A stretch of DNA of 64,000 bases, from NCBI GenBank assembly GCA_904392525.1, contig CAJFMW010000004.1, positions 1 to 64,000 on the forward strand. The letters are read 5' to 3'. The notes under the pieces are model-generated. The model was not told the DNA's origin. It saw nothing but the letters and a program-made list of their open reading frames with translations, and did no database searches. Position numbers and translations under genes: made by a program. Each line of letters begins with the position of its first letter. Positions within the stretch are counted from its first letter, which is position 1. Below are positions 1 through 64,000 of the stretch, in pieces. This stretch comes from an uncultured Eisenbergiella sp. GTDB taxonomy: Bacteria > Bacillota > Clostridia > Lachnospirales > Lachnospiraceae.

Positions 1-1143
1 ATAGACCTTCAGGCTCTTTGCTCTGGTGTTGTCAGCCGACTTTACTTCAATGGGGATAAGCTGACCGTCACGCTGAATGACAAAATCTATCTCAGCCCCA
101 CGCTCGGACTCCCAATAGTAGGTCTTGTATCCGTTAATGGTAAGCTGCACATCGACATAGTTTTCAGCCATACCGCCCTTAAAGTCGTTCAGCTCCTCGA
201 CCATATAGAGGACATCGTTTGCCGCTAAGTCTTTCTTTGCACAGAGCAGCCCCAAGTCGGAAACATAAATCTTGAACGCATCAATATCACGGTAATTCTC
301 CAAAGGCTTCTTGATTTGCTCCACTTTATACACCTGTGAAACGATACCCGATAGGCAGAGCCATTCGATAGCGTTTTCAAACTCGGAAGCCCTGCCGCCT
401 TTCTTTATCAGCTTATACTGAAAACGGGTATTCTTTTTTGAAAGCTGTACCGTAATGTTGTCATAGGCAAGCCTTGTTTTTTTGATTTCGTTCACATTGT
501 TGTACTTGCTCATATCGTTGAGATAGCTTGCGAGTATGGTGTCCTGCGTGTGGCGCACAAGGATATAATCCTTTGTCTCTTTGAACTGCAAGACGCACTC
601 AGGCATACCGCCCACAACGAGATACTGCCTGTAAAGCAGCATTGCCGCATCGTGCAGGGCAGAGGGCATCGGCGTATCAGCCCGCATAAATTCCTCCATA
701 TCCATAGGATACAGGGTTTTCATATCGACCTTGCCGACAGGGAAAGAGAATTTCGCCCTGCCTGCCGCCACGCCGAGCAAGCTGCCAAGAGCTACAATAT
801 GATAATCTGGCGCGTCCTCACAAAAGTATTTCAGAGAAGTCAAAGCCCGTTCGCAAAGCTGTACCTCGTCAAATACTATCAGCGTTTTTTCCTTTACTAT
901 CGTCTGACCTGCAATGTGCGATAAAATGGGTATCAGGTAATCAGGGCTGATATTTTCCTCAAAGGTTTTGTTCAGCTTTGGATTCGTTTCAAAATTGAAG
1001 TATGCCACATTTTCATAGCGGCTACGCCCAAACTCTAAAATCGAGTAGGTTTTTCCGACCTGTCTTGCCCCCTGCAAAATCAGGGGCTTACGGTGTTCGC
1101 TTTCTTTCCACGCTTCCAGGAAGCTCATAATCTTTCTATACAT
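1..1143 (-). CDS. AAA+ ATPase with DUF4143-type C-terminus (3' end outside window)
   Basis: The frame is open for 381 codons from an ATG at 1143 to the window edge, so the C-terminus is missing. The start follows a GAGGAGGG ribosome site. Walker A is GARQVGKTYS near residue 25 and Walker B is TLIVFDEVQ near residue 90. The distal part has the DUF4143/PD-(D/E)XK-like region, with YYWESERGAEIDFVIQ followed by PIEVK. Proteins of this family (COG1373) are common accessory ATPases of unclear role; some behave like toxin-antitoxin or defence components, but that is not shown here. The gene and its upstream 200 bases look more AT-rich than the rest of the window, which suggests recent acquisition. 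Confidence 0.85.
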   Translation of the reverse strand, partial: MYRKIMSFLEAWKESEHRKPLILQGARQVGKTYSILEFGRSRYENVAYFNFETNPKLNKTFEENISPDYLIPILSHIAGQTIVKEKTLIVFDEVQLCERALTSLKYFCEDAPDYHIVALGSLLGVAAGRAKFSFPVGKVDMKTLYPMDMEEFMRADTPMPSALHDAAMLLYRQYLVVGGMPECVLQFKETKDYILVRHTQDTILASYLNDMSKYNNVNEIKKTRLAYDNITVQLSKKNTRFQYKLIKKGGRASEFENAIEWLCLSGIVSQVYKVEQIKKPLENYRDIDAFKIYVSDLGLLCAKKDLAANDVLYMVEELNDFKGGMAENYVDVQLTINGYKTYYWESERGAEIDFVIQRDGQLIPIEVKSADNTRAKSLKVY

Positions 1144-1588
1144 GGCCACCCTCCTCGGTTCAACCATAGCATAGCACATATTCATGCAAATATCAACGAG
1201 TATTGCTTGATTTTTAACACTAAAATACACGAATTTTCTTTTTAACTTCTCAAAATTTAACACGAACATAGGTATTACCGTACGGGCACCCATATTTACC
1301 AATCTCCACTTTGTCCACTCCCTCCTTTTGAGCGTGCACGGTGTCTTTCCGCATACTCTCCCCTCTTCTGCTATTATAAGTTATTATAAACGCCAAAGAC
1401 CCTTGATGCCATGCGCCCGTTTTTACATCCTGCGCAGATTTTTACCTGCAAAACCACTTATCTCGTCAACAGCACTTCTTTTTCAAAACAACAGCCGCTG
1501 AAAGCATTCCTGAATTCTTCCGCATTCCAGGATATCGCTTTACAGCGGCCGTTATTCTTTTATTCTTCATATTTTTTGAAAGCACATT
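1144..1588. other. AT-rich intergenic stretch without a supported gene
   Basis: This 445-base gap separates the ATPase start from the HicB-like remnant. It is AT-rich at 1190-1275 and around 1370-1390. An open frame at 1411-1677 on the plus strand has no family resemblance, and its end runs antisense through the remnant. I see no RNA gene or convincing promoter, although the ATPase promoter must lie here. Confidence 0.5.
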
Positions 1589-1741
1589 TCACTGAGCCAG
1601 CTTATAAAGCGCAAGCTGATTCAGACTTACACCTTCCTTTTTTGCTTCAATCGCCAATCGCTGATGCAGGGATTTAGGAACCCTTACCAGAAAGTCTGTC
1701 CGAATTCCTGAGAGAACTGAACTCTTGCGGGAAGAAGTCCT
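1589..1741 (-). pseudogene. HicB-like antitoxin C-terminal remnant
   Basis: The minus strand keeps a reading frame ending VRVPKSLHQRLAIEAKKEGV and then SLNQLALYKLAQ. This is the typical Arc/ribbon-helix-helix tail of HicB-family antitoxins. The frame is blocked by a stop at 1742-1744 and contains no ATG, GTG or TTG start. The N-terminal HicB RNase H-like part was not found in the other two minus-strand frames upstream, and no HicA toxin is adjacent. I read it as the leftover of a toxin-antitoxin pair. The match is short, so the family call rests on about 32 residues. Confidence 0.5.
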
Positions 1742-1824
1742 TCAGATGCAGTCGGCTTCTCTGCCGGAGCATATAAAAGCGCTGCTTTCTCTGCTGACGC
1801 GGTACAGGAAAAACCCGAACTTTC

Positions 1825-2811
1825 TCAACAGATTCTGGGCAGCCCTTCCCCGATCAGCTCCGGCACCATCCGGAGCCCGCCCAGGGACGTGTGCAGAAGC
1901 ACCTTTCCGTCCTCTCTGTGGGAAATGCTCCCGATCAGGGCGGCATTTTCGCCGTAGCGGCTTTTTTTCATGCAGGCAAGGGCCAATTCCGCGTCCGCCG
2001 CATCCACCACCGCCGTCATTTTACCCTCGTTTCCCATGTACAGAGGGTCAAGTCCCAGCAGGCCGCAGAAGCCCTTCACGGGAGCGGATACCGGCAGGGC
2101 CTCCTGAGAAAGCTCCACACAGCAGCCGGAAGAGCGGGCGAATTCGGAAAGAACCGTGGCAAGGCCGCCTCTGGTCACATCCCGCATGGCATGAACGCGC
2201 ACCCCCGCCTGCTGCAGGGCGGACACCATCTCTCCCAGCGGGGCGCAGTCGCTTCTGATCTCATTCTCAATTCCCATCCGGGAGCTTAAAATCGCCGCGT
2301 GATGCTCTCCCAGAAAGCCGGATACCAGCACCGCGTCCCCTTCCCGGCAGGCGGATGCGCTCACACAAACGCCTTCCGGAAGGAAGCCCACGCCCGCCGT
2401 GTTGATGAACACGCCGCCCTTTCCTTCCACCACCTTGGTGTCTCCCGCCACGATCATGACTCCCGCCTCCGCTGCGGTTTCCGCCATGGACGCGGCGATT
2501 CTCGCAAGCGCTTCGCCATCCGCCCCTTCTTCAATGATGAAGCCGCAGGTCAGATACTTCGGCACGGCGCCGCTCATCAGCAGGTCGTTTACCGTTCCGC
2601 ACACGCACAGCCTGCCGATATCTCCTCCGGGGAAAAAAAGCGGGTCCACCACAAAGCTGTCCGTGGTCATGGCAAGTCTTCCGCTTCCCTCCACCACGGC
2701 GGAATCTTCCATTTTATCCAGCACCTCGTTATGAAAATTTGCTTCGAAAATCTCCCGGATCAGCTTTCCCGTCTCCCTGCCGCCGCTTCCGTGAACCATT
2801 GTGATTTTCAT
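1825..2811 (-). CDS. hypE: HypE, hydrogenase cyanide-ligand dehydratase
   Basis: HypE (328 aa) is an AIR-synthase-like ATPase. It takes the carbamoyl group placed on its C-terminal cysteine by HypF and dehydrates it to thiocyanate, the source of the CN ligands of the [NiFe] active site. The N-terminus (HGSGGRETGKLI) and the metal-binding GDTKVVEG motif fit. The protein ends in PRIC, the conserved tail whose last cysteine is modified. It is last in a hypC-hypD-hypE run, 54 bases after hypD, with an AGGAGG site before its ATG. It should serve the Ech hydrogenase encoded at 9.2-14 kb. Confidence 0.96.
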   Translation of the reverse strand: MKITMVHGSGGRETGKLIREIFEANFHNEVLDKMEDSAVVEGSGRLAMTTDSFVVDPLFFPGGDIGRLCVCGTVNDLLMSGAVPKYLTCGFIIEEGADGEALARIAASMAETAAEAGVMIVAGDTKVVEGKGGVFINTAGVGFLPEGVCVSASACREGDAVLVSGFLGEHHAAILSSRMGIENEIRSDCAPLGEMVSALQQAGVRVHAMRDVTRGGLATVLSEFARSSGCCVELSQEALPVSAPVKGFCGLLGLDPLYMGNEGKMTAVVDAADAELALACMKKSRYGENAALIGSISHREDGKVLLHTSLGGLRMVPELIGEGLPRIC

Positions 2812-2865
2812 CTTTACCTCCTACCGAAGCACAAAATTGCCATCCTTTCCCATTTTCTTGCTGTC

Positions 2866-4008
2866 CTACAGTCCCCCGGACTGCCAGCAGGAAAAGCAGC
2901 TTCCTTCCGTGGAAACCATGCAGGCTCCCTGGGGCGTCTGGGGCGTGCATACCTTTCCAAACAGCGGGCATTCCTGCGGCCGGATCCTTCCCATCAGTAC
3001 CTGCGCACAGCGGCAGGCGGGATTTCCTCCCGCATCCTCCATCAGCTCCGCGCTTCCCGCATCGAAGGCTTCATATTCCTTCCTCAGCTTCCTTCCGGAA
3101 CCCGCGATCACGCCGATCCCCCGCCAGGCTGCGTCACAGGGCTCGAAAAAGCGGTCCACCCGCTCCTGTGCCTCCCTGTTCCCCTCTTCCGTTACCGCCG
3201 AAGGATACAGATTCAGCACCCGTCCCTGCCCCTGCAGCTTCACCAGCGCGGCGATGGCCGCCAGGATTTCCTTTCCTTCAAAGCCCGCTACCACAAAGGG
3301 AAGGCCGTACTTTCGTGCCAGAGGCTCGAAGATACGGCTGCCCGTGATTACGCTCACGTGTCCAGGGGCGAGGAATCCATGGATCCGTTCGGGTCCATGG
3401 ATTCCTCGAAATGCGGGAATCCATCCGGATTCCTGCATTTCCCCGGATTGTCCTCCCCTGACGGGAACAGAGATTTCCCTGGCAGGGCAGGCGTCTGAGG
3501 AATTATGGGCGCAGATCCAGTCGATTGCGGGGGGCATTACCTTCAAAGAGGTGAGAAGGCGCAGATTCTTAACGCCCTGCTCCAGCGCTTCCTGCACCAG
3601 AAGGGCATAAACGGGTGTTGTGGTCTCAAAGCCCACCGCCGCAAAAATGTATCCATGATCCGGGTCCGCTTTTGCCAGCTTCAGCGCGTCCATGGGGGAA
3701 TAGACCATCCGCACGCTGCATCCCTGAGCGCGCGCCTCGCTCAGGCTGATAGCGCTTCCGGGGACGCGGAGCATATCGCCGAAGGTCACGATGCAGTTCT
3801 TCGGATCCGTTCCCAGCTCGATCAGACGGTCAATATAAGAGCTCACCGTCACGCAGACCGGACAACCGGGGCCGGATACCAGCTCGATGGAGGGCGGCAG
3901 CAGGGCGGGAATCCCGTTTCTGTGGATTTCCGCCGTGTGGGTGCCGCACACTTCCATGAAGCGGAGCGGCTTTCCGTCATAGCTTTGCAGATACTCAAGG
4001 ATTTTCAT
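2866..4008 (-). CDS. hypD: HypD, [4Fe-4S] hydrogenase maturation factor with an extra internal segment
   Basis: HypD works with HypC as the scaffold on which Fe(CN)2CO is built. Conserved elements are the N-terminal MEVCGTHT (C21), GPGCPVCVT (C49, C52), GFETTTP and a cysteine-rich C-terminal [4Fe-4S] region. The start at 4008 (MKILEYLQ) overlaps the hypC stop by 14 bases and fits the family better than the longer open frame reaching 4095. Residues about 172-209 interrupt a usually continuous region between the PPAI... helix and GFLAPGHVSV. That insert coincides with three tandem DNA hairpins at 3369-3491 while the frame stays open. Whether this HypD is functional cannot be judged from sequence. 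Confidence 0.93.
   Translation of the reverse strand: MKILEYLQSYDGKPLRFMEVCGTHTAEIHRNGIPALLPPSIELVSGPGCPVCVTVSSYIDRLIELGTDPKNCIVTFGDMLRVPGSAISLSEARAQGCSVRMVYSPMDALKLAKADPDHGYIFAAVGFETTTPVYALLVQEALEQGVKNLRLLTSLKVMPPAIDWICAHNSSDACPAREISVPVRGGQSGEMQESGWIPAFRGIHGPERIHGFLAPGHVSVITGSRIFEPLARKYGLPFVVAGFEGKEILAAIAALVKLQGQGRVLNLYPSAVTEEGNREAQERVDRFFEPCDAAWRGIGVIAGSGRKLRKEYEAFDAGSAELMEDAGGNPACRCAQVLMGRIRPQECPLFGKVCTPQTPQGACMVSTEGSCFSCWQSGGL
3369..3491. repeat. Array of three hairpins inside hypD
   Basis: Three adjacent inverted repeats lie within the coding sequence. The arms 3369-3383/3394-3408 are a perfect 15-base pair. The arms 3409-3422/3427-3440 are 14 bases with one mismatch. The arms 3452-3467/3475-3491 are imperfect. 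They encode the extra 38-40 residues not expected in HypD. The style (tandem hairpins, short loops) resembles the intergenic arrays elsewhere in this window. Confidence 0.8.
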
Positions 4009-4225
4009 CCGCCATGACCTCCTCCAGCTCGTCAAACAGCTCCTGCATCCGGTCTCCCTCTTCTTCGGAAAGCACCTGCAGGATACAGCCCGCATGCACC
4101 AGCACCCGGTCTCCGGGCTTCACCTTCACCAGCCCCGCCTCCGCGGTCACCTGGTTTCCCTGAAAATCCACCACAGCCTTATTTTCCTTTATCGACAACA
4201 CCCTTCCGGGCAAAGCAACACACAT
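3995..4225 (-). CDS. hypC: HypC, hydrogenase maturation chaperone
   Basis: HypC (76 aa from this start) is a small OB-fold chaperone. It carries the iron-dicyanide-CO unit with HypD and delivers it to the hydrogenase large subunit. The protein begins MCVALPGRVLSI, and the cysteine right after the initiator Met is the essential ligand. That decides the start at 4225 rather than the ATG at 4249. It is the first gene of hypCDE, with a 14-base overlap into hypD that suggests translational coupling. Confidence 0.95.
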   Translation of the reverse strand: MCVALPGRVLSIKENKAVVDFQGNQVTAEAGLVKVKPGDRVLVHAGCILQVLSEEEGDRMQELFDELEEVMADENP

Positions 4226-4592
4226 ATTTTCCCACTGACTGCATTCCATACGGGCAGCCGCCTATATGACAGTCTTTCCTTTCTGCAGCCTCCGACATCC
4301 GAAAGTCTGCTCTTCTTACGACAGTTGAAACGGGGCTCAGGCCGTTTCCATTGCCGCCAAATCATTTTCTATTATACTCGTTTCCAGCCGATTTTCCAGC
4401 CCTTTCAGCGACGTTTCCCGGCCCCGGCAGTGTCTGGCCGGTCTATTTTTTCCCCCAGCTTTTCTTAGTCATACATCTGATCCTGCGGAAAAAAATTCGT
4501 GACGAAAACGGCACATCCATGTATAATCATACAGTGGTCTGTTTTTCTTTTCAGGAACCATACAAATATCGGCAACATATGCTTTTAAGAGG
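4226..4592. other. Divergent promoter region between hypC and the plsY-like gene
   Basis: This 367-base region has no supported gene. It separates two divergently transcribed units. A minus-strand TATAAT (plus coordinates 4371-4376) is a candidate -10 for hypC, with a poor -35. A better plus-strand promoter lies at 4499-4527. No clear operator palindrome was seen. Confidence 0.55.
4499..4527 (+). promoter_or_regulatory. Candidate sigma-A promoter of the plsY-like operon
   Basis: GTGACG (-35, 4499-4504), a 17-base spacer and a perfect TATAAT (-10, 4522-4527). Transcription would begin near 4534, leaving a leader of about 60 bases. Confidence 0.6.
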
Positions 4593-5216
4593 GTGAGACA
4601 TTTGTACAGAACGTTGCTTTACACAATCCTTGGCTACCTGTCCGGCAGCCTTCTTTTTGCGAAATTTTTCAGCCATCTTCTCGATGGGGAGGACATTACA
4701 GAGGACAGTCCGGATAAAAATCCCGGTGTCTACAACGCTTTTCTCTACGGTGGAAAGCTCTGCGGCATCCTGACGCTGTGCTGTGATTTATTGAAGGGTA
4801 TTCTCCCCGTTTATCTCTACTTAAAAGCCCCGTCCCCGGCCGCTGCCGGAGGCGGGCTGGCTCTGGTTCTCGCCGCGCCCGTGCTGGGACATATTTTTCC
4901 GCTCTGGCACAGATTCCGCGGAGGGAAGGGCATCACCGTGAGCTTTGGCGTGCTCCTCGGCCTGCTTCCTAAAGCCGGCCCGGTGGTGATTCTGGCCTGT
5001 GTGTTCCTCTTTTTCTCTCTGGTCGTAAAAATCACGCCCAACTGCCACCGGACGCTTTTTACCTATCTGGTCTCCGCTGTCCTCATGGTGGTGTTTTTCC
5101 CCGAAACTCCTGTTTCCGCGGGTTTCTGGATCATCACGGCGGCGGTGGCTGCAAAGCTCCTTTCCGGCTCCGAAATTCGAGAAAGATGTGAGGTAAAAGC
5201 ATTATGGAAGCACTGA
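4593..5216 (+). CDS. PlsY-like glycerol-3-phosphate acyltransferase
   Basis: A hydrophobic multi-span membrane protein of about 207 aa. It resembles PlsY, which acylates glycerol-3-phosphate with acyl-phosphate in the first step of membrane lipid synthesis. Supporting motifs are GYLSGSLLFAK near the N-terminus, DLLKGILPVYL in the middle and GHIFPLWHRFRGGKGI. The usual GSGNIGATN motif is replaced by DKNPGVYNAF, so this is a divergent subfamily, perhaps a second PlsY. The GTG at 4593 is preceded closely by AGAGGG; a TTG at 4602 has better spacing and could be the true start. It overlaps the following glycosyltransferase by 13 bases, which points to shared lipid metabolism. Confidence 0.78.
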   Translation: MRHLYRTLLYTILGYLSGSLLFAKFFSHLLDGEDITEDSPDKNPGVYNAFLYGGKLCGILTLCCDLLKGILPVYLYLKAPSPAAAGGGLALVLAAPVLGHIFPLWHRFRGGKGITVSFGVLLGLLPKAGPVVILACVFLFFSLVVKITPNCHRTLFTYLVSAVLMVVFFPETPVSAGFWIITAAVAAKLLSGSEIRERCEVKALWKH

Positions 5217-6322
5217 TTCTTTCCTGCGGCACGGGCGGCGGCCATCATTCCGCCGCGCGGGCGGTGGCAGATGAACTGAAACGGCGGGGACATACCGCTG
5301 TTTTTCTTGACCCCTTTACCCTTGCCGGCAGAAAAACCGCCGCGCTGGTGGGCAACAGCTACATCCGTGTGGTGCAGAATTCCCCAAGGCTGTTCGGTTT
5401 TGCCTATTCCCTGGGCGAGCATTACCGCAGGCTCCCCATCACCTCTCCGGTCTATCAGGTGAACAGCCTGCTTGCCGGGCATTTGAAACGTTATCTGCAA
5501 GAGAATCACTTCGATGTGATTTTCATGACCCATATGTATCCGGCGCATGTCCTGACGGCTCTGCGAAAGAAGGGAACCGCCCTTCCACCCACCATTCAGA
5601 TCGCCACGGACTATACCTGCATTCCTTTCCTGGAGGAAGGCATCTGCGATTATTATGTCATCCCTTCCGCGGAGCTTTCGGAAGAATTTACCGAGCGGGG
5701 CATTCCTTCCGAAAAGCTTCTTCCATTCGGCATACCGGTGAACCGGAAATTCACCCTCTCCTTCTCTCAGCAGGAGGCCAGAAAAAGGCTGGGACTTCCG
5801 GAAAAGGGTCTCTGCTGTCTGCTTGCCGGCGGCAGCATCGGCGCCGGAAGCATTCCGCAGGCGGCCGATATTCTGCGCACTTTTCTGGCAGGCGAAGAAA
5901 ACGGCACGCTCGTCATTCTCTGCGGGAAAAGACGGGGACTGTACGAAAGGCTCTGCAAAAAGTATCAGGCTGACAGCCGGGTTCTGGTTCTGGAAAGCAC
6001 GCCGCGCATGGCGGAATATATGCGCGCCTGCGATATTTTTCTCACCAAGCCGGGCGGCCTTTCCTCCACGGAAGCCGCCGTTTCCGGCGTGCCGCTGATC
6101 CTGCTCTCCCCCATTCCGGGCTGTGAGACGCACAACGCCGCCTGGTTTTCCTCCCACCGGATGGCCCTCACTGCGGAGCATCCGCAGACGGACCTGCTTT
6201 CCGCCCTCACAGTCATGCAGAACGTACACGGTCTGAAGGAGGAAATGCTCCAGGCCCAGCGGACATACATCAATCCGAATTCCACCCGGGATCTTTGCGA
6301 CTTCGCAGAACGTCTGCTCTGA
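5204..6322 (+). CDS. GT28 diacylglycerol glycosyltransferase (MGDG synthase/UgtP-like)
   Basis: A 372-aa protein with the N-terminal signature ILSCGTGGGHHSAARAV typical of monogalactosyldiacylglycerol synthases and UgtP-type diacylglycerol glucosyltransferases. The C-terminal donor-binding half has GGSIGAGS and the GT-B motif FLTKPGGLSSTEAAVSG. It would transfer a sugar from a nucleotide donor to diacylglycerol at the inner membrane face. The overlap with the plsY-like gene supports a glycolipid role. Its end lies 17 bases from the convergent hypF end, leaving little room for separate terminators. Donor sugar and processivity cannot be inferred. Confidence 0.85.
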   Translation: MEALILSCGTGGGHHSAARAVADELKRRGHTAVFLDPFTLAGRKTAALVGNSYIRVVQNSPRLFGFAYSLGEHYRRLPITSPVYQVNSLLAGHLKRYLQENHFDVIFMTHMYPAHVLTALRKKGTALPPTIQIATDYTCIPFLEEGICDYYVIPSAELSEEFTERGIPSEKLLPFGIPVNRKFTLSFSQQEARKRLGLPEKGLCCLLAGGSIGAGSIPQAADILRTFLAGEENGTLVILCGKRRGLYERLCKKYQADSRVLVLESTPRMAEYMRACDIFLTKPGGLSSTEAAVSGVPLILLSPIPGCETHNAAWFSSHRMALTAEHPQTDLLSALTVMQNVHGLKEEMLQAQRTYINPNSTRDLCDFAERLL

Positions 6323-6339
6323 CCGGCGCCGCCCTGCGC

Positions 6340-8730
6340 TCAATCCTGCAGGGCGATCCAGGCCTGTCCCAGGCAGATGCCTCCGTCGTTGCCCGGCACC
6401 TGCTCATTGACATACACCGAAAAACCGTCCGCCTCCAACAGCGCCCTGCAGCGTTCCTGCAGCAGTACATTGGCGAACACGCCGCCGCTTAAGGCAGTCT
6501 GGAGGATTCCGGTTCTCTCCCGCAGCCGTCTGCACATGGCAAGCACCATCCGGGCCAGCGCCTCATGGAAGGCCAGCGCGAGCGTCTGGGCCCGCTCCGG
6601 TTTTATTCCGCATTCCCCTTCTTCAGAAAGCTCCCGAAGCAGCGCTTCCAGAAGCGTTCTGCGGTCCGCAATCAGCATCTCTCCTTCTTCCCGTATCGGA
6701 AAGGGAAGCTCCCGTTCCCGGGCCCCGTTCTCCGGCCTCTCTTCCCGCCGTTTTCTTTCCTTCCAAGCCGCATTTTCCAGCGCGATAGCGCATTCCCCTT
6801 CATAGCTGTTACAATCCCGGATGCCAAGCAGAGCGCTCACCGCGTCAAAAAGCCGTCCCATGCTGGAGCTTTGTTGTACGTTGATCCCGAGCTTCAGCGC
6901 CTTTCTGACCAGCTCCACTTTGGAGCCGACCGTTTTGGAAAAGGAAGCGTCTTTCCCTTCCGAAAGGAGGGCGAGATGGCAGGCGGCTGTCAGGGACGCA
7001 TCTTTGGAGGAAGCATCCCCGCCCGTCAGGAAAATCTCCTCCAGATGGCCGCAGCGCTGAAAGGAAGCCCCTTCACAGACCAGAAATTCCCCGCCCCAGA
7101 TGTGGCCGTCCGTTCCGTATCCGGTTCCGTCAAAAATCACGGCGATGCAGCGTTCCAGCCCGTGCTCCGCCATCACGGAAGCCGCATGGGCGTGGTGATG
7201 CTGTACCTGAAGCAAAGAAAGTCCGCTTCGGGCAGCCATCTCCTCCGCCAGCCGGGTCGTCTGATAACCCGGATGCAGGTCGCAGATCAGCTTTTGCGGA
7301 CGGACGCCGAACAGCGTTTTCATCCGGTCCAGTTCTTTGCGGAAATTCTGATATACACGGAAATTTTCCATGTCTCCCAGATACTGGCTCAGGTAGGCCC
7401 GCTCTCCCGCCGCCAGACAAAACGCCGATTTCAGGTCGCCGCCGAAGGCCAGAACCTCCTTATGCTCCTTTTTTGCAGAAAAAACCGGCCCGCATTCCCT
7501 CTCATGCAAATAAACCGGGGAGGGCACAAAGCCCCGGCTTCTTCTGAGCATCTGCACATGTCCCGCCGTAATCCGCATCAGGGAATCATCCAGCGGCGTA
7601 ACGATGCGCCTTGTGTTCCAGGCAGCGCCGTCCAGCGCTTGGGGAAAACGCTCCCACAGCTCTGCCAGTTCCTCCTCCTTCGTGAAAATGGGATCGTCCG
7701 TGGCATTTGCGCTGGTCATCACCAGCGGCCCCGCTTCTTCGGTGAGAAGCTGGTGCAGGCCCGTATACGGAAGGAACGCCCCCAGATACCTGCTTTCCGC
7801 GCACAGGGACGGACAAAAGGTGTCCTGCCCGCTTCTTTCCAGAAGGACGATCGGTCTGGCCGGGGAAAGCAGCAGCGCTTCCTCCTGCCGGGATACCCTG
7901 CAGAAGGCCCGGATGCCATGGGTGCCGTCCAGAGACGGAAACATCACCGCAAAGGGCTTTTTCTCCCGCCCCTTTAACAGACGGAGCCGGCGTACCGTTT
8001 CCTCCCGGTCGGGCCGGCAGGCAAACTGATATCCGCCGATCCCTTTTACCGCCAGAATCCCGCCCTCCTTCAGGATGCGAACCGCTTCTGAAAGGGCGGC
8101 GTCTGAGGGCAGGCCCGGAGCCATCCCACCGCCTTTGGAAGAAAAATCCTCCCTCCCGCTCAGAATCAGCTGCGGGCCGCAGTCTCTGCAGGAAATGGTC
8201 TGGGCATGCCGTCTTCTTCCGCCCGGCTGCCGATATTCCCGGCCGCATTCCGGGCACATGGCATATTCCCGCATGGAAATGTGCTCCCTGTCATAGGGAA
8301 TGGCTTCCAGGATGCTGTAACGGGGCCCGCAGGCCGTGCAGCTGATGAAGGGATATCGAAAACGCCGGTTTTCGGGATTTTTCAACTCCGCCAGACAGTC
8401 CGCGCAGATGGGAAGGTCGGGCGGAATCAGCGGAAGATCCGCTCCGTTTTCCGCCTCGCTCTCCACGATCAGAAAATCCTCCGGCTCCGCACCTGCCTCT
8501 CTTTCCTTTTCCACAATCACCCGGTCCACCCGGGCGGCTGGCGGCGTACACGAACGAAGGCGATGGACCAGCTCCTCCATCGCCTCTTTCGTTCCATATG
8601 CTTCGATTCTCACCACGCCGCCGCTGTTGCACACGCTTCCCCGAATGGAAAGCGTGCGGGCACACTCCGCCACAAAGGGGCGGAAGCCCACGCCCTGCAC
8701 CACGCCGAGGACGGTGATCTGCGCCCTCAT
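6340..8730 (-). CDS. hypF: HypF, carbamoyltransferase for hydrogenase maturation
   Basis: HypF (796 aa) turns carbamoyl phosphate into carbamoyl-adenylate and passes it to the HypE C-terminal cysteine. The order of domains is an acylphosphatase-like domain (GVVQGVGFRPF, residues 8-18), two zinc-finger CxxC pairs at about 105-185, a YrdC-like domain, and a Kae1-like domain with the metal-binding VQHHHAHAASVMAEHG. The ATG at 8730 overlaps the echF stop in ATGA and aligns with family N-termini, so the longer frame to 9030 is rejected. Being last in the ech operon ties maturation to hydrogenase expression. Confidence 0.96.
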   Translation of the reverse strand: MRAQITVLGVVQGVGFRPFVAECARTLSIRGSVCNSGGVVRIEAYGTKEAMEELVHRLRSCTPPAARVDRVIVEKEREAGAEPEDFLIVESEAENGADLPLIPPDLPICADCLAELKNPENRRFRYPFISCTACGPRYSILEAIPYDREHISMREYAMCPECGREYRQPGGRRRHAQTISCRDCGPQLILSGREDFSSKGGGMAPGLPSDAALSEAVRILKEGGILAVKGIGGYQFACRPDREETVRRLRLLKGREKKPFAVMFPSLDGTHGIRAFCRVSRQEEALLLSPARPIVLLERSGQDTFCPSLCAESRYLGAFLPYTGLHQLLTEEAGPLVMTSANATDDPIFTKEEELAELWERFPQALDGAAWNTRRIVTPLDDSLMRITAGHVQMLRRSRGFVPSPVYLHERECGPVFSAKKEHKEVLAFGGDLKSAFCLAAGERAYLSQYLGDMENFRVYQNFRKELDRMKTLFGVRPQKLICDLHPGYQTTRLAEEMAARSGLSLLQVQHHHAHAASVMAEHGLERCIAVIFDGTGYGTDGHIWGGEFLVCEGASFQRCGHLEEIFLTGGDASSKDASLTAACHLALLSEGKDASFSKTVGSKVELVRKALKLGINVQQSSSMGRLFDAVSALLGIRDCNSYEGECAIALENAAWKERKRREERPENGARERELPFPIREEGEMLIADRRTLLEALLRELSEEGECGIKPERAQTLALAFHEALARMVLAMCRRLRERTGILQTALSGGVFANVLLQERCRALLEADGFSVYVNEQVPGNDGGICLGQAWIALQD

Positions 8731-9200
8731 GCTTCCGTCTTTCCGACAGGAGCCTGCGCTTTTGTGACCGCACCGGATCCCTCCGCTTTCGCCGTCGCTT
8801 CCCCCTGCGGTTTTGCTGCAGGGGCCGCAGGCTTTGCGGCCGGAGCGGGCATGTTTGTTTTCAGGAAAGAATCCTCTGTCTTCTCCGCCCCGGGCCGGGT
8901 ATAGGTATTCTTCATGGTCAGACACTTCTTCGGGCAGGTTTCCACGCAGCAGCCGCACTGGATACAGCCGAAGCGCTCGATCTTCCAGGTCTTCTCCGCC
9001 CGGTTTACGGTAATCGCGCCGGTGGGACATTTTCTGGAGCAGAGCCCGCAGAGAATGCAGGTGTCAATATCGATTTCCACATGGCCCCTCGTCCGCTCCG
9101 GGTATTCCCTGGGCTGTTCCGGATAGGGTCTGGTAACGGGCGGGCTGAACAGATTCTTCAGCGCCGTCCGGGTAAATCTCATGGTCCGCATGTTTTTCAT
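8727..9200 (-). CDS. echF: EchF-like 2x[4Fe-4S] ferredoxin subunit of group 4 [NiFe] hydrogenase
   Basis: A NuoI/EchF-type protein of 157 aa carrying electrons from ferredoxin into the complex. Two cluster motifs are visible: C48-x2-C51-x2-C54-x3-C58 and C79-x2-C82-x2-C85-x3-C89. Residues about 118-157 form an Ala/Pro/Lys-rich tail that is not part of the ferredoxin fold and looks disordered. A GGAGGGAG site precedes the ATG at 9200. The stop overlaps the hypF start (ATGA). Confidence 0.9.
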   Translation of the reverse strand: MKNMRTMRFTRTALKNLFSPPVTRPYPEQPREYPERTRGHVEIDIDTCILCGLCSRKCPTGAITVNRAEKTWKIERFGCIQCGCCVETCPKKCLTMKNTYTRPGAEKTEDSFLKTNMPAPAAKPAAPAAKPQGEATAKAEGSGAVTKAQAPVGKTEA

Positions 9201-9216
9201 GGCAATCTCCCTCCTT

Positions 9217-10296
9217 TTATCTCTCCGTACAGCTGATGCAGGGATCGATGGTCAGGATCATGATCGGCACATCGGCCAGCTGGCAGCCCTTCAGCGTCTG
9301 GATCAGGGCCGGAAGGTTGGCAAAGGTGGGGGTGCGGACGCGGAAGCGGTCGATGAACTTGGTTCCGTTCGCCTTCACATAGTAGATCGCCTCGCCTCTC
9401 GGCTGCTCCTCCCGCATGAAATATTCCCCTTCCGGGAAGCCCTTAAAGGGAACGGCAACCTCGCCGCCGGGGATTTTGGAGGCCGCCTGACGGATCAGGT
9501 CAATGGACTGGAAAATCTCCCGGATGCGCACGTCGCATCTGGCGTAGCAGTCTCCCACATCGCTGGTCACCGGCTCAAAATTCAGATCGGAATAGGCCGC
9601 ATAGCCAAGCTTCCGGTTGTCCAGCGCGATGCCGCTGGCCCGCATGAAGGGGCCCACAGCGCCCAGATCATGGGCCTGCTGCTTCGTCAAAAAGCCCACA
9701 TCCCTGAGTCTGCTGTTCACCGCAGAATCGTTCAGGAAGGTCTTTGTCAGCTCCTTTAATTCCTTTTCCATGTCCTGAAAATTGGCCACAAACTGACGGA
9801 GCATGGAAGCGTCCATGTCTTTTCTCTGGCCGCCGATTTTGTTCACGGAAAAAATAACCCTCCCTCCGGTGGAGGCCTCAAACATATCCAGCACCTTTTC
9901 CCGGATTCTCCAGGACTGCATGAACAGGCTCTCAAAGCCGAACGCATCGGCCAGAAGTCCCAGCCAGAGCAGATGGCTGTGGATACGGCTCATCTCGCAC
10001 CAGATGGTGCGCAGGTATCTGGCCCGGGGCGGGATCTCGATGTTCATGATGTGCTCCACCGCCTCGCAGTAGCCCATGCCGTGCATGAAGCTGCAGATGC
10101 CGCAGATGCGTTCCGCCACGTATACATATTCGGTAAACTCTTTCTTTTCAACCAGCTTTTCCAGGCCCCTGTGGACGAAGCCGATGGAGGGAACCGCTTC
10201 CACCACCTTTTCATCCTCCAGAACCAGGTCCAGGTGGATCGGCTCCGGCAGCACCGGATGCTGCGGCCCGAACGGGACAATACTTCTTGTAGACAT
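9217..10296 (-). CDS. echE: EchE-like [NiFe] hydrogenase large (catalytic) subunit
   Basis: A NuoD-related catalytic subunit of 359 aa. The nickel-binding pairs are present: ERICGICS (C65, C68) and DPCISCTER (C353, C356). The protein stops three residues after the last cysteine. It therefore lacks the C-terminal extension that maturation endopeptidases remove in most [NiFe] hydrogenases; as I recall, this is also true of EchE/CooH types. The start codon overlaps the echD stop as TAATG. Intact ligands indicate a real hydrogenase rather than a Nuo-like relative. Confidence 0.95.
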   Translation of the reverse strand: MSTRSIVPFGPQHPVLPEPIHLDLVLEDEKVVEAVPSIGFVHRGLEKLVEKKEFTEYVYVAERICGICSFMHGMGYCEAVEHIMNIEIPPRARYLRTIWCEMSRIHSHLLWLGLLADAFGFESLFMQSWRIREKVLDMFEASTGGRVIFSVNKIGGQRKDMDASMLRQFVANFQDMEKELKELTKTFLNDSAVNSRLRDVGFLTKQQAHDLGAVGPFMRASGIALDNRKLGYAAYSDLNFEPVTSDVGDCYARCDVRIREIFQSIDLIRQAASKIPGGEVAVPFKGFPEGEYFMREEQPRGEAIYYVKANGTKFIDRFRVRTPTFANLPALIQTLKGCQLADVPIMILTIDPCISCTER

Positions 10297-10697
10297 TACT
10301 TTCCCTCCTGTCTTTCCGACTGCTGCGCGGCTGCCTTTTCCGGCTGCGAAGCGGCCGGCTCTTTTCTGTAGGGCGCCCTGTTTTTGATGCGGTAAAGATT
10401 TCCGTGGTAATCCATGGACATCATCTTCACCGTGATGCCGAACAGGTCGTGCATTTCATTTTCATACAGATAGGCCGGCGCGTAAATATCGCTGATGCTG
10501 ACGATCTCGTCATCCGGCATAATGGAAAGCCGCAGGCCCACCATTTTGTATTCTTTTCCAAAGGAATAGGTCACGTCATATCCATCGCCCGCGTTTGCGG
10601 CACAGATCTGAATGAGCCTGTAATCCCGATGCTTTAATTTCAGCACCTCCGTGATCAGGCTTTCGGGATCCACCTGCATGATTTCTCCGTCTATCAT
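10296..10697 (-). CDS. echD: EchD-like subunit (NuoC/30-kDa family)
   Basis: A 133-aa hydrophilic subunit of the peripheral arm, homologous to NuoC. The conserved core is ISDIYAPAYLYENEMHDLFG, followed by YRIKNRAPYRK. As in EchF, the C-terminus (about residues 112-133) is a low-complexity tail rich in Ala, Gln, Glu and Lys. The ATG overlaps the end of echC by 4 bases and the stop overlaps echE by one, so C, D and E are likely translationally coupled. Confidence 0.9.
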   Translation of the reverse strand: MIDGEIMQVDPESLITEVLKLKHRDYRLIQICAANAGDGYDVTYSFGKEYKMVGLRLSIMPDDEIVSISDIYAPAYLYENEMHDLFGITVKMMSMDYHGNLYRIKNRAPYRKEPAASQPEKAAAQQSERQEGK

Positions 10698-11158
10698 TTT
10701 GCGCCCTCCCTTCCGGCCTTTTCCAGTTTCTTTTCTTCCGCCATTTTCTTTTTCTTCTCATCCAGAAGCGCGACCGCCTTCACCACCCCATCGATGATGG
10801 CCTCCGGCCTCGCCGCGCAGCCCGGCACGTAGATGTCCACCGGAATGATGGTGTCCACGCCGCCGATGATGTTGTAGCACTCCTTGAAAATTCCGCCGTT
10901 GCAGGCGCAGATTCCCACCGCAACGACCACCTTGGGAGAAGGCATCTGAGAATACAGCTGCTGCACCACCGGCTTATTCTGCTGGTTGATACCTCCCGTG
11001 ATCAGAAATATATCCGCATGTTTCGGATTTCCCGTATTGATGACCCCAAACCGCTCCACGTCGTACACCGGAGTCAGGCAGGCCAGAACCTCTATATCGC
11101 AGCCGTTGCAGCTCGAACCGTCATAGTGCAAAAGCCACGGTGAATTCGATACTTTCAT
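10694..11158 (-). CDS. echC: EchC-like small subunit (NuoB family)
   Basis: The 154-aa small subunit carries the proximal [4Fe-4S] cluster next to the NiFe site. Likely ligands are C17 and C20 in SSCNGCDIE, C84 in VGICACNGG and C114 in YVPGCAARPEA. The last third is rich in Lys and Glu. It starts with a GGAAAGGAAG site, 52 bases after echB. Confidence 0.93.
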   Translation of the reverse strand: MKVSNSPWLLHYDGSSCNGCDIEVLACLTPVYDVERFGVINTGNPKHADIFLITGGINQQNKPVVQQLYSQMPSPKVVVAVGICACNGGIFKECYNIIGGVDTIIPVDIYVPGCAARPEAIIDGVVKAVALLDEKKKKMAEEKKLEKAGREGAK

Positions 11159-11210
11159 CTTGCTTCCTTTCCTTCCTCATACGGAACGGATCCCCATCCG
11201 TACCGCATTT

Positions 11211-12074
11211 TTACTTGATCAGCATGACGATCATCAGGTTGATTCCCCCCGCCGCCAGCGTAACGATCCAGGTCCATTTCAGCATTTCCTGCCACTTTAC
11301 CCTGGGAAACACGTTGTCAATCAGCGTCTCCAGCAGGAAAGCCGCCAGGCAGACCAGAATGGCAGCCGGAATGCTCACCCAGCTGGAATTGATGATGAAC
11401 AGCCCCACCACGCCGAGCAGGAACACATTTTCATACCAGTGGGACAGCGTCACCAGCGCCAGAATATTTCCGGAAAGCTCTGTGGTGACTCCCCGCACCA
11501 TTTCCTGATGGGCGTGATGAGAGGTGCTGATGTCAAAGGGCGACTTCCGGAACTTGATCGTCAGGATGAAAAGAAATCCAATGAAGAAGCCGGGCAGGTA
11601 GCAGATGGCGGAAACGGGCGCCTCCGAAATCTGCCGGACGGAAAAGCTTCCCGTGGCGATGTAGAAGCCGATGGCGGTCAGAAGCACCATGGGCTCATAG
11701 GCCATCATCTGCATCAGCTCTCTCTGCGCGCCCATGGAGCTGTAAGGAGCATTTGCGGAGCAGGCAGACATGATAAAAAAGATTCCCGCCAGGGTCAGCG
11801 CAAAGAACACGAGCAGAATATCTCCGCCCCAGAAAAACAGCGCGCCTGTAAACACCACGAATACCAGAAAGCCGCAGACCAGAAAGTCCTGTACGCTGTT
11901 TACCACAACGGACTGTTTGCAGAACAGCTTATGAATGTCATAAAGAGGCTGAAACAGAGAAGGACCCTTCCTGCCCTGCATGCGGGCCGCCACCTTCCGG
12001 TCCAGCCCTTCCAGCAGAGCGCCGGCGAACGGCGCCCCGATCAGATATACAATTGCAATGATAAAGGAAGTCAT
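11211..12074 (-). CDS. echB: EchB-like membrane subunit (NuoH family)
   Basis: A 287-aa integral membrane protein with about seven to eight hydrophobic segments. Family motifs are QGRKGPSLFQPLYDIHKLF near residues 33-51 and the acidic loop PFDISTSHHAHQEMVRG that joins membrane and peripheral arms. It anchors the hydrogenase and is part of the ion path. The start overlaps the echA stop by 4 bases. Confidence 0.95.
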   Translation of the reverse strand: MTSFIIAIVYLIGAPFAGALLEGLDRKVAARMQGRKGPSLFQPLYDIHKLFCKQSVVVNSVQDFLVCGFLVFVVFTGALFFWGGDILLVFFALTLAGIFFIMSACSANAPYSSMGAQRELMQMMAYEPMVLLTAIGFYIATGSFSVRQISEAPVSAICYLPGFFIGFLFILTIKFRKSPFDISTSHHAHQEMVRGVTTELSGNILALVTLSHWYENVFLLGVVGLFIINSSWVSIPAAILVCLAAFLLETLIDNVFPRVKWQEMLKWTWIVTLAAGGINLMIVMLIK

Positions 12075-13999
12075 ACCGCCACACCTCCTATTGTCAGAAT
12101 CAGCAGGATAATCAGCGCCCCCGCCGCAAAAACCATGGAGGGCATAAGCACCTTATTTTCACTGAAATAATCCGGCATATACCAGTTCGCCAGATACATG
12201 CGCTTTTCCTCCCCGAAGGAATCCGTAAAATTCCGGTCGTCCCCCGCGTTCGCGCCGCCCATATAGGACATGACGAGCTTATTCTTTTTTCCGAAGGTCA
12301 GAAGCCGCACAGCCACCGGAAGCACCAGGATCAGGCACAGCATCATGATCATGATGTACAGGTTTCCGGTTCCGATCAGATTCGGCACATAGGTGTGGTA
12401 CATATCCATCAGGAAGGGCTCGATCAGTCCGGAGGAAACCACCGGGAAGGTCAGACACAGCAGCACCATGAGGATGCTCAGCGTCAGGAGCGCCGTCCAT
12501 TCACTCTTTTTCGTCACATTTTTTACCCGTTCGGAATGATGATGCACCGCCACCAGCGTTCCCAGCCATTTGGTCCAGTAAAAAAGGGTGGTCGCGCTTC
12601 CGAATACCAGGAAAATCACCAGCAGGATGCTTCCGGAATCCACATAGGCCTTCAGCGCCGCCCACTTGGAAATCAGCATGCCGAAGGGGGCGAGGAACAT
12701 GCCCGCGATACCGATGATCATCACATAGGCGAGCCCTGGCAGCTTCACGATCAGCCCGTGCATATCCTCCACGTTCCTGCTGCCGGTGCAGTTTTCCACC
12801 GCGCCCACGGAAAGGAACATCAGAGACTTGGACACCGCATGGAACATCATCAGAAGGATGCCCGCCCACACGGCCTCATGCATGCCCACGCCTGCGCAGG
12901 CCGTAATCAGTCCCAGATTTGAAATGGTGGAATATGCAAGCACTTTCTTTCCATCATCCTGAGAAATGGCAAGCACGGAAGTCATCAGGAAGGTAAAGCC
13001 GCCAATGGTCGTCACCATCATACCCGCCGTATTGCCCTGAAGGGCAGGTGCCAGACGGACCAGCAGATATACGCCTGCCTTCACCATCGTAGCGGAATGC
13101 AGCAGCGCGCTGGTGGGCGTCGGAGCCACCATGGCTCCCAAGAGCCATCCCGAAAACGGAAGCTGGGCGCTCTTGGTCAGTCCGGCAAATGCCAGGAACA
13201 CCACCGGAATCAACGCCAGGGAAGCCCTCTCATCCCCGCTCACCGCAAAATTCACCAGATCCTGAATGTTGATGATCTGAAGCTGTGTCACGGAATAAAT
13301 GATCGCCACGGCAAAACCCAGACCGCCCAGCAGGTTCATCCACAGGGCGCGGAAGGAATTGTCCATGGCCTCGTCCGTCTGATTGTAACCGATGAGAAGG
13401 AAGGAGCAGATGCTTGTGATCTCCCAGAAAAAATAGATCCAGATCAGATTGCTGGAGAAAATCAGCCCCATCATGGCTCCCAGGAACAAAAAGAGCATCG
13501 AAAAGAAAAAAGACCTCCTGTCCTTATTGTCCAGATGGTGCCTGTTATAGTCTTTCATATAGCCGATCGCGTAAACGCAGATCAGGCAGCCGACAATTCC
13601 GACGATCAACGCCATGGCCACCGTCAGCTTGTCTGCCAGAATATGGTTCGCCTCAATATCCGTCCTGCCGCTTAATTCCAGCCAGGTCATCGCTCCGGTC
13701 TGCAGAATGGAAAGAAGCGCGCAGTAATATTTCCGATATTTAAAGCTGTAGTAAAACACCAGCACGACCAGCCCCCACTCCACTGCGAGCATGGCCATAT
13801 CAATCACATGCGTATGCGGCAGATAGGCTACCGTCTTCCCCCCGATCAGATTCGTAACCGCGAACACGATGACCGCCGCAACGATGATCCCACAGAAAGT
13901 GAACTGAACCGTTCTTCTGAGCAGCCCATGCTGTTTCATACAGGACATCACCAGTGCGGCCAGAAATGGAAACAGAATCAGAAACAAAATGATTTCCAT
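12071..13999 (-). CDS. echA: EchA-like ion-translocating membrane subunit (NuoL/Mrp family)
   Basis: A 642-aa antiporter-like protein with 14 or more membrane spans. Motifs include YIFFWEITSICSFLLIGY, the channel region AFAGLTKSAQLPFSGWLL with a conserved Lys, and APTPTSALLHSATMVKAGVY. It should couple ferredoxin-driven H2 evolution to H+ or Na+ export. First gene of echABCDEF-hypF; a GGGGAG site precedes the ATG at 13999. Gene order matches the ech operon of methanogens and clostridia. Confidence 0.95.
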   Translation of the reverse strand: MEIILFLILFPFLAALVMSCMKQHGLLRRTVQFTFCGIIVAAVIVFAVTNLIGGKTVAYLPHTHVIDMAMLAVEWGLVVLVFYYSFKYRKYYCALLSILQTGAMTWLELSGRTDIEANHILADKLTVAMALIVGIVGCLICVYAIGYMKDYNRHHLDNKDRRSFFFSMLFLFLGAMMGLIFSSNLIWIYFFWEITSICSFLLIGYNQTDEAMDNSFRALWMNLLGGLGFAVAIIYSVTQLQIINIQDLVNFAVSGDERASLALIPVVFLAFAGLTKSAQLPFSGWLLGAMVAPTPTSALLHSATMVKAGVYLLVRLAPALQGNTAGMMVTTIGGFTFLMTSVLAISQDDGKKVLAYSTISNLGLITACAGVGMHEAVWAGILLMMFHAVSKSLMFLSVGAVENCTGSRNVEDMHGLIVKLPGLAYVMIIGIAGMFLAPFGMLISKWAALKAYVDSGSILLVIFLVFGSATTLFYWTKWLGTLVAVHHHSERVKNVTKKSEWTALLTLSILMVLLCLTFPVVSSGLIEPFLMDMYHTYVPNLIGTGNLYIMIMMLCLILVLPVAVRLLTFGKKNKLVMSYMGGANAGDDRNFTDSFGEEKRMYLANWYMPDYFSENKVLMPSMVFAAGALIILLILTIGGVAV

Positions 14000-14055
14000 A
14001 TCATTCTCCCCGCTTTCCTTTTAGTAAAAATTGGGCCGGTTGTGCACCCTTCCTT

Positions 14056-14084
14056 ATCCTACTTCCGTTCACCAAAAGTGTCAA
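14056..14084 (-). promoter_or_regulatory. Promoter of the ech-hypF operon
   Basis: Minus-strand TTGACA (plus 14079-14084), a 17-base spacer and TAGGAT (plus 14056-14061). It lies about 57 bases upstream of echA. The perfect -35 makes this one of the better promoters in the window. Confidence 0.65.
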
Positions 14085-14124
14085 GCAAAAAGCAATGAAA
14101 AACTTACTTTTATAGCACAACTCA

Positions 14125-14172
14125 CAAAAGCCCCCGCCGTACGCCATATGAAAAGCAGGCCGCAGCGGGGGG
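14125..14172 (-). terminator. Probable terminator of the oxidoreductase/isomerase operon
   Basis: Arms CCCCCGC (14131-14137) and GCGGGGG (14165-14171) enclose a partly paired loop. On the minus strand the hairpin is followed by CTTTTG. It lies between the last gene of the 14.2-18.1 kb operon and the ech promoter. Confidence 0.55.
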
Positions 14173-14210
14173 GTCGCTTATTATCCTGTCCAGATTGCAC
14201 AAAAAATTTC

Positions 14211-15074
14211 TTATTCGCCCAGCACCGTCTGAAGCGCTCTGCACGCGGTGACAAACGCCGCCTCCGTATCGGTGCGCCCGCGTTCTGCGGCATTCTTTTC
14301 CAGACCGGAGAGGCCTGCAAAATCAGCGAGGTGGGGTTCCAGGCTCAGGAAGCCTTCGTAGCCTTCTTTGTCAAGGCGGGTAAGAATTTCCTTCACATTT
14401 CCGTCTCCCTGTCCCGCAGGGACCACCAGTCCGCCGTCAAAAAGAGCGTCCTTCACATGCACATAGGCGATATGGCCTTTCAGCATATCATAGGCCTCCA
14501 GGGTGTCCTGGCCGCACTGGACGAAATTGGCGAAGTCAAAGGTTGCCTTCAGGTTCGCCCCTCCGAAGTTCTCCATCAGGTCCAGGCAGCGGGAAGCGAT
14601 GTCCCCGTAAATCTCCTTTTCATTCTCATGAAGCAGAATGAGATTCTCCTTTGCCGCAAGCTCCACCATCCGGTCCATCCTGCGGAAAACCTCGTCACGG
14701 AATTTTTCCGGCTTCTCTCCTTCCGGAAGGAAAAAGCTGAAGCAGCGGATATAGGGCGTGTTCCAGATTTTCGCCAGCTTCGCAACGTGCGCAAGGCTCG
14801 CAAGGTGGGGCTCGAAATCATCCCCGATGTTGATCTTGCCGATGGGCGAGCCGACCGCAGATACCCGGATCTTCTTTCCTTCCAGACGGCGCATCAGGGC
14901 CTCAGCCTCCGCTTCCGTATAGTCTGCCACGCCCTTGCCGTCTCCGCTTCTAAACTCCACCCAGCCGATGCCGAGCTCTTCCATCAGCGCCATCTGTCTG
15001 TCCACGGAGCTGTCAATTTCATCTGCGAAGCAGCTGATGGGGCAACTCTTCAAAATCCTTCTATCGTCACTCAT
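14211..15074 (-). CDS. TIM-barrel sugar isomerase/epimerase-like protein
   Basis: A 287-aa member of the xylose isomerase-like/AP-endonuclease 2 TIM-barrel family, which includes IolE, IolI and C-glycoside-processing enzymes. Metal-site candidates lie in FRSGDG, LLHENEKEIYGD, FDFANFVQCGQD, YVHVKDA and LSLEPHL. I chose ATG 15074 (MSDDRRIL); a GTG at 15098 would overlap the upstream stop. Last gene of an operon with two Gfo/Idh/MocA dehydrogenases, so it probably acts on an oxidised sugar intermediate. Substrate unknown. Confidence 0.8.
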   Translation of the reverse strand: MSDDRRILKSCPISCFADEIDSSVDRQMALMEELGIGWVEFRSGDGKGVADYTEAEAEALMRRLEGKKIRVSAVGSPIGKINIGDDFEPHLASLAHVAKLAKIWNTPYIRCFSFFLPEGEKPEKFRDEVFRRMDRMVELAAKENLILLHENEKEIYGDIASRCLDLMENFGGANLKATFDFANFVQCGQDTLEAYDMLKGHIAYVHVKDALFDGGLVVPAGQGDGNVKEILTRLDKEGYEGFLSLEPHLADFAGLSGLEKNAAERGRTDTEAAFVTACRALQTVLGE

Positions 15075-15094
15075 TTTTTGTTTCCCTTTCGTCC

Positions 15095-16105
15095 TCACTT
15101 TTTCATTCTGATCTCTTTGCCCGCGCAGTTTGCGGACTCATATGCACCGAGCATCAGACGGACCGTATCCCGGACGCCGTCCAGATCCTGCGCAAAACGT
15201 TCCCCGGTTCTCAGGCAGCGGTAAAAATCCGAAATGCAGTCCAGATGACCGGTTCCCCAGTAGCTCTTTCCGAGCGCCTTCTTCCTGTCAATCTCCGGCT
15301 TTTCCCTTCGGCCGTCCCGCCAGAGAAGCGTCACATCCAGCTCCTCGATGCGGATGACCACATTTTCACAGGAAATCTCGATGAGAGGAGGCGCGTCCTC
15401 GGTATAAGCGGTAGTGGCATAGAAGCAGGCCGCCGCATTTTCGTACCGGATGTAGGCCTCCATCATGTCCTCCACTTCAATGATGCCGGGGAGGTGATGG
15501 TTCGCCGTCTGCGCTTCCACGGATACCGGTTTTCCCAGGAAAACGCCCAGCAGGTCCATGGTGTGAATGGACTGATTGATCAGCGCGCCTCCTCCCTCGG
15601 TTTCCAGCTTTCCTCTCCAGCCGCTTTCCGTATAGTAAGCCGCATCCCGGTGCCAGGTGACGATTCCCCTGGCCCCCTTCACCTTTCCGGCCTTTCCGGA
15701 AGCGAGCAGCTTCTTCACGAAAAGCACACTGGGATTGTATCGGTTCTGAAAGCAGAAGCCCGCGCGGCCGGGGCCTTCCGCTACGGCCTTTTCCAGGCAG
15801 GTGAGCTGTTCTTCCGAAATCACGGGCGGCTTTTCACTGAATACATGGATTCCCTTTTTCAAAGCGTACTGCGCCATGGGGACATGCAGATAATGGGGCG
15901 TGCAGATATGCAGCACGTCCGGCCGTTCCTCCTCCAGCATTTTTTCCAGGGAATCACAGGCCCGGCAGCCGTATTCCCTTTCGTACCTTTCCGCCCGGTC
16001 CATTTTGATGTCCGAGACGGCTGTGAGCGTCACGCCATCCAGCAGGCTGATGCTCTTTGCATGCACGGCTGCGATGTTCCCGCAGCCAACGATTGCAGCT
16101 TTCAT
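15095..16105 (-). CDS. Gfo/Idh/MocA-family NAD(P)-dependent oxidoreductase
   Basis: A 336-aa enzyme with an N-terminal Rossmann fold (AAIVGCGNIAAVHAKSI), the family motif HVFSEKPPVI around residue 90 and a C-terminal alpha/beta substrate domain with GALINQSIHTMDLL. Such enzymes oxidise or reduce sugar and inositol hydroxyls. It lies 20 bases after a second enzyme of the family and directly before the TIM-barrel gene. Two dehydrogenases in one operon often work as an oxidation/reduction pair around an isomerase, elimination or hydrolysis step. Confidence 0.88.
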   Translation of the reverse strand: MKAAIVGCGNIAAVHAKSISLLDGVTLTAVSDIKMDRAERYEREYGCRACDSLEKMLEEERPDVLHICTPHYLHVPMAQYALKKGIHVFSEKPPVISEEQLTCLEKAVAEGPGRAGFCFQNRYNPSVLFVKKLLASGKAGKVKGARGIVTWHRDAAYYTESGWRGKLETEGGGALINQSIHTMDLLGVFLGKPVSVEAQTANHHLPGIIEVEDMMEAYIRYENAAACFYATTAYTEDAPPLIEISCENVVIRIEELDVTLLWRDGRREKPEIDRKKALGKSYWGTGHLDCISDFYRCLRTGERFAQDLDGVRDTVRLMLGAYESANCAGKEIRMKK

Positions 16106-16125
16106 GTTCTGTCTGGCCTCCGGCT

Positions 16126-17301
16126 CTATTTTGTCTGTCCGCTTCCGTAGGAACCCTCCGTCTGGAAGGTAACCTCCTGAACGTTTTCTTTTGTCTTTGA
16201 ATTTTCCCGAAGCTCATTCAGCTTTTCCAGGAAAAGGTCTTCATCGATGGGCAGAGTGACGGGCTTTCCGAGCCAGCTGGACAGATGCATGGCATTGGAA
16301 AGCATCAGTCCGCGGATGCCCTCTTTTCCGTCCGCCACCAGGGGCTCGTTTCGCAGAATCTTCGCCGCAAAAGCGCGGAGCACTCCCGCGTGCTGCGGGT
16401 TTTCCCCGTCTGTTTCAAGCTCCACCACATGTCCTTCCGGCTTTGCGAAGCCCTCTGTCGCAGTGAAACAGTATTCCCGCTCGCTCATATCAAGCACATA
16501 AAAGTAGAGCTTATTGTCCTCGCAGACCAGCTTTGCCTTCTCCAGCGTAATCTCGAAACGATTGGTTCCGGGAGCGTCCGCAGTGGTGGTCACAAACACG
16601 CCGGTGGCCCCGTTTTCAAATTCCAGATAGGCGGTCACATCATCCTCTACCTCGATGTCATGCCACTTTCCGTTGTGGCAGAAGGCCTGTACCTTCACCG
16701 GAAGGCCGCAGATCCACTGCAGCAGATCCAGGTTGTGAGGGCACTGGTTCAAAAGCACGCCGCCGCCCTCTCCGGCCCAGGTTGCGCGCCAGCCGCCGGA
16801 GTTATAATAAGCCTGGGTACGGTACCAGTCCGTGATGATCCAGTTCACCCGTTTGATCTGCCCGTACTCGCCGCTGTGGACGATTTCATGCATCTTTCTG
16901 TAGACATGGTTGGTACGCTGGTTGAACATCATGGCGAACACTTTATCCGATTTTTCCGCCGCATCGTTCATCTCCCTCACCTGTTTCGTGTAGACTCCGG
17001 CAGGCTTTTCACACAGGGCGTGCAGACCGTGCTCCAGAGCCGAGATCACCAGTCTGGGATGGTCATAATGCGGCGTAGCAACCAGCACCGCGTCGCAGAT
17101 TCCGGATTCAATCAGCTGATCTCCGTCCTCAAAGATGCGCACATCCTCCGGAAGGTTCTCCTTCGCCCACTGTCTTCTCGTTTCACGAAGGTCTGCCACC
17201 GCAACGAGCTTCAGCTCCGACACCTGTCCGTCCAGGATCGTCCTGCAGTGACCGCTTCCCATATTTCCGATTCCAATAATTCCAAGCTTTACCTGTTCCA
17301 T
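16126..17301 (-). CDS. Gfo/Idh/MocA-family oxidoreductase
   Basis: A 391-aa dehydrogenase starting MEQVKLGIIGIGNMGSGHC at 17301, with GGAG 9 bases upstream; the open frame to 17370 is not needed. The cofactor-side motif is HALCEKPAGVY and the substrate domain has GGVLLNQCPHNLDLL. It is longer than its neighbour at the C-terminus. Its putative partner reactions are those of the flanking TIM-barrel enzymes. The natural substrate cannot be named. Confidence 0.88.
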   Translation of the reverse strand: MEQVKLGIIGIGNMGSGHCRTILDGQVSELKLVAVADLRETRRQWAKENLPEDVRIFEDGDQLIESGICDAVLVATPHYDHPRLVISALEHGLHALCEKPAGVYTKQVREMNDAAEKSDKVFAMMFNQRTNHVYRKMHEIVHSGEYGQIKRVNWIITDWYRTQAYYNSGGWRATWAGEGGGVLLNQCPHNLDLLQWICGLPVKVQAFCHNGKWHDIEVEDDVTAYLEFENGATGVFVTTTADAPGTNRFEITLEKAKLVCEDNKLYFYVLDMSEREYCFTATEGFAKPEGHVVELETDGENPQHAGVLRAFAAKILRNEPLVADGKEGIRGLMLSNAMHLSSWLGKPVTLPIDEDLFLEKLNELRENSKTKENVQEVTFQTEGSYGSGQTK

Positions 17302-17338
17302 TGTTTTTCTCCATTTCTGATATCTTCGGCTATCCGCA

Positions 17339-18115
17339 TCAGCGGTATCCTGCCGCAGCCAGATTGTCATAGCTCGTCTTAAGGCAGTCGAAGGGGCTTC
17401 CCTGGCAGGTATCCTGCTCCACCAGCAGATATTCGCAGTCCGTCTTTTCCAGCAGACTGAGGATGGCCGGGAAATTCAGGTTGCCTTCCATCACAGGCGC
17501 CATCACCTGCTGGAAGCCCTCTACTGCCATATCCTTTAAATGCACGCAGGGAATCCTTCCGGAAAGTCTTGCGATCCAGTCGCACACATCTCCGCCCGCA
17601 GCTGCCACCCAATAGGTGTCCAGCGTGAATCCCAGTTCTTCGGGAGTGAAGCTGTCCATCAGATATTCAATGATCCGTACCGGCTTTTCGTAGCCCGGAA
17701 TGGAAATTTTCTGGAATTCAAAGTTATGGTTATGGTACATAAACCGCTTTCCCGCCGCCGCTATTTTTTTCGCCGGCTCCTTGAAATCCTCCGCGAAATA
17801 CCGGATCCACTCCGGCGCACGGTACTTCTCCGGCATTGCGCCAAGTCCGATACAGTCGCAGCCGAGAATGTTATGTTCTTCGATGAGCCGGTCCGTATCG
17901 TTCAAAATCCGATTCACATCGCTGTGGGTCAGCACGATCTTCAGACCGTTTTCGTCGCAGATCTCACGCACCCGCTCCGGACGGATTTCCTTTCCGATCG
18001 CGGAAATCTGCACGGTGGTATAACCCATATCTGCAATTCTCTTTACCGTACGCGCGAAATCCTCTTCCGTCTGCGTATAGGCCCTGACCGTGTAAAGCTG
18101 TGCTCCAGTTTTCAT
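17339..18115 (-). CDS. TIM-barrel sugar isomerase/epimerase-like protein
   Basis: A 258-aa xylose isomerase-like TIM barrel starting MKTGAQLYTVRAYTQTEEDF, a form common in Bacillota IolE/YcjR-like proteins. Probable metal ligands lie in YHNHNFEF, FTLDTYWVAAAGGD, VHLKDM and LLVEQDT. First gene of the four-gene operon reading to 14211; its stop lies 37 bases before the next start. A GGCACGAA hairpin sits just upstream of its AAAGGGG ribosome site, as in the uxaC and RpiB-like gene leaders. Confidence 0.82.
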   Translation of the reverse strand: MKTGAQLYTVRAYTQTEEDFARTVKRIADMGYTTVQISAIGKEIRPERVREICDENGLKIVLTHSDVNRILNDTDRLIEEHNILGCDCIGLGAMPEKYRAPEWIRYFAEDFKEPAKKIAAAGKRFMYHNHNFEFQKISIPGYEKPVRIIEYLMDSFTPEELGFTLDTYWVAAAGGDVCDWIARLSGRIPCVHLKDMAVEGFQQVMAPVMEGNLNFPAILSLLEKTDCEYLLVEQDTCQGSPFDCLKTSYDNLAAAGYR

Positions 18116-18135
18116 AGTATTTAACCCCTTTCTTT

Positions 18136-18157
18136 GGCACGAACCCCGGTTCGTACC
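18136..18157. repeat. GGCACGAA-type leader hairpin
   Basis: Arms GGCACGAA (18136-18143) and TTCGTACC (18150-18157) with one mismatch and a 6-base loop. It lies next to the ribosome site of the TIM-barrel gene and shares its outer sequence with hairpins at 23982 and 28034. Confidence 0.65.
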
Positions 18158-18362
18158 GCCGCCCTGAGACGGCTTTTTCTTTTAGTGTTACTATATCCTG
18201 CCATTCCGCAAAAAGCCATTGCAGATGTGCACTTTTTTATTGCAAATATAGCGATGGTGAAGTAAGCTGATAGAAGGGTATTTCTACATGAGATTCATCC
18301 GGGTGTCAGCCGCTTCTTTCTGAATCTGCCGGAAGCCGCAGACGCTGGAAATGGAGGAAAAA

Positions 18363-19283
18363 ATGGGAGCTGCAACAGAGAAAAAAGAGACCGGAGAAAC
18401 CGCAAAATCCGCTCATATCAACACGGACCAGGTCAGCTTCAGCTACAGCACGTCCCGACAGGCCATGGAAGCATATTCCCTGCACTGTCACAATTTTTAT
18501 GAGGTCTATCTCTTTCTGGAAGGAGATGCGGACTACCTGGTGGAGGGAAAACAGTACCGTCCCACACCGGGCAGCCTGCTTCTTCTTTCTCCGCACTGCT
18601 TTCATGGCGTGAGGGTCAACAGCGACAGGCCCTACCGGAGATACTCCATCCATTTTCATCCGGACATTCTCTCCGCCGAAAGGCGTCCCTTCCTTCTGTC
18701 CGCCTTTCCCTCGCCAGACAGAAGAAATGCGGAAATCTATTTTGAACAGGTGGACAGGCAGGGCATCGTGAGCTGTTTTGAGGCTCTCGCTGACTGCGCG
18801 GATAAGGCGGAAGCTCTGCGGAACCGTCTCCTTCCGATCTATGTGGAGTCCCTGCTCGCCCGGATCGTGTCCCTGTCCCGGGATGTATCCGTTTCCGCAG
18901 CGGCCCCCGGCAGCGCCGATACCGTCTCCGACATCCTGCTCTACCTGAACCGGCATGTGGGGGAACCCATCACGCTGGACCAGCTCTGCGAACGCTTCTA
19001 TATCAGCAAACATCACTTAAACAAGGTTTTCCGCCGTGCAACCGGAACTACGGTTTTTGATTATCTGCTTCACAAGCGGGTCATTCTTGCCCAGGAGCTT
19101 CTCATAAACGGCCTGAGCGCGCAGGAGGCCGCTGCCCATGCGGGCTTTGGAGATTATTCCTCCTTCTACCGCAGCTACCGGCGTATTCTGGGCCATTCCC
19201 CCCTGAAAGACCGGGGCGTGCTTCCCTCCTTCCGCGCAGGCGGGGCAAAAAAGCTGGAGTATGTGAATCTGGGGAGAGGGTGA
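18363..19283 (+). CDS. AraC-family transcriptional regulator
   Basis: A cupin-type sensor domain (SLHCHNFYEVYLFLEGDADY, then SLLLLSPHCFHGV) is followed by a C-terminal double helix-turn-helix with LDQLCERFYISKHHLNKVF and AAAHAGFGDYSSFYRSYRR. I prefer ATG 18363, with GGAGGA four bases upstream, over ATG 18351. It is divergent from the oxidoreductase/isomerase operon and probably controls it in response to a sugar. 306 aa from this start. Confidence 0.9.
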   Translation: MGAATEKKETGETAKSAHINTDQVSFSYSTSRQAMEAYSLHCHNFYEVYLFLEGDADYLVEGKQYRPTPGSLLLLSPHCFHGVRVNSDRPYRRYSIHFHPDILSAERRPFLLSAFPSPDRRNAEIYFEQVDRQGIVSCFEALADCADKAEALRNRLLPIYVESLLARIVSLSRDVSVSAAAPGSADTVSDILLYLNRHVGEPITLDQLCERFYISKHHLNKVFRRATGTTVFDYLLHKRVILAQELLINGLSAQEAAAHAGFGDYSSFYRSYRRILGHSPLKDRGVLPSFRAGGAKKLEYVNLGRG

Positions 19284-19374
19284 GCAAGGGTATCCGTAAC
19301 CCTCTTTTCCCCTCATGAATATAATAAGGCAAGAAGGATTTCCCGACCGCCATTTTCAAGAGAGGAGAACCCCT

Positions 19375-20064
19375 GTGAAAAATAGTACCCGCTTCTGCAT
19401 CCTTACCCTTGTCCTGAGCATGCTGCTGGCCTTCGTCATTTTTACCCTGTTTGCGGGCGGCATTTTCGTTCTCGATACATCCTCACATATTTTTGATCTG
19501 ATGATCGCATTTTCCTGCATCCTGCTTTCCGCTCTGCTTCTCGGCTCGCTGCTGGCCGCCCGGAGGTCCCTGCGTCCCGCTTCCTGCTGTGTCAGTCTGT
19601 CCGCTGCCGGAGGCGGTTTTCTAGCGCTTTCCGCCTTTCTCACCTCTTTCAGCCCCACCTTCACCGGCATCGCCTTTTCCATAGGCATCGCGCTTTGCTT
19701 CTTCTTTCTTGCCCTGCTGGTAGGCGGTATTTTCTGTCTGCTTCATGGACTCTTCTCCCGGGAGCAGGACAACAGACGCACAGACGCGGATAGCTCCCCG
19801 CGCATAACGGCCGGAGCCATCCGGTCCAGGAACACCCGCACCGGAACGGGAAATCCGGGCACAGGCTATCCGGGAAGCGGATACTCATCCGACTACTCCG
19901 GAACAGGCGTTTCCGGAACGGATTATTCCAGAACAGGCTACACAGGAACAAATTGTTCAGGGCCAAACTGCTCTGCAAATCCTTCCCGCCCCTCTTTCCG
20001 GCGCGGATACGAGGAACGGGAAATGCCGGAGGACAGCTACTTCGGCCGCCGGCCCCCGCTTTGA
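19375..20064 (+). CDS. Four-span membrane protein with Gly/Thr/Tyr-rich tail
   Basis: I do not recognise the family. The GTG at 19375 follows AGAGGAGA and is preferred to ATG 19315. Residues 1-130 hold about four hydrophobic segments. From about residue 150 the tail is a low-complexity series of GTG, GSGY and GTDYS-like units (GTGNPGTGYPGSGYSSDYSG and on) ending RRPPL. The tail is probably disordered and cytoplasmic, but topology is not certain. It lies between the AraC gene and a convergent oxidoreductase gene. Confidence 0.7.
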   Translation: MKNSTRFCILTLVLSMLLAFVIFTLFAGGIFVLDTSSHIFDLMIAFSCILLSALLLGSLLAARRSLRPASCCVSLSAAGGGFLALSAFLTSFSPTFTGIAFSIGIALCFFFLALLVGGIFCLLHGLFSREQDNRRTDADSSPRITAGAIRSRNTRTGTGNPGTGYPGSGYSSDYSGTGVSGTDYSRTGYTGTNCSGPNCSANPSRPSFRRGYEEREMPEDSYFGRRPPL

Positions 20065-20067
20065 TTT

Positions 20068-21027
20068 TCAGACCGGCTTCGTTTCCAGAATCCGGTCAAA
20101 CAGCTTTGCACAGGAAAGCGTCAGGGAATGGGGTACTACCCGGCTTTCCCCCCTGCCTGCGCGGATGCAGGAAACGGTTTCCTGAATTTCATAGATAAAA
20201 CCGTTTTTCGTTTCCGTATCCCGGAAAGAAATCCCTTCTCCGCCATCCTGCGGATAGAAAAAAGCCTCCGACGCATAATGCGGATGGGGAAGCACAATCC
20301 GCCCCCTGTCTCCGTAAATAACCGCTTTTTCCTCCAGAGCCGCATCGAAGCTCGCGGTAAGGGAGGCGCACATTTCCGGGAAATGAAGCACCACATGATC
20401 CGTCACATCCACCCCTGTCGGCCCCCAGACCGCAGATGCCGTAAGGCTGTCCTCCTCTCCGAGCAGAAATCTGGCAATCTCATAGACATACACTGTGATG
20501 TCGTAGGCTGCGCCGCCGCCCAGCAGCGGATTCCGGTAACGGTTTCCGGCATCCGGCGGAGCCAGAAAGCCGATATCGATCTGTGCAAAGGAAGGCTTTC
20601 CCGCGTATTCCTGCCTGATCCACTCCCGCGCCTGCTTCACCGCCGGAAGGAACCTGCTCCAGAGCGCTTCCATCACAAAGATTCCTTCCTTTTCAGATCG
20701 GGAAAACACCTCCTGCGCCTGCGCGCTGTTCAAAAATGCCGCTTTTTCACACAGAACCGGAACGCCGTGGTCCAGACACAGCATGGTGAGTTCATAGTGG
20801 GAATCCGGCGTAGTGGCGATATAAACGCAGTCCGGCTTTTCCTTTTCCAGCATCCGTTCATAATCTCCATAGGAGCCGCTGACTCCATTCTCTGCCGCCC
20901 ATTTCCCGGCCCTTTCTGCGGACTTGCTCGCCACAGCAGCGACCTCGCAGCCGGCCATGCGCGCTGCCTCACAGAATTTTCCTGCGATATTCCCCGCTCC
21001 CATAATTGCGAAACGAAATGTTTCCAT
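20068..21027 (-). CDS. Gfo/Idh/MocA-family oxidoreductase
   Basis: A 319-aa dehydrogenase of the short dimeric-dihydrodiol-dehydrogenase/glucose-fructose oxidoreductase type. It has FAIMGAGNIAGKFCEAA at the N-terminus, VPVLCEKAAFLN in the family Lys motif and GGGAAYDITVYVYEI in the substrate domain. AAGGAGG lies 6 bases before the ATG at 21027. It stands alone between a convergent membrane-protein gene and the hairpin array at 21041-21195, so substrate and pathway are not indicated. Confidence 0.86.
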   Translation of the reverse strand: METFRFAIMGAGNIAGKFCEAARMAGCEVAAVASKSAERAGKWAAENGVSGSYGDYERMLEKEKPDCVYIATTPDSHYELTMLCLDHGVPVLCEKAAFLNSAQAQEVFSRSEKEGIFVMEALWSRFLPAVKQAREWIRQEYAGKPSFAQIDIGFLAPPDAGNRYRNPLLGGGAAYDITVYVYEIARFLLGEEDSLTASAVWGPTGVDVTDHVVLHFPEMCASLTASFDAALEEKAVIYGDRGRIVLPHPHYASEAFFYPQDGGEGISFRDTETKNGFIYEIQETVSCIRAGRGESRVVPHSLTLSCAKLFDRILETKPV

Positions 21028-21040
21028 AAATAACCTCCTT

Positions 21041-21195
21041 GCCGAAGCGTTTTACGCTGAGGCACGCGCGCCGAATCTCCAATTCGGCGCTGCGCAAGAC
21101 TACAAATCCCATAATGGGATTTGTAGTCTTAGGATTTGTGACGCTTCGGCACAAATCCAGGTTGAAAAATGCGCTATCGAGCGCATTTTTCAACC
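21041..21195. repeat. Leader hairpin array, copy A
   Basis: The array begins with GCCGAAGCG...ACGCTGAGG (21041-21062). Four hairpins follow: 21068-21090 (9-base arms), 21096-21130 (16-base perfect arms, 3-base loop), 21132-21158 (9-base arms) and 21160-21195 (16-base perfect arms around ATCG). The layout parallels the array at 55174-55302. The third and last hairpins share a frame with that copy but have different stem sequences. Confidence 0.9.
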
Positions 21196-21225
21196 ACCCC
21201 TCCATTCTCCGCTCCCTGAATTGGA

Positions 21226-21254
21226 ATGACAATCCGGAAAAACCCTGCTATAAT
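21226..21254 (+). promoter_or_regulatory. Promoter of the LacI-family gene
   Basis: ATGACA (-35, 21226-21231), a 17-base spacer, and TATAAT (-10, 21249-21254) with a TGn extension. The expected transcript starts near 21261. That rules out every ATG upstream of that point as start of the downstream gene. Confidence 0.75.
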
Positions 21255-21308
21255 AGAGCCAGCTTATTCGATTTTAACCGGCATCAGCCCCTGAAGGGAG
21301 GACTTCTT

Positions 21309-22367
21309 ACGAATATTTACGATATATCCAAACTTGCAGGCGTATCCATCGCCACCGTTTCCCGGGTTCTGAATGGAAGCGACAAGGTCAGCGAAACCAC
21401 CAGACAGAAAGTGCTTGACGTCATGGAGCAGAACGGCTATACGCCGAATGCCTTTGCCCGCGGGCTTGGCCTGAACACCATGCGCACGGTGGGCATTCTC
21501 TGCGCCGATTCCTCTGATATCTACCTGGCACGGGTCATTTACTGGCTGGAGCGGGAGCTCTGGAAAAATTCCTATGCTTCCATGCTCTGCTGTACCGGCT
21601 ACAAGCTGGAGGAAAAGGAAAAATATCTTCAGCTCCTTCTGTCCCGCAACGTGGACGCCCTGATTCTGGCCGGCTCCCAGTTCATCGAGGAAAAGGATGA
21701 GGACAACGCCTATCTGTATGATGCGGCAAAAAAGGTCCCGGTATTTCTTCTGAACGGTGTTCTTGCCGGAAGCGGCGCCTATTCCGTCGTCTGTGACGAT
21801 GCCCTTGCCGTAAAAGAGATGACGGACGAGCTTCTTGAGCTTGGCTGTAAACGTCCGATCTTTCTCTATCGTTCCTTGAGCTATAGCGGGAAGCAGAAGC
21901 TTTCCGGCTTCTGCCGTGCTCTTTCAGAGCATACGTTGAAAGAGCACACCTCACAGGAGAATACTCTCGCGGACATCCCTGCGGGACATGAAACTCCGGA
22001 AGAACGCTCCTTCCTCTGTCCGGCCGGGATTCCGGAAACCGCACAATTCCTGCGCGATCTGGAGGCGCGCGGCGTTTCCTTTGATGCCTGCCTCTCTACC
22101 GATGATGAGCTGGCCGCCGGCGCCGTCAAGTACGCTCTCAATGCAGGAAAACGGATTCCGGAGGACATTCAGATCACCGGCTACAACAATTCCCTGCTTT
22201 CCATCTGCAGCACTCCGGAAATTACTACAGCAGACAACCGGGTGGAATTCTTATGCACCACCGCCGTCTCCCTGCTCATGCAGGTTCTGGAAGGAAAGGA
22301 TGTACCGGAGAGGACCATGTATTCCGCCAACCTGATCCGGCGGGCGACCACAAAAAGTCGAAAATGA
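21309..22367 (+). CDS. LacI-family transcriptional regulator without a canonical start codon
   Basis: The reading frame encodes a full LacI repressor. The N-terminal helix-turn-helix is NIYDISKLAGVSIATVSRVL and the periplasmic-binding-like sensor domain runs to the end. A promoter ends at 21254 and a strong AAGGGAGGA site lies at 21294-21302, but the codons that follow are CTT CTT ACG AAT ATT. Initiation may use ACG (21309) or ATT (21315), or the start has been lost; the given start is a guess. The next in-frame ATG (about 21423) would remove most of the DNA-binding helix. The target is unknown; uronate genes lie next door. Confidence 0.8.
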   Translation, partial: TNIYDISKLAGVSIATVSRVLNGSDKVSETTRQKVLDVMEQNGYTPNAFARGLGLNTMRTVGILCADSSDIYLARVIYWLERELWKNSYASMLCCTGYKLEEKEKYLQLLLSRNVDALILAGSQFIEEKDEDNAYLYDAAKKVPVFLLNGVLAGSGAYSVVCDDALAVKEMTDELLELGCKRPIFLYRSLSYSGKQKLSGFCRALSEHTLKEHTSQENTLADIPAGHETPEERSFLCPAGIPETAQFLRDLEARGVSFDACLSTDDELAAGAVKYALNAGKRIPEDIQITGYNNSLLSICSTPEITTADNRVEFLCTTAVSLLMQVLEGKDVPERTMYSANLIRRATTKSRK

Positions 22368-22436
22368 CAGGCCGCAGCCCCGTGTACAGGCTGCCGGGAA
22401 TTTTACATTCCGAAACATTTATCCCAATCAAAGCAA

Positions 22437-22480
22437 CCGGGAGGCCGATGATTTTTTCACCTGCCTCCCGGCCGTTCTTT
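22437..22480. terminator. Hairpin between convergent lacI-type gene and uxaC
   Basis: CCGGGAGGC (22437-22445) pairs with GCCTCCCGG (22463-22471) around a 17-base loop containing a run of T. It lies between two genes that end towards each other and can serve as a bidirectional terminator. Confidence 0.55.
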
Positions 22481-22498
22481 ATGTTGTCATATATCGTC

Positions 22499-23914
22499 TT
22501 ACTTTTCTTCCAGGTCAAATCCAAAGTAACGAACTGCGTTGTTATAGGAAATTCCCCTGATAATACGGGACAGCATCCTCTCATCGTCCGGAAACTCGCC
22601 GTTTTCCACCCAGCCGCCGACCAGCTCGCAGAGGATTCTGCGGAAGTATTCATGTCTGGGGTAGGAAAGGAAGCTTCTGGAGTCCGTCAGCATACCGACG
22701 AAATTTCCAAGCAGTCCAAGGTTCGCCAGGGAAGTCATCTGCTTCATCATTCCCGTCTTGTTGTCATTGAACCACCATGCGGAGCCCTGCTGAATCTTGC
22801 CCACCGCATCCGAATTCTGGAAACAGCCGAGAATACTTCCGATCGACTCATCGTCGTTTGGATTCAGGCTGTAGATGATCGTCTTGGGCAGATGTCCGCC
22901 CCTGTTCAGAAGATCCAGGAAATCCGCAAGCTGTGCGGACGGAGCATAGTTGTTGATGCAGTCAAAGCCCGTATCCGGTCCAAGGAGGCTGTACATCGCA
23001 GTATTGTTGTCGCGCTTACAGCCGTAGTGAAGCTGCATTGCCCAGCCGAGCCTGGAATATTCTCCGGCCACAAACAGCATGAAAGCGGTCTTGAACTTCA
23101 TTTCCTCTTCCCTGGTGATCCGCTCTCCGGCAAGACGCTTTGCGAAAATCTTCTCCAGATTTTCATCCGTCTCCGGAACGCACATCACATATTCCAGCGC
23201 ATGATCGCTGGCGCGGCATCCCATTTCCGCAAAGAATGCCATTCTCTTCTTCAGCGCTTCCTTCAGATCGGCAAAGCTTCTGATCTCCATTCCTGCCGCA
23301 CTGCCCAGCCTCTTCAGATAATCCGCGTAATCCGGCTTTTCCAGATTCATGGCCTTGTCCGGTCTCCAGGCGGGAAGCACCTGTACCTCAAAGCTCTTAT
23401 CCTCCGCGATCTGCTTATGCCATCTCAGGTCATCGGCCGGATCATCCGTGGTGCACACCAGCGTCACACCGGACTGACGGATCAGGTTGCGGACGCTCAT
23501 GCTGTCCTCATGAAGCTTTTCATTGCAGAGATTCCAGACCTCTTCAGCGGTCTCACCGTTCAGCACGCCGGTATAGCCGAAAAAGCGCTGCAGCTCCAGG
23601 TGGCTCCAGTGAAACAGCGGATTGCCGATGGCGAGTTCCAGCGTTTCCGCCCACTTCTGGAACTTCTCCCTGTCAGGCGCATTTCCGGTAATGTAATACT
23701 CCTCTACCCCGTTGGAACGCATGGCACGCCATTTATAATGATCCCCTCCCAGCCATACCTGCGTGATGTTGTCAAATTTCCTGTCCTCCGCGATCTCCTG
23801 CGGGTTGATGTGACAGTGATAGTCCAGAACCGGCATGCTCTCCGCATAAGTATGGAAAAGCTTCTTCGCCGTCTCCGTACTCAGTAAAAAGTCCCTGTCC
23901 ATAAATGCTTTCAT
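22499..23914 (-). CDS. uxaC: Uronate (glucuronate/galacturonate) isomerase
   Basis: UxaC (471 aa) converts D-glucuronate to fructuronate and D-galacturonate to tagaturonate. It is an amidohydrolase-like TIM barrel with the metal motif DYHCHINPQEIAED near the N-terminus; LHYGCKRDNN and YSLNPNDDESIGSI follow. The ATG at 23914 has an AGAGAGG site; the longer frame to 24067 would cross the leader hairpins and is rejected. A strong minus-strand promoter lies at 24094-24122. It is divergent from uxaA-uxaB, which complete the galacturonate branch. Confidence 0.96.
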   Translation of the reverse strand: MKAFMDRDFLLSTETAKKLFHTYAESMPVLDYHCHINPQEIAEDRKFDNITQVWLGGDHYKWRAMRSNGVEEYYITGNAPDREKFQKWAETLELAIGNPLFHWSHLELQRFFGYTGVLNGETAEEVWNLCNEKLHEDSMSVRNLIRQSGVTLVCTTDDPADDLRWHKQIAEDKSFEVQVLPAWRPDKAMNLEKPDYADYLKRLGSAAGMEIRSFADLKEALKKRMAFFAEMGCRASDHALEYVMCVPETDENLEKIFAKRLAGERITREEEMKFKTAFMLFVAGEYSRLGWAMQLHYGCKRDNNTAMYSLLGPDTGFDCINNYAPSAQLADFLDLLNRGGHLPKTIIYSLNPNDDESIGSILGCFQNSDAVGKIQQGSAWWFNDNKTGMMKQMTSLANLGLLGNFVGMLTDSRSFLSYPRHEYFRRILCELVGGWVENGEFPDDERMLSRIIRGISYNNAVRYFGFDLEEK

Positions 23915-23930
23915 CTCTACCTCTCTTTCT

Positions 23931-24034
23931 GCCGCGCAAGCGGCACTAAAATCATAGGAAGAATGGCGTAAGCCATTCTTCGGCACGAAACGAAGGTTCG
24001 TGCCAACCTCTTCTTTCTGCCGCATACAGGCGGC
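23931..24034. repeat. Leader hairpin array upstream of uxaC
   Basis: Four hairpins. GCCGC-GCAA-GCGGC (23931-23944). A perfect 10-base stem closed by GTAA (23958-23981). GGCACGAA/TTCGTGCC with a 7-base loop (23982-24004). GCCGC/GCGGC (24019-24034). GCAA and GTAA would be GNRA tetraloops in RNA. Confidence 0.8.
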
Positions 24035-24066
24035 GTAAAATAATGAAGAAAGGCATAAGCCCTTCA

Positions 24067-24080
24067 TGTAAACGCTTACA
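24067..24080. promoter_or_regulatory. LacI-type/cre operator downstream of the uxaC promoter
   Basis: TGTAAACGCTTACA matches the catabolite-responsive element pattern at every fixed position. It sits about +8 to +21 relative to the predicted uxaC transcript start, a repressing position. It may be bound by CcpA or by a uronate-specific LacI protein. Confidence 0.65.
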
Positions 24081-24162
24081 AAACTTTTTCTTCATTATAT
24101 TCCACATAAGCAGAAAAGTCAATGAAAGACTTGACTTCATGGGTAAACAGGTGTACTTTAAA

Positions 24163-24176
24163 TGTAAGAGCTTACA
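24163..24176. promoter_or_regulatory. LacI-type operator in the uxaA promoter region
   Basis: TGTAAGAGCTTACA has six-base perfect arms and shares TGTAA and TTACA with the site at 24067. It lies about 60 bases before uxaA. The lack of a central CG argues for a specific LacI regulator rather than CcpA here. Confidence 0.6.
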
Positions 24177-24234
24177 CAACCAAAAAAGAAATATCTAATG
24201 CCGCTTACGCGGTGGAAAGTGAGGTAGCGAAACC

Positions 24235-25743
24235 ATGCAGACCTGCATTCGAATCCATCCGAAGGACAGCGTTGCCGTGGCGCTTCAGCCGTTGTCGGAG
24301 GGGACTTGGATTTCCGAAAGCAATCCCGGCCAGTCCGAAGCCGGAAAGGAACCCGGTTTTCTTCTTAAGGAGGATATCCCCGCCGGGCATAAATTTGCCC
24401 TTACGGATATTCCGGCCGGTTCTCCCGTCATCAAATACGGGGAGCCCATCGGCACCGCCTGCGCGGATATCCCGCAGGGCGCGCACGTACATACCCATAA
24501 CCTAAAAACTGCGCTGGACGGGGTGCTCTCCTATACTTACCGCCCCACCCATCCGTCGGTGGCCGCCACCGAAGAAGCTTTTTTCCAGGGTTACCGCCGC
24601 TCAGACGGAAAGGCAGGCGTACGCAACGAGCTGTGGATCATCCCCACGGTGGGCTGCGTGAACGATGTTGCCGCAGCAATCGCGAGGCAGGCACAGGATC
24701 TGGTGAACGGCAGCATTGACGCCGTCGTTTCCTTTTCCCACCCCTACGGCTGCTCCCAGATGGGCGAGGATCAGGAAAATACACGTCAGATCCTTGCCGA
24801 CCTGATCCACCACCCCAATGCGGGCGGTGTGCTTGTGCTGGGACTCGGCTGTGAAAACAGCAACATTGGCGAGCTGAAAAAATATATCGGCGACTACGAT
24901 CCCGAACGAATCCGTTTTCTTGTGGCACAGGAATGCGACGACGAGATTGAAGAAGGCGTCTCCATTCTCCGTTCTCTTGCAGAATACGCCGGAAAAGCGA
25001 AACGGGAGCCCATTTCCTGCAGCGAGCTGGTCATCGGCATGAAATGCGGCGGCTCCGACGGTCTTTCCGGCATCACGGCGAACCCCACGGTAGGCGGCTT
25101 TTCCGACCTTCTCATCAGTAAGGGCGGCACCACCATCCTGACCGAAGTTCCTGAAATGTTCGGTGCGGAAACCCTTCTCATGAACCGCTGTGAAAACGAG
25201 GCTCTTTTTGATCAGACCGTAAAGCTGATCAACGATTTCAAGAACTATTTCACCGCCCACGGCCAGAGCATTTATGAGAATCCTTCACCCGGCAACAAGA
25301 AGGGCGGCATCTCCACTCTGGAGGACAAATCTCTTGGCTGTACCCAGAAATCCGGCTCCGCTCCGGTAAAAGGCGTGCTTTCCTACGGAGAGCCTGTGAA
25401 AAACCGCGGCCTGAACCTGCTGTCCGCTCCCGGCAACGATCTGGTAGCCTCCACCGCCCTCGCCGCGTCAGGCGCACAGATCGTCCTGTTCACCACCGGC
25501 CGTGGAACGCCCTTCGCCTCCCCGGTCCCCACGGTGAAAATTTCCAGCAACACGCCTCTTTATGAAAAGAAGAAGAACTGGATCGACTTCAACTGCGGCG
25601 CACTGCTGGAAGGGACATCTCTTTCCGAGCTTTCAGAGCAGCTGTTCGACTATGTTCTCCGTGTTGCGAGCGGGGAACAGGTAAAATCGGAGGCAGCAGG
25701 CTTCCATGATATGGCGATCTTCAAACAGGGAGTAACCCTGTAA
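24235..25743 (+). CDS. uxaA: Altronate dehydratase
   Basis: UxaA (502 aa) dehydrates D-altronate to 2-keto-3-deoxygluconate. It has the N-terminal SAF domain (residues about 10-95, with DIPAGHKFALTDIPAG) and the large UxaA/GarD domain with GYRRSDGKAGVRNELWIIPT, FSHPYGCSQMGEDQENT and GLGCENSNI. The fused SAF plus catalytic layout is the usual one. It is followed 22 bases later by uxaB. The product would need KDG kinase and KDPG aldolase, which are not in the window. Confidence 0.95.
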   Translation: MQTCIRIHPKDSVAVALQPLSEGTWISESNPGQSEAGKEPGFLLKEDIPAGHKFALTDIPAGSPVIKYGEPIGTACADIPQGAHVHTHNLKTALDGVLSYTYRPTHPSVAATEEAFFQGYRRSDGKAGVRNELWIIPTVGCVNDVAAAIARQAQDLVNGSIDAVVSFSHPYGCSQMGEDQENTRQILADLIHHPNAGGVLVLGLGCENSNIGELKKYIGDYDPERIRFLVAQECDDEIEEGVSILRSLAEYAGKAKREPISCSELVIGMKCGGSDGLSGITANPTVGGFSDLLISKGGTTILTEVPEMFGAETLLMNRCENEALFDQTVKLINDFKNYFTAHGQSIYENPSPGNKKGGISTLEDKSLGCTQKSGSAPVKGVLSYGEPVKNRGLNLLSAPGNDLVASTALAASGAQIVLFTTGRGTPFASPVPTVKISSNTPLYEKKKNWIDFNCGALLEGTSLSELSEQLFDYVLRVASGEQVKSEAAGFHDMAIFKQGVTL

Positions 25744-25765
25744 TAATAAACTGGAGGAAAAGAAA

Positions 25766-27271
25766 ATGAAAAAAATATGTTATCAGACACTGCAGGAAAA
25801 CGGTTATGACGGCTATCTTCTTAAAAATGCCCCGGAGCGTGTCATTCAGTTCGGAGAAGGCAATTTCATGCGCGCCTTCGTGGATTATTTTATCGACCGG
25901 ATGAACGAGGAAGCCAACTTCAACAGCAAGGTCGTTCTGGTTCAGCCCATCGCTCCCATCCCCGGCGCCTTCGACCTGAAGGAAGCCATCAATGAACAGG
26001 AGGGGCTCTACACCCTGTATCTGCGCGGCAGTGAGAACGGCCAGAAGGTGAACCGGAAACGGATTATCTCCTGCGTGAGCCGCTGCCTGAATTCCTATAC
26101 CGATTTTGACGAGGTTTTGAAATGCGCGGAAAATCCCGAGCTGCGTTTCATCTCCTGCAATACTACAGAGGCTGGCATCACTTACGACGCCTCCTGCCAG
26201 TTCACCGACCGTCCGGCGTCCAGCTACCCGGGCAAGCTCACCCAGTTTCTCTATAAGCGCTTCCAGACCTTTGGCAGCGAGCCGGGAAAGGGCTTCATCA
26301 TTCTGGCCTGTGAGCTGATCGATGACAACGGAAAAGAGCTGGAAAAGTGCGTGAAAAAGTACGCCGAGCAGTGGAACCTTGGCGCCGATTTCCTCACCTG
26401 GCTCGAGAAGGAAAACATCTTCTGCTCCACGCTGGTTGACCGCATCGTAACCGGCTTCCCCAGAGCGGAAGCGGATGCTCTGAACGAAGAAAACGGCTAC
26501 ATTGATAACGTCATGGATACCGGAGAGGTCTTCGGCTTCTGGGTCATCGAAGGACCGCAGTCCTTAAAGGAAGAGCTCCCCTTTGAAAAGGCAGGGCTTC
26601 CCATTCTGGTCACGGATGATCACAAGCCCTACAAGCAGCGCAAGGTCCGCATTCTGAATGGTGCGCATACCTCCATGGTGCTCGGCGCCTATCTGGCCGG
26701 ACAGGATATCGTGCGCGACTGCATGGCGGACGATGTGATCCGCGGCTTCATGAACAAGGCCATTTATGAGGAAATCATCCCCACCCTCACCCTGCCGGAA
26801 GCAGAGCTGAAGGACTTTGCGGCTTCCGTAACGGAACGGTTCCGCAATCCCTTCATCGACCATGCGCTCCTTTCCATTTCCTTAAACTCCACCTCCAAAT
26901 GGAAGGCAAGGGTGCTGCCTTCCCTGAAAGGCTACGTGGAAAAAAACGGGACACTGCCCGTCTGCCTGACGGCTTCCCTTGCCTTCTACATCGCCTTCTA
27001 CCATGGAACGAAGCTCACGGATGCCGGGCTCATCGGAACCCGTCCGAAGGGAAATGAGTACACCATCAACGATACAAAAGAGGTTCTGGAATTCTTCTAT
27101 GCCCACAAGGATGACAGCGCCGAAGCGCTGACCCATGCTGTCCTCTCCCGGACTGACTACTGGGGTATGGATCTTACAGAAATTCCCGGCCTGGAATCAG
27201 CCGTCTGCAAAGACCTGATGCTGATCGAAGAAAAGGGTGCTTATGAGATGATGAAACAGACGCTGGCATAA
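25766..27271 (+). CDS. uxaB: Tagaturonate reductase
   Basis: A 501-aa member of the mannitol dehydrogenase family that reduces tagaturonate to altronate with NADH. Key parts are VIQFGEGNFMRAFVDYFI (nucleotide-binding N-terminus), FISCNTTEAGI, LVDRIVTGFPRAEAD and the catalytic Lys region RKVRILNGAHTSM. Pairing with uxaA supports UxaB rather than fructuronate reductase UxuB, though the families are close. GGAGGAAAAG precedes the ATG, and a terminator follows. Confidence 0.93.
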   Translation: MKKICYQTLQENGYDGYLLKNAPERVIQFGEGNFMRAFVDYFIDRMNEEANFNSKVVLVQPIAPIPGAFDLKEAINEQEGLYTLYLRGSENGQKVNRKRIISCVSRCLNSYTDFDEVLKCAENPELRFISCNTTEAGITYDASCQFTDRPASSYPGKLTQFLYKRFQTFGSEPGKGFIILACELIDDNGKELEKCVKKYAEQWNLGADFLTWLEKENIFCSTLVDRIVTGFPRAEADALNEENGYIDNVMDTGEVFGFWVIEGPQSLKEELPFEKAGLPILVTDDHKPYKQRKVRILNGAHTSMVLGAYLAGQDIVRDCMADDVIRGFMNKAIYEEIIPTLTLPEAELKDFAASVTERFRNPFIDHALLSISLNSTSKWKARVLPSLKGYVEKNGTLPVCLTASLAFYIAFYHGTKLTDAGLIGTRPKGNEYTINDTKEVLEFFYAHKDDSAEALTHAVLSRTDYWGMDLTEIPGLESAVCKDLMLIEEKGAYEMMKQTLA

Positions 27272-27318
27272 GGCTTCTTCGATTCATCAACAGTGATGTG
27301 ATTTTCAATCAAAAACAA

Positions 27319-27360
27319 ACGGCACAGCCTCCGATTTTCAGAAGCTGTGCCGTCTTTTTT
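27319..27360. terminator. Terminator after uxaB
   Basis: ACGGCACAGC (27319-27328) pairs with GCTGTGCCGT (27344-27353), followed by a run of seven T. An A-rich stretch on the other side lets it work for the convergent isomerase gene as well. Confidence 0.8.
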
Positions 27361-27373
27361 TAGTTAAGCAGGC

Positions 27374-28015
27374 TTACGCCTCAAGCAGTTCCTTTACACA
27401 TGCCGCAATTTTCTCATCCTTGCAGCTTGCGAAGAAATACTCCCGGAAATGCTTTCCGCTGATCGCGCCTTTCACCAGATCTCTGTCCAGACTCTTCAGA
27501 ATCGTAACCAGGTCCGTGTGGGTGATCTTCTTCACCTCATCCAGAATCTTCTTGTTGCGCTGCTCGGGAATCACTCTCTCCTTGGGATAGCCCTGTCCGC
27601 TCTCGCCCTCAAACAGCTTCTCAAAGATGTACTGAAGATTCAGCTCAGCGCCCCAGCCGAAGCCCTTTGCAAAAGGCAGGGCGATGGCATTGCCATCGTT
27701 GATCTGAGCGAACATATAAGCATCGGAAGGATCTACAATATGTCCGCACAGCACGCCGGGGAAGGAATTGCAGGCAAGCATTGCGCCCTCTCCGGTGCCG
27801 CAGCCAGTTACCACGTAATCAGCCGCTCCGGAATTCAGCAGAATTGCCGCCAGAATTCCGTTCTGCACATAGGTAAGCTGGTTTTCATCATCCGCGCTGT
27901 ACATACCATAATTGACGACCTCATGTCCCATGGGCTCCACAACCTTTTTCAGAACGCTCTCCACAAGCTCGTTCTTTGCGGCCTGGCTGTTTTCATTGAT
28001 TAATGCGATTTTCAT
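27374..28015 (-). CDS. RpiB/LacA/LacB-family sugar-phosphate isomerase
   Basis: A 213-aa protein with MKIALINENSQAAKNELV at the N-terminus and the active-site region DYVVTGCGTGEGAMLACNSF, as in ribose-5-phosphate isomerase B and galactose-6-phosphate isomerase. The extra C-terminal part (about residues 150-213) goes beyond the 150-aa RpiB core. The start at 28015 is fixed by AAAGGAGG. Its location among uronate genes suggests a sugar-acid or pentose phosphate step, but the substrate is unknown. A GGCACGAA-type hairpin touches the ribosome site. Confidence 0.82.
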   Translation of the reverse strand: MKIALINENSQAAKNELVESVLKKVVEPMGHEVVNYGMYSADDENQLTYVQNGILAAILLNSGAADYVVTGCGTGEGAMLACNSFPGVLCGHIVDPSDAYMFAQINDGNAIALPFAKGFGWGAELNLQYIFEKLFEGESGQGYPKERVIPEQRNKKILDEVKKITHTDLVTILKSLDRDLVKGAISGKHFREYFFASCKDEKIAACVKELLEA

Positions 28016-28033
28016 TGGTTTTTCCTCCTTTCG

Positions 28034-28054
28034 GCACGAATCAGCGGTTCGTGC
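28034..28054. repeat. GGCACGAA-type leader hairpin
   Basis: GCACGAA (28034-28040) and TTCGTGC (28048-28054) are perfect 7-base arms. Read in the gene direction, the hairpin ends right at the AAAGGAGG ribosome site of the RpiB-like gene. Confidence 0.7.
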
Positions 28055-28477
28055 AGCCGCCCTGGCCGGCGACAATGAAATGACAGAAGCGTATTCTGCT
28101 CTTTGCCGTTCTTTTTCAGGAACAGAGCGCATACCTTCCACATAGTATCAACAGTATACCTCAAAAAACAGATTCCCGCACGTCTTTTCTTTTCCTTTAT
28201 CATGCAGATTCTGCACAATCCTCTCCGGTATTTTATTCTTTCAGCTGTTCCTGCCTGTATTTGATGTGGTAATGAGTGTCTGGCAGAAACTGCCAAAAAG
28301 AATGTGCGAACGCACAAATCATATAGAAATGACAAAGGCATGTTTGAAGCCCCTGTATAACTTAATTTGATTATATGGGTGTAAGATTGTTCTGTCAACC
28401 TGATGTTACTTTCACGGACATTGCTTCACTGGCAGGCCGGCAAACAGTAATCCGTCCCTCAAGAGCTTTTTCTGTCA

Positions 28478-28512
28478 GAAGCCTCCCCGGCCCGCAGGCA
28501 CAGGGAGGCTTC
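28478..28512. terminator. Strong hairpin after the 28.5-30.2 kb gene
   Basis: GAAGCCTCCC and GGGAGGCTTC are 10-base perfect arms around a 15-base loop. It is placed just beyond the stop of the gene ending at 28524. There is no good T run on the minus strand, so termination is only probable. Confidence 0.5.
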
Positions 28513-28523
28513 GTCTCTTATTT

Positions 28524-30236
28524 TCATCTTTCCTTCACAATGCGGAAGGTACGGTCATAGGGTGTATAATCGTTCAGGAAAATGCTGTAGCCGTCCTCAT
28601 TGCGTTCCTCTCCGGAATAATGTCCCCGGAACGCATGGGTTCCATATCCGGGACCGATCACAATCTTTTTCGCATCATCATGCAGATTGAGCAGGCCGCT
28701 CTTCAGGATGATGCTCTCTCCCTTTCCTGCTGTCAGGTGTACAGTGTCGTTTTCCAGAATCACACCGGCAGGAACATCCAGCTCCACGCGGAGCGGAAGG
28801 CCGCTCATTCCCTCTGCCTTTACATTGAATTCCAGCCCCTTTTCCAGTTCGGAAATGGTCACGGTAATCGCAACCGTGCTGGTATATACCTTATCCCGCT
28901 TGGTATGATCCATTGCCCACCAGTCGCTGGTTCCCTGACTTTCTTTGAATGGCTGATAATACCAGCCTCCCGCTTCCGCTTTCAGCACACAGCCGTTGTC
29001 CTTCACCTCAATGGATTTCGGAATGAAGTTCCGGATATCACAGTAGGATTCCCCGATGCGCAGGCCGATGGGAAGGGTTCCGAATTTCAGGAACAGGAAA
29101 GCCGCCTTGTTGTTCAGCACACTGTAGACATAATTCTCCTTTTTCACGCGGAGTACCTGGGAACCGCGGAAAAATCTGCGGTATTCGGAAAGATAGCCAT
29201 AGCCCCTGAACTCATACTCCAGCAGCCAGTCGTACATCATGAAAATATACATACAGTCCGGTGCAGGCAGGGCACGTTCCATATTGTCCTTAATGCTCTT
29301 GTGAGCCGCAGCGTCAAACAGCGGGTTCCCCGTTTTCGCAGCCATATAGGTATAGAGGTAAAAATATTTATCCGGATACTGTGCTGTCCCATGATCCTGT
29401 CTGGTAGAATTCTGTGTAAAAATGGTGTCGTCCCCATCGATATAATAAAGCATCATATCCAGGTTTCTTTCCACATAGCCCAGAAACGCTTCATTGCCGG
29501 TGGCCTCATAAGCAGAAATCAGGCACTTGTCCACCACAGCGTTATAGTTTCCGGTAGAACGCTCCGCGTATTCTCCATCCTCATCCCCATCAATTCCTTC
29601 CGCCAGATACTGACCGGCGCGCGCTTTCAGCTTTTCGGTCAGCTCCTCCACCGTGTGAGGAATCTGTTCCTGCGTGAAATACTCCTTTGGATAACGGGGG
29701 ATCTCCAGTGCAGCTTCTCCATGCTTTTCCACCACATTTACAAGGGTAAAAAGCACAGACATCACCGACCAGCGGTGATTCGGCGTATGGAAGCCGCCGT
29801 AGAGAAGGATCGGAATGCAGCGAAGCATCAGAACCAGATATCTGTTTTCCAGTTCCTTTTCTTCTTTTGTCTCCGCATATTTTCCAAGAATCGTCCAGGC
29901 CCCGTACAGTCTGCGGAAACAGAAAGCGGTATCCGGCGCGGAATAGAAATTGCAGGCCGGGTAATCCAGGCTTCCGTCATCCCTCTGCCATCTTTCAATG
30001 AAGCTCACCCCACTTTTCACAGCTTCAAAGAGCTTTTCATCCCTGTAATACCTGCTTTCTCTGCAGAAATACAGGCATACCGCATCCGTCAGCAGGTAAA
30101 TCGTGCGCTTTCCCTCCACAATCTCCCCCGGCATACATCCGTCATCAGGCCGGGAGCTGTCTCTCACCTGCTTTGCCAGATAATCCTCCACTGTTTTTTC
30201 CGTGGACTTTACAATATAAGACCAGTACCTTTTCAT
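28524..30236 (-). CDS. Uncharacterised protein, possibly a polysaccharide-lyase-like (alpha/alpha)-toroid enzyme
   Basis: A 570-aa cytoplasmic-looking protein, no signal peptide. ATG 30236 (MKRYWSYI) is chosen because GGAG lies 6 bases upstream. The N-terminal two thirds is helix-rich with repeated aromatic segments and motifs GGFHTPNHRWSVMSVL and STGNYNAVVDKCLISAYEAT. The last 200 residues look beta-rich. This layout resembles heparinase/alginate-lyase-like enzymes, and N-H-R-W and Tyr/His positions could be catalytic, but I cannot assign a family. Its neighbours are uronate catabolism genes, which fits a uronic-acid-containing substrate. Confidence 0.6.
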   Translation of the reverse strand: MKRYWSYIVKSTEKTVEDYLAKQVRDSSRPDDGCMPGEIVEGKRTIYLLTDAVCLYFCRESRYYRDEKLFEAVKSGVSFIERWQRDDGSLDYPACNFYSAPDTAFCFRRLYGAWTILGKYAETKEEKELENRYLVLMLRCIPILLYGGFHTPNHRWSVMSVLFTLVNVVEKHGEAALEIPRYPKEYFTQEQIPHTVEELTEKLKARAGQYLAEGIDGDEDGEYAERSTGNYNAVVDKCLISAYEATGNEAFLGYVERNLDMMLYYIDGDDTIFTQNSTRQDHGTAQYPDKYFYLYTYMAAKTGNPLFDAAAHKSIKDNMERALPAPDCMYIFMMYDWLLEYEFRGYGYLSEYRRFFRGSQVLRVKKENYVYSVLNNKAAFLFLKFGTLPIGLRIGESYCDIRNFIPKSIEVKDNGCVLKAEAGGWYYQPFKESQGTSDWWAMDHTKRDKVYTSTVAITVTISELEKGLEFNVKAEGMSGLPLRVELDVPAGVILENDTVHLTAGKGESIILKSGLLNLHDDAKKIVIGPGYGTHAFRGHYSGEERNEDGYSIFLNDYTPYDRTFRIVKER

Positions 30237-30299
30237 TTTAATCTCCATTCCGCCGCAGGCATCGGCTTTTTCTTATTCTGTTCCATCCTGTCTGAACCA

Positions 30300-31782
30300 T
30301 CATGTATGAGAGCCCTTTTCCATCTGCAGCGGGCAGTCATTCAGCGCCGCAATCCCCACGACGTAAATCCTGAGCGCTTCCAGAAGCTGTCTTACATTCA
30401 GCCCTTCATCCGGCTCATGGGCCCCGCCGTGGCCGGGTTTGAACAGCCTCTTTTTCGCCTGAACATCCTGTTCACTTTCCCGCATCCCCCCAATGCCGTA
30501 GGCAAAGGCATTGGGAAGCTTTCTCGCATAGGTTCCTCCGCCCATGACAAAGCTTTCCGTCCTCTCTCCGGTGACCTCCTGATACAGCCCGGTAAGCAGG
30601 CTGACAGCCGGATGCTCCTTCGGGAAATAGTTCGGAGCGCTGTCCCGTTCCAGTCTCCACTGATATCCTTTTGCTCCGGCAGCCTTACGGATCCCTTCCT
30701 GCAGCCGTCCCGGATCGTCTGTAATGGCGTACCTGATATTCAGGTTAAGAACCGGTCGGCGTTTTTCCATGGTCAGCACCGTGGCGGCGCAGGTAGTGCG
30801 CCCGGAAACCGCATCCTCATAGCTGATTTCCAGATTGATTCCATCGTATTTCTCCGAAAGAAAAGCAATGCTGCGAAACAGCTCTCTGTCCCCTTCCTCC
30901 AGGCTGTCCAAAGCGGCCAGGAAGGATGCCAGCTCATAAATCGCATTGCGGCTTCCTTCCGGAAACGCGCTGTGTTTTGCGGTCCCCCTCGCCGTCACCC
31001 TTATTCCTTCCTCCGTCTGCTCCAGAAAAATATTCCGGCTCTCTGCTCCCTGACCTGCGGTCCTTGCCTGCAGCTCCTGCCAGATGGCTTCATCCTTCTT
31101 CAAAACCGCCAGGGCCAGATCCGGAATCATGTTTCCCGCGCTGCCTCCCTGACAGGAAATCACTGCGTCTGACCACTCCCCTGTGGCGGCAAGCTGTCCC
31201 TCCATGATTCCCTTTTCTCCATAGCAGACCGGAAAACCGCTGTCCGCAATCATAGACATTGCCGGACAGGGGTGATTGGCACGGTACCATGCCAGATCTT
31301 CCATCCCCCGCTCCTCGTCACAGCCTACGAACAGACAGAGCTCATGCTTAAGCGGAACGCCAAGCTCCCGCAGACACTGCATTACATACAGCATTCCAAC
31401 GGCAGGTCCCTTATTGTCCTGCGTGCCCCGGCCGATCAGAAAATGTTCCCTCATAACCGGTTCAAAGGGCTCATACTCCCAGAAATTCCCTGCGGGAACC
31501 ACATCCAGATGATTCCAGAAGCCGATCATGTTTTTCCCAGTTTTTCTCACCGGTTCCAATGCTCCCCACACGGTAGTCATAATTTTCCGTGACGAATCCG
31601 TGCTCTCTTCCGATTTGAAGCATCTCATCCATCACCTCGCGGCAAGCCGCGCCAAAGGGCGGCATGCCTGAATCCGGATCAGAAACACTGGGGATCCGCA
31701 CCAGTCTCACGATATCCTGAACCAGCTCCTTCCTGTGCGCCTCAAACCAGGTGCCCGCTCTTTCATATAATTCCTGGTCCAT
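30300..31782 (-). pseudogene. M20-family metallopeptidase, frameshifted
   Basis: The N-terminal part (MDQELYERAGTWFEAHRK, from ATG 31782 with AGGAGG) is in one frame. The rest, from [19 protein letters not shown] onward, is in the +1 frame. Metal-site motifs [19 protein letters not shown] and DEERGMEDL and the C-terminal [11 protein letters not shown] are intact, as in PepV/ArgE-like dipeptidases. The break lies at a run of five A (plus T 31541-31545); four would restore the frame. It may be a recent mutation, phase variation or a sequence error. About 490 residues if joined. Confidence 0.85.
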
Positions 31783-32177
31783 ACCTTCCTCCTTTCCTGC
31801 CTGACAACGGCTTTGTATGAAATGCCGCCAGGCAGTCCCTTTCTGGTCCATCATGTTACAGTTCACTCCGCGCCATTCGCAAAGCCGCGCTTCGCGCTCT
31901 CCGCTGCTTCGCAGCTACGAGAAATCGCCCTTGGCGATTTCTTGCTCATTAAACCGGCGCTCCCATCGTCCACTCAGAGCCAGTCATCTGTTCGTGCAAG
32001 CACGACATCTGACTGGTTCTGGCGGACGAGTGAACTGTAACCCCATCATAACACCTTTTCGAAAATATTTTAAGTAAAAGGATTTGTTTTTTCCATTTCC
32101 GTGCTATAATTAAGAATTGGGCTTCGCCCTTTTTCACCAAATTATAGTGCCGGTGACGCGGCAGGAAAGAGGAATTT
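31783..32177. other. Intergenic region dominated by a nested inverted repeat
   Basis: This 395-base gap lies between divergent starts. The structured element at 31856-32040 fills half of it. A TATAAT with a TGn extension at 32105-32110 is the likely -10 of the MATE gene. No gene seen. Confidence 0.6.
31856..32040. repeat. 185-base nested inverted-repeat element
   Basis: Outer perfect 13-base arms TTACAGTTCACTC (31856-31868) and GAGTGAACTGTAA (32028-32040). Inside lie hairpins GCTGC/GCAGC (31903-31915), AGAAATCGCC/GGCGATTTCT (31920-31942), CCAGTCA/TGACTGG (31980-32016) and, within the last, TCGTGC/GCACGA. A 24-base left end with one difference recurs at 57873-57896. Confidence 0.85.
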
Positions 32178-33533
32178 ATGAAAAGCCAAAGTCAGTCCAC
32201 TCTCATGACCGAGGGATCTATCGCCAAAAAACTTACTGCTTTTGCCATCCCGCTTTTTCTCGGGAATCTCTTTCAGCAGCTTTATAATACTGCGGATTCT
32301 CTGATCGTGGGAAACTTTCTTGGAAGCGAGGCCCTGGCGGCCGTAAGCTCCTCCGGAAGCCTCATTTTTCTGATGGTGGGCTTTTTCAACGGCATTTCCA
32401 TCGGCGCGGGCGTCGTCATTGCCAGATATTATGGTGCCAGACAGATCGACAAGGTACAGAAGGCCATCCACACAACAGTGGCATTCGGCCTGGTGGCCGG
32501 TGTGCTGCTCACCATAATCGGCCTTCTGCTCGCTCCCGTGCTGCTGGTATGGATGGGCACGCCGGAAAATGTGCTGCCCAATTCCATCACCTACTTCCGC
32601 ATCTATTTCTGCGGTTCCATCGCGTTCGTGCTTTATAATGTTTTTGTCGGCATCCTTCAGTCCGTGGGCGACAGCACCCACCCTCTGATCTACCTGATCA
32701 TCTCTTCTGTGGTAAACGTGGTTCTGGATCTTCTGTTCGTAGGAGGATTCCATATGGGTGTGGGAAGCGCCGCTTTTGCGACCATCATTTCCCAGTTCGT
32801 CAGCGCCATCCTCTGCCTGCTTCAGCTGTTGAAAAGTCCCGAGGACTACAGGCTTCACCCTGAAAAAATCCGTTTTCACGGCTTTTATCTGAAACAGATC
32901 ATTCAAAACGGCCTTCCCTCCGGTTTTCAGAATTCCATCATTTCCGTTGCGAATGTGGTGGTGCAGGCCAATATCAACAGCTTCGGCGCTCTGGCCATGG
33001 CAGGCTGCGGAGCCTATTCGAAAATCGAAGGCTTCGGCTTTCTTCCCATCACCTGTTTTGCCATGTCCCTGACCACCTTCATCAGCCAGAATCTGGGCGC
33101 CGGGCAGTATGATCGCGCCAAAAAAGGAGCCAGGTTCGGCATCCTCTGCTCCGTTATCATGGCTGAGCTGGTGGGCCTTGCCATCAATCTTGCCGCCCCG
33201 CTTCTCATCGCTGCTTTCAACAGCGATCCCCATGTAGTCGCCTACGGCGTCGCCCAGGCAAGGACCGTCACCCTGTTCTACTTCCTGCTGTCCTTCTCCC
33301 ATTGTGTCGCGGGTATTCTCCGGGGCGCTGGACGGGCTGCTGTCCCCATGCTGGTCATGCTTTGCTGCTGGTGTGTGATCCGAATCAGCTACATAACCAT
33401 CGCCGTACGCATCATTCCTTCCATCCGGGTGATATTCTGGGCCTATCCTATTACCTGGTGTTTAAGCTCCATCGTCTTTCTGATCTACTTCCTGAAGGCG
33501 GACTGGCTGCATGGTTTTGAAGTCAAAGCCTGA
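32178..33533 (+). CDS. MATE-family multidrug/cation efflux transporter
   Basis: A 451-aa, 12-span membrane protein. The N-terminus (KKLTAFAIPLFLGNLFQQLYNTADSLIVG) and the internal repeat near residue 240 (GLPSGFQNSIISVANVVVQA) are typical of MATE exporters that use H+ or Na+ gradients to expel cationic compounds. AGAGGA precedes the ATG. It appears monocistronic, with a TATAAT at 32105. Substrate unknown. Confidence 0.93.
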   Translation: MKSQSQSTLMTEGSIAKKLTAFAIPLFLGNLFQQLYNTADSLIVGNFLGSEALAAVSSSGSLIFLMVGFFNGISIGAGVVIARYYGARQIDKVQKAIHTTVAFGLVAGVLLTIIGLLLAPVLLVWMGTPENVLPNSITYFRIYFCGSIAFVLYNVFVGILQSVGDSTHPLIYLIISSVVNVVLDLLFVGGFHMGVGSAAFATIISQFVSAILCLLQLLKSPEDYRLHPEKIRFHGFYLKQIIQNGLPSGFQNSIISVANVVVQANINSFGALAMAGCGAYSKIEGFGFLPITCFAMSLTTFISQNLGAGQYDRAKKGARFGILCSVIMAELVGLAINLAAPLLIAAFNSDPHVVAYGVAQARTVTLFYFLLSFSHCVAGILRGAGRAAVPMLVMLCCWCVIRISYITIAVRIIPSIRVIFWAYPITWCLSSIVFLIYFLKADWLHGFEVKA

Positions 33534-33580
33534 GTTGGACATCATAAAACGGACTTCGACGGAAGTCCGTTTTCTTACTC

Positions 33581-34276
33581 TCAAATACCAAGCGCCCACT
33601 GTTTCAATACCACGATTCTTGTGGATGACGTATGTGTATGCTCCGCATACACGGCGGGAGAGGCCAAAGCCTTCGCCGTCTCTTCCTCCTCACCGTCTCC
33701 CGGCTCCAGCAGAATGCTGTCCGTATCGTATTTCGTCACATTTTCACAATCCTTCAAATACTCTTCACAGGTCTTCAGAACCGGAAAGCCGCTTTTTTCC
33801 GTGCGATAATGCATGGGAATCATAACGGCCGGAGAAAGCCTGCCGATCAGCTCCCTGATCACCTCCGGCTCCGCCGTATAATATCCGCCCACCGGCGCCA
33901 TGATCACATCCGCGTTCTCCATCCGTTCCAGCTGCCACTTTTCAGGTATGCATCCAATGTCTCCAAGATGGATGACCTTCAGCCCATCCGCCTGAAGGAT
34001 ATGAATGACGTTGCTTCCCCGAAGCGATCCCTTTTCCCCGTCGTGCCAGCTTTCCAGCCGTTCGATCTTAAACGGGCTGTCCACCCCTCTGTTTTTCAGC
34101 CGGATCCACTCCAGGCCGCAGTGGTCACCGTGTCCATGGCTGCACAGACACTGATCCGCCTCCACCTCAAGCGCTTTCAGTCCGGGCACCGAACCCTTTT
34201 CATAAGGATCCAGCACGATTTCATACCCCTCTGCCTCAATTTTGAAGCAGGAATGTCCCAGATACTGCAGTTTCAT
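33581..34276 (-). CDS. MBL-fold metal-dependent hydrolase (UlaG/YtkL-like)
   Basis: A 231-aa metallo-beta-lactamase-fold protein with MKLQYLGHSCFKIEA at the N-terminus and the metal motif SHGHGDH (H47, H49, D51, H52). Further ligands are likely in HLGDIGCIPE and PMHYRTE. This subfamily includes UlaG lactonases and many uncharacterised hydrolases. Residues 195-231 are an extra, partly acidic tail. It lies 20 bases downstream of the TPM protein gene, so it may be co-transcribed with the TPM/zinc-ribbon pair. Confidence 0.87.
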   Translation of the reverse strand: MKLQYLGHSCFKIEAEGYEIVLDPYEKGSVPGLKALEVEADQCLCSHGHGDHCGLEWIRLKNRGVDSPFKIERLESWHDGEKGSLRGSNVIHILQADGLKVIHLGDIGCIPEKWQLERMENADVIMAPVGGYYTAEPEVIRELIGRLSPAVMIPMHYRTEKSGFPVLKTCEEYLKDCENVTKYDTDSILLEPGDGEEEETAKALASPAVYAEHTHTSSTRIVVLKQWALGI

Positions 34277-34296
34277 TGTAATAACCCCTTTCCTCT

Positions 34297-35196
34297 CTAC
34301 CTTCTGTGGCCGCCGCCTCCATGAGAAACGCCCCGTGATGAGGTGTGATGGCCGCCCCCGCCGCCTCCGCCGCTTCCGGTATTTCTTTCTATATGTCTTT
34401 TTGTCACTGTTTTTCTCAGGAAAATATCCTCCCGCCGCTTAAGCTCGGGCCTTCCGCCCTCCACATAGGTGGTGAGATTCACGGTTTTGCTTCCTCTGTG
34501 GTTTTTCAGTGCGCTTCCCACGAACAAAACCGTTCCGAGAACCGCCATCACGAGAGGGACCAGCACCGGAATGTCAGGCGTGGAACCGCTTTCCGTCATC
34601 ATCTCCGCAAACAGATTTACATATTTTACATAGGCTCCATACGGATCCTGGTCCACATTCGCAAGCGCCTCCGTAAGCAGAGCGTCACTCATGGATGAAG
34701 AAAATCGTTCTTTCGCCCTGCCGCAGGTACTCAGCCAGGAATAAACACCCCCGTCCGCTTCCCGGTACCAGTTGTCCAGAAGCAGAACCCCATCCCCATA
34801 TGGCCTGTCATAACCGAATTTATGTTCATCATAAAAATTATCCGCATATACCATCGTATACCGGTCAGGAGTGAGATACCCCAGCTCATCCTCATAAACT
34901 GCCGCATAATCCGCAAGGGATTCGTTCAGCGTAACCAGAACAATATCGCAGGCGGTTCGCTTCTCTTTTTCCGCGATCAGCACTCTCAGCGCTTCCTCCT
35001 GCTCTCCGGTCAGCACATCCGCATAATCAAACACTCTCTCCTGCGTATCGCATTCCTGATTCGTCCGCTCCGCCGTGCTTCCTCTTCCACGGACCGCAAG
35101 AAGAACCACAAACAGCACGGCAAGCAGAAGTATGGCAAGAAACCAGAATTTAAAGTAAGAAACGTATTTTTTCCAGTTGATATCTCTGTTGTCCAA
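34297..35196 (-). CDS. TPM-domain membrane protein with Gly/His-rich tail
   Basis: A 299-aa protein with an N-terminal membrane span (residues about 15-36), an extracytoplasmic TPM domain (VFDYADVLTGEQEEALRVLI to about 185), a second span near 208-227 and a cytoplasmic C-terminus ending in GSGGGGGGGHHTSS...HGGGGHRR. TPM proteins include photosystem repair phosphatases and many bacterial proteins of unknown role. The start is TTG 35196 with GGGAGAGA directly before it. It is 12 bases from the zinc-ribbon gene; the two are probably partners. Confidence 0.8.
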   Translation of the reverse strand: MDNRDINWKKYVSYFKFWFLAILLLAVLFVVLLAVRGRGSTAERTNQECDTQERVFDYADVLTGEQEEALRVLIAEKEKRTACDIVLVTLNESLADYAAVYEDELGYLTPDRYTMVYADNFYDEHKFGYDRPYGDGVLLLDNWYREADGGVYSWLSTCGRAKERFSSSMSDALLTEALANVDQDPYGAYVKYVNLFAEMMTESGSTPDIPVLVPLVMAVLGTVLFVGSALKNHRGSKTVNLTTYVEGGRPELKRREDIFLRKTVTKRHIERNTGSGGGGGGGHHTSSRGVSHGGGGHRR

Positions 35197-35208
35197 TCTC
35201 TCCCTCTC

Positions 35209-36192
35209 CTACAGAAGCGAAATACAAGCCCATATCAGCATCAGCACCGCCGTAAGGCACCCGAAAAATGTCCCCCCGTAAAGCAGCATACAGGGAATGG
35301 ACAACGGAAGCTCTCCGGCCATTTTTCCTGTCTGCCCGTTTACAAAACAGTCATAGTCCCTGTCCCGATAGCGATACCGGTAGCACCAGACCGGAAGCAG
35401 GGCGTACCGGGCATCCTGCTGCCTGATGTCCACCGTCTCATGATTTGGAACCACCGTGGAATATCCTGAAACGGTCTGCATCAGCAGGCTTTTCGCATCC
35501 GCTCTCGCCTTCTCCTGCGCTCTGGGCGCATATTCTTCACTGGGCCCGTTATACACCTCTCCCAAAAAGCCGGACATATATTCCGGCGCAAAATCCTGAA
35601 GACCGCCGTATTCATAGGGCTCCATCAGATCCATGATCTCATCCGGCAGCTGTCCTGAGGCATCAGCCGGAATTTTCTCAAACTGCACCTTCATGTCACG
35701 GAGGATATGAAACCATGAGGTTTCCGTGTATTCCGTATCCCCGCTTCTCCAGACCCGCACTCTGGTTCCCGTTCCATCATAATGGCAGTCCGCCGACATA
35801 TCATACAGCCAGAACGGAACATAACTTCCTTCCATCCGTGCCAGCGTCGCATCCGACAGAAATGAATCCGGCGCGAAAATCCGGTTCTTAAATTCTCTCT
35901 GCAGGCATTCAGATGCCTCCTTCTTTCCAATCCGGAACGGCAGAATGAAACGGGGACGGTATGCATCCCCGATCCGCTCATCCAGAATCGTATACTGTCC
36001 GCAGTACGCGCACTTTACGGCAGAACCGAACTCACCCGCCTCCAGGGGAGCGCCGCAGTTCTTACAGACCGGCTGCCCATCCCCTGCCTCCTGTTCCTGG
36101 GTATCCACTCCGTCACAGTATGGACAGTGCATTTTCCCCTGTTCCGGATCATACACCACATTTCCGCCGCAATTTCTGCATTTAAAAATCAT
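35209..36192 (-). CDS. Double zinc-ribbon membrane-anchored protein
   Basis: A 327-aa protein whose N-terminus has two zinc ribbons: CRNCGG...CPYCDG (residues 5-27) and CKNCGAP...CAYCGQ (43-64). A beta-rich middle follows, then a C-terminal hydrophobic segment (residues about 303-327). Similar proteins are annotated as TFIIB-type zinc-ribbon or DNA helicase PriA-like, without known function. It forms a pair with the TPM gene. Given the membrane tail, a role in envelope or protein quality control is possible but unproven. Confidence 0.78.
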   Translation of the reverse strand: MIFKCRNCGGNVVYDPEQGKMHCPYCDGVDTQEQEAGDGQPVCKNCGAPLEAGEFGSAVKCAYCGQYTILDERIGDAYRPRFILPFRIGKKEASECLQREFKNRIFAPDSFLSDATLARMEGSYVPFWLYDMSADCHYDGTGTRVRVWRSGDTEYTETSWFHILRDMKVQFEKIPADASGQLPDEIMDLMEPYEYGGLQDFAPEYMSGFLGEVYNGPSEEYAPRAQEKARADAKSLLMQTVSGYSTVVPNHETVDIRQQDARYALLPVWCYRYRYRDRDYDCFVNGQTGKMAGELPLSIPCMLLYGGTFFGCLTAVLMLIWACISLL

Positions 36193-36219
36193 GTTTCCTC
36201 TTTCTTCCGCTCCTTTTTA

Positions 36220-36366
36220 CGCAATCATTATACCACGTGCGCAGAGGGGAAAGCGCCGCCAGAAGCGGCATTTTCCCCACAAGCCGTGGGTTGCCGGTAT
36301 AATCCCCGCGGAGCGGGGCGGCACGATGTAATCGTGCCGGATTGCGCTTTGCGCAATCATTATACC
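36220..36366. repeat. Leader hairpin array flanked by a direct repeat
   Basis: CGCAATCATTATACC occurs at 36220-36234 and 36352-36366. Between them lie hairpins GGGGAAA/TTTCCCC with an inner GCCGC/GCGGC (36246-36278), CCCAC/GTGGG (36276-36290), CCCCGC-GGA-GCGGGG (36304-36318), CGGCACGAT/ATCGTGCCG (36319-36339) and GATTGCGC-TTT-GCGCAATC (36340-36358). It lies upstream of the zinc-ribbon gene and before a small plus-strand gene. Confidence 0.85.
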
Positions 36367-36471
36367 GTAAATGCCTCCTCCTTTTCAACCGTTTCCGATA
36401 AGATTTGACAATCCGTCCCCCTTCGTATAAACTGAATCCACACAGAAATCGGAAAGGAAACAAAGCATAGA

Positions 36472-36708
36472 ATGAACGGTATCAATCCACTCAGGCTGCT
36501 GCAGCTGAAAAGTGCCTGGGAACAGTTTCAGGCCCGGCATCCCAAATTTCCGGCGTTTCTGAACGCAGCGTCCAGAAACACACTGGAGGAGGGAACCATC
36601 ATAGACGTTACCGTCACTTCCCCGGACGGCAGACAGATCGGAACCAATCTGAAGCTGACCGCTGAAGATCTTCAGCTTCTTCAGGAAATAAAAGAACTGA
36701 GAAAATAA
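36472..36708 (+). CDS. Small hypothetical protein, 78 aa
   Basis: A 78-aa protein starting MNGINPLRLLQLKSAWEQFQ. It has an amphipathic N-terminal helix, a short beta part (IIDVTVTSPDGRQIGTNLKL) and a C-terminal helix (AEDLQLLQEIKELRK). I do not recognise its function; similar small proteins are frequent in Lachnospiraceae. GGAAAGG precedes the ATG and a strong terminator follows, so it seems an independent gene. Confidence 0.75.
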   Translation: MNGINPLRLLQLKSAWEQFQARHPKFPAFLNAASRNTLEEGTIIDVTVTSPDGRQIGTNLKLTAEDLQLLQEIKELRK

Positions 36709-36730
36709 AATGCCGCAGCCCTGCAAAGTC

Positions 36731-36766
36731 AAAAACGGGGCCGGAATCTGTCCGGCCCCGTTTTTT
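36731..36766. terminator. Bidirectional terminator
   Basis: CGGGGCCGGA (36736-36745) and TCCGGCCCCG (36751-36760) form a 10-base stem with A5 before and T6 after. It serves the 78-aa gene on one side and the convergent secreted-protein gene on the other. Confidence 0.9.
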
Positions 36767-36797
36767 CATTCCTGTTCTGTTCGCCACAGGAGAAATT

Positions 36798-37505
36798 TTA
36801 TTGTTCGTAAAGCGCAAGCTGGGCAGTCGACTGCTGCACCGCTGCCGCAAGGTTCTGTACATTCAGAAGAGCCTGCTGACAGACAGCCGGATCGGCCTGC
36901 TGCTGATAGAGAAGCACAACCTGCTGCTTGGCAGTGATCAGCGCCTGAAGCTGCGCGCACATATCCGCATAGATCTGGAGCGCCGCCGCTTCCTCAGGAG
37001 AAGCGGAAGATGCCGCAAGCTGCTGAAGCAGGGCGGCCTGCTGGGCCATGCCCGCCACCATGACGGCCTGCTGGTTCAGCTGTGCCAGCTGCTGATTTTC
37101 CAGTGCCAGCTTTTCCTCCTCACTCATCGCATCCATCGCGGCCACGTTGTTCAGATGCGCCGCCGCTTCCTGTGCCAGCATCGCGGCGTCCTTCACAGAA
37201 ACCGCATTTCCGTTTCCATCCAGCACAATGCTGGAAACAGCCGTTGCCTTCAGCTTTGCCAGAACATTGTCGAAACTGTTATATCTGACAAAATACGGAT
37301 CTGAAGCCGTCTCCCTCATAAACTGCGTGACGGCATCTCCTTCCTGTGTAAACATCAGGCCGTTTACACCGTTTTCATCCATCACATAGACCTGCCCATA
37401 AACGGACGACTGGATCAGTTCAGCCGCATCCGCCTTCAACGGAACCACACACAGAAGTACGGCTGCCGCAGCAACTGCTGCCTTCACCCACTTAAAAACC
37501 CCCAT
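36798..37505 (-). CDS. Secreted Ala/Gln-rich coiled-coil protein
   Basis: A 235-aa protein with a signal peptide (residues 1-28: KWVKAAVAAAAVLLCVVPL, then ADA before the mature start). A short folded part (residues 30-105) includes QVYVMDENGVNGLMFTQEG. The remainder, about 106-235, is helical and very rich in Ala, Gln and Leu (NQQLAQLNQQAVMVAGMAQQ). It is likely an exported coiled coil. No cysteine lipidation motif or sortase signal is present. Function not recognised. AAAGGAGAGG precedes the ATG. Confidence 0.78.
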   Translation of the reverse strand: MGVFKWVKAAVAAAAVLLCVVPLKADAAELIQSSVYGQVYVMDENGVNGLMFTQEGDAVTQFMRETASDPYFVRYNSFDNVLAKLKATAVSSIVLDGNGNAVSVKDAAMLAQEAAAHLNNVAAMDAMSEEEKLALENQQLAQLNQQAVMVAGMAQQAALLQQLAASSASPEEAAALQIYADMCAQLQALITAKQQVVLLYQQQADPAVCQQALLNVQNLAAAVQQSTAQLALYEQ

Positions 37506-37519
37506 AACCTCTCCTTTCA

Positions 37520-37621
37520 GCCGCCGCAGGCGGCATTTAAATCAGGTGAAGAATCACGAAGTGATTCTTCCAGGAAGACAGGCTTCAGGCTGTCTTCCGC
37601 CTTTCAGCCGCCGCAGGCGGC
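37520..37621. repeat. Leader hairpin array with duplicated GCCGCC hairpin
   Basis: Hairpins: GCCGCC-GCA-GGCGGC at 37520-37534 and again at 37607-37621 within a 24-base direct repeat (37514-37537, 37601-37624); GAAGAATCAC-GAA-GTGATTCTTC (37548-37570); GGAAGACAG/CTGTCTTCC (37573-37598). The middle hairpin shares its outer GAAGAAT/ATTCTTC frame with the one at 23958 but has a different inner stem. Confidence 0.85.
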
Positions 37622-37680
37622 ATTCCGTTTTGCTATATGCCCATCATATCCTTTTCAGCCGTGAAACGCAATATGGCCTG

Positions 37681-39234
37681 CTACTTTTTCCACCATCTGC
37701 GTTTTTTTCTTGCCTGAATATGGTAAACGTTGCTTCTTCTCACGCTGCGGCGGTAAACCGGATCCTTCCCGTCATGTTTTCTTCTGCGCCATCTGGCTTT
37801 CCAGATCTGGCGTCTAACGAAGAGATATCCTCCCCCTCCAAGGGCAGCCACAACGACAATCCCGATCACCAGATACACCCAGGGGAAACCTTTCCCTTCC
37901 TGCCTCTCCGTCTCTTCAGGAACCACTGTTTCCACCGGAGTCTCCGTCTCCACCGGAATCACCAGGGACGACGGCAGTACGATCTGCGCCTGTCCCACCA
38001 CACGGCCTGCGTAGCTGTACTCCAGAGTGGCGCTTTCCCCTTCCTGCGCATTCTCTGTATCGTAGTACAGGTCAGCATCCAGATCCCCCAGTGTGACACT
38101 GGACGGAAGCACCACACAGCCGTCTTCCTTCATCTGAACCGGAATCTCTTCCGTTACCACGGAACCGCTTTCCACGCCGTTCGTTCTTGCATGAATGGAA
38201 GCTGTCGTACTGCCGGAAACGCTTCCGCCGATATCTACCAGATTAAAATGATCGAAGCCATAATCAAACAGCGTCGCCGCATCCGTATATACCTGCTGTC
38301 CCTGTGTTTCCATGGTGACACAGATCAGATCCATGCCATCCCGTTCCGCACAGGTGACCAGCGTATTCTGCGCCACTGTCGTATAGCCGTTCTTTCCCGC
38401 GAATACTCCGTCATAATGGAACTTTCCATTAAACAGCATCTTGTGATGATGGGACATGGGAATCAGGTCCGGCTGATTCGCGGAAGGCTGTATTTCATAA
38501 AAGGTGGTTCCGGCAATCGTGCGGAAAATGTCGTGCTTCAGCGCTTCTCTGGTAATCAGCGCCATATCGTAGGCACTGGTCACATGGTTTTCATCCGGAA
38601 GGCCGTGCGGATTCGTAAAATGAGTATCCTCACAGCCAAGCTCCTCCGCTCTCTGGTTCATCATGTCCGCAAAGTTTTCAATGGTTCCTCCCACATGAAT
38701 CGCAAGCGCATATGCCGCATCGTTGGCGGAGGCCAGCATGATGGCGTACAGGCAGTCTTCCACCGTCAGCTCTTCTCCCTCGTCAAGAGCGATATGGGAA
38801 CCTTTATCCTCCATGTACACAGCCTCATGAGGGACGGTTACCATCTCATCCAGCTCGCAGTTCTCAATGGCAAGCAGCGCCGTCATGATCTTGGTGATGC
38901 TGGCGGGATAATGCTGCTCATGCATGTTCTTATCATACAGAACGGTTCCGGTGGACGCCTCCATCAGAACCCCGGACGGCGCCACAATGGATGGCTCTGC
39001 CGGCCAATCCTCTCCTGTTTCCTCCATCGTTTCTTCCGTCATTGCTTCCGCTGTTGTTTCTACTGTTTCTTCCGGTGCTGTCTCCACCGTTTCTTCCGGC
39101 GCTGTCTCCATCCCGCTCTCCAGAGCCGCACTGGATGAAACCTCCGCCGCAAAAGACCGCACCGGCGCAGAAGCCGTAAAAAAAGCCGCTGTCAGGCAGA
39201 CAGCCGTTATCGTAAGCCTGCATCTATATTTCAT
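37681..39234 (-). CDS. D-alanyl-D-alanine carboxypeptidase (DacF/PBP5-like)
   Basis: A 517-aa low-molecular-weight penicillin-binding protein (peptidase S11). A signal peptide covers residues 1-30, and a Glu/Thr-rich spacer (35-75) is encoded by imperfect tandem repeats. The catalytic domain has S112-I-T-K115 and S169-A-N171. The third motif, usually KTG, reads K281-N-G. A beta-sandwich PBP5 C-domain follows, then a membrane span near 455-478 and a Lys/Arg-rich cytoplasmic end. It trims peptidoglycan pentapeptides outside the membrane. Confidence 0.92.
   Translation of the reverse strand: MKYRCRLTITAVCLTAAFFTASAPVRSFAAEVSSSAALESGMETAPEETVETAPEETVETTAEAMTEETMEETGEDWPAEPSIVAPSGVLMEASTGTVLYDKNMHEQHYPASITKIMTALLAIENCELDEMVTVPHEAVYMEDKGSHIALDEGEELTVEDCLYAIMLASANDAAYALAIHVGGTIENFADMMNQRAEELGCEDTHFTNPHGLPDENHVTSAYDMALITREALKHDIFRTIAGTTFYEIQPSANQPDLIPMSHHHKMLFNGKFHYDGVFAGKNGYTTVAQNTLVTCAERDGMDLICVTMETQGQQVYTDAATLFDYGFDHFNLVDIGGSVSGSTTASIHARTNGVESGSVVTEEIPVQMKEDGCVVLPSSVTLGDLDADLYYDTENAQEGESATLEYSYAGRVVGQAQIVLPSSLVIPVETETPVETVVPEETERQEGKGFPWVYLVIGIVVVAALGGGGYLFVRRQIWKARWRRRKHDGKDPVYRRSVRRSNVYHIQARKKRRWWKK
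39058..39116. repeat. Imperfect tandem repeats encoding Glu/Thr-rich spacer
   Basis: Units of about 24 bases (CTACTGTTTCTTCCGGTGCT, CCACCGTTTCTTCCGGCGCT) repeat within the start of the carboxypeptidase gene and encode ETAPEETV-like units. Unit number could vary by slippage. Confidence 0.6.
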
Positions 39235-39369
39235 GGGGAACCTGCTCCTTATTTTCCTTTGTCGAATTTTCAGAAAAGATTTCAGAATATGTAATAATTT
39301 CTTAATGTCTCTTTAACAGATTAACCCCACAGAGAATCCTCGTCAAGAACAAAATTTCTTAAGTTTTTT

Positions 39370-40038
39370 CTAAGACTGACCGCCGCTGTTCTTTTCCCGT
39401 GCAAGGCGCTCATAAAACTGACTGTAGAAATCCTTCTCTTCATATGGCTGCAGATAAAAACGTTTCAGCACGGACATCGTCAATTCCTTCATCCGCGCTT
39501 CCTCCTGCGCATGCTTCACCTCATCGCCCACCCGTTTCAGATAATCATGCCAGGCAAGCACAAATGCCTCATAACGTTTGATTTCCGGAATTCCGATCCA
39601 TTTCTTCACCTTCACCTTGGACCGGTTTTCCTTATGACACTCATGAATCTGAAGGAAATAATGGAAGCCGTCCTCTTCATACACTCTTCCCAGGGGAAAC
39701 AGCCTGCAGAGACCGGGGCGGAACGCATGAATGGAACATCTGCCTTCCCCGTTCAGAAAGCTGCAGCCTTCTCCATTTTCTCTCAGCTTCAGGTTCGGAA
39801 GAATTACGCCGTCCGCCATGTTCAGCTCGATCCTGCCCTCTTCCAGCAGGGCGGCAAACGTCGTTTTCAGCCCGCAGCCGAGCTCCCATATATCATAAGG
39901 GTCCAGAATGATGGTGTTTCCCGTTTCCCTGCAGCAGGACGAACAGCCCGCGCAGTCCCCGCAGCCAACCTTCACCAGATCCTCCGCGCCATACAGCTTC
40001 CCGTCAGACACTTCCGCCAGATCAATTTCCCGCTCCAT
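39370..40038 (-). CDS. YkgJ-family cysteine-cluster protein
   Basis: A 222-aa protein with the UPF0153/YkgJ pattern: CGDCAGCSSCCRETG near residue 30, GEGCSFLNGEGRCSIHAFRP near 93 and LCRLFPLG. The eight or so cysteines probably bind zinc or an Fe-S cluster. Function is not known. ATG 40038 (MEREIDLAEV) follows AAAGGAGCGG; longer frames reach 40122 but lack a ribosome site. It is divergent from feoA, and its context may be fortuitous. Confidence 0.8.
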   Translation of the reverse strand: MEREIDLAEVSDGKLYGAEDLVKVGCGDCAGCSSCCRETGNTIILDPYDIWELGCGLKTTFAALLEEGRIELNMADGVILPNLKLRENGEGCSFLNGEGRCSIHAFRPGLCRLFPLGRVYEEDGFHYFLQIHECHKENRSKVKVKKWIGIPEIKRYEAFVLAWHDYLKRVGDEVKHAQEEARMKELTMSVLKRFYLQPYEEKDFYSQFYERLAREKNSGGQS

Positions 40039-40134
40039 CCTTACCGCTCCTTTCGCCGCCATAGGCGGCCTTTTATTTTTCTTTTCTGTCATTATAAACT
40101 TTTTGGAACCATTACACAACAAATGAAAAAGGGA

Positions 40135-40198
40135 TTGACAAATTCATCCTGTTAGTTTAGACTATCTACGAATCGATCAGTTAGTTCAAACTATCTGA
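40135..40198 (+). promoter_or_regulatory. feoA promoter with two DtxR-type operators
   Basis: TTGACA (40135-40140) with a 17-base spacer to TAGACT (40158-40163). Two similar sites, TTAGTTTAGACTATCTA (40152-40168) and TTAGTTCAAACTATCTGA (40181-40198), resemble DtxR/IdeR boxes (TTAGGTTAG-CTAACCTAA). The first overlaps the -10. The likely repressor gene is at 43108. Confidence 0.7.
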
Positions 40199-40231
40199 AA
40201 ATCATCTTATGAGAGGAGGTCATCTGCTCTT

Positions 40232-40444
40232 ATGACTTTACTGGACGCTAGGGAAGGCGAAGAATATATCATTCAGAAAATCACCACGGATGATGAGGAT
40301 CTGGAAGCCTTTCTGTTTTCTCTGGGCTGCTACAGCGGAGAACCCATTACCGTAGTTTCCCATTCGAAGGGGGGCTGCGTGGTTTCCATTAAGGACGGGC
40401 GCTACAATATTGATACTGATTTAGCGCAGGCTATTTCAATATAA
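40232..40444 (+). CDS. feoA: FeoA, ferrous iron transport accessory protein
   Basis: A 70-aa SH3-like FeoA protein starting MTLLDAREGEEYIIQKI. FeoA assists FeoB-mediated Fe2+ uptake. GAGAGGAGGTC lies 12 bases before the ATG. It is followed by feoB after 68 bases. A short stem GGC-TTCG-GCT with eight T (about 40452-40470) between them could be an attenuator, and a third DtxR-like box lies at 40481. Confidence 0.93.
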   Translation: MTLLDAREGEEYIIQKITTDDEDLEAFLFSLGCYSGEPITVVSHSKGGCVVSIKDGRYNIDTDLAQAISI

Positions 40445-40480
40445 GGAAAAATGGCTTCGGCTGTTTTTTTTACCATGCGG

Positions 40481-40497
40481 TTAGTTTATGCTAATCA
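40481..40497 (+). promoter_or_regulatory. DtxR-type box before feoB
   Basis: TTAGTTTATGCTAATCA shares TTAGTTTA with the two boxes upstream of feoA. It would give feoB its own iron control. Confidence 0.55.
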
Positions 40498-40518
40498 GAA
40501 TGAAGGAGGAAAATGTGT

Positions 40519-42522
40519 ATGAGAATCGCTTTTGCGGGTAATCCCAACAGCGGAAAGACAACCATGTACAATGCGCTCACAGGCAGAAATGAACGCGTCG
40601 GAAACTGGGCCGGTGTTACGGTCGAAAGAAAGGAAAGCCTGATCAGAAAAGCTTATTATGACGGAGGCGAAGAGCTCGTGGCGGTAGACCTTCCGGGCGC
40701 CTATTCCATGTCTCCCTTTACTTCGGAGGAAAGCATCACCAGCAGCTATGTAAGGAACGAGCGTCCCGATGTGATCGTCAACATCGTTGACGCGACCAAC
40801 TTAAGCCGTAGTCTGTTTTTCACCACACAGCTTCTGGAGCTTGGCGTTCCGGTCGTGGTCGCTCTGAACAAGAGTGATCTTACGGACAGGAAACAGACGA
40901 AAATCAATGAAAAGCTTCTGTCCGAAAAGCTGGGCTGTCCGGTCATTAAAACCGTCTCCACCTCTTCCGGACACGACGGCCTGAAGGAGGTCGTACAGGC
41001 TGCCGTTTCCGTAAGCGGTACAGAACAGAAGGCGCCTTACGTCCAGGAAGATATTGATTTGAAGGACCGCGCCGCGGTAGAAGCCGCTGACAGAAAGCGT
41101 TTTACGTTTGTCAACGGTCTCGTTTCGGAAGTGGAGAAAAGAAAGGTTCTTACAAAGGATAAAAACTTTCAGGATAAAATCGACAGCGTGATCACCCATA
41201 AGATCATCGGCATTCCGATTTTTGCCGTGATCATCTTCCTGGTATTCTACATATCCCAGTCCACAATCGGGACCTACATCGCGGACTGGCTGGTCGCCTG
41301 GATTGAAACCTTCCAGGGCTGGGTCGGCGGCCTTATGGAAAACGCGAATCCGCTCCTGTACGCAATTCTGGTTGACGGCATCATCGGCGGCGTCGGCGCG
41401 GTAGTGGGTTTCCTCCCTCTGGTTATGGTGATGTATTTCCTGATCGCCCTGCTGGAGGACTGCGGATATATGGCCCGCGCGACTGTTGTTCTTGATCCGA
41501 TTTTCAAGCGGGTCGGCCTTTCCGGCAAATCCATCATCCCCATGGTAATCGGCACTGGCTGCGCGATTCCCGGAATCATGGCCTGCCGCACGATCCGTAA
41601 TGAAAGAGAACGCCGTACCACCGCCATGCTGACGCCCTTCATGCCCTGCGGCGCCAAGATTCCGGTCATCGCGCTGTTCGCGGGCGCGTTCTTCTCCAAT
41701 GCCGCCTGGGTATCCGCTACCATGTATCTGGTGGGTATCGTTCTGATTTTCCTCGGTGCTCTTCTGGTGAAGAGAATCACCGGACAGAAGTACCGGAAAT
41801 CCTTTTTCATCATCGAGCTTCCGGAATATAAGGTTCCCAGCCTGAAAAGAGCCGTCATTTCCATGCTGGAACGCGGCAAGGCATATATCATCAAAGCCGG
41901 AACCATCATTCTGGTATGCAACACCGTAGTACAGATCATGCAGACCTTTAACTGGCAGTTCCAGCTTGTGGAGGAAGGCGCGGAAAATACTTCCATTCTG
42001 GCAAGCGTTGCCCATCCCTTCGCCATCCTGTTCATTCCTCTCGGCTTTGGCGTATGGCAGCTTGCCGCTGCGGCAATCACCGGCTTTATCGCCAAGGAAA
42101 ACGTGGTCGGCACGCTGGCTGTTGTTTACGGCGTTACGAATCTGATCGATACGGAGGCGCTGGAGCTTGTAGGCGCAGGCGGCGATGTGGCTTCCGTACT
42201 GGGGCTTACCTCCGTTGCGGCTCTCGCCTATCTGATGTTCAACCTCTATACGCCGCCCTGCTTTGCGGCGCTCGGAGCGATGAATTCTGAAATGAAGAGC
42301 GGAAAATGGCTGCTTGGCGGAATCTGCCTCCAGCTTGCAACCGGTTATACGGTGGCCTTCCTGGTATATCAGATCGGAACTCTTGTGACGACCGGCGCTC
42401 TGGGAACCGGCTTTGTTCCCGGCCTGATCGCGGTGCTCATCTTCGCGGCAATCATCATCTGGAGAATCCGTGTATCCGATCATGAATTTGCAGCAGAATA
42501 TAAACTGAACGCTCATGCGTAA
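40519..42522 (+). CDS. feoB: FeoB, ferrous iron transporter
   Basis: FeoB (667 aa) has an N-terminal G domain with GNPNSGKTTMYNALTG (G1), VDLPGAYSM (G3) and NKSD (G4). A helical spacer and a membrane domain of two Gate repeats follow (PMVIGTGCAIPGIMACRTI; TPPCFAALGAMNSEMKSGKW). It imports Fe2+. ATG 40519 (MRIAFAGN) has nine-base spacing from AAGGAGGA; ATG 40513 is only three bases away. Operon feoA-feoB-Cys-rich protein. Confidence 0.97.
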   Translation: MRIAFAGNPNSGKTTMYNALTGRNERVGNWAGVTVERKESLIRKAYYDGGEELVAVDLPGAYSMSPFTSEESITSSYVRNERPDVIVNIVDATNLSRSLFFTTQLLELGVPVVVALNKSDLTDRKQTKINEKLLSEKLGCPVIKTVSTSSGHDGLKEVVQAAVSVSGTEQKAPYVQEDIDLKDRAAVEAADRKRFTFVNGLVSEVEKRKVLTKDKNFQDKIDSVITHKIIGIPIFAVIIFLVFYISQSTIGTYIADWLVAWIETFQGWVGGLMENANPLLYAILVDGIIGGVGAVVGFLPLVMVMYFLIALLEDCGYMARATVVLDPIFKRVGLSGKSIIPMVIGTGCAIPGIMACRTIRNERERRTTAMLTPFMPCGAKIPVIALFAGAFFSNAAWVSATMYLVGIVLIFLGALLVKRITGQKYRKSFFIIELPEYKVPSLKRAVISMLERGKAYIIKAGTIILVCNTVVQIMQTFNWQFQLVEEGAENTSILASVAHPFAILFIPLGFGVWQLAAAAITGFIAKENVVGTLAVVYGVTNLIDTEALELVGAGGDVASVLGLTSVAALAYLMFNLYTPPCFAALGAMNSEMKSGKWLLGGICLQLATGYTVAFLVYQIGTLVTTGALGTGFVPGLIAVLIFAAIIIWRIRVSDHEFAAEYKLNAHA

Positions 42523-42543
42523 GCAGAAAGGTGGAAAACGGCT

Positions 42544-42918
42544 ATGACAAATCTGATCGCAACTGTCATTCTGGCGTTGATCGTCGGCGGCGCTGTTTTC
42601 TATATCATCAGGGCGAAAAAAAGCGGTGCGAAATGTATCGGCTGTCCCGCAGGAGGAAGCTGCTCCGGCAGCCATTCTCCTGCAAAGAAAAAGCTGGATG
42701 GCCCCGTCATCCTTAAAAGGACGCTGGCCATAGACGGTATGCACTGTGAGCATTGTGCGGTGGGTGTGACGCAAAGCCTGAACCGGATCGACGGCGTCAG
42801 CGCACAGGTAAATCTCTCCAGAGGCAGAGCCATAGTTTCCTGTGATCGGGAGATTGATGATTCCATTCTCAAAAATGCCGTGGAAAAAGCAGGCTATCAT
42901 GTCACATCCATATCCTGA
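42544..42918 (+). CDS. FeoB-associated Cys-rich membrane protein fused to an HMA (CopZ-like) domain
   Basis: A 124-aa protein. Residues 4-24 are a membrane span, followed by the cysteine cluster CIGCPAGGSC typical of FeoB-associated Cys-rich proteins. Residues about 58-124 form a heavy-metal-associated domain with the metal site GMHCEHC. The two parts are normally separate small proteins. It follows feoB by 21 bases with an AAAGGTGG site. It may shuttle or sense metal at the FeoB exit; metal specificity is not known. Confidence 0.85.
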   Translation: MTNLIATVILALIVGGAVFYIIRAKKSGAKCIGCPAGGSCSGSHSPAKKKLDGPVILKRTLAIDGMHCEHCAVGVTQSLNRIDGVSAQVNLSRGRAIVSCDREIDDSILKNAVEKAGYHVTSIS

Positions 42919-43107
42919 GCCGTAACCGGCTCCCCAGACTTTCCCTCTCGTCCCGGAAACAGGCTTGCCAGCCGGCAGGTTTTAAGGTAATATAAATACA
43001 AAATCCGCCGGCCGGAATGTTTTCCGGTCTGCCTCGATCATATCCGGGCATTCCTTTACGGAGAGCCCGCCAGAAGAAAGACAGGAAGGGTAAACAAGGG
43101 TGAGCGT
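42919..43107. promoter_or_regulatory. Promoter region of the DtxR-family gene
   Basis: TTGCCA (42965-42970), a 17-base spacer and TAATAT (42988-42993) form a likely promoter. A GC-rich inverted repeat (about 43007-43030) follows in the leader. No clear copy of the feo operator was found here. Confidence 0.5.
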
Positions 43108-43488
43108 ATGATACATGTAAACGAATCAGCAGAAAACTATCTGGAAACCATACTTATTCTGAGCAAAAAGCATCCGGTAGTCCGTTCCGTGGATATTGCC
43201 GAGGAGCTTGGCTTTAAGAAGTCCAGCGTCAGCGTCGCCATGAAAAACCTGAGGGAGAAGGAGCATATTGTCGTATCGAAGGAAGGCTTTATCACCCTGA
43301 CGGAAAGCGGGCGGAACATTGCGGAAATGATTTATGAACGGCACGAACTTCTCTCAGAATGGCTCACCCGGCTCGGTGTCGATCCGGAGACAGCCGCAGA
43401 GGATGCCTGCCGCATCGAGCATGTGATCAGCGCGGAAAGTTTTGAAGCAATCAAAAGGCATATCGGAAATAGGAAAACCGGGAAATAA
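43108..43488 (+). CDS. DtxR/MntR-family metal-dependent repressor
   Basis: A 126-aa regulator with an N-terminal winged helix (SVDIAEELGFKKSSVSVAMK) and a dimerisation/metal-binding helix region (ISAESFEAIKRHI). It lacks the SH3-like third domain, as in MntR. Candidate metal ligands lie around ERHELL, and EDACRIEH. With DtxR-like boxes before feoA and feoB, iron repression of feo is the likely role; manganese is the alternative. Confidence 0.88.
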   Translation: MIHVNESAENYLETILILSKKHPVVRSVDIAEELGFKKSSVSVAMKNLREKEHIVVSKEGFITLTESGRNIAEMIYERHELLSEWLTRLGVDPETAAEDACRIEHVISAESFEAIKRHIGNRKTGK

Positions 43489-43518
43489 AAAAGTGTGCGT
43501 CCTGACGCACACTTTTTT
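43487..43518. terminator. Terminator after the DtxR-family gene
   Basis: AAAAAAGTGTGCGT (43487-43500), loop CCTG, and ACGCACACTTTTTT (43505-43518), a perfect 14-base stem usable from both strands. Confidence 0.92.
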
Positions 43519-43541
43519 ATTTCCTACATTCTGGCAGCGCT

Positions 43542-43820
43542 TCATTCACTGTCCGGAAGCAGCTTCACGCGCACCATGATTTTACGCACCATTTCTCCTT
43601 CTTTCAGAGGAATATCCTCAATCGCCGTCTGGTTCGGCAGATGGCATTCTTCTTCCTCCAGTTCAGAAAGAATCCAGTTATAGGCCGCATCCATGGCATT
43701 TTCAATCGCATCCTCCATATCGGCGCCGAACGCCTCACAGCAGGCCAGATCCGGAAAACTCGCCCGAAATCCGCTTCCATCCGCCTGCGGGGTAAAAACA
43801 GCAGGATATACAAATGTCAT
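43542..43820 (-). CDS. Orphan HicB-like protein
   Basis: A 92-aa protein with a HicB-like RNase H-fold core: TFVYPAVFTPQADGSGFRAS, FPDLACCEAFGADMEDAIEN and then AMDAAYNWILSELEEEE. HicB proteins neutralise HicA toxins. No hicA-like gene is adjacent (the flanks are a terminator and a kinase gene), and no C-terminal DNA-binding domain is visible. It may be a solitary antitoxin or an adapted regulator. GGGAGG precedes the ATG. Confidence 0.78.
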   Translation of the reverse strand: MTFVYPAVFTPQADGSGFRASFPDLACCEAFGADMEDAIENAMDAAYNWILSELEEEECHLPNQTAIEDIPLKEGEMVRKIMVRVKLLPDSE

Positions 43821-43824
43821 TATC

Positions 43825-45489
43825 TCACAACCTCCCGAATGATTTCCGTCCCATTATAAGCCAGAGGGAGGAAGGATTCCTGTCAAATAGGGGAACGGAC
43901 AGGACAAACGCCGCCCCCTTTCCAAAAGGAGAGGTTTCGTCCAGCCGCACGCTTCCTCCATGAAGCTCCAGGATCTTTGCGGTGATCGCAAGGCCCAGTC
44001 CGGATCCATGCCCGCTCCCCCGCGCCGCGTCTCCGGTCACGAAGGGCCGGAACAGATCCCGCTTCAGTTCCTCCGGAATTCCGTTTCCGTCATCCGCAAT
44101 CCGGATTTTCGCGCGTTCCTTCTCTTCTGTCACTTCCACCAGCAGCTTCGTTCCGGGCGGATTGTAGGCAACCGCATTGTTCACGATATTCTCCATGGCG
44201 CGCCGCAGAAGCGCCCGGTCCACACAGGCCCGGATGCTTTTCTCCGGAATGGACGCTTCCACCTCGACCCCCGCAAGCTCCAGCTCCTGATACCTCTCCG
44301 CAAAGTATTCCTGAACCAGCTCACAGAGATCCTCCCGTCTTTTGCTGACGGGTATGTCAGGGCGGTCGAGCCTGCTGTACTCGTGAAAGGTCAGAAGCAG
44401 TTCGTTTACCCGGTCGGCTTTTCTGGAGATGGTATCCAGATATTTTTTCTGATCCTCCGGCGCCGTCAGCCCGTCACGCAGTGCGGCCGCATAACCCTGA
44501 ATCACCGTGACAGGCGTCTTCAGATCATGGGAAATATCGGAAAGCAGCTTTCTCCGCTCTCCGTCCAGCCGCTGCCTTTCCTCCTCGCTTTTCTGAAGCG
44601 CCTCCTCCAGGCGCAGAAAGTTATCGGCAAGCTCCTTAAATTCCACGGGCCCGCTGTAGCTCTCAAGCCCGCTGGGCCGGTCGGCTGCCAGGTTGGCCGC
44701 GGCTTCGTTCAGCGGGGCAAGAAGCCGCTTCACTCTCCGGCTCAGCCAGAAAACGCAGAGGGCAGCCGTGCCGAGATAGATCGGGAGGATAAACCATTTG
44801 ATCCCGTCCACCACCCTGTAAAACAGACGGTATTCCTCCGAACCGGCTTCCCGCATCCAGAACACGGCATGCCTCGTAAGCCCCTCCGGATTTTCATAGG
44901 AATACCTGTAGATGCTGTGTCCCTGTCCGTCACGTCCCATCAGATATTCCAGTTCTTCCCCGGTAAACGGAGTTTCCCTTTTTAGAATCGTACCCGATTT
45001 CCATAAGCGGTTCTCATCCAGAAAGGCATATCCCGTGATGGCAAGACTTCCATCCTCCAGATACTCCGCACGGGTCAGCAGATAGCTTCCTCCCTCCGCT
45101 CCCTCCGGCAGTTCTGCAACCAGAATGCGGCTGTCCGCATCATAGACCGGAATACAGGAAACCGCCTCTTTCGAAAAGGCTTTTCCCTGCGCATCTCCCT
45201 GTTCGCAGATCACGTTTCCCTCTCCATCCAGAACCAGAAATCCGTAATCCTTCCCCAGCCAGGAGGTTACCGGCAGGCGCCCAAGCTCCTGATCCGCCAC
45301 ATCTCCGAGTACCTCAAGCATCCCCGCCGCATTCGGTGTCGGCGCCACATGATCCGCATATACCGTAATCACCAGATAAATGCCTGTCAGAATGACCAGA
45401 TTTATGATGGTAAAAAACGCATAGTTTTCCGCCAGGAAACGGAACAGGTCCTCCCTTCTTCTATTTCCGGTCTTCAATTTTATATCCAA
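43825..45489 (-). CDS. Membrane sensor histidine kinase
   Basis: A 554-aa kinase with spans at about 25-46 and 230-250, an extracytoplasmic sensor between them, a HAMP-like segment, then HisKA with SDISHDLKTPV (H321). The ATPase domain has N434 (ENIVNN), DDGNGIP (467-473) and GSGLGLAI (496-503). The start is uncertain: TTG 45489 overlaps the regulator gene by 29 bases, and TTG 45477 is also possible. Paired with the response regulator upstream. The signal is unknown. Confidence 0.9.
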   Translation of the reverse strand: MDIKLKTGNRRREDLFRFLAENYAFFTIINLVILTGIYLVITVYADHVAPTPNAAGMLEVLGDVADQELGRLPVTSWLGKDYGFLVLDGEGNVICEQGDAQGKAFSKEAVSCIPVYDADSRILVAELPEGAEGGSYLLTRAEYLEDGSLAITGYAFLDENRLWKSGTILKRETPFTGEELEYLMGRDGQGHSIYRYSYENPEGLTRHAVFWMREAGSEEYRLFYRVVDGIKWFILPIYLGTAALCVFWLSRRVKRLLAPLNEAAANLAADRPSGLESYSGPVEFKELADNFLRLEEALQKSEEERQRLDGERRKLLSDISHDLKTPVTVIQGYAAALRDGLTAPEDQKKYLDTISRKADRVNELLLTFHEYSRLDRPDIPVSKRREDLCELVQEYFAERYQELELAGVEVEASIPEKSIRACVDRALLRRAMENIVNNAVAYNPPGTKLLVEVTEEKERAKIRIADDGNGIPEELKRDLFRPFVTGDAARGSGHGSGLGLAITAKILELHGGSVRLDETSPFGKGAAFVLSVPLFDRNPSSLWLIMGRKSFGRL

Positions 45490-46165
45490 GCCCCCTTACC
45501 GTTTTGATATACCGCGGATTTTTGGGATCGTCCTCAATCTTTTCGCGAAGCTTTGAAACGTGAACCATCATCGTTTTATCGTCATTTTCAAAAAATTCCC
45601 CGTTGATGCTCTCGTAGATCTGCGCCTTCGTATACACCCGGCCCGGGGAGCGCATCAGCTTCAGCAGGATCTTATATTCCGTCGGCGTCAGGAAAATCTG
45701 CTCCCCGTTTTTGGTTACCGTCATCGCTCCCGCGTCCAGACACAGCTCGCCCAGCGTGATCCGGTCCGGCCGTCCCGCCTCCCCTGCCGCCGCTCCCAGC
45801 TCATAGAAACGCCGGAGATTGGAATTGATCCGGGCCGCCACCTCCATGGGGTTAAAGGGCTTGGTCAGATAGTCGTCCGCTCCCAGATTCAGCCCCAGAA
45901 TCCGGTCGTAGTCCTGATCCCTTGCCGATAAAATCAGAATGGGAATATTGCTGATTTTTCTGATCTGTCTGGTCAGCTCATATCCATCCATCTGAGGCAT
46001 CATCACATCCAGAAGCGCCAGATCCACGTGTTCTCTTTTCATCAGCTCCAGCGCCTTTTCTCCATTATCGGCGGATATGACGCGATAACCGCTGTTTTCC
46101 AGATACAGCCGCAGAAGCTCCACGATATCCCCGTCATCCTCCGCGATCAGAATCGTATATTGCAT
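45461..46165 (-). CDS. OmpR-family response regulator
   Basis: A 234-aa regulator: receiver domain with phospho-acceptor D53 (LLDVMMPQMDG), K in YLTKPFNP, and a winged-helix DNA-binding domain (LTPTEYKILLKLMRSPGRVY to RGLGYKI). Its end overlaps the kinase start. It lies 31 bases after an alpha-xylosidase gene on the same strand, so part of its transcription may come from there. Confidence 0.93.
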   Translation of the reverse strand: MQYTILIAEDDGDIVELLRLYLENSGYRVISADNGEKALELMKREHVDLALLDVMMPQMDGYELTRQIRKISNIPILILSARDQDYDRILGLNLGADDYLTKPFNPMEVAARINSNLRRFYELGAAAGEAGRPDRITLGELCLDAGAMTVTKNGEQIFLTPTEYKILLKLMRSPGRVYTKAQIYESINGEFFENDDKTMMVHVSKLREKIEDDPKNPRYIKTVRGLGYKIEDRK

Positions 46166-46196
46166 GGTATCTCCCTTTTCCTTTCAAATGCTCTTT

Positions 46197-48446
46197 TTAT
46201 TCCATTATGGCTTCCAACTTTTCTTCCAGAGAGCGAAGGTGTATATTCCGGTTTTCCCCTTCGGCATGTACCCGGATGGCGCTGCCCTTTCTCACCGCGC
46301 GTACGGTAAGAACCGTTTTCCCTTTCAGATCGGTAACTTCGGTTTCCGCCTCCGCGCCGTCCTCAAACAGGCTCAGATATAGGGTTACTCCGTCGGCATA
46401 GGCATAATCCGGCCTGGAATCTTCCGCCCCTACGGCCAGAATGGTATTGGGCTTAAGCAGCAGGGGCATGCGGAAGTAATCATAGCTCTCTTTGTGCCAT
46501 TTTCCTCCGGCCACTTCCTCCTCCGTAAGGATATTATACCACCTGCCCTCCGGCACGTAATACTCCACCTCGCCGGACGATTTGAAAATGGGCGCCGCCA
46601 GCAGGCTGTCTCCCAGCATATACTGCCGGTCCAGGGTTTCACAGCTGCGGTCCTCCGGAAATTCCACGAACATGGGGCGCAGCAGGGGCGTTCCGTGCTC
46701 ATGGGAAAGAACCGCCTGCCGGTAAAGATAGGGCATGAGGCTGCACTTTAATTTCACAAATTTCCGCAGCACGTCGCAGGCCTCTTCATCAAAAAGCCAG
46801 GGTACGCGGTAGGAGCTGGAACCGTGCAGACGGCTGTGGGAGCTCAGCAGACCGAACTGACACCATCTTTTGTAAATATCCGCCGGAGCCGTGCTTTCAA
46901 ATCCGCTGATGTCATGGCTCCAGAATCCAAAGCCTGCGCAGGAAAGGGACAGTCCGCTTCTTAAGGTCTCCGCCATGGACGGGTAGGTTGCAGAGCAGTC
47001 TCCGCCCCAGTGGGCCGGAAATTTCTGTCCTCCCACCGTCGCCGAGCGGGCGAAGAGTACGGCCTCGCCCTCTCCCCGCTCTCTTTCCAGCAGTTCAAAA
47101 ACGGCCTTATTGTACAGGTACGTATAGTAATTATGCATCTTCACCGGGTCCGATCCATCGAACCAGGCGATGTCCCTCACCGGGATTCTTTCCCCGAAAT
47201 CCGTTTTGAAGCAGTCCACGCCCATGTCTAGCAGGGTTTTCAGCTTTCCCTGATACCATGCGGCGGCATCCGGATTGGTAAAGTCCACCAGTCCCATTCC
47301 CGCCTGCCACATATCCGTCTGCCACACGTCTCCGTTCGTCTTTTTCAAAAGATAGCCCTGCTCCATTCCTTCCTGAAACAGCGGGGATTTCTGGCCGATA
47401 TAGGGATTGATCCATACGCAGATCTTCAGCCCCCTGTCGTGATACCGCTTCAGCATACCCTCCGGGTCCGGGAAGGTCGCGGGATCCCAGGTGAAATTGC
47501 ACCATTCGAAGGCTTCCATCCAGTAGCAGTCAAAATGAAACACATGAAGGGGAATGTCTCTGTCCGCCATTCCCTGAATGAAGCTGCTGGTGGTCGCTTC
47601 GTCATAATCGGTGGTAAAGGAGGTGGTGAGCCAGAGTCCGAAGGACCACGCCGGAGGAAGCGCCGGCTTTCCGGTAAGCTCCGTATACTTTTCAATGGTT
47701 CCCTTCGGCGTCCTTCCGTTGATCACATAGTAATCCAGCCGTTCCCCCTCTACGGAGAACTGGACTCTCTCCACCTTCTCACTTGCGATCTCAAAGGACA
47801 CGTCTCCCTCGTTATCCACCAGAACACCATAGCCCTTATTAGTTATGTAAAAGGGAATGTTTTTATAGGCAATTTCGCTGGAGGTACCGCCGTCCTCGTT
47901 CCACATCTCCACGACCTGTCCGTTTTTGACGAAAGGGGTAAAACGTTCGCCCAGTCCGTATATGGATTCATCCACATCGATGGCGAGGGCTTCCACCGTA
48001 TAGGTTCTGCCGGTTTCGTTGTTTCTGATATTGGCCATGTTCCGAAACCCTGTACCGGTCAGCTCCCTGTCCCCGTCCAGGAAACGGATCCCCCAGGAAT
48101 CAGGACGCTTGTCCACCACCGCTTTGGTTTCGCCGGACTGATAGAGCAGGAACTCTTCGTTTTCCTCAATTCTCACATGGGGCGCCGTATTTTTGATTTC
48201 CGCAAAGGGTCCCTTATACGCCGTTCCGTCAAAATGGGAGATGGACACCTTAATCACATCCTCCATCGGGCTGGAAAGGCGGATGGTCAGCATTCCCAGA
48301 TTCAGACAGTCTCCCCGGTTTGCGATATGCTTCCCCGGCGCATAGATGGTAAGCTCCCCTCCGTTTCTTCTGCTGTCCGCGTATTCTACGGCATAAAGCG
48401 GCGTCATTTCCTTTTTTACACACCAGTATCCGTCTGTAAATTTCAT
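46197..48446 (-). CDS. yicI: GH31 alpha-xylosidase (YicI-like)
   Basis: A 749-aa glycoside hydrolase family 31 enzyme removing alpha-xylosyl residues, for example from isoprimeverose-type oligosaccharides. The nucleophile is D416 in FKTDFGER, the same position I recall for E. coli YicI. The acid/base is D483 in HWGGDCSATY. YicI-specific surroundings (LGERFTPFVKNGQ, IPLHVFHFDCYWM) are present. No signal peptide, so cytoplasmic. It lies 37 bases after a second GH31 gene. Confidence 0.94.
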   Translation of the reverse strand: MKFTDGYWCVKKEMTPLYAVEYADSRRNGGELTIYAPGKHIANRGDCLNLGMLTIRLSSPMEDVIKVSISHFDGTAYKGPFAEIKNTAPHVRIEENEEFLLYQSGETKAVVDKRPDSWGIRFLDGDRELTGTGFRNMANIRNNETGRTYTVEALAIDVDESIYGLGERFTPFVKNGQVVEMWNEDGGTSSEIAYKNIPFYITNKGYGVLVDNEGDVSFEIASEKVERVQFSVEGERLDYYVINGRTPKGTIEKYTELTGKPALPPAWSFGLWLTTSFTTDYDEATTSSFIQGMADRDIPLHVFHFDCYWMEAFEWCNFTWDPATFPDPEGMLKRYHDRGLKICVWINPYIGQKSPLFQEGMEQGYLLKKTNGDVWQTDMWQAGMGLVDFTNPDAAAWYQGKLKTLLDMGVDCFKTDFGERIPVRDIAWFDGSDPVKMHNYYTYLYNKAVFELLERERGEGEAVLFARSATVGGQKFPAHWGGDCSATYPSMAETLRSGLSLSCAGFGFWSHDISGFESTAPADIYKRWCQFGLLSSHSRLHGSSSYRVPWLFDEEACDVLRKFVKLKCSLMPYLYRQAVLSHEHGTPLLRPMFVEFPEDRSCETLDRQYMLGDSLLAAPIFKSSGEVEYYVPEGRWYNILTEEEVAGGKWHKESYDYFRMPLLLKPNTILAVGAEDSRPDYAYADGVTLYLSLFEDGAEAETEVTDLKGKTVLTVRAVRKGSAIRVHAEGENRNIHLRSLEEKLEAIME

Positions 48447-48483
48447 GTCGGTATTCTCCTTTTCCCAGTCTGGATTTTTCCAG

Positions 48484-50985
48484 TCAGCACATATTTCCAG
48501 GACGAAAGCCCACGGCTTTCGTCCGCCTCTTCCCGATCAGGCGGATGTGAAAATCCCCCTTTCGAAATTCCATATCCCCTTGGGAATCCCATTCCACCTT
48601 CCCGCTCTCATCCTGATAGCGGATCTGCGTCACGCAGTATTCTCCCTTTTCGTATCCGTAGCCGTCTCCCGCATCCTCATACAGGGCAAAGCTTCCATCC
48701 GCTCCCGCGTAGATCTGCAGCCAAATCTCCCTGCCTTCCATTTCCGCCGTACTCTCTCCCGGCTCCATCACCGGCAGGATGGAACCGGCCTTCACATAAA
48801 CCGGAATGTGATCGATCCCGACACGGACCTCAATCTCCCGGCCTCCTTCATGGTGTTCTTCCGTATAAAAATCATACCAGTCCGTTCCTGCCGGAAGATA
48901 TACCGTCCGGACGGATTCCTTTCCTTCCATGGACTCCGTAATCGGGCAGATCAGAAGGTTTGGCCCGAACATATATGCATCCATGATGCCAGCCGCCTTC
49001 TCATCCTGCGGAAAATCAAAGACCAGCGGGCGCATCATGGTGCCGTTTTCTCTCCAGACCGCTCCTGCCAGAGAATAGATATAGGGAAGCAGCCGGTATC
49101 TTCCCCGAATGGCGGAAAGGAGCGCTTCATAAAAAGGCTCGCCCGGCGCGCCGGACTGCCCTGACTCAAATTGCCATGGCTCTCTCCTGCAGTCCGTTCC
49201 GTGGCTCCGGAAAACGGGCAGAAAGGCACCGTACTGGAACCATCTCACATACAGCTCCCGGTACGCCGGATCCTGACTGCCGTTCTCATATTCTCCGTTC
49301 CAGAACCAGGTATTTCCCTTTTTCGTAAAAAAGGCACCGATGTCCAGCGTCCAGTAGGGCATACCGCTGGCGCAGAAATGCAGTCCCGCAGCGATCTGGC
49401 GGCGCAGAGTCTCCCAGCTGGCAGAGATGTCACCCGACCAGAGGATCGTTCCGTACCTCTGGCTTCCTGCCCAGCCGCTCCGGGTCAGATTGACCACCCG
49501 CTTTTCACGAAAAGGCATGGGGGACTGATCCTGCCGGCTGTCCGCATTCTCTTCCGGCGCGCCGGACAGGAAACGTGCGGCGCAGTCTCTCTGCCCTTCA
49601 TAGACCGCTCTGGCATGATACATACCGTAAGCGTTCGCCTTCTGGCGGGGCATGATCTCAGACGCTGCTTCCAGATATTCGTGATACATCTCTCCCGGCT
49701 CCGGTTTCAGCTTCCGGCTCCATTCCGGCGTCACCGGCTCGCAGGAATCGCACCACCAGGCGTCGATCCCGTACCGGAACAGCCCTTCCTCCGCCTGCTT
49801 CCAGTACAGCTTCCGCCCCTCCTCCCGGAAGGCGTCATAGATCTCGCTGCCGGGCAGCAGCAGTCCCGCCTCCTGAAACTCCCGATAATTGTCACATTCC
49901 GCGCTCATGTTCGGCCAGATGGAAATCATGAAATGCACGTTTTTCCCATGCAGCGCATCCGTCATGGCGGCCGGATCGGGAAAACGCTCCGGATCGAAGG
50001 TTTTCTGGCCCCACAGATCCCCTGTCCAGGACATCCAGTCCAGCACCAGCGCATCCAGCCCGATGCCACGCCTACGGAATTCCTCCGCTGTCTCCACAAG
50101 CTCCTGCGCCGACTCATACCGCTCCTGGGACTGGATATAGCCGAATGCCCATTTCGGAAGCATGGTTGCCTGTCCCGTCAGAGCACGGAACTGTCCGATC
50201 ACCTCATCCGGGCGGCCCGCCAGAAAATAATAATCCAGATATTCATCCGCTTCCGTGTAAAGATAGGAACCGTACTGCGTATCGTTAAACACCGCTGTTC
50301 CCTGGGTGGACAACAGGATACCATAGCCGTTTCCGGAAAGGAGCAGAGGAATGGCAATCTTCAGATTGGCCTGATGCAGGTACTGGGTGGTATGCCGCAG
50401 ATTCCATACGCCTTCCTCCGCCTGCCCCAGTCCGTACAGCCGCTCCCCCGGTGCAAAATCCAGATACAGCCTGGTACGGCACAGCTTCCGGTCAAATACC
50501 CGGTCCGCTTCCTTAATTCTCTTCTTGATCCCGTCCGGCGTTGCCACTTCCTCCACCCTGGTGTTTTCATTGATCACCGGGCGGAAGGAATCATAATCTT
50601 CCGTATTTTTGCTCTCCCATGCCCGTTCCGCCAAAAGCGGCGTACCATCCGGACGCTCATAGCGGATGGAGCCGGTGGCACGTGCCGCGATCAGATGAAG
50701 CTGCGCCGTTTCCAGCCGGATTTCCCGGTCGTTTTCCGTCCATTTCCACCACCGGGTATCCGGGGCCGATCCCCTCTCCGGGCAGACGCAGGATTCGGAC
50801 AGATCCGCGTATTCCGCTCCCTGTTCCTTTCCAAAGCTTCCGTTTTCCGTCCAGGAAACCCGGACCGCCCGGTCCGTCTGCGGAATCAGACGGATGATTC
50901 CGGCTTCTGATGTGAGGAAAAGGGCGTTTTCCTCTCTGGTCACTTCTGTAATCGCCCTGCTTTTTCTCCCCGATGCCTGAAGCAT
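48484..50985 (-). CDS. GH31-family alpha-glycosidase
   Basis: An 833-aa GH31 enzyme distinct from its neighbour. N-terminal beta-sandwich, TIM barrel with nucleophile D413 (AWWCDSCEP) and acid/base D519 (LWSGDISASW), then C-terminal beta domains including a DUF5110-like part. It may act as alpha-xylosidase or alpha-glucosidase; the SCEP surroundings are typical of xyloglucan-type and sulfosugar-unrelated GH31 members, but specificity is open. No signal peptide. AAAGGGAGGG precedes the ATG. Confidence 0.88.
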   Translation of the reverse strand: MLQASGRKSRAITEVTREENALFLTSEAGIIRLIPQTDRAVRVSWTENGSFGKEQGAEYADLSESCVCPERGSAPDTRWWKWTENDREIRLETAQLHLIAARATGSIRYERPDGTPLLAERAWESKNTEDYDSFRPVINENTRVEEVATPDGIKKRIKEADRVFDRKLCRTRLYLDFAPGERLYGLGQAEEGVWNLRHTTQYLHQANLKIAIPLLLSGNGYGILLSTQGTAVFNDTQYGSYLYTEADEYLDYYFLAGRPDEVIGQFRALTGQATMLPKWAFGYIQSQERYESAQELVETAEEFRRRGIGLDALVLDWMSWTGDLWGQKTFDPERFPDPAAMTDALHGKNVHFMISIWPNMSAECDNYREFQEAGLLLPGSEIYDAFREEGRKLYWKQAEEGLFRYGIDAWWCDSCEPVTPEWSRKLKPEPGEMYHEYLEAASEIMPRQKANAYGMYHARAVYEGQRDCAARFLSGAPEENADSRQDQSPMPFREKRVVNLTRSGWAGSQRYGTILWSGDISASWETLRRQIAAGLHFCASGMPYWTLDIGAFFTKKGNTWFWNGEYENGSQDPAYRELYVRWFQYGAFLPVFRSHGTDCRREPWQFESGQSGAPGEPFYEALLSAIRGRYRLLPYIYSLAGAVWRENGTMMRPLVFDFPQDEKAAGIMDAYMFGPNLLICPITESMEGKESVRTVYLPAGTDWYDFYTEEHHEGGREIEVRVGIDHIPVYVKAGSILPVMEPGESTAEMEGREIWLQIYAGADGSFALYEDAGDGYGYEKGEYCVTQIRYQDESGKVEWDSQGDMEFRKGDFHIRLIGKRRTKAVGFRPGNMC

Positions 50986-51010
50986 AATTTTTTTCCCTCC
51001 CTTTTATCTC

Positions 51011-51820
51011 CTACAGATGCATCCTCCGAAATGCCCCTGGCGTCATGCCCACGGCATTGCGGAATATCAGAATAAAATGACTGGTATCACAGTAGCCCAC
51101 CTCATTGGCAATAACCTGAACCCTTCTTTCCGGATGACGGAGCAGAAGCTCCTTCGCCCGTGTTATACGGTAACCGGTCAGATATTCATAGACAGAACAG
51201 CCCATATATTGCTGGAAAACCCGTGACAGATACTGCGGAGAAATGTACACCCTTCCGCTGAGCTCTTCCAACGTCAATGGCTCCATATAGCTGTCCTGTA
51301 TGAGCTTCAGAACCGGCCGCACATATTTTTCCATCGCAGGACTGCCCGTTTTCTCCGGCATGACTCTGCTGTCCGCCAGAAGAAGCAGCAGCTGATAGCT
51401 GTACAGGGAAGCCTGGTACAGGTTGACCGGAGTCTCCTCAAAGCACTTCACAGCTTTCTGTATGATATCCCGGATCGCATGTCCCTTTTCTCCCTCTGCC
51501 AGCAGAACCTGCGCATTCCGAAGAAGCGTTGGAATGCTATCCTGCAGCAGTCCGCTGAAGGTTGCAAAAAGGGTGATCCATCCGCCGCCTTCTCCATGGT
51601 ATTCATGAGGCACGCCCGGAGCCAGCAGAATTCCCTGGCCCTCTTCCAGAAAATAGATCTCTTTCCCTACAGTGACAGATCCGACTCCTTTCTCCGTCTG
51701 CAGGTAGTGATACAAAGGAAAGCCCCTCGGCCTGCGGTTTGGCTCCTGTTCCCAGCGAATACCAAGAGAATCAAACTGAAAGGGCTCTCTGCTTAATGTG
51801 CTGTTAAAGTAAATCGGCAT
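51011..51820 (-). CDS. AraC-family transcriptional regulator
   Basis: A 269-aa regulator: cupin sensor (residues about 20-150) and a C-terminal double helix-turn-helix with LEELSGRVYISPQYLSRVF and IANEVGYCDTSHFILIFRNA. ATG 51820 (MPIYFNSTL) has AAAGGAGAGG upstream. It also lies just downstream of a promoter at 51855-51883, so the longer frame to 51952 is excluded. It is divergent from the GH42 gene and in line with the GH31 genes; it likely controls this glycosidase set. Confidence 0.92.
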   Translation of the reverse strand: MPIYFNSTLSREPFQFDSLGIRWEQEPNRRPRGFPLYHYLQTEKGVGSVTVGKEIYFLEEGQGILLAPGVPHEYHGEGGGWITLFATFSGLLQDSIPTLLRNAQVLLAEGEKGHAIRDIIQKAVKCFEETPVNLYQASLYSYQLLLLLADSRVMPEKTGSPAMEKYVRPVLKLIQDSYMEPLTLEELSGRVYISPQYLSRVFQQYMGCSVYEYLTGYRITRAKELLLRHPERRVQVIANEVGYCDTSHFILIFRNAVGMTPGAFRRMHL

Positions 51821-51854
51821 GATCCCCTCTCCTTTTCCCGTTCTGTTCTCTTCG

Positions 51855-51883
51855 AGCATAGCATGTACCCTTCCAGCCGTCAA
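51855..51883 (-). promoter_or_regulatory. Promoter of the AraC-family gene
   Basis: Minus-strand TTGACG (plus 51878-51883), a 17-base spacer and TATGCT (plus 51855-51860). The leader to ATG 51820 is about 29 bases. Confidence 0.65.
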
Positions 51884-52040
51884 TTGTTTCATAAACTTAT
51901 ATTTTATGGGCCGTATTCTTATACTTTTTTCCCATAATTCCTTTATAATCACTTTATGAAAAGACTTTTCATCCCGTTTCCCGGCGAGGGGGCATTTTTG
52001 TTTACTTTTCTTTTATATTTTACAGCGAAGGAGGACTACT

Positions 52041-54050
52041 GTGGAACCAAAATTTAAACGGATCCTCTATGGAGGAGACTATAACCCGAATCAGTGGCCG
52101 GAAGAAATCTGGAAGGAAGACATGCGCATTTTCCGGGATGCCCGAATCAACAGCGCCACCATAAACGTTTTTTCCTGGGCAAAGATACAGCCTTCCGAGC
52201 ATGAATATCATTTTGATGAGCTGGACCGGATTGTGGACATGCTTTCAGAGGAAAACTATGACATCGTCATGGCCACCTCCACCGCAGCGCTTCCTGCCTG
52301 GATGGTCAAAAGATACCCGGAAGTCATGCATACCGATTATGAAGGAAGGCGTCATAAATTCGGCGGCCGACACAACGCCTGCCCCAATTCTCCGGTATAC
52401 CGTCATTTCGCAGCCTCTCTTGTCGAAAGGCTGGCAGAAAAATATGCGCATAATCCCCATGTCACCTGCTGGCATATCAATAACGAATTCGGTAACGAAT
52501 GCTACTGCGATATCTGCCAGAATGCATTCCGCGTCTGGCTGAAGGACAGGTACAAAACCATTGAAGCGGTAAACGAAGCCTGGAACATGGAATTCTGGGG
52601 ACATACGCTTTATGACTGGGATGAAATTGTTCTCCCCAATGCGCTGGGAGACGGTTTTTGGGGGGATCGTACCAATTTCGCGGGAATTTCCCTGGATTAC
52701 CGCCGTTTCATTTCGGACAGCTATCTGGACTGCTATAAGCTGGAACGGGATATCATTCACCGGCATAATCCGGAAACTGTGATAACCACCAATCTGATGG
52801 GAACCTACAAGGGACTGGACTATTTCAAATGGGCAAAGGAGATGGACATCATCTCCTGGGACAATTATCCGGCGTATGATACGCTTCCCGCACAGACGGC
52901 AATGAGGCATGACCTGATGCGCGGGCTGAAGGATCGGCCCTTTCTGATCATGGAGCAGACACCCAGCCAGCAGAACTGGCAGAAATACAATACGCTGAAA
53001 CGCCCGGGACAGATGCGCGCGCTGAGCTATCAGGGAATCGCGCATGGAGCGGATTCCGTCCAGTATTTTCAGCTGCGCCGCAGCGTCGGTGGCTGTGAGA
53101 AATTCCACGGGGCCGTGATTGCGCACTCGGGCACGGAAAACACGCGGGTCTTCCGGGAGGTAGCGCAGCTGGGAAAAGAGCTGGAAAGCTTCGGTACTGC
53201 CACTCTGGGAAGCGAAAAGCATTCTGAGGCCGGTATTCTTTTCGACTGGGAAAATTACTGGGCGCTGGAATATACCAGCGGTCCCTGCGCCGACCTGAAA
53301 TACGTTCCGCAGATTCAGCAGTATTATGATTATTTTTATGAGCACAATATTTCCGTAGACATGCTTCCTGTGGACGCTGATTTTTCCCGATATAAAATCC
53401 TGTGCGCTCCGGTTCTCTACATGGTCCGCGGAAACATGAAGGAATCTCTGGAAGCCTTTGTCAGAAACGGCGGCATCCTGGTCCTGACCTATATGAGCGG
53501 CATCGTGGGAGCGTCCGACAACGTTTATCTGGGGGGCTATCCCGGTCCCTTACGTGATCTGGCCGGAATCTGGGTGGAAGAAATCGACTCCCTTCCCCCT
53601 GAGCTTCACAATGGAATTCGCTTTTCCGACGGCAGCCATGCGGAATGCAATCTGGTCTATGATCAGATCCATCTGGAAGGCGCGGAGACGCTTGGAGAAT
53701 ATACCCGGGATTTCTACGCCGGAACGCCGTCCGTTACCAGGAACCGCTTCGGAAACGGAGCCGTCTATTATATCGGTACACAGCCGGATAAGGCCGGACT
53801 CACCCATATCCTGGACCAGGCCGCTGCGGAAAGTCAGGTCCACAGCCTGATTCCGGAGGCCTCTGAACTGGAAATCTCCTGCAGGGAAAGCGGAGACACC
53901 CGCTTCTATTATCTGATCAACTTCAGCGGCAAAGAACAGCCGGTGCCGAAAAGTCTGGCCGGAAAGACAGACCTGATCACCGGTGTGCCGAGTGCGGCGG
54001 AGGATGTTCTGATGCCCTGGGATGTGAAAATCCTGGCCGAGGCGCTCTGA
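52041..54050 (+). CDS. GH42 beta-galactosidase
   Basis: A 669-aa family 42 enzyme that removes beta-linked galactose. Acid/base E149 in HINNEFGNEC and nucleophile E305 in FLIMEQTPSQQNW. The zinc-site cysteines of the family are present (C114 and the ECYCDIC group at 153-158). TIM barrel, trimerisation domain and C-terminal beta domain are complete. The GTG start follows AAGGAGGAC, and a TATAAT lies at 51944. No signal peptide. Confidence 0.95.
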   Translation: MEPKFKRILYGGDYNPNQWPEEIWKEDMRIFRDARINSATINVFSWAKIQPSEHEYHFDELDRIVDMLSEENYDIVMATSTAALPAWMVKRYPEVMHTDYEGRRHKFGGRHNACPNSPVYRHFAASLVERLAEKYAHNPHVTCWHINNEFGNECYCDICQNAFRVWLKDRYKTIEAVNEAWNMEFWGHTLYDWDEIVLPNALGDGFWGDRTNFAGISLDYRRFISDSYLDCYKLERDIIHRHNPETVITTNLMGTYKGLDYFKWAKEMDIISWDNYPAYDTLPAQTAMRHDLMRGLKDRPFLIMEQTPSQQNWQKYNTLKRPGQMRALSYQGIAHGADSVQYFQLRRSVGGCEKFHGAVIAHSGTENTRVFREVAQLGKELESFGTATLGSEKHSEAGILFDWENYWALEYTSGPCADLKYVPQIQQYYDYFYEHNISVDMLPVDADFSRYKILCAPVLYMVRGNMKESLEAFVRNGGILVLTYMSGIVGASDNVYLGGYPGPLRDLAGIWVEEIDSLPPELHNGIRFSDGSHAECNLVYDQIHLEGAETLGEYTRDFYAGTPSVTRNRFGNGAVYYIGTQPDKAGLTHILDQAAAESQVHSLIPEASELEISCRESGDTRFYYLINFSGKEQPVPKSLAGKTDLITGVPSAAEDVLMPWDVKILAEAL

Positions 54051-54094
54051 TTCTGTTGGGTTCAAAGCATGGGGGGATGACACTGTCCGGGCAA

Positions 54095-54126
54095 AGCGGC
54101 CCGTTCTTCAACCGGGCCGCTCTTTA
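54095..54126. terminator. Terminator between GH42 and GH43-like genes
   Basis: AGCGGCCCG (54095-54103) and CGGGCCGCT (54113-54121) followed by CTTTAAA, between convergent genes. Confidence 0.75.
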
Positions 54127-54165
54127 AACGGCATCCCTTCTTTTCCGGGCGGAAGGAGGCGCGGC

Positions 54166-55155
54166 CTAAGGCGTCTTTGCTTCCAACGCCCACTTATCCC
54201 CGCCGTCCGGAGTATATTTGTTGTACATCCAGTTTCCGGTCAGCTCGTTGCGGATGCGCAGACATCCGTCCTCATCCTCCATCTCAAACAGAAGCATCCG
54301 TTCCTGGCCGCTTCTGTTCGGAGAATGCAGCCCCATCAGGAGCCTGCCCGCAAAGTCCGTAAAGAGCATGGAGTGGCCGCCGTCCTGGCTGAACAGGGGC
54401 TCCGGCTCCTGTTTCCAGGGCCCGGTGATCTCTCCGGACAGGGAACGGGCATAGCCGCAGGTGTAGGCTGTATTGGAAAAGCTGCTCCAGACCATGAGAA
54501 GCTCTCCGTTCTTCGCCCGATGCATGTAAGGGCCGTCCGTCACCCTGGCCCAGCCCATATGGGGCTGGGGCTCGGTCAGCTTCCACAGGCCCGACGGATC
54601 GGTGAACTTCCAGGGCGCTTCCGAAGCGCGGAACAGAATGACAGGCTCTCCGACGGAGTCTGACAGATCCTCCTTCATGCGGATGGCACAGATCTGACCG
54701 TCCTGTACCTGAAGCCATTCATGGCAGAACACCATCCAGGGATTTCCCTTTCTGTCCTCATACAGGGTTCCGTCCAGACACTGCCAGTCCGCAGGGGTGG
54801 CCGGGCCGTTCTTCTTCGGTACAAAGGGGCCTCTCGGAGTATCCGCCTCCAGGAACTGACAGCCCCGGTATCCGCCCGGCGCGCGGAAGGAGCTGATCAG
54901 ATAGTATTTTCCCCGCCAGTAATGACATTCCGGCGCCCAGAAATCAAGCGGCCCCCAGAAATCCTCATCCGGTTCAAACACGGGATAGCTTTCCGACCAC
55001 CAGATCAGGTCATCGCTATCCCGGACATTCACCGCACGCCCTTTCTGTCCCGGCCTGGCAAAGCAGTCGTACAGAAAATATTTCCGTTCTTCCCTGCTGG
55101 GAAGAATGCACACATCCCTCGTATGCAGATCCCTGACATGAATTTTTCCATTCAT
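54166..55155 (-). CDS. GH43-like five-bladed propeller glycosidase
   Basis: A 329-aa protein with glycoside hydrolase family 43 features. The N-terminal HTRDVCILP holds the likely general base (D14), then FWAPECHYWRGKYYLISSF and DGTLYEDRKGNPWMVF, with DGPYMHRAKNGELLMVWS further on. Activities in this family include arabinofuranosidase and xylosidase. ATG 55155 is nine bases from GGAGGGG and is preferred to 55161 and 55173. No signal peptide. A hairpin array lies directly upstream. Confidence 0.85.
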   Translation of the reverse strand: MNGKIHVRDLHTRDVCILPSREERKYFLYDCFARPGQKGRAVNVRDSDDLIWWSESYPVFEPDEDFWGPLDFWAPECHYWRGKYYLISSFRAPGGYRGCQFLEADTPRGPFVPKKNGPATPADWQCLDGTLYEDRKGNPWMVFCHEWLQVQDGQICAIRMKEDLSDSVGEPVILFRASEAPWKFTDPSGLWKLTEPQPHMGWARVTDGPYMHRAKNGELLMVWSSFSNTAYTCGYARSLSGEITGPWKQEPEPLFSQDGGHSMLFTDFAGRLLMGLHSPNRSGQERMLLFEMEDEDGCLRIRNELTGNWMYNKYTPDGGDKWALEAKTP

Positions 55156-55173
55156 TTTCATTTTCCCCTCCAT

Positions 55174-55302
55174 GCCGAAGCGATACGCTGAGGCCGCGAG
55201 GAGAAATCACGCAGGTGATTTCTCCTCTGCGATCACAGCAGTTTTGTGCTTCGGCGCAAAACTGCTGATTGAAAAATAAGCCATCGGGCTTATTTTTCAA
55301 TC
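55174..55302. repeat. Leader hairpin array, copy B
   Basis: Starts GCCGAAGCG-ATACGCTGAGGC (55174-55194), as in copy A. Hairpins: GAGGAGAAATCAC-GCAG-GTGATTTCTCCTC (55198-55227, 13-base perfect arms), CAGCAGTTTTG/CAAAACTGCTG (55236-55267) and GATTGAAAAATAAGCC-ATCG-GGCTTATTTTTCAATC (55267-55302, 16-base perfect arms). The last keeps the TTGAAAAAT/ATCG/ATTTTTCAA frame of copy A. Confidence 0.92.
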
Positions 55303-55315
55303 TTCCCCTGTATCT

Positions 55316-55690
55316 TTAGTCTATCATCCGAAAAAAATACCACCTGTGATTCTCCACGCTGTAACGGATCTCATAGGTCCGTCTGCGGCCTCCGATCGAA
55401 GAGGCACAGATGAACTGCTCAATCTGAAGCCCCACATAGTGAATGGTTTTTCCGGAAAGCACGCTGCCGATTTCCACCTTCCGGATCCGATTGTCCTCAT
55501 CCGCATACCGGAACCAGAGCGGATGGAGCTTGCCCGTAGTATCGCACAGGGCCGCCACCTGAATCGGAAGATTCCGGTTCACTTCAACGGCCTCCGGCAG
55601 TCTGTGACCGCGGCTCCGGCCTGTTCCCGCCGGTTCCCTGTTCCCATGGTTCCTGTCCTTCATGGCAGTTTCCGCTGCAGTCTGCTTCAT
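55316..55690 (-). CDS. Small protein under LexA-like control
   Basis: A 124-aa protein (MKQTAAETAMK) with a basic N-terminal third and a folded core with VAALCDTTGKLHPLWFRYAD, a short beta-rich sequence with GRRRTYEIRYS, ending WYFFRMID. It resembles in style the small proteins found next to Y-family DNA polymerases in Clostridia, but no polymerase is adjacent. Two LexA-like palindromes cover its promoter. ATG 55690 follows AAAGGGGTG; the first box lies between that site and the upstream ATG 55711. A DNA-damage role is inferred from the operators only. Confidence 0.72.
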   Translation of the reverse strand: MKQTAAETAMKDRNHGNREPAGTGRSRGHRLPEAVEVNRNLPIQVAALCDTTGKLHPLWFRYADEDNRIRKVEIGSVLSGKTIHYVGLQIEQFICASSIGGRRRTYEIRYSVENHRWYFFRMID

Positions 55691-55704
55691 AGAATCACCC
55701 CTTT

Positions 55705-55754
55705 CGAACATTTGTTCTTTTCATCATCATATCAGAACAAACGTTTGTTGTAAA
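55705..55754 (-). promoter_or_regulatory. SOS-type promoter with two LexA-like boxes
   Basis: Minus-strand TTTACA (plus 55749-55754), a 17-base spacer and TATGAT (plus 55726-55731). The palindrome AACAAACGTTTGTT (55736-55749) fills the spacer. CGAACATTTGTTC (55705-55717) covers the expected start site. Both resemble the Gram-positive LexA box CGAAC-N4-GTTCG. Confidence 0.75.
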
Positions 55755-55757
55755 GAG

Positions 55758-57059
55758 CTATGAAGCATTACCAGCCATTCCCTCTGCCTTTGCCCTGTTG
55801 CGGGTACGCAGGCTCACATAAAAGCAGTTCATTTCGTCCCGGTACTCCACACCGATTGCCGCATGGTGCTTTGCCGCAACCTCACTGGCAATCGCAAGGC
55901 CGAGCCCGTAGCCCGTTCGGGAGGCCCGCACCCTTTCATCCCGGTAGAAGCGCTGGAAAATCAGCGTCCGCTTCTCCTTCGGGATTGGCTCTCCTTCACT
56001 GTTCACCCAAAGTTTTGCCCTGCCGCGTCCGGCCGGCTCCAGCCGGACCTCCACACGGCCTGCACTTCCCGCTCTGTCCTCTCCTGCCTCACCCGCTTCG
56101 TCCGCTGTGCCGGACGCATATTTGACCGCATTATCCAGAAGAACCGTAACCAGCTGTCCCAGCTGGGAGGCGTCTCCTTTTACAAACACATCGTCCGCCA
56201 CCTCAAACTGCAGTTCCTTCCCGGCCTGATAAAAAAGAGGTTCAAAAACCAGAAGCTTCTCCGTCAACACATCGCTGAAGGAGAAAGTTTCCCAGCTTTC
56301 CTTCCGCTTGGTCCAGGTATCCCCTTTGGCCAGAAGCAGAAGGCTCTCCACCAGAGCGCGCATATCCCTGCATTCCTGATTGATATGCTCCAGCCATCTG
56401 TCCGCCTCTTCCGGAAGCCCGGCGCAGCGCTCCTGAAGGAGCTCCGCATTGGCGGTGATAACCGTCAGAGGCGTCTTTAATTCATGGGAAGCGTCCGCCA
56501 CGAACTGCTTCTGCAGGCGAAGGGACTGCGCGATGGGCCGGACCACCCAGTGAGAAAACAGGAAGGAAAGGCCCAGAAACAGCAGCCAGATGACCGCGCA
56601 GGCCAGACCCCCATAGCGTAAAACCGCATCCAGCACGGTATCTCCATAGGAAGTATCCGCGAATACCAGCAGATGGCCGGAGGGCTGTTCCACCCGAAGG
56701 TATCTGAGCTGATAACCGTCAAGAATACCGTTATCCGCCTTCGCCGCCATTCCAAGGAAAGCCAGCTGTTCCAGATAGCCCATCCCGGGGAAGGAGTTAT
56801 AAGCGCTCTCCCGCATGATAACCTCTCCGTTCTCCGTTACCAGCACGGAAAAATAAGGGAGCCTCACCTGGGGAACCGCATCAAAGATCAGCCGTTCTCC
56901 GGGCTGTTCCACCGCCCGTTCCAGAATCAGCCTTCCCTCCTCATCCCCTCTGCTTCGCAGCACCAGTATCAGGGCGGTAAAGGTGATTCCGATCACCGCC
57001 GTCACGATGAGCATATTATAAATGATGAATTTCCGCCTCAGCCGGCTGATTTCCTTCAT
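55758..57059 (-). CDS. Membrane sensor histidine kinase
   Basis: A 433-aa kinase with spans at about 12-33 and 150-170 (numbered from ATG 57059), a small extracytoplasmic sensor, then HisKA with ADASHELKTPLTVI (H192). ATPase domain: LLDNAVKYA, a degenerate G1 box (NSEGEPIP) common in this subgroup, and GYGLGLAI. ATG 57059 is preferred; a GTG at 57068 is possible. It follows its response regulator by 16 bases. No HAMP domain is obvious. Confidence 0.9.
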   Translation of the reverse strand: MKEISRLRRKFIIYNMLIVTAVIGITFTALILVLRSRGDEEGRLILERAVEQPGERLIFDAVPQVRLPYFSVLVTENGEVIMRESAYNSFPGMGYLEQLAFLGMAAKADNGILDGYQLRYLRVEQPSGHLLVFADTSYGDTVLDAVLRYGGLACAVIWLLFLGLSFLFSHWVVRPIAQSLRLQKQFVADASHELKTPLTVITANAELLQERCAGLPEEADRWLEHINQECRDMRALVESLLLLAKGDTWTKRKESWETFSFSDVLTEKLLVFEPLFYQAGKELQFEVADDVFVKGDASQLGQLVTVLLDNAVKYASGTADEAGEAGEDRAGSAGRVEVRLEPAGRGRAKLWVNSEGEPIPKEKRTLIFQRFYRDERVRASRTGYGLGLAIASEVAAKHHAAIGVEYRDEMNCFYVSLRTRNRAKAEGMAGNAS

Positions 57060-57075
57060 GTTTTCCACCGCTTTC

Positions 57076-57744
57076 TCACTTCTTCACAATCCGATAGCCC
57101 AGCTTCCTGCTGGTCACAATGCAGATATCCGCCTTTAAAAATTCCAGTTTTTTGCGCAGAAAGGAAATGTATACCTCCACATTGTTTTCCACCGCGTCCG
57201 CATCGTTTCCCCAGACCTTCAACAGCAGGGTTTCCTTGGAAACCACCTGCTCTCTGTTAACCATGAGGATCCGCATGATATCATATTCCTTTTTTCCGAG
57301 GGAAATCTGTTTTTCCGGCCCCCGCAGCGTGTAATCGGCCTGATTCAGGGTGATATTTCCATAGGACGGATTTTCCGGAATCATCTCGCCCCGGCGTCTG
57401 ACCAGTGTTTTCACCACAGCGGTCAGTTCCTGCATGTCGAAGGGTTTGGTCAGATAATAATCCGCCCCGCTCTCCAGCCCGAGCACCCGGTCCTCCAGCT
57501 CGCTTTTTGCCGTCAGAATCAGGACGGGGACAAAGCATCCCTTCCTTCGCACCTCTTTTAACAGGCTGATTCCGTCCATTCCGGGCAGCATGAGATCCAG
57601 GATGGCCGCATCGTAGCCCCCGGCAGGCAGCAGCACGGCTCCCTGCCTTCCATCCTCACAGATATCGCAGTCATACCAATACTTCAGGATATCCCGGATG
57701 GACTCCGCCAGCCGCCTGTTGTCTTCTATAATCAAAATGCGCAT
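57076..57744 (-). CDS. OmpR-family response regulator
   Basis: A 222-aa regulator: receiver with D50 (AAILDLMLPGMDG) and K in YLTKPFDM, and a winged-helix output domain ending RKLGYRIVKK. ATG 57744 fits GGGGAA spacing better than ATG 57750. The promoter is TTGTAA-N17-TATAAT on the minus strand (plus 57802-57830). It is next to the ABC exporter genes, which may be its target or merely its neighbour. Confidence 0.92.
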   Translation of the reverse strand: MRILIIEDNRRLAESIRDILKYWYDCDICEDGRQGAVLLPAGGYDAAILDLMLPGMDGISLLKEVRRKGCFVPVLILTAKSELEDRVLGLESGADYYLTKPFDMQELTAVVKTLVRRRGEMIPENPSYGNITLNQADYTLRGPEKQISLGKKEYDIMRILMVNREQVVSKETLLLKVWGNDADAVENNVEVYISFLRKKLEFLKADICIVTSRKLGYRIVKK

Positions 57745-57801
57745 GGCCATTCCCCGCTCTCATAAGTTTATCTCGCGTTTTCTTCCGAACCGCTATAAAT
57801 G

Positions 57802-57830
57802 ATTATATATGCCGGATGCCTATTTTACAA
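57802..57830 (-). promoter_or_regulatory. Promoter of the 57-kb two-component system
   Basis: Minus-strand TTGTAA (plus 57825-57830), a 17-base spacer and TATAAT (plus 57802-57807). Confidence 0.6.
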
Positions 57831-57871
57831 TCCCCTGCGGGCTTCCTCAGGCAGGGAACAACCATACACGT

Positions 57872-57938
57872 CACAGTTCACTTCGCGCCATTCGCAGACA
57901 GCCGCCGCAACCGGATTTTTCCAGTTACGGCGGCTGTC
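57872..57938. repeat. Partial copy of the 31.9-kb element with its own hairpin
   Basis: ACAGTTCACTTCGCGCCATT followed by CGCA (57873-57896) matches 31858-31881 with one difference. A hairpin with 11-base perfect arms, GACAGCCGCCG (57897-57907) and CGGCGGCTGTC (57928-57938), follows. It is located between the ABC permease end and the response-regulator promoter. Confidence 0.75.
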
Positions 57939-57992
57939 AGAAAAGCGCACACGATTCTGTTTTTATGCTGTTTTGGGTCTTTCCAGACTGTC

Positions 57993-59006
57993 CTACCTGG
58001 CCCGGATCTCCTTACGCATGAAGCAGATATAGGACAGGGCGAACATGATAATTGTCAGCGCCAGCAGTCCCACCAGATGAGGCCATACCAGAAGCAAGCT
58101 CTGTCCAAGCGACAGATAGCCGCTGATGGCTCCCGACAGCTGCTGCGGCAGGATCACGTTGGTGGTCCGCACCGTAGGGTCCATAATGGTAGAAATCGCT
58201 TCGCTGTACAGGTAATAGGGAGAAAGTCTGTTCAGGCCGTACTGCAGGTCATAGTAATCGATCACCTGTCCCCAGGTCGTCACATTTTCCGTGGGATACA
58301 GCACTCCCATCAGCATATTGACCACCAGAGACATGAACAGCGCGAAGAAGATCCACAGGGCGATGACGATCATGGCCGAGGTCGCCGCATGGCGGCAGAC
58401 GACGGAGAAAAAGATTGACAGCGCCAGCCAGAAGCAGATATAAACGGAGGTGAAGAAAAGCATGGCAAAAATACGCCCCGCTTCGTCCGCCGTGGGCGGG
58501 ATTCCCACCGTGATCAGGCCTATGGCACTGATGATCAGCCCCATTCCGAACACCATGATAAAAATGACGGTAGCACCCGCCAGGAATTTTCCGTTAATGA
58601 CGGCATCCCGGTAGATCGGCTGGGATACCAGCCGGTTCAGCGTTCCTTCCGACCGCTCGCTGTTGATGGCGTCAAAGCCCAGCGTCAGCCCGACAAAGGG
58701 CCCGAGCAGCGCGATGAAGGAAAGGAACGAAGGGATCGATTCTCCGCTTAAGGTAAACAGCTTCAGGAAAATATTGTTCGGATCCGACTCCACCGCCTCG
58801 GAGAGCCCGGACAGCGCGCCGTAGATGCTGGCACAGCTCGTCAGCAGGATCAGCGCGAGGATGATTAAGAAGCGCCTGCTTCTCAAATGATCCGCCAGTT
58901 CCTTTCTGTACAGGGCATGCAGTCCGCTTCTGTACGGCTTTGCATCATCCCTGGTTTTTACGGAACGAAAGAAAACGTCCGCTCTTTTTCTGATCGAACT
59001 GAGCAT
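57993..59006 (-). CDS. ABC-2 type transporter permease
   Basis: A 337-aa membrane protein with six predicted spans. The family region FDAINSERSEGTLNRLVSQPI follows the first span, and C-terminal spans surround a long extracytoplasmic loop (VLYPTENVTTWGQVIDYYDL). ATG 59006 has GAAAGGAGAG upstream and lies 62 bases inside the ATPase gene end. It forms an exporter with the ATPase; cargo is unknown. Confidence 0.9.
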   Translation of the reverse strand: MLSSIRKRADVFFRSVKTRDDAKPYRSGLHALYRKELADHLRSRRFLIILALILLTSCASIYGALSGLSEAVESDPNNIFLKLFTLSGESIPSFLSFIALLGPFVGLTLGFDAINSERSEGTLNRLVSQPIYRDAVINGKFLAGATVIFIMVFGMGLIISAIGLITVGIPPTADEAGRIFAMLFFTSVYICFWLALSIFFSVVCRHAATSAMIVIALWIFFALFMSLVVNMLMGVLYPTENVTTWGQVIDYYDLQYGLNRLSPYYLYSEAISTIMDPTVRTTNVILPQQLSGAISGYLSLGQSLLLVWPHLVGLLALTIIMFALSYICFMRKEIRAR

Positions 59007-59955
59007 GTTCTTTCTCTCCTTTCTCAAAGTATCTGCGGTAGATTTCATCCAGGTCGCTTCCTCTCTGTCTTAAATGAGCAATGGTATAGCCGCCCTGCAG
59101 CGCCTTGCGGACCAGTTCTCTGCGCAAGTCCATCCGGGAGTAAACCACGTAATATTCCCCGTTATGCTCCACCCGGTCCACATTTCCCAGATTTTTCAGA
59201 AGCTCTGGGAATCCGCTGTCATCGGGTATTGCGGAAACCTCCAGCGCGCAGTGTCCCTCCTGCTGAAGCTCTTTTGCCAGCTCTTCAATCCTGCCACAGG
59301 CCACCAGCTTTCCTTCCACGAAAATGCCTACTCTGTCGCAGACCTGCTGCACCTGATAAAGCTGGTGGGAGGAAATCAGAATGGTCCGCCCTTCTTCTTC
59401 CGCCATCTGACGGATCAGCGTCATCAGTTCCCGCATTCCTTCCGGGTCAAGTCCCAGCGTAGGTTCATCCATGATGATCACCTTCGGGTCCTTGATCAGC
59501 ACATCCGCCACGCCGAGACGCTGCTTCATACCACGGGAATAGGTTCCTGTCTTCTGATCCGCCGCTCTGGTCATTCCCACTTTTTCCAGAAGAATATCAA
59601 TCCGCTCCTCCAGCTCTTTGCCGCCGAGGCCGTTCAGTCTTCCGGTAAACCGCAGATTTTCCCGTCCCGTCATATCCATATAAAAGCCAACGCTGTCCGG
59701 CAGATAACCCACGATCTGTTTTACCGCAATGGGGTCCCGCGTACAGTTTTTTCCATCAATAAACGCGGTTCCCGCCGTGGGCTCCGTCAGCCCAAGAAGC
59801 ATCAGCGTGGTCGTGGTTTTGCCCGCGCCGTTTGGGCCAAGCAGGCCGAAGATCTCGCCCTTTTTAATGTTCAGCGTCAGATTGTCGACCGCTTTCTTTT
59901 CTCCGTAGGCTTTGGTCAGACCCTTCATCTGTATGATCATTTTATCGTCTGACAC
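58945..59955 (-). CDS. ABC transporter ATPase
   Basis: A 336-aa nucleotide-binding subunit: Walker A GLLGPNGAGKTTTT, signature TYSRGMKQRLGVA, Walker B VIIMDEPTLGLD and the H-loop ILISSHQ. The C-terminal third is an added domain, as in drug and lipid exporters of the CcmA/DrrA type. The GTG start follows AAAGGAGGC. It overlaps the permease start by 62 bases. Confidence 0.94.
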   Translation of the reverse strand: MSDDKMIIQMKGLTKAYGEKKAVDNLTLNIKKGEIFGLLGPNGAGKTTTTLMLLGLTEPTAGTAFIDGKNCTRDPIAVKQIVGYLPDSVGFYMDMTGRENLRFTGRLNGLGGKELEERIDILLEKVGMTRAADQKTGTYSRGMKQRLGVADVLIKDPKVIIMDEPTLGLDPEGMRELMTLIRQMAEEEGRTILISSHQLYQVQQVCDRVGIFVEGKLVACGRIEELAKELQQEGHCALEVSAIPDDSGFPELLKNLGNVDRVEHNGEYYVVYSRMDLRRELVRKALQGGYTIAHLRQRGSDLDEIYRRYFEKGEKEHAQFDQKKSGRFLSFRKNQG

Positions 59956-59991
59956 GGCAATGCCTCCTTTCCTGTCTGTTTCATACGGCGG

Positions 59992-61212
59992 TTACCTCCT
60001 GCCGTATTTGCGGAACACATACACAAGTCCGCCGATTACACACAGGATGATCAGCACTGCCAACAGGCCCCAGATCGTCTGTGTCTTCACGGATACACGG
60101 AACTCTGCACTGGAGGTCGCCTCATCCGTTTCTGCCGTAAAGGTTGCCACATAGTCTCCCGTAATCGCATCGGAGCTGGGGGTCACGGTCGCAATCACTT
60201 CCACCGTGCTTCCCGCAGGAATGGAGTCGATCACGTTATCCTCCACGTTATAGGTTACCGTCCATCCGGAAGGAAGGGTTGAATTTAAGGAAACATTCTG
60301 CAGATCCACATTTCCGGTGTTGGTGATGTTCAGCGTCACATCCGACTCATCGTTCGCATGCGCGTCAAAGCTGAGTCTTCCGTCCGGCGTGCTTAAAGAA
60401 ATCCCATATGTACCGGTGATGACCACCTTCAGATCCGTGGTCAGCGTCTCGGATGCGGATACAGCGCTGCAGGAAATGTCGTATTCTCCCGCTTCCACAC
60501 CTTCCGGAGGAACAACCTCAACCGTCAGTCCCTGGCTCGCGCTGGACTCCACATCAATACCTGCCACAGATGCCGTTTCATCAGAAGGGGTGAAGCGTAC
60601 CTGCCAGCCGGAGGGAGCATTGGAAGAAAGGCTGTAGGACTGGGTGGAAAGGCCGTTGTTGATCAGCGTGGTGCTGAAGCTGAAGGTCGTTCCGGAAGTT
60701 CCTTCCTGTTCCGGATATTCCGTCGTAAAGCTTCCCGCTCCCGCGTTCACCTCATTTACCTGAAAAGAAAGCGTAAGGGAATCTTGGATTTCTTCGCTGA
60801 CAGAGGCGTCCACAACCACATCATAGGTGCCTTCCTCCAGCGCATCTGGAACGGTCAGATGAAGTGTAAGAGCGGTTCCTTCGCCGCCGTTTGCCACATG
60901 AACCCGGCTCACCTCATAGCTTCCGCCCTGCAGGTATCCTTCCCAACCTTCCGGAAGGGATGCGATTTCCACATCTGCATCCAGAGCGCTTCCGGACGTA
61001 TTCGTCAGGGTCAGCGTAATGTTCAGAGTCTCTCCCGGTGTGATCGTCATACCCGGATATTCTGTGGACAGCTCCAGGCCTCCCGCCGCATGTACGGTCC
61101 GGGCGCTTCCCCAGAACAAAACCAGCGCCATCATGGCCGCCGCGAATGCCGCAATCAAAATGTGCATTCCTTTTGAAGGCGTCTGCCTTCCGATTTTCAC
61201 TGCTTTTTCCAT
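59992..61212 (-). CDS. Secreted NEW3-domain protein anchored by C-terminal span
   Basis: A 406-aa protein with a signal peptide (about residues 1-42), three immunoglobulin-like NEW3/COG1470-type domains (for example TEYPGMTITPGETLNITLTL and LSSNAPSGWQVRF) and a C-terminal span (380-400) with a basic RKYGRR tail. It is rich in Ser and Thr with almost no cysteine. It precedes the ABC ATPase by 36 bases. Such proteins accompany ABC-2 exporters in several Clostridia, perhaps as an extracytoplasmic partner. Confidence 0.87.
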   Translation of the reverse strand: MEKAVKIGRQTPSKGMHILIAAFAAAMMALVLFWGSARTVHAAGGLELSTEYPGMTITPGETLNITLTLTNTSGSALDADVEIASLPEGWEGYLQGGSYEVSRVHVANGGEGTALTLHLTVPDALEEGTYDVVVDASVSEEIQDSLTLSFQVNEVNAGAGSFTTEYPEQEGTSGTTFSFSTTLINNGLSTQSYSLSSNAPSGWQVRFTPSDETASVAGIDVESSASQGLTVEVVPPEGVEAGEYDISCSAVSASETLTTDLKVVITGTYGISLSTPDGRLSFDAHANDESDVTLNITNTGNVDLQNVSLNSTLPSGWTVTYNVEDNVIDSIPAGSTVEVIATVTPSSDAITGDYVATFTAETDEATSSAEFRVSVKTQTIWGLLAVLIILCVIGGLVYVFRKYGRR

Positions 61213-61325
61213 AGGTTTTCAATTTCCTCCTTTTGCCTTCCCGGCTTTTTTCAAAAGGCGTCCTTTCGATCACAGCCGCCTTTTTTCTCGTTCTCTATCT
61301 TAGCAGAGAAAGCTTTAATGAACCT

Positions 61326-62357
61326 TTAGGAAGTTTGAAAATCCTGTGAAACCGGAGAACACCACTCCATCGTGTATTCCATCCGTCCCGTATCTTCCTC
61401 CGTTTCCCTGGAAACCACCGTCAGCCCCTCGCGCCGGTAAAAAGAGACGGCCCGCTCATTTTCCGCATAAACATGCAGAGAAAAAGAAGGATGCGTCTCC
61501 TTCACCCGGTTAAGGAGTTCTCTGCCGACTCCCTTCGAACGGGAGCCTGCCTCCACAAAAATGCCCGCCAGATAATTTCCCTGCAGCCCGGCGAAGCCCT
61601 GTATTTTTCCCTCTTCCTCACAGACAAAAATCTCCGCCTGCAGAAGCTGCTCTTTTACCGCTTCCGCATTGGACTCCCAGTATTCCCGCGGGATGAACGC
61701 GTGGGCCTCCAGATTTCCGTTCAGCCAGATTTTCATGACCTGTTCCATATCCTCCGGGGTAAATTTTCGAATTCCGTTTTCATGGACGTTTCCGCTGGTA
61801 TTTCCGCTGGCGTTTCTGCGGACATAAACCAGCCCGGTGATTCCGTTTTCGCTTTCCGTCCGGATCAGCCGCAGCTTCCTCTCCTTTTCCGACGTCTGAA
61901 ACAGGCGGATGCCGTCTCCAAGAAGGATGGGAAGAATGGAAATATGATAGACGTCTATCAGATCCTCCTCCATCAGCTGTCTGACGATGTCCGCTCCGCC
62001 GCAGATCCAGATATTTTTCCCTTCTTCCTTTTTCAGACTCTTCACCAGATCACAGGGAGACCGGTCCGTGAACAGAATCGGGGATTCTGCGGCTTTTTCC
62101 CCCTCTTCTGCCGTTCGGTGTGTGATCACCCAGGTGGTGAGTCCCTCGTAAACCCATTCTCCGGCGGACAGCTCCGTGGTTACCTGATGATAGGTATTCC
62201 AGCCCATGATCACCGTGTCCACCGTTTTGATAAAGTTCTCATAGGAATCCCCGTTTTCTGCGGATTCCTCCTGGCCGTTCATCCAGCCCACTCCGCCGTT
62301 GGGATCTGCGATGTATCCGTCCAGGCTCATACCGATGTATAGTACTGTTTTTCTCAT
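61326..62357 (-). CDS. Fusion of DHFR/RibD-like reductase and GNAT acetyltransferase
   Basis: A 343-aa protein. Residues 1-180 are a dihydrofolate-reductase/RibD C-terminal-type domain (VLYIGMSLDGYIADPNGGVG, VIMGWNTYHQV, NIWICGGADIVRQLMEEDLI). A short Asn/Gly/Ser linker (about 183-192) joins it to a GNAT domain (193-335) with the acetyl-CoA region VEAGSRSKGVGRELLNRV. Each half is complete. RibD-C-like proteins often replace YyaP/YwjB reductases of unknown role. GAAAGAGGAAAGGG precedes the ATG. Confidence 0.88.
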   Translation of the reverse strand: MRKTVLYIGMSLDGYIADPNGGVGWMNGQEESAENGDSYENFIKTVDTVIMGWNTYHQVTTELSAGEWVYEGLTTWVITHRTAEEGEKAAESPILFTDRSPCDLVKSLKKEEGKNIWICGGADIVRQLMEEDLIDVYHISILPILLGDGIRLFQTSEKERKLRLIRTESENGITGLVYVRRNASGNTSGNVHENGIRKFTPEDMEQVMKIWLNGNLEAHAFIPREYWESNAEAVKEQLLQAEIFVCEEEGKIQGFAGLQGNYLAGIFVEAGSRSKGVGRELLNRVKETHPSFSLHVYAENERAVSFYRREGLTVVSRETEEDTGRMEYTMEWCSPVSQDFQTS

Positions 62358-62512
62358 TTTCCCTTTCCTCTTTCTATTTCTTTAGTCAGTTCTTTTTTCC
62401 ACAGGACACACAGGACCATCGGCTGAATCCAGCCGGTGGCCCTGATTACATGGAATATTCTGATCTCTCATCACAAATGGGAAGCTGTCCGTTTTCTCAT
62501 AAACATCACGTT

Positions 62513-62734
62513 CTATTTTTCCTTACATTTAATCCCATAGTTTCCCCGGCTTCCATTTTCGTATCCGCGATAGACTTCATATAATTTTCCATCTATCATA
62601 ACCTCATCGTCGGCCGTGAACGTATAGGAATACCCATTTTCTCCGCAATATGCGGCAATCGCCTCCTTCGCTTTCGTAACGGTGGGATAATTCCCACCGT
62701 CTTCATAGGGAACCCAGAATGCTTTCTTAAACAT
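62513..62734 (-). CDS. Small hypothetical protein, 73 aa
   Basis: A 73-aa protein starting MFKKAFWVPYEDGG, with AGGAGGGG 7 bases upstream, which decides the start over ATG 62773. It has a helix (TVTKAKEAIAAYCGENGYSY) and a beta part (DEVMIDGKLYEVYRGYENG). No family recognised. It is flanked by unrelated genes. Confidence 0.7.
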   Translation of the reverse strand: MFKKAFWVPYEDGGNYPTVTKAKEAIAAYCGENGYSYTFTADDEVMIDGKLYEVYRGYENGSRGNYGIKCKEK

Positions 62735-62856
62735 ATATATCCCCTCCTGCCACATTTTAAACCGGCTTCCCATCTGCCAATATCTTCCATAGCCTCATTG
62801 TATCACTCTGGCGGGGATTTTTCATCTGTAAATGATGCCGCATGCGATGCAATTCT

Positions 62857-63456
62857 TTATCTCACGCTCCCCAGGGCCAGTTCCGCTTCAGCCCTCGCCC
62901 ATGCTGTCTGCCATGGTCTTGCCTCTATACAGGGAATTCCATACCTGCCGCAGAGCTCCGTAAGACGTTCTCCATAGGAAACGCTGATCCGGGCCCGGTA
63001 GTCCTGCGGGTCTCCTCCCTCCCGTTCCAGGTAATTTTTGACAATCTGCGCCGGATCCGGCTCCCGGACATAAAAGGCACAAATTTCCGGTCCCAAAATT
63101 GTGGAAATCCATTCCGGATTCAGAAAATCCCCTTCTATGATGACCGGAAGCCTGTCCTCCACATGTCTGAGCGCGATTTCCCGAAGCGCCGGGAACAGCT
63201 CCTTTCCCACATCCAGCAGCCAATCCACATTTTCCTCCAGACCGGCCTTCTGCCAGTCCCTTCCATGATCCCAGTAATGCAGCGCAGGAAGCTGTGCTTC
63301 GTCCGCCGCTGCTTTGACTGCGAGGTAAATATCGTCTGCTTCCAGAACCTGCGCGCCATGGTGCAGGGCAATTTCACGGGCAAGGGTTGATTTTCCTGTG
63401 CCGGAAGGGCCGCCCAAGAAGAGGACGGTCCAGGGGGTGAGGTGATTGTTATTCAT
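62857..63456 (-). CDS. P-loop kinase-like protein
   Basis: A 199-aa protein with Walker A GGPSGTGKSTLAREIA near residue 15 and a lid/second half resembling 2-phosphoglycerate kinase or gluconate kinase-type small kinases (VIIEGDFLNPEW, YVREPDPAQIVKNYLERE). Substrate unknown. TAAGGAG precedes the ATG. It is divergent from a toxin-antitoxin remnant. Confidence 0.82.
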   Translation of the reverse strand: MNNNHLTPWTVLFLGGPSGTGKSTLAREIALHHGAQVLEADDIYLAVKAAADEAQLPALHYWDHGRDWQKAGLEENVDWLLDVGKELFPALREIALRHVEDRLPVIIEGDFLNPEWISTILGPEICAFYVREPDPAQIVKNYLEREGGDPQDYRARISVSYGERLTELCGRYGIPCIEARPWQTAWARAEAELALGSVR

Positions 63457-63561
63457 GGGGATAACTCCTTAGCATTTTGAAAATTATATGGCTATTAAGT
63501 TAATTCTGCATTGCAATTAGCATATAATATAGGTGCAATAAACTTAAAAGGGGATGATAAA

Positions 63562-63837
63562 ATGGCTAATACTACAAATTTTAGTGTCCGCATGGACAGC
63601 GATATCAAAAGACAGTGTGAAGCGCTTTATGGTGAATTGGGAATAAACCTTACCACCGCTATCAATGTATTTTTGCGCCAGTCACTCCGCGTCGGCGACT
63701 TTCCTTTTGAAGTCAGGCTGGAACAGCCCAATAAGGAAACCATCGCCGCCATGTTAGAGGCTGAACGGATTGCCCACGATCCCAGGGTGAAGCACTACTC
63801 CGATGTGGAAGAAGCCCTCCGGGAACTGAAACGATGA
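63562..63837 (+). CDS. RelB/DinJ-family antitoxin
   Basis: A 91-aa ribbon-helix-helix antitoxin: TTNFSVRMDSDIKRQCEALY, GINLTTAINVFLRQSLR and a toxin-binding C-terminus (RVKHYSDVEEALRELKR). The start at 63562 follows AAAAGGGG; the frame reaches further up to 63511 but overlaps the promoter. Its stop overlaps the start of a deleted YafQ-like toxin gene as ATGA. A TATAAT lies at 63524, within an imperfect TTGCA...TGCAA repeat that could be the autoregulatory site. Confidence 0.9.
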   Translation: MANTTNFSVRMDSDIKRQCEALYGELGINLTTAINVFLRQSLRVGDFPFEVRLEQPNKETIAAMLEAERIAHDPRVKHYSDVEEALRELKR

Positions 63838-63961
63838 AACGCGATATTGTTTGGACAACAAAATTCAACCAGACTGGCTGCTCATCTACCGAATAGAAGA
63901 TGATGTACTGGTTCTGACTCTGGCCCGCACAGGAACACACAGTGACCTGTTCGATAAATGA
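63834..63961 (+). pseudogene. YafQ/RelE-type toxin, internally deleted
   Basis: The first codons (MKRDIVWTTKF) match the N-terminus of YafQ-type mRNA interferases. The end, in a different frame, reads QPDWLLIYRIEDDVLVLTLA and RTGTHSDLFDK, the conserved catalytic C-terminus. About half of the usual 90 residues between them is missing, and the two parts are out of frame near 63862-63868. The toxin is therefore inactive while its antitoxin gene is intact. Confidence 0.85.
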
Positions 63962-64000
63962 GAGGCAGCCGCCGTCCGGCCAGCTGAAACAGCTCTCACC

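Follow-up and report, generated by a model that had tools for sequence, protein, structure and literature searches.

Two hairpin arrays on one contig of an uncultured Eisenbergiella species (Lachnospiraceae) raise the question of why a constant frame should enclose stems whose sequences differ. Both lie in the window considered here, a stretch of 64,000 nucleotides, and the first-pass annotation had described each as a header followed by hairpins in the same order. Positions and order are as described: the headers occupy 21041-21063 and 55174-55194, and the final hairpins, at 21160-21195 and 55267-55302, have perfect 16-bp arms around ATCG, with inner stems of GCGCT/AGCGC in one array and AAGCC/GGCTT in the other. 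The header is likewise present in both; read in the sense of the downstream genes, however, which is the minus strand of the window, it is the last hairpin, directly 5' of the Shine-Dalgarno sequence. In gene sense the two layouts are identical, running through hairpins A, B, an optional C, D, and E to ATGGAGG-spacer-ATG, and comprise the following features.

21196-21205, minus strand: Shine-Dalgarno-like sequence flanking array 1 on its upstream side (gene sense ATGGAGGGGT)
21160-21195, minus strand: hairpin A of array 1 (GGUUGAAAAAUGCGCU-CGAU-AGCGCAUUUUUCAACC)
21132-21158, minus strand: hairpin B of array 1, with the loop at 21141-21149 reading CCGAAGCGU in gene sense
21096-21130, minus strand: optional hairpin C of array 1, missing from most copies
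21064-21095, minus strand: hairpin D of array 1, core at 21068-21090
21041-21063, minus strand: hairpin E of array 1, gene sense GCC-UC-AGCGU-AAA-ACGCU-UC-GGC
21034-21040, minus strand: Shine-Dalgarno sequence AAGGAGG, directly 3' of hairpin E of array 1
21027-21025, minus strand: start codon ATG after array 1
20068-21027, minus strand: gene after array 1, a GFO/IDH/MocA oxidoreductase of 319 aa
55303-55311, minus strand: Shine-Dalgarno-like sequence flanking array 2 on its upstream side (gene sense ACAGGGGAA)
55267-55302, minus strand: hairpin A of array 2
55236-55267, minus strand: hairpin B of array 2, loop region GCCGAAGC at 55248-55255
55198-55227, minus strand: hairpin D of array 2
55174-55194, minus strand: hairpin E of array 2
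55165-55173, minus strand: Shine-Dalgarno sequence AUGGAGGGG after array 2
55161-55159, minus strand: start codon ATG after array 2
54166-55161, minus strand: gene after array 2, a glycosyl hydrolase of family 43 (GH43), 331 aa

Hairpin E is thus followed by AAGGAGG in array 1 or ATGGAGGGG in array 2, and then by the start codon. As gene-sense RNA, array 1 folds at -95.8 kcal/mol (z -10.4 against dinucleotide shuffles) and array 2 at -71.7 kcal/mol (z -7.6), with 0 of 200 shuffles as good in either case. No intrinsic terminator was found in either array, and a scan of the window against Rfam at the gathering level returned no match, in keeping with the earlier statement that no named family has this layout.

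The frame is not confined to these two arrays. The assembly of this genome (G000; 290 contigs, 82% complete) contains 27 exact E hairpins and none of the reversed pattern, and the same pattern occurs in 8 of 13 genomes of the genus, at 9-43 copies each, again with no match for the reversed control. When a wider genome collection was scanned, the close relatives came from Candidatus Eisenbergiella species and other Lachnospiraceae, the many scattered single matches in other phyla being chance matches. With 29 copies as input, the covariance model R1 detected relatives in 42 of 299 sampled Lachnospiraceae, representing 41 genera and in many of these at 10 or more places; of 399 genomes drawn from the phylum as a whole it picked out 2, namely this genome and one weak match. 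The data are metagenome assemblies in which copies frequently stand at contig ends and, since repeats break such assemblies, the copy numbers are lower bounds; contigs that start or end about 100 bp inside a copy are numerous in G001, G005, and further members of the genus. A search for plasmid carriage found none, and viral contigs searched with two patterns yielded no element. Phage carriage by way of MT838414.1 (L304), which holds one copy, was rejected: the record is unverified and its reading frames look bacterial (presumably MBOAT-like and Tex-like), so that it is probably host sequence.

Three properties had escaped the first-pass annotation: the place of the element between Shine-Dalgarno sequence and start codon, its mobility, and a covarying long-range pairing between hairpins B and E. 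That the arrays lie in leaders had been noted for the window, and it holds for nearly all copies elsewhere. An open reading frame of at least 60 codons follows 81 of 92 pattern-selected copies of the genus, a set that includes a few chance matches from other phyla; tandem junctions or solitary E hairpins account for several of the exceptions. The start codon falls exactly 12 nt past E in 62 of those 81 copies, and at the same offset in most of 32 copies from other genera. The downstream genes are unrelated to one another; they include housekeeping genes, and among their products are a P-type ATPase, MerR, RuvA, MnmE, SmpB, NAD synthase, and GalT, as well as MetK, TyrS, QueC, and GatB. At one of these loci (L271:1321-1634) the element copy has a SAM riboswitch close upstream and metK after it, and at another (L284:2589-2753) a TwoAYGGAY RNA (99 bits) is found some 1 kb away from the copy.

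The stems themselves covary. In alignment A1 the consensus structure comprises 31 pairs, of which 16 show compensatory changes on both sides, and 96.4% of stem cells are paired; the fold is therefore maintained while the sequence diverges, as had been proposed, and the variation is not limited to one arm. Stem covariation reaches 0.305, against 0.126 for shuffled and at most 0.084 for slid alignments, figures from 500 shuffles over related rows that are not to be read as probabilities. An exchange of inner segments, the other possibility that had been raised, also occurs, in that whole stems are swapped as modules (L007 combines the A2 stem with B1 and D1). The loop of hairpin A is YGAU in most copies even though its stem changes. 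Stems A and D have no excess of G-U in the gene-sense strand (6 G-U and 11 A-C among distinct events in A1), and with no wobble bias these hairpins may be kept at the DNA level or by template switching.

A further pairing connects two parts of the element that lie well apart. In gene sense the 3' arm of E, which immediately precedes the Shine-Dalgarno sequence, has its complement in the loop of hairpin B; in array 1 this arm is 21041-21050 and the two segments read CCGAAGCGU/ACGCUUCGG. Other genera have CCGGAGCGU/ACGCUCCGG at this position, and further combinations among them are CCGAGAACGU/ACGUUCUCGG (L295), UCGAAACGU/ACGUUUCGG (L292), CCGCAGGCGC/GCGUCUGCGG (L288), and CUGAGCGA/UCGCUCGG (L284). 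Across genera, 8 of the 9 pairs show two-sided changes among 33 distinct rows, non-pairing rows included, and covariation is 0.465 against 0.213 (sd 0.023) for shuffled and at most 0.124 for slid rows. We regard this covariation as strong but not as a probability, given that the rows are related and that in some of them the 9-mers were positioned manually or by choosing the best pairing. Wobbles in the gene-sense strand are G-U in 18 cases and A-C in 4 (p = 0.004) among 24 distinct pairings, which were chosen by a threshold that scores G-U and A-C alike. A function on the opposite strand would reverse this bias, and the excess of G-U thus makes the mRNA the likely carrier of the pairing. The pseudoknot has been lost from some copies (L018, L066, L068, L090, L269, and L294). 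In L025:642-775 a joint change has affected the B loop (GCUGAAG) and D in its 3' arm (UUCAGC) while E is unchanged, and the B loop may pair with D as well.

The 3' arm of E cannot pair with its own 5' arm and with the B loop simultaneously, so the two states are mutually exclusive, and it is from this exclusiveness that we infer a translational switch or insulator. In 11 copies the B-E duplex is predicted at -10.8 to -21.1 kcal/mol and the E hairpin at 0 to -10.7 kcal/mol, loop costs ignored; the conserved UC/UC internal loop weakens the E hairpin.

Comparison of orthologous loci indicates that the element is mobile. Array 2 is present in the sister genome G010 at 97% identity, and its site is empty in G005, G008, and G011 (loci L234, L235, and L236), where, for example, AAAGGGGAACGAAG-ATG runs uninterrupted. 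Array 1 is missing from G010, which reads ATTGGAGGAAACT-ATG, the left flank there not being comparable because another gene lies just upstream. At that empty site (L242; G010:C85:26500-30500) about 1 kb with an extra reading frame stands between a LacI-type regulator and the oxidoreductase, and the C-terminal repeats of the extra product are, we assume, of the kind seen in Rpn-type proteins. A third copy (L008) is absent at L155, which reads GGCATGGAGGAAATG-ATG. Tandem units, which likewise point to mobility, occur in L224/L244, L172, L073, and L291, arranged head-to-tail and joined at ATGGAGG, and three such units stand behind GGAGGAATAG, which ends an upstream reading frame. Filled sites carry Shine-Dalgarno-like sequence on both sides of the element. 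Left and right flanks score 6.8 in similarity, against 5.99 (sd 0.18) for shuffled pairs, and many pairs differ; a target-site duplication is possible. By inspection, the element ends GATTGAAAAAT and CGCTTCGGCATGG are not inverted with respect to each other, so that terminal inverted repeats are lacking. Modules have been lost in L001, L004, L005, L013, and L017, and L184 and L091, which represent one site in two species, differ only in the presence or absence of hairpin C. This hairpin looks like a near-perfect inverted copy of neighboring element sequence, as from template switching. A scan of the loci for an autonomous form of greater length, in which hairpin A would lie at a large distance 5' of E, found none. 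The Y1 transposase PF01797 was sought in the copy-rich genomes G000 (82% complete), G001, G005, G008, and G010 and found in none of the five, and we rejected it as the present mover.

Our preferred reading, which we consider probable though well short of certain, is that the two arrays are copies of a dispersed, mobile Lachnospiraceae element that works at the RNA level as a switch or insulator next to the Shine-Dalgarno sequence; its position and conserved fold suggest that it can affect or protect the translation of unrelated genes. An element of about 105-165 nt would insert between Shine-Dalgarno sequence and start codon in the sense of the gene, leaving a Shine-Dalgarno sequence on both sides. 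Once transcribed as part of the leader it would fold into A, B, (C,) D, and E, and the 9-10 nt before the downstream Shine-Dalgarno sequence would pair either with their own 5' arm, forming E, or with the B loop, forming a mismatch-free pseudoknot over D. With B undisturbed, the pseudoknot would stand next to the Shine-Dalgarno sequence; a ribosome starting from the upstream Shine-Dalgarno sequence on a conserved NTG-AAA-AAU would unfold hairpins A and B, leaving E to form in place of the pseudoknot, with leader translation as the likely trigger. In both states the downstream Shine-Dalgarno sequence would be single-stranded and apart from the upstream sequence, and the host gene would be translated, perhaps coupled to translation of the leader. 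Since neither predicted state buries the downstream Shine-Dalgarno sequence, the scheme fits the tolerance of the element by housekeeping genes, and for the same reason an on/off effect is not obvious. Dispersal, position, empty sites, the covariation of stems and pseudoknot, and the strand bias of the latter are observed; regulation, leader translation, and mobilization in trans are the parts of this scheme that we infer.

Several other accounts have to be weighed against it. It is possible, if doubtful, that the arrays are miniature transposable elements of the REP or IS200/IS605 type acting at the DNA level, whose hairpins are recognized as single-stranded DNA by an enzyme working in trans with GGAGG as the target; placement at Shine-Dalgarno sites would then follow from the frequency of GGAGG there, and the RNA fold would have no function for the host. 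The lack of terminal inverted repeats, the fixed orientation to GGAGG, and the head-to-tail tandems with their ATGGAGG joints all suit such an element, as do the tandem at GGAGGAATAG, which is the end of an upstream reading frame and not a Shine-Dalgarno sequence, the lack of an RNA-strand wobble bias in stems A and D, and the tandem G-A mismatches that the E hairpin has on the opposite strand. The absence of PF01797 from the five copy-rich genomes counts against it, however, and DNA recognition does not predict a B-E pairing that covaries and favors G-U on the mRNA strand. That pairing also speaks against the suggestion that template switching in palindromes during replication keeps the stems complementary without selection. 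Such switching would account for how hairpin C arose at one site, as an almost exact inversion of neighboring sequence, and for stems A and D being free of wobble bias, but it leaves unexplained why the B loop and E arm, which lie some 60 nt from each other on either side of D, are complementary, why their pairing is biased toward G-U, and why the A loop is conserved. The B-E covariation already counts against it as a full account, and we consider it improbable.

The same pairing, with its G-U bias on the mRNA strand, would be expected of a cis-regulatory RNA class, riboswitch-like or a protein-binding leader, controlling a large regulon and itself spread between genes by recombination. Covariation of the leader structure, the fixed place 5' of the Shine-Dalgarno sequence, and the conserved YGAU loop of A and UC/UC loop of E argue in the same direction. 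Yet the downstream genes have no pathway in common, sites vary among species of one genus, tandem copies exist, and apart from short loops no strongly conserved ligand-like core is seen, all of which makes this account unlikely, if marginally less so than template switching. Finally, the repeats might encode a leader peptide, the palindromes being a by-product of codon conservation. In most copies NTG-AAA-AAU does stand 5-7 nt past the upstream Shine-Dalgarno sequence and remains open for a median of 27 codons, but the TGA inside TGAAAAAT itself closes the other frames, so that this openness is not independent evidence. In addition, reading through B, D, and E does not stay in one frame from copy to copy (L273, L279, and the copies with hairpin C), and stop codons fall at many different places. 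We therefore rejected a leader peptide as the conserved product and think this explanation very improbable.

The repeat is apparently without earlier description: a literature search that reached few of the subscription journals found no account of the element. Translational riboswitches with a pseudoknot near the Shine-Dalgarno sequence, such as the preQ1 and SAM-II types, resemble it in having alternative pairings beside that sequence. Unlike them, the element is mobile and multi-copy, precedes unrelated genes, and keeps the Shine-Dalgarno sequence outside the pairing. Among Rfam families TD-2 RNA (RF03162) alone shows a notable, though weak, resemblance. It is likewise an A/T-rich string of hairpins of similar size, and one copy (L028) scores 54.4 bits against its gathering score of 48.7; of 31 matches in the genome one passes, array 1 reaches 47 bits against the threshold of 48.7 and array 2 has no match at E values up to 10. 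The matches fall on the strand opposite to the gene-sense structure, however, and the consensus loops AUGGAU and ACGGAU are missing, loops of the UCCAG and UAUCAA type appearing on that strand in the element alignments. Wrong strand and missing loops led us to reject membership in TD-2. With REP/BIME sequences and their RAYT transposase, and with IS200/IS605 derivatives, the element has in common palindromes that are imperfect and adjoin a short fixed motif, insertion in a set orientation, and tandems; it differs from them in its much longer multi-hairpin architecture, its RNA-level pairing, and the lack of a Y1 transposase in the five copy-rich genomes. With MITE- and BOX-like repeats it shares many dispersed copies and orthologous empty sites. 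The nearest described kind is represented by BOX, RUP, and SPRITE of Streptococcus pneumoniae, interspersed repeats of modular build that fold strongly, are probably moved in trans, and are co-transcribed with genes (PMC3049150). The difference lies in place and ends. BOX, RUP, and SPRITE are found preferentially between convergent genes, and two of the three, BOX and RUP, carry both terminal inverted repeats and target-site duplications (PMC3049150), whereas the present element occurs almost only between Shine-Dalgarno sequence and start codon, lacks terminal inverted repeats, and contains a pseudoknot that covaries.

The hairpins at 23958 and 37548, with their constant GAAGAAT ends, had been taken as relatives of the arrays. 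They belong instead to another repeat with a different constant part. This second family, seen in the window at 37520-37621 and 23930-24110, consists of variable hairpins followed by the constant palindrome GCCGCCTGCGGCGGC and by GAAAGGAG-ATG, and it, too, lies directly 5' of start codons. Its palindrome occurs 29 times in exact form in this genome, often paired 86-88 bp apart, and 11 of the 13 genomes from the genus contain the family.

Small interspersed repeats are commonly regarded as DNA parasites that keep clear of translation signals, and the element described here sits almost exclusively between Shine-Dalgarno sequence and start codon, keeps a covarying RNA pseudoknot while it moves, and counts essential-type genes among its hosts. 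It is tempting to speculate, although we hold this to be rather unlikely, that it is a mobile element whose RNA fold is selected in each new leader, either a portable translational switch passing from gene to gene or a SINE-like element moved by way of RNA and landing at Shine-Dalgarno sites. If the main reading is confirmed, a single mobile sequence could subject many genes in abundant bacteria of the gut to one shared translational device, and orthologous sites that are filled in one sister species and empty in another would offer a natural experiment on what an insertion does to expression.
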